This document shows positions 1 to 7,797 of a stretch of DNA of 7,797 bases, one piece after another. Source of the stretch: a bacterium Ga0077546 (lineage in GTDB: Bacteria > Cyanobacteriota > Vampirovibrionia > Obscuribacterales > Obscuribacteraceae); NCBI GenBank assembly GCA_001464165.1, contig LNEX01000258.1, positions 1-7,797 of the forward strand. Reading direction: 5' to 3'. Positions within the stretch are counted from its first letter, which is position 1, and the number at the start of each line of letters is the position of its first letter. The position numbers and the translations under genes were made by a program. A model generated the notes under the pieces. It did no database searches, had not been told where the DNA came from, and was given only the letters and a program-made list of their open reading frames with translations.

Positions 1-1215
1 GGCAATGGCTCGGTGCTCGATACTTTGCAGTCGGCTCCAGAGATTATGCAATCAGGAAATATGGCTGCTTTGACTTTGGGTTTATTTTGTCTAGTCATTA
101 TTTATACTGCTCCATATATAAGCAAAAAAATTCCAGCGGCTCTTTTGGCACTGCTGCTGGGAACCTCTGCGGCTGTCGGTCTCAACTTAAGTCTCCCCAC
201 GATTGCTGAGATCCCCGCCACTATTCCAGTACCGCGAATACCATGGTTCTCTTTGGCTCAATGGCATGTGGTGATAACCAATGCATTTGCCCTGGCGGCT
301 TTAGGGGCAATTGATTCTCTTTTGACTTCAGTGGTGGTTGATAGGCTGACAAGAACCCAGCACGATAGTAATAGAGAGCTTATGGGTCAAGGTCTCGGCA
401 ATTTTGTCTCAGGGCTATTGGGGGGATTGCCCGGCGCTGGTGCCACTATGCGTAGTGTCATAAATATTAAGAGCGGCGCCACCACGCGGCTATCTGGCGC
501 TACCCATGCCTTGATTCTCTTGGCCGTATTGCTTGGTCTCGGACCGCTGGCTCAAAAAATTCCGCTGTCATGCCTTGCCGCTATCCTGATAAGCGTAGGT
601 ATTTCGATAGTCGATTATCGCGCCCTCCGAGCTATTCGCAAAGCGCCTAAGGAAGATGTTATCGTCATGGCGATAGTACTTGTGCACACTGTGTTTGTTG
701 ATCTGATTGTGGCTGTTATAGCTGGCTTAGCTTTAGCCTCACTGCTGTTTGCCAAGAAAATGGCCGATTTCGAATCAATGCAAGTGCAGGCGTTGCCTGG
801 ATTGTTAGAAGCATATCCAGTCGTCGCCTCACTTGCCGAGGAGCTACAGCGCCAGACCTTTGTTTATTCCTTTCATGGACCGTTATTCTTTGGCGAAGTA
901 AAGCAACTTGAAAGGCTGGTAAAGGAGGTTTCGGGGGCGAAATATATCATTCTTCACTTTGCCAATGTTCCATTTGCAGATCAGTCTGGTTCTTACGCCC
1001 TAGAAGATGCTCTTTTTGAGTTTGAAGAGAAAGACATTTATGTTATTGCTGTCAACATGTCTGATTCGGTAAAATCAACCTTGGGAAATTTGGGAATAGT
1101 CATAATAAATAATTATGATACCGTAAGTGATGCTATTGCCCATATCGCCTTTGGTGATCTTGAGCATTCGCTTGTGACAAAGCTACCGGTACTTGATCTC
1201 CATGTCTTGACCTAG
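1..1215 (+). CDS. SulP-family anion transporter, BicA-like (bicarbonate/Na+ symporter type), 5'-truncated by the window edge
   Basis: This is an inner-membrane SulP transporter with a cytoplasmic STAS domain. The frame is open from base 1, so the GTG at 13 is probably internal and roughly 150 N-terminal residues lie outside. Counting the GTG as codon 1, membrane segments are visible at about 18-36, 41-58, 85-107, 160-202 and 216-247, and the STAS domain covers about 282-378. The signature region 99-155 contains IDSLLTS and LPGAGATMR. Asp101, Thr105 and Gly143-Ala144-Thr145 have the same spacing as Asp258, Thr262 and Gly300-Ala301-Thr302, the Na+/bicarbonate site of cyanobacterial BicA as I recall it. 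That makes Na+-driven bicarbonate uptake the best guess, although sulfate or another anion cannot be excluded. The STAS loop reads FADQSGSYAL. The stop is TAG, and the next gene follows 53 bases downstream on the same strand. Confidence 0.88.
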   Translation, partial: GNGSVLDTLQSAPEIMQSGNMAALTLGLFCLVIIYTAPYISKKIPAALLALLLGTSAAVGLNLSLPTIAEIPATIPVPRIPWFSLAQWHVVITNAFALAALGAIDSLLTSVVVDRLTRTQHDSNRELMGQGLGNFVSGLLGGLPGAGATMRSVINIKSGATTRLSGATHALILLAVLLGLGPLAQKIPLSCLAAILISVGISIVDYRALRAIRKAPKEDVIVMAIVLVHTVFVDLIVAVIAGLALASLLFAKKMADFESMQVQALPGLLEAYPVVASLAEELQRQTFVYSFHGPLFFGEVKQLERLVKEVSGAKYIILHFANVPFADQSGSYALEDALFEFEEKDIYVIAVNMSDSVKSTLGNLGIVIINNYDTVSDAIAHIAFGDLEHSLVTKLPVLDLHVLT

Positions 1216-1268
1216 AGGCCTTTTCGCACGAGCCGAGAAATTGAAGTAAGAGATTTTAGAGAGGGAAA

Positions 1269-2321
1269 ATGGTTACATCTGACTTGCTTGGTTTGGAAAA
1301 ACGATTGCTTCCGCAAGGCCTAAGATTTTTCCGTGAGTTAATATTGCCTGTGGGATTAGTCTTGGCGCTCTCCATTGGCTCAAGTGTGATGAGCGGGGCT
1401 GCCGCCAGTGACGCTGGCACTGCCAAGAATACTGCCAACGCTAATGATCGCTTAGTCGTAGTGCAAGAATCGCGGCCACATATTGCTCGTGCTGGAGTCT
1501 GGCAGACCTATCGCGATCATATTCATCTAAAGTCTGGTCAAGAAAGAAAGCAGTTGTTGTTGACCTTCGCCAATGGTGCTGATGGCCGGCCAAAGATGAC
1601 CGATTTGCGCATCTCATTGGCGGGAAAACCATTTGCAACAATCAAAGATTTTGATGAGGCGGGCAACTTTAGTCGCAGCTTGAACGGACTTATTGGCGCT
1701 GGAGATACGGTCTTGACCAGTGAAATCTTCGGACCATCTGGGGCGCGGCTGGCTTGGAAGCTTCTATCGGAGAAGCCAACCGTGACCTCTGTTCAGCCAA
1801 ACCCTTACGGTCGAGATGACATATTAATTATTCAGGGAACAAACTTCTCTGACAACAAGCATTCGCTAAAAGTTTATCTGGCTGGCAAATCGGCAGAAGT
1901 GGTCAGTGCTGGGGCGAACCAATTGCAAATGAAGGTCCCAGGTTATATTCCTGCTGGCGATCAAGACTTAGTTGTGTCAGTTGACTCGGCCAAGAGTAAC
2001 GCTTTTAAGATTAAGGCTAGGCCAAACATTTACTGGATCGATATCACGGCTCAGAGCCCTTCTCAGCCGGTGATGATTCTGGGACGGGGGTTCTCGAAGA
2101 ATCTAGCAGACAATGTGGTTATGGTTGGTCCACATAAAGCCCAAGTGACAGCAGCCAGCCATACTAATCTCACTTTTATCGTCCCAGAGATGCATTTCCC
2201 CCAGCACGGCATGGCAATTACCGTGATCACCAACGGCGTCTCTTCCAAGGAACACTTATCGCTTGATGTTGATTTGCGGAGAGTGCCAAATATCTTCGAT
2301 GCCCCCAAAGTAGTTAAATAG
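1269..2321 (+). CDS. Exported protein with two IPT/TIG-like immunoglobulin-fold domains
   Basis: I do not recognise a named gene. The ATG is preceded by GAGGG at 1261-1265, three bases away. The 350-residue product has a basic N-region (EKRLLPQGLRFFR), a hydrophobic core at about 24-38 and a likely signal-peptidase site after GAAA near residue 46, so it should be exported. Residues about 60-168 form a beta-rich region containing FANGADGRPKMTDLRISLAG. This resembles the NG-x-x-RV-x-x-A-x-x-x-LNG type domain often found ahead of IPT repeats in secreted bacterial proteins. Residues 170-250 start PTVTSVQPNP and contain IIQGTNFSD, a typical IPT/TIG pattern. Residues 252-336 form a second, more divergent copy with MILGRGFSKN. 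Such domains usually mediate surface adhesion or carbohydrate/protein binding, but no catalytic motif is visible. It could be co-transcribed with the transporter, though no functional link is evident. Confidence 0.8.
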   Translation: MVTSDLLGLEKRLLPQGLRFFRELILPVGLVLALSIGSSVMSGAAASDAGTAKNTANANDRLVVVQESRPHIARAGVWQTYRDHIHLKSGQERKQLLLTFANGADGRPKMTDLRISLAGKPFATIKDFDEAGNFSRSLNGLIGAGDTVLTSEIFGPSGARLAWKLLSEKPTVTSVQPNPYGRDDILIIQGTNFSDNKHSLKVYLAGKSAEVVSAGANQLQMKVPGYIPAGDQDLVVSVDSAKSNAFKIKARPNIYWIDITAQSPSQPVMILGRGFSKNLADNVVMVGPHKAQVTAASHTNLTFIVPEMHFPQHGMAITVITNGVSSKEHLSLDVDLRRVPNIFDAPKVVK

Positions 2322-2341
2322 ACTCTTGCGGTCTTATTTAA
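2314..2341. terminator. AT-rich palindrome spanning two convergent stop codons, possible bidirectional terminator
   Basis: TTAAATAGAC at 2314-2323 pairs with GTC-T-TATTTAA at 2331-2341, giving ten base pairs with one bulged T and a seven-base loop. The TAG of the IPT protein (2319-2321) and the TAA of the TPR protein (2334-2336, minus strand) both lie in the arms. The position suits a bidirectional terminator for convergent genes, but the stem has only three G-C pairs and there is no long U run, so intrinsic termination may be weak. Confidence 0.4.
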
Positions 2342-3008
2342 TGAATTTGCACTGATACTCAGCCATCTCGCGAATTTTATCAATTTTTTGATTGTATTCT
2401 TTTTGGATGGCAGCCCTAGTTTCGGGATCTAAATCGTAAATTACAGAACCGTCTGGCTTGATGTATTTGTGTGTGGTTTCGCCGCTGCCATTGCCTTTTT
2501 CCATGCGCTCTTTGCATTCAGCACTGAGCGCGGCAATTTCTTGATTGGCTTTGTCCATGATCAGTTTTTTGCGCTTTGCCGCTTCACCCGATTGAACGTC
2601 GTCGACTCCACCAGTATTGGCAGTTGCGGCCACTGGTGCTGAGCTGGCCGTTGTGGCAGAGCTTGACGAGCCGCTTCTGGCGCTGCCTAATTTTCCCAGA
2701 ATAGTCTGGCAGTATCCGGCGGTGGTGGCGTCTGGATGAGCATCTAGACAAAGTTGATACTCTTGTTTCGCCTGAGCAGATTGGCCGCTGCTCATAAGAA
2801 TGTTGCCAAGGTAGTAGTGGGCGAGGGCAAAGTTCGGATAGGCCTTTACCACTTTTTCAAAGCTGGCCTTCGCCCCTTTGTAGTCTTTTGCAGTGTAAAG
2901 CTTGCACCCTGTTTCAAAATCACCGGCCTGAGCTGGCTTGATTGCAATCAGTGCTATTAGTGTCAGGGTAGCCGCTAGTGCCGGGTTGAAACTTTTCGGT
3001 ATTTTCAC
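2334..3008 (-). CDS. Small secreted TPR-like protein
   Basis: I do not recognise a named gene. The frame is open to an ATG at 3107 (257 residues), but I prefer the GTG at 3008. It has GAGGA at 3014-3018 with a five-base spacer and yields a textbook signal peptide: MKIPKSFNPA, hydrophobic LAATLTLIALIAI, then PAQA before GDF, cleaved after residue 28. The mature protein of about 196 residues has two TPR-like helical hairpins at about 30-105 (GCKLYTAKDYKGAKASFEKV and AHYYLGNILMSSGQSAQAKQ). A Ser/Ala/Thr-rich linker follows at 108-133, then charged helices at about 142-170 and 196-218. Cysteines at 35, 87, 100, 165 and 220 could form disulfides outside the cytoplasm. It lies 73 bases downstream of the LRR gene on the same strand, so the two are probably co-transcribed. 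A scaffold or binding role is likely, and no catalytic motif is seen. Confidence 0.82.
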   Translation of the reverse strand: MKIPKSFNPALAATLTLIALIAIKPAQAGDFETGCKLYTAKDYKGAKASFEKVVKAYPNFALAHYYLGNILMSSGQSAQAKQEYQLCLDAHPDATTAGYCQTILGKLGSARSGSSSSATTASSAPVAATANTGGVDDVQSGEAAKRKKLIMDKANQEIAALSAECKERMEKGNGSGETTHKYIKPDGSVIYDLDPETRAAIQKEYNQKIDKIREMAEYQCKFIK

Positions 3009-3013
3009 TGTTT

Positions 3014-3018
3014 TCCTC
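3014..3018 (-). promoter_or_regulatory. Ribosome binding site that decides the GTG start at 3008
   Basis: On the minus strand GAGGA precedes the GTG at 3008 by five bases. The in-frame ATGs at 3032 and 3107 have no comparable purine-rich site, and both would put a long polar extension ahead of the signal peptide. The 3107 start would also overlap the end of the upstream gene by 26 bases. Confidence 0.6.
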
Positions 3019-3081
3019 GTGTGTGGTGGCATTGTAGTTACTGAAATAATTGTCTTGAAATACAAGTTTTTTGAATCAGAT

Positions 3082-4185
3082 TCATTCAAAGGCTTCTTGG
3101 TAGTCATTGAAGAGTTCTTTCTTCATATTCTCAAAATCTATTTCTAGCTTTGGGAATGTTTTCTTGAGACTAATAACATCTTTGCCTGTAGCTTGTTTCG
3201 GCTCCATTCTTACGCGAACAAGAGCGATTCCCTTGAGGGCTAAAAGGCCTTTGGCATTAGCCGCGGTAAAAGGCATTTTTATTTGTTCTAAATTCTTTAG
3301 TGTTTTCAGCTGCGCGATACCAGTATTAGTTAAATCGTTGTTGTCGCTGATATCTATATATTTAAGCTTTGGGCAGGCTGCTATAGCAGCCATATCAGTG
3401 TCGCGTAGGTGCGCTGAAGGGAGACTCAGTCGTTCTAAATTAGGAAATTTTTTCAGGTCATCAAGGATTTTCTTGTTGAGCTCATTGTGGCCAAGGTGTA
3501 AATTTCGAATATTCTTTTTGCCTGATAGACTGGCTAAAAACTGGCCTTTTACGCGAGTGCGGTCAACAACCAAAGTTACCAGTTGTTGCAGAGGCGCTAG
3601 CTTCGCCATGGTTTCATCGGTAACTTCTGTACCTGTTAGTTCTAAGCGCTTTAGGTTTGTGAAACGAAGAAGTTTTACTACTTCATTTTCTTCAAAAATA
3701 TTGTTGCTCAGTGAGATGCTTGTTACAGCTTCAGCAGGCAGGGTGCAAATTATGTCGACTGGCTTTTCTAGACCCATGAAGTCGGTCGCTATAAAGCATA
3801 TGCCAGTTCCTTTGGTTAGGCGAACAGCGCCGTTGGCCTCAGCAAATTTCTTTGTCGGAGTGTGCTTGTCGCTGTAGTCTGCGCCAATCTCGGCTTCTCC
3901 CACTCGGCCAATTTTGCCTTTAGCTGGAAAGTGCAAGACGTAAAAACTTTCTGGTTTTTGCTTGGAGCTAGTACTGACCAGAGGTTTGCCATTTGGGGTC
4001 GCTTTGACCGGTGGAAGGCTTATTGCCAAGCAAAAGGTAGATAAGAGTGAGGCCGATACGAGGCAGAAAGGTCCAAAGCCGAAGGACAGGCAATAGGAAG
4101 GCAAGAGCTTGCTTGCCTGCTGGCAAGCGCACACGGCTTTGGCTGAGGCCGCTCTCCTGTTGACAGTAGTTTGCTCGGTAGCCAT
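3082..4185 (-). CDS. Leucine-rich repeat protein, membrane-anchored or exported
   Basis: I do not recognise a named gene. The ATG at 4185 is preferred over the TTG at 4206 because AGAGG lies at 4190-4194 and the TTG would overlap the predicted -10 box. The 367-residue product begins with a Cys-rich polar stretch (residues 1-28), then a hydrophobic segment at about 29-57 that acts as a signal peptide or anchor. Cleavage near VKA-TP at 62 is possible. No proper lipobox is seen. A region of unclear fold (about 78-150) is followed by leucine-rich repeats at about 152-350 of the 24-residue kind. Examples are LKRLELTGTEVTDETMAKL, LERLSLPSAHLRDTDMAAI and LKYIDISDNNDLTNTGIAQL. These repeats form a curved binding surface for proteins or other ligands, and the partner is unknown. 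It is the first gene of a probable two-gene operon with the TPR-like protein. Confidence 0.85.
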   Translation of the reverse strand: MATEQTTVNRRAASAKAVCACQQASKLLPSYCLSFGFGPFCLVSASLLSTFCLAISLPPVKATPNGKPLVSTSSKQKPESFYVLHFPAKGKIGRVGEAEIGADYSDKHTPTKKFAEANGAVRLTKGTGICFIATDFMGLEKPVDIICTLPAEAVTSISLSNNIFEENEVVKLLRFTNLKRLELTGTEVTDETMAKLAPLQQLVTLVVDRTRVKGQFLASLSGKKNIRNLHLGHNELNKKILDDLKKFPNLERLSLPSAHLRDTDMAAIAACPKLKYIDISDNNDLTNTGIAQLKTLKNLEQIKMPFTAANAKGLLALKGIALVRVRMEPKQATGKDVISLKKTFPKLEIDFENMKKELFNDYQEAFE

Positions 4186-4189
4186 GACG

Positions 4190-4210
4190 CCTCTAAAGAT
4201 TGCCAATTAT
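4190..4210 (-). promoter_or_regulatory. Promoter -10 box and ribosome binding site of the LRR gene
   Basis: Read on the minus strand, a perfect TATAAT lies at 4205-4210, and AGAGG at 4190-4194 precedes the ATG at 4185 by four bases. Transcription would begin near 4198, giving a very short leader. No convincing -35 hexamer is found 16-18 bases upstream, so the promoter may be activator-dependent or the match may be chance. Confidence 0.45.
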
Positions 4211-4248
4211 AGTCGCACGGTTAGGCTTAATTAGTCTTTTCTAGCAAA

Positions 4249-4287
4249 TCAGCCTTTCGGCTGAAGGACAATTGCTCCTCCGGCTGA
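4249..4287. repeat. Inverted repeat with an extra direct copy of GGCTGA in the divergent regulatory region
   Basis: TCAGCC at 4249-4254 and GGCTGA at 4259-4264 form a perfect six-base-pair hairpin with loop TTTC. CGGCTGA recurs at 4281-4287, so the left arm can pair with either right arm. The element lies between the divergent LRR and oxygenase genes (gap 4186-4365) and could be an operator or a small leader structure. No clear sigma-70 promoter was found for the rightward operon. CATAAT at 4321-4326 is the best -10 candidate, without a matching -35. Confidence 0.35.
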
Positions 4288-4346
4288 TGCAGAATCTCTT
4301 TATACCTGAAACCATTGCAGCATAATTCACTTTTTCATCACCTTAC

Positions 4347-4356
4347 AGGGGCGGGA
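4347..4356 (+). promoter_or_regulatory. Ribosome binding site for the PaaA-like gene
   Basis: AGGGGCGGGA is purine-rich, and its GGGA (4353-4356) ends nine bases before the ATG at 4366. It lies inside the longer open frame that begins with TTG at 4315, which argues for initiation at 4366. An in-frame TTG at 4360 is a weaker alternative. Confidence 0.5.
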
Positions 4357-4365
4357 ATATTGACA

Positions 4366-5175
4366 ATGCAAACCTACGACGCAGGCGATAAGTTGCCAGA
4401 TGAATACAAGGCCGCCCTTATTGACCTTTTATCCTTTCAGGCTGACTCTGAATTTGCTGGTGGACAACGCGTAGAAGAAAACATGAAATACGCAACTAGG
4501 CCGGAAGAAGCCTATCGTCTTGGCAAAAAGTTTATGGAAGAGATTGGCCATGGCTGGTATTGCTGGGAAATTCTTGCGCCCCTAGGAATAGATGTAAACG
4601 CCCGAGTGATGCACTTAGTACAAAATCGCGACAATCCAGATCCAAAGAAAGTGCGAGTAATCAACGGTTTTCGCAAAGAAAATTGGGCTCCAATGTTTGA
4701 GTGTTGGGCCGACGTTGCTATGTTTTCCACTGCCGTCACACCGGCTGCTGTAGCATTCCTTGGGCAGTACCGACAATCAAGCTATTTGCCCTGGGCTAAG
4801 GTATCTGAGCGCATTTGGGCCGAAGAGAAAGGACATTTAGCATTTGGCGTTTGGGCTTCTAAGCGCGTGCTAGAGCTTGATGGCGAAAAAGGCCGTGAGC
4901 AATTGCAGGCTGCTGTTGCGAAGTTTATGCAAATTGGGCTTGGCTTTGCCGGACGTCCTGCTGACGATAGTGAGCACTTTGCTCGCTACTTTGAATATGG
5001 TTTGAAAATCAAGACGGCACAGCAAATTCAAGACGAGTATATGGAAGTAGTGGAGAAACGACTGAGAGAAATTGGCTTGGAAATGCCTAAAGACATACAG
5101 CCTAACTATGATATGCGCATGGGCTATGCTCAATCAAAGCCGCTTTCGGCTGCTGGTACCAAGGGCGGGAAATAG
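4366..5175 (+). CDS. PaaA-like ferritin-fold diiron oxygenase subunit (Phenylacetic acid catabolic protein family)
   Basis: This is a cytoplasmic protein of 269 residues. The family contains PaaA, which epoxidises phenylacetyl-CoA, and the related BoxB, which epoxidises benzoyl-CoA. Ligand motifs are present on four helices. They are Glu29 (QADSE), Glu59 and His62 (EEIGH), the helix beginning WAD at 114-116, and Glu154 and His157 (EEKGH). The Glu29-Glu59 spacing of 30 equals that of E. coli PaaA as I remember it. From WAD to EEKGH the two align without gaps, sharing SY-x-P. In that alignment the expected helix-3 Asp is Thr125 (TPAAV against DGAAI), so one iron ligand seems altered. It is shorter than PaaA (about 310 residues). 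It heads a tight operon with a paralogue and a ferredoxin. The substrate is probably a CoA thioester by family, but this is unproven. Confidence 0.82.
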   Translation: MQTYDAGDKLPDEYKAALIDLLSFQADSEFAGGQRVEENMKYATRPEEAYRLGKKFMEEIGHGWYCWEILAPLGIDVNARVMHLVQNRDNPDPKKVRVINGFRKENWAPMFECWADVAMFSTAVTPAAVAFLGQYRQSSYLPWAKVSERIWAEEKGHLAFGVWASKRVLELDGEKGREQLQAAVAKFMQIGLGFAGRPADDSEHFARYFEYGLKIKTAQQIQDEYMEVVEKRLREIGLEMPKDIQPNYDMRMGYAQSKPLSAAGTKGGK

Positions 5176-5178
5176 CCC

Positions 5179-5961
5179 ATGACAGCTCAAAGCCTAGGCG
5201 CACAATTAAGTGCTGAAGATACACTTCTGCTTGAGCAAATTGAGAATGGTGGCACCATTAGTTGCTGGCAAGAAGCCGGTGGCCGCTTTAAAGAGCTGGC
5301 CACCGGCATTCTCTTGCAGTTTGCCGATTCTCAAATGGCTGGTGCTGCTGGCTTCGCGCCCTTTATAAATAAGGCCACTACAATTGAAGACCGGCTCAAT
5401 ATGAGCACTATGGTCTCGCAAAAATTGAGCATGGCCAAGGAGAGCTACGAGGTCATTAGCGGCTTGAATTTCAATGTTGAGCGCTACCTCAGCAGCCACT
5501 GTTTTGAATCCCGGGTGCTAAGAGATTCCTTTTTAGGCTTCTCGCGCTCGTCAGCAGACAAGCGTCTCAATGCTCTTCTTTACCCCTTAGAAGGCTTTGA
5601 AGACATGCTCGTCTTTACTTATTTGCTTGGAGTGATGGCGCGACTAATGCTTGGTGAGTTTGCTGACGCCAAATTCACACCACTAAAAGAGTTGGCTTGT
5701 AGCTGCTTGCCCCTCGAAACTGCCCACGCCAATTTTGCCCTGTTGGCCCTGCGGCGCAAGGCTGAGTCTCACAAGAAGCAAATCGAGCTTTCTTACAAAT
5801 ACTGGTACCCCCGGGTCGAAACTTCGGCTGGTCCTACTGACTCGCTGCGCAATCATTGGCACAAACGCTTTGGTTTGAAGCACTCTGATAATTTGGAAAT
5901 CAAAGAGGAGTGGAAGAAGGAAGTAAGCCTTGAACTGAAAAAGCTTGCACTAGAGCTATGA
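5179..5961 (+). CDS. PaaC-like paralogue of the diiron subunit with a degenerate metal site
   Basis: The product has 260 residues and is likely the non-catalytic structural partner of the preceding subunit, as PaaC is for PaaA. It shares the helical pattern but keeps few metal ligands. QADSE of the neighbour becomes FADSQ (Gln52). The ExxH of helix 2 becomes Lys82-x-x-Met85 in SQKLSM. The helix-3 position is Gly151. Only the helix-4 Glu180 and His183 (LETAH) remain. Homology is inferred from this motif-by-motif match and from position, because overall identity looks low. The ATG lies three bases after the previous stop, with GGGCGGGAAA just upstream, so the two are translationally coupled. 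It ends in an ATGA overlap with the ferredoxin gene. The C-terminal 60 residues are charged and rich in Lys/Glu. It could instead be a divergent active enzyme of another ferritin-like family, but loss of most ligands argues against that. Confidence 0.7.
   Translation: MTAQSLGAQLSAEDTLLLEQIENGGTISCWQEAGGRFKELATGILLQFADSQMAGAAGFAPFINKATTIEDRLNMSTMVSQKLSMAKESYEVISGLNFNVERYLSSHCFESRVLRDSFLGFSRSSADKRLNALLYPLEGFEDMLVFTYLLGVMARLMLGEFADAKFTPLKELACSCLPLETAHANFALLALRRKAESHKKQIELSYKYWYPRVETSAGPTDSLRNHWHKRFGLKHSDNLEIKEEWKKEVSLELKKLALEL
5275..5307 (+). repeat. Perfect GC-rich inverted repeat inside the PaaC-like gene
   Basis: GCCGGTGGCC at 5275-5284 and GGCCACCGGC at 5298-5307 are exact inverted copies of ten bases with a 13-base spacer. 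Three inner pairs (GCT with AGC) can extend the stem with one bulged base. It encodes residues around AGGRFKELATG, about 100 bases after the start codon, and has no U run. It may affect mRNA stability or translation, or be incidental. Confidence 0.5.
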
Positions 5962-6191
5962 GGCAGCATGTTACCGACCCAGAAATCTGTATTGGTTGCT
6001 CGGCCTGCGAACTAGCATGCCCACTTAAGGCAATCAAGTCTATTCTTGGTCGTTACTGTGTAGATGCTTCTGTCTGCGAGGGTTGCGGCAAGTGTATTGA
6101 GGAGTGTCCAACTTCAGCAGCCGATTGTTTTATCGAAGTAACTGAGCCATATTCACAAGACCAGCAGTCGCAGTGGACAAGTCTGCCCTAG
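5958..6191 (+). CDS. 2x[4Fe-4S] ferredoxin, resembling the N-terminal domain of BoxA
   Basis: This is a soluble electron carrier of 77 residues with two complete CxxCxxCxxxCP motifs: Cys11, 14, 17, 21 (CIGCSACELACP) and Cys40, 43, 46, 50 (CEGCGKCIEECP). Two further cysteines, 34 and 57, lie outside the motifs. The start VTDPEICIGC, the spacing between motifs and the ending CPTSAAD resemble the ferredoxin domain at the start of BoxA, the reductase of benzoyl-CoA epoxidase. Here it is free-standing, with no flavin/NADPH domain attached. Its ATG overlaps the previous stop (ATGA), so its production is tied to the two oxygenase subunits and it is plausibly their electron donor. An external ferredoxin reductase would then be needed. 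The last 15 residues are polar and probably disordered. The ferredoxin call is firm; the partner is inferred from context. Confidence 0.9.
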   Translation: MRQHVTDPEICIGCSACELACPLKAIKSILGRYCVDASVCEGCGKCIEECPTSAADCFIEVTEPYSQDQQSQWTSLP

Positions 6192-6281
6192 ATTCTTTGC
6201 TGTGTTGTTGAAAAGTGAGTGTGTTCTAGTTGAAGCCAAACCTGTATAGTTGCTTTTGCTAGATTCAGGGATGCTTTCAAA

Positions 6282-6878
6282 GTGCAAGAAGGCGAGTTAA
6301 GCAAAATACCAAAGCTAGGTGCGCCAGGAGCTGGCCTGCCATTCTTTGAGATGTTTTTGCAGAAGGTCGTGATTTTTCCCATGCTCTGCAAGATCACTAC
6401 TTTTGACAGCGCTATTAGAATTTTTGAGAAAGAATCAAAGCTGTTGTTGCGCGAAGTGGCACTTATACCTGTGCCACTGCGAGATAAACGCATTTTGGTG
6501 CCAAGGCTGCCAGCCATTGAGGATAGCTCTCGCTTTTGGTCGGCGGCAATGGTACTTGAGCACTTAATTATTGTCGGCAGTCAAATCAAGATAGTGGCGC
6601 AACATCTTGCTCGTGGCGAAACGCCTCCTGGTGTAGCTGATGTAGCGGCGGTGAAGCCGCCAGGAGATTTGGCTGGGCCGGTCTGTATCGAACAATTCAA
6701 AATTTATAGCGATGATTTTCTCAAGACCGTGCGCTCACTGCGCGGTGATCAGTGGGCCACTGCTACTTTCAATCATCCCTGGTTTGGCCCCCTGACTTTG
6801 CATAAGTGGATGTGCCTGGCAGCAATTCACCAGCGTATTCATCGCCGCCAAATCGAAGCCATAATAAGACTGCTTTGA
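6282..6878 (+). CDS. DinB-superfamily (DUF1569-like) four-helix protein
   Basis: This protein of about 198 residues has no named function. Its central and C-terminal parts match the DinB/DUF1569 fold pattern. The helix LPAIEDSSRFWSAAMVLEHL supplies His94. The loop HPWFGPLTLHKW is typical of DUF1569. The last helix HQRIHRRQIEAI supplies His183 and His187. Together these form the three-histidine metal site of the superfamily, which includes thiol-dependent transferases and many uncharacterised proteins. The start is uncertain. GTG at 6282 has AGGG at 6267-6270, eleven bases upstream, and the frame is open back to a stop at 6231 without a better codon. The gene lies 90 bases after the ferredoxin on the same strand and may be the fourth gene of that operon, although the gap leaves room for its own promoter. 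Its stop is 18 bases from the convergent SDR gene. Confidence 0.75.
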   Translation: MQEGELSKIPKLGAPGAGLPFFEMFLQKVVIFPMLCKITTFDSAIRIFEKESKLLLREVALIPVPLRDKRILVPRLPAIEDSSRFWSAAMVLEHLIIVGSQIKIVAQHLARGETPPGVADVAAVKPPGDLAGPVCIEQFKIYSDDFLKTVRSLRGDQWATATFNHPWFGPLTLHKWMCLAAIHQRIHRRQIEAIIRLL

Positions 6879-6896
6879 ACAACCCGGGTCTAAAGT

Positions 6897-7712
6897 CTAA
6901 AGGAAGAAGTCTTTCATTAATTTACTGCCGGGGCTGACAGCATACTGCTCTAAGTCGCTAACACCGGCCTTAGCTAATACTTCAGTGTCAATGAAGAAGT
7001 TGCCGCTGCACTGCTCGGCTGGCTGAGTGAAAATCCAGTGAGCGGCATCTGCCACTATATTTGGTGTGCGGGAACATTTGAGGGCTTGATCTCCACCGAG
7101 CAAATTTTTCACTGCGGCTGTGGCTATGGCTGTTTCGGGCCAGAGTGAGTTGACGGCAATTTGGCCCTTTAGTTCTTCAGCCATGCCCAGGGTGCACATG
7201 CTCATGCCATATTTAGCCATGGTGTAGGCTACGTGTGGCGCAAACCAGCGTTTGTCCATGTTGAGCGGGGGCGATAGGTTGAGAATGTGTCCATTGCTGG
7301 CGTTGGCTAAATGAGGAATCGCAACTTTGGAACACAAGAAAGTGCCACGGGCATTGACTTGATTCATCAAATCAAAGCGCTTCATTTCGGTTTCGAGCGT
7401 GCCAGTAAGATTGATGGCGCTGGCATTGTTGACGAGAATATCGAGGGCGCCGAAGTGCTCAACAGTTTGGGCTATGGCTGCTTTGACTTGCTCTTCTTCG
7501 CGCACATCGCATTGAATCGCTAGGGCTTTACCTCCGGCTGCTTCAATTTCAAGAGCAGCTGAATGAATTGTGCCTGGCAGTTTTGGATGCTTCACCACGG
7601 TTTTGGCGGCAATGGCAATGCAGGCGCCGTCGCGGGCTGCTCGCAGTGCTATGGCGAGGCCTATGCCTCTTGAGGCTCCAGTAATGAAGAGAACTTTTCC
7701 GGCGAGGCTCAT
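6897..7712 (-). CDS. Short-chain dehydrogenase/reductase, HSDL2-like
   Basis: This is a Rossmann-fold NAD(P)-dependent oxidoreductase of 271 residues. Visible motifs are the cofactor loop TGASRGIG (11-18), the stabilising NNAS (95-98), Asn120 in QVNARGT, catalytic Ser147 in NLSPPLN, and Tyr163-x-x-x-Lys167 in AYTMAKYGMS. Unusual stretches such as AAKTVVKHPKLPGTIHSAA, ILNLSPPLN and WPETAI are hallmarks of the HSDL2 clade, whose animal members carry an extra SCP2 lipid-binding domain. That domain is absent here and the length is that of bacterial relatives. The substrate is unknown; a fatty-acyl or similar hydroxy/keto compound is likely by family. AGGAAG at 7718-7723 precedes the ATG by five bases. 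The start also overlaps the stop of the preceding gene (ATGA), so the two are translationally coupled and probably work in one pathway. Confidence 0.92.
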   Translation of the reverse strand: MSLAGKVLFITGASRGIGLAIALRAARDGACIAIAAKTVVKHPKLPGTIHSAALEIEAAGGKALAIQCDVREEEQVKAAIAQTVEHFGALDILVNNASAINLTGTLETEMKRFDLMNQVNARGTFLCSKVAIPHLANASNGHILNLSPPLNMDKRWFAPHVAYTMAKYGMSMCTLGMAEELKGQIAVNSLWPETAIATAAVKNLLGGDQALKCSRTPNIVADAAHWIFTQPAEQCSGNFFIDTEVLAKAGVSDLEQYAVSPGSKLMKDFFL

Positions 7713-7797
7713 TTTTTCTTCCTGTTTTTTGCTGTGGGAGTGACGTGGGTTTCGAAGTTTTCTATGTATTGATTGACGTAGTCTGGCGGTTGTTGAT
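7709..7797 (-). CDS. C-terminal end of an unidentified protein, start outside the window
   Basis: On the minus strand a frame entering at the window end reads 28 codons, QQPPDYVNQYIENFETHVTP and then TAKNRKKK, to a TGA at 7709-7711. That stop shares four bases (ATGA) with the ATG of the SDR gene, the classic arrangement of coupled operon genes. The other two frames here are less convincing: one has an early stop, and the other is only an upstream extension of the SDR frame. The tail ends in a basic Lys/Arg cluster. The product cannot be identified from this fragment. Confidence 0.6.
   Translation of the reverse strand, partial: QQPPDYVNQYIENFETHVTPTAKNRKKK

Follow-up and report, generated by a model that had tools for sequence, protein, structure and literature searches.

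The question raised by three adjacent genes in a 7,797-nucleotide stretch of DNA (hereafter the window) from the Obscuribacterales bacterium Ga0077546 is whether they belong to an ordinary split phenylacetate (paa) gene cluster or encode an aromatic oxygenase of a different kind. To our knowledge, PaaA and BoxB are the only PF05138-type oxygenases in hybrid aromatic pathways to have been characterised, and we know of no aromatic breakdown in the non-photosynthetic relatives of the Cyanobacteria. The following features are central to our analysis:

4366..5175 (+): ORF1, 269 aa, a PaaA-fold oxygenase-like subunit from a separate PF05138 clade
4450..4836 (+): metal-site codons of ORF1, Glu29, Glu59, His62, Thr125, Glu154 and His157, on which the HMMER, MAFFT and hhalign registers agree
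4738-4740 (+): Thr125 of ORF1, at the place of Asp126 of PaaA (HMMER, MAFFT, hhalign)
5179..5961 (+): ORF2, 260 aa, a degenerate PF05138 subunit
5958..6191 (+): ORF3, 77 aa, a ferredoxin with two [4Fe-4S] clusters and a homologue of the N-terminal region of BoxA

Open reading frame calls and the sequence itself bear out the layout given in the preliminary description, with a gap of 3 bases between ORF1 and ORF2 and an ATGA overlap between ORF2 and ORF3. An in-frame TTG at position 4315 is a possible alternative start of ORF1; the starts of 19 aligned relatives lie at the ATG or three residues upstream of it. The cassette and the genes downstream share 84-94% DNA identity with three other loci (L001-L003); downstream lie genes for a DinB_2 protein (6282-6875, +) and a PRK08278-type SDR (6897-7712, -), and similar SDRs are present in seven other loci, two of which are proteobacterial. 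The upstream genes (13-1215 and 1269-2321, +; 2334-3107 and 3082-4206, -) encode SulP-STAS transporter, TIG-domain, TPR and LRR proteins and show no sign of a connection to the cassette. A plasmid origin was considered and rejected: window positions 4200-6900 had no near DNA relative in plasmids, and the 53 plasmid records matched by the ORF1 protein were all below 60% identity (25-28% among the 20 matches listed).

ORF1 scores 85.6 bits against the Pfam family PF05138 (cut-off 28.5) and 63.4 bits against the canonical PaaA model TIGR02156, whose cut-off of 280 it does not reach. Fold comparison assigns it the fold of PaaA from the 1,2-phenylacetyl-CoA epoxidase PaaABCE of E. coli (PDB 3pvr, 4iit), at a sequence identity of 22%, and fold searches returned aldehyde-deformylating oxygenases, AurF, VlmB and others as more distant relatives; the structure models, all single chains, were built on 20 and 13 sequences. 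The iron ligands of PaaA are Glu42, Glu72, His75, Asp126, Glu155 and His158. Five of the six are retained in ORF1, and a threonine occupies the place of Asp126; all six site residues, together with the Thr125-Pro126 pair, are invariant in 121 of 121 ORF1-type sequences, comprising the 120 listed of 205 matches and the ORF1 of the window. Since Asp126 is replaced by Thr in every member examined, canonical diiron chemistry is not assured. The earlier assignment as a PF05138-type diiron subunit hence holds for family and PaaA fold, but not for a standard six-ligand site. Furthermore, the lysine bridge of PaaA, as an excerpt of PMC4498308 describes it, is partly dismantled in ORF1: the lysine is kept, while Glu49 has become Val and Asp126 Thr. 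A reading of the PaaA pocket residues Lys103 and Phe108 as changed was dropped, as MAFFT and hhalign place this loop differently. In one metagenome-assembled genome labelled Paenibacillaceae (L065), ORF1 is present twice, in nearly identical form and at a distance of about 1.5 kb (7983-8765 and 10222-10998, +).

Trees of PF05138 proteins, in which long branches are present and no root was inferred, set ORF1 apart. In a quick tree of 83 rows (including 30 of the 83 aligned ORF1 rows), the ORF1 clade received a support of 100 and the PaaA clade of 99, with PaaC separate and BoxB likewise separate (100); in a careful tree of 61 rows (19 of them ORF1), built without the long branches of PaaC and BoxB, the values were 100/100 for ORF1 and 99/99 for PaaA. 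L091 and the second PF05138 protein (A2P, see below) of L082 were excluded as repeats of L009 and L058, and the 83-row ORF1 alignment includes two L065 rows and duplicate entries at L082 and L087. The branch of the ORF1 clade is long, with 2.18 changes per column. In addition to its position outside the BoxB clade, ORF1 differs from BoxB in having slightly more than half its length; BoxB functions without a structural subunit, according to the part of PMC4498308 that concerns it. ORF1 appears to represent a branch of the PF05138 aryl-CoA oxygenases that has not been named so far. A further PF05138 clade, T3, has all six PaaA ligands, occurs in 20 of 53 genomes of the order and looks like an uncharacterised aryl-CoA epoxidase. 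Its genes include:

L088, 9372-10121 (-): T3
L089, 9584-10330 (-): T3
L092 and L099-L103: further T3 genes

ORF2 lies marginally below the PF05138 cut-off (27.2 of 28.5 bits), which its relatives pass in 10 of 11 Obscuribacterales genomes. It had been described as a paralogue without most ligands, and four ligand places are indeed substituted (Gln52, Lys82, Met85 and Gly151), but Glu180 and His183 of the last motif, two of the six, are retained. No NCBIfam model matched ORF2, the PaaC model TIGR02158 included. It groups instead with A2P, a proteobacterial clade that differs from ORF2 in retaining four ligands, with a support of 97 in the quick and 100/98 in the careful tree, and PaaC stands separate. 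When the ORF2 profile was compared with the PDB, the best sequence match was SSO1313 from Sulfolobus solfataricus (4mud; 3.8e-15), which has the PF05138 fold but is titled a degradation-like protein and is only 17-22% identical. The pLDDT of the five structure models of ORF2 ranged from 45.8 to 79.9.

ORF3 contains eight cysteines in two CxxCxxCxxxC motifs. Its best NCBIfam match is BoxA (TIGR03224; model positions 2-80, E 1.6e-18), and the similarity spans the clusters and extends somewhat past them. While the homology of ORF3 covers the first 80 residues of BoxA from the benzoyl-CoA 2,3-epoxidase BoxAB, the protein ends at 77 aa, after the cluster domain, and the C-terminal NADPH/FAD reductase domain of BoxA is missing; its initial portrayal as a stand-alone BoxA-like ferredoxin was accurate. 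In each of the 18 related genomes searched, the cassette ferredoxin was the top match to the full-length BoxA model, and none had a full BoxA above the TIGR03224 cut-off. The same search recovered a full BoxA at 698 bits in a Rhodocyclales genome, where it adjoins a 481-aa protein 72% identical to an annotated BoxB. In Obscuribacterales, the search for a reductase serving the ferredoxin came up empty: 17 of 18 genomes showed partial matches to the proteobacterial FAD reductase only, none above 36.5 bits. An apparent ORF1-ferredoxin fusion in P0111 was set aside as evidence for a pairing of the two proteins, as the junction, on a single contig of 1510 bases, loses the last part of ORF1 and the first cysteine of the ferredoxin; it is probably a deletion or an assembly chimera.

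How widely is this arrangement kept? An ORF1 profile search of GTDB species genomes yielded 84 confirmed stretches, the best 80 of which represent 79 distinct loci. An eight-cysteine ferredoxin gene lies downstream of ORF1 in 22 of these 79 loci and in the window; ORF2 stands in between in 14 of these 23 loci, and ORF1 leads directly to the ferredoxin in nine. These 22 Obscuribacterales-type loci were grouped by their ferredoxin and title, and 18 of them were then assigned to the order to which Ca. Obscuribacter phosphatis (G004) belongs; one, L007, is labelled Proteobacteria. The remaining 57 loci are by title mostly Alpha-, Beta- and Gammaproteobacteria, and their examined flanks contained one weak match to a BoxA-like ferredoxin only (E 5.6e-4, 19 bits; a longer L065 protein). 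In a separate search of 53 genomes of the order, mostly titled as metagenome-assembled genomes or bins of unstated completeness, ORF1 was present in 23 and the ferredoxin in the identical 23, always as one cassette, in a count that ignores kinship. ORF2 is found in 14 of the 23; it is missing in nine and can consequently not be an obligatory part, contrary to what had been assumed. The recurrence of the cassette order in 22 further loci and the agreement between the sets of genomes with ORF1 and with ferredoxin (23 of 53) argue against chance. When the 23 loci are compared pairwise, a protein outside the cassette is common to both within 5 kb in just 29 of 253 pairs; hence, the linkage of ORF1 and ferredoxin survived the rearrangement of its flanks. 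The separate clade and the conserved synteny envisaged by the preliminary description are both found, with the ORF1 clade at 100/100 and the cassette in these 22 loci. Elsewhere in the phylum, a 292-genome sample searched at E 1e-30 gave a single ORF1 match, the centre genome itself.

The enzymes that could surround such an oxygenase are encoded at other sites. A PaaK-like gene, the paaK homologue sought elsewhere in the genome, is present in 23 of 23 ORF1 genomes of the order (468-612 bits, below the cut-off of 646), in every case on a contig different from that of the cassette. PaaK presence was rejected as an ORF1 marker, since it is not discriminating: 45 of the 53 genomes have a PaaK-like gene. 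The 45 PaaK neighbourhoods were scanned by script, and two to three enoyl-CoA hydratase-family genes follow PaaK in 18 of the 19 genomes that have ORF1 but not T3, the contig ending in the remaining one (G006). In Ca. O. phosphatis, these hydratases are PaaG-like, PaaF-like and, for one, nearer to MenB/BadI, and an EthD-family gene is present. The PaaK-, PaaG- and PaaF-like proteins of the Obscuribacterales are below the curated cut-offs. At 13 of the 45 PaaK loci, T3 lies directly upstream of an operon of PaaK-like, EthD-family and three hydratase genes; a PaaK search at E 1e-60 found nothing in six T3 genomes. ORF1 and T3 occur together in only four of 53 genomes, with 8.7 expected (p 0.01, kinship ignored), an indication that the cassette can stand in for T3. 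The six T3 genomes without a PaaK match speak against such a replacement, as do 14 of the 53 genomes in which no PF05138 protein is found at all; a PaaK-like gene is nevertheless present in 12 of them, and the hydratases as well in 10, so that the PaaK operon is independent of this oxygenase.

The proteobacterial relatives of ORF1 are found in different surroundings. Among the 57 loci outside the Obscuribacterales type, a PaaX-type regulator is encoded in 45 (above its cut-off in the one scanned), an FAD-dependent reductase in 43 and a protein of about 135 aa in 49; 36 loci have all three and four have none, and none of these genes is near ORF1 in the 23 Obscuribacterales-type loci (0 of 23; flanks of up to 8 kb). 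Relatives of ORF1 from Novispirillum, Marinobacterium and Minwuiaceae share 59-63% identity with it, and A2P forms the sister clade of ORF2, but FAD reductase, flavodoxin and the protein of about 135 aa replace the BoxA-like ferredoxin. In Marinobacterium and Novispirillum, A2P is the first gene of an operon with PaaG and PaaK (and, by reading of the sequence, PaaH, PaaI and PaaJ), and flavodoxin and PaaN are encoded on the opposite strand. For Marinobacterium, PaaG exceeds its cut-off with 428 bits (345 required) and PaaN_2 with 890 bits (579 required), and the flavodoxin is narrowly below (156 of 160 bits). PaaK passes its cut-off in five of five proteobacterial genomes checked; PaaB is missing in four of them, and Novispirillum carries a canonical paaA-B-C besides. 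Because of the PaaG/PaaK operon context and the missing PaaB, ORF1 and A2P are likely to form the phenylacetyl-CoA oxygenase of proteobacterial genomes without PaaB. Azospirillum soli (L087) is an exception, with ORF1 present and no second PF05138 protein; at 6032-8314 (-), a 364-aa protein that no NCBIfam model matches is encoded, together with a PaaE/BenC-like reductase, beside PaaX and ORF1. The gene for the protein of about 135 aa lies on the ORF1 strand in 45 of its 49 loci (e.g., L029, 8989-9390, +; L037, 8803-9207, +), and the three proteins scanned had no Pfam match. It was rejected as a stand-in for PaaB: hhalign of 37 sequences against five PaaB sequences gave a probability of 0.02 of 100 (E 0.99).

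We assign a probability of roughly 50% to the reading that the cassette codes for a divergent enzyme that oxygenates the ring of an aromatic CoA thioester, with phenylacetyl-CoA or a closely related compound as the most likely substrate. The metal site, subunit contacts, electron route, substrate and product that we infer for it would be as follows. ORF1, the putative catalytic subunit, would hold iron in the PaaA-type four-helix site minus one terminal carboxylate and activate O2; ORF2, where present, may be a metal-free partner in the role of PaaC, with a lysine at the place of a metal-binding glutamate. ORF3 would pass low-potential electrons singly from a general ferredoxin reductase to ORF1 and so do the work of PaaE and of BoxA's flavin half. 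The PaaK-like ligase would supply the aryl-CoA, and the resulting epoxide would be processed by the PaaG- and PaaF-like members of the enoyl-CoA hydratase family, whose genes lie at other sites in these genomes. Several observations weigh against this reading: the Thr at Asp126, the lack of PaaX, reductase or 135-aa genes around ORF1 in the Obscuribacterales-type loci, the separate contigs of cassette and PaaK-like gene, the genomes that keep PaaK and hydratases but have no PF05138 protein, the T3 genomes without a PaaK match, the four genomes with both ORF1 and T3, the sub-threshold scores of the PaaK-, PaaG- and PaaF-like proteins, the failure to find a reductase for the ferredoxin, and the missing ORF2 in nine of 23 genomes and missing second PF05138 protein in Azospirillum soli.

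An ordinary split paa cluster, in which ORF1 and ORF2 would be PaaA and PaaC and paaB, paaD and paaE would reside elsewhere, is exceedingly improbable and was rejected. The Pfam family and the fold are common to PaaA and PaaC, but ORF1 reaches only 63 of the 280 bits required by TIGR02156, its ligand pattern deviates, and the outcome named beforehand as refuting, subunits inside the PaaA and PaaC clades with the rest of paa elsewhere, was not obtained: the clades are separate, and PaaB, already missing from the window, was found in none of the 18 genomes searched among the 23 ORF1 genomes of the order. Neither PaaE nor PaaD was seen among the nine window proteins scanned; an adjacent ferredoxin takes the place of the [2Fe-2S]-flavin reductase PaaE. 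A different substrate would be harder to dismiss, although we still deem it unlikely. ORF1 and its ferredoxin would then be a redox enzyme, for instance an accessory hydroxylase or desaturase, acting on something other than the product of the PaaK-like enzyme, and the likeness to PaaA would reflect common descent only. The separate contigs of cassette and PaaK-like gene and the persistence of the PaaK operon in genomes devoid of PF05138 proteins are in line with this proposal; the proximity of most proteobacterial relatives to PaaX and, via the kin of ORF2, to PaaG, PaaK and PaaN speaks against it, as does the tendency of ORF1 to be missing where T3, which adjoins PaaK, occurs.

The exchange of Asp for Thr could also mean that ORF1 is no PaaA-type monooxygenase at all and that its altered iron site performs other, ferredoxin-fed chemistry, such as that of an oxidase, an epoxide deoxygenation or a mono- or hetero-metal reaction. 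The invariance of Thr125-Pro126, the long branch of the clade and the partly dismantled lysine bridge are points in its favor; with the remaining five ligands invariant and the fold unchanged, we hold it to be quite improbable. A bolder extension of our preferred reading, of a ring oxygenase for an aromatic CoA thioester, would see in ORF1 a third type of aryl-CoA oxygenase beside PaaA and BoxB. Such a type would have lost its second terminal carboxylate (Asp to Thr-Pro), would draw its electrons along a lineage-specific path (through a BoxA-like ferredoxin in Obscuribacterales and through flavodoxin and an FAD reductase in Proteobacteria) and might, through the open iron position, arrive at an outcome other than epoxidation. 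We regard this extension as rather doubtful.

In one open-access library, we found no published description of such a cassette, in agreement with its initial, tentative designation as undescribed. PaaA and PaaC have been proposed as markers of the phenylacetate pathway, and both were retained in all 825 PaaK-type genomes of the set underlying that proposal, according to excerpts of PMC13186573, whose main text contains none of the terms Cyanobacteri, PaaN and flavodoxin. If ORF1 is indeed a further oxygenase branch with a changed iron site, spread among environmental bacteria, then the ligand set and the electron supply of PF05138 oxygenases would be exchangeable, and genomes that possess PaaK, PaaG and PaaX but lack PaaB would be accounted for. 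Unless they are distinguished from PaaA and PaaC, clades of this kind could distort marker-based surveys of the phenylacetate pathway.
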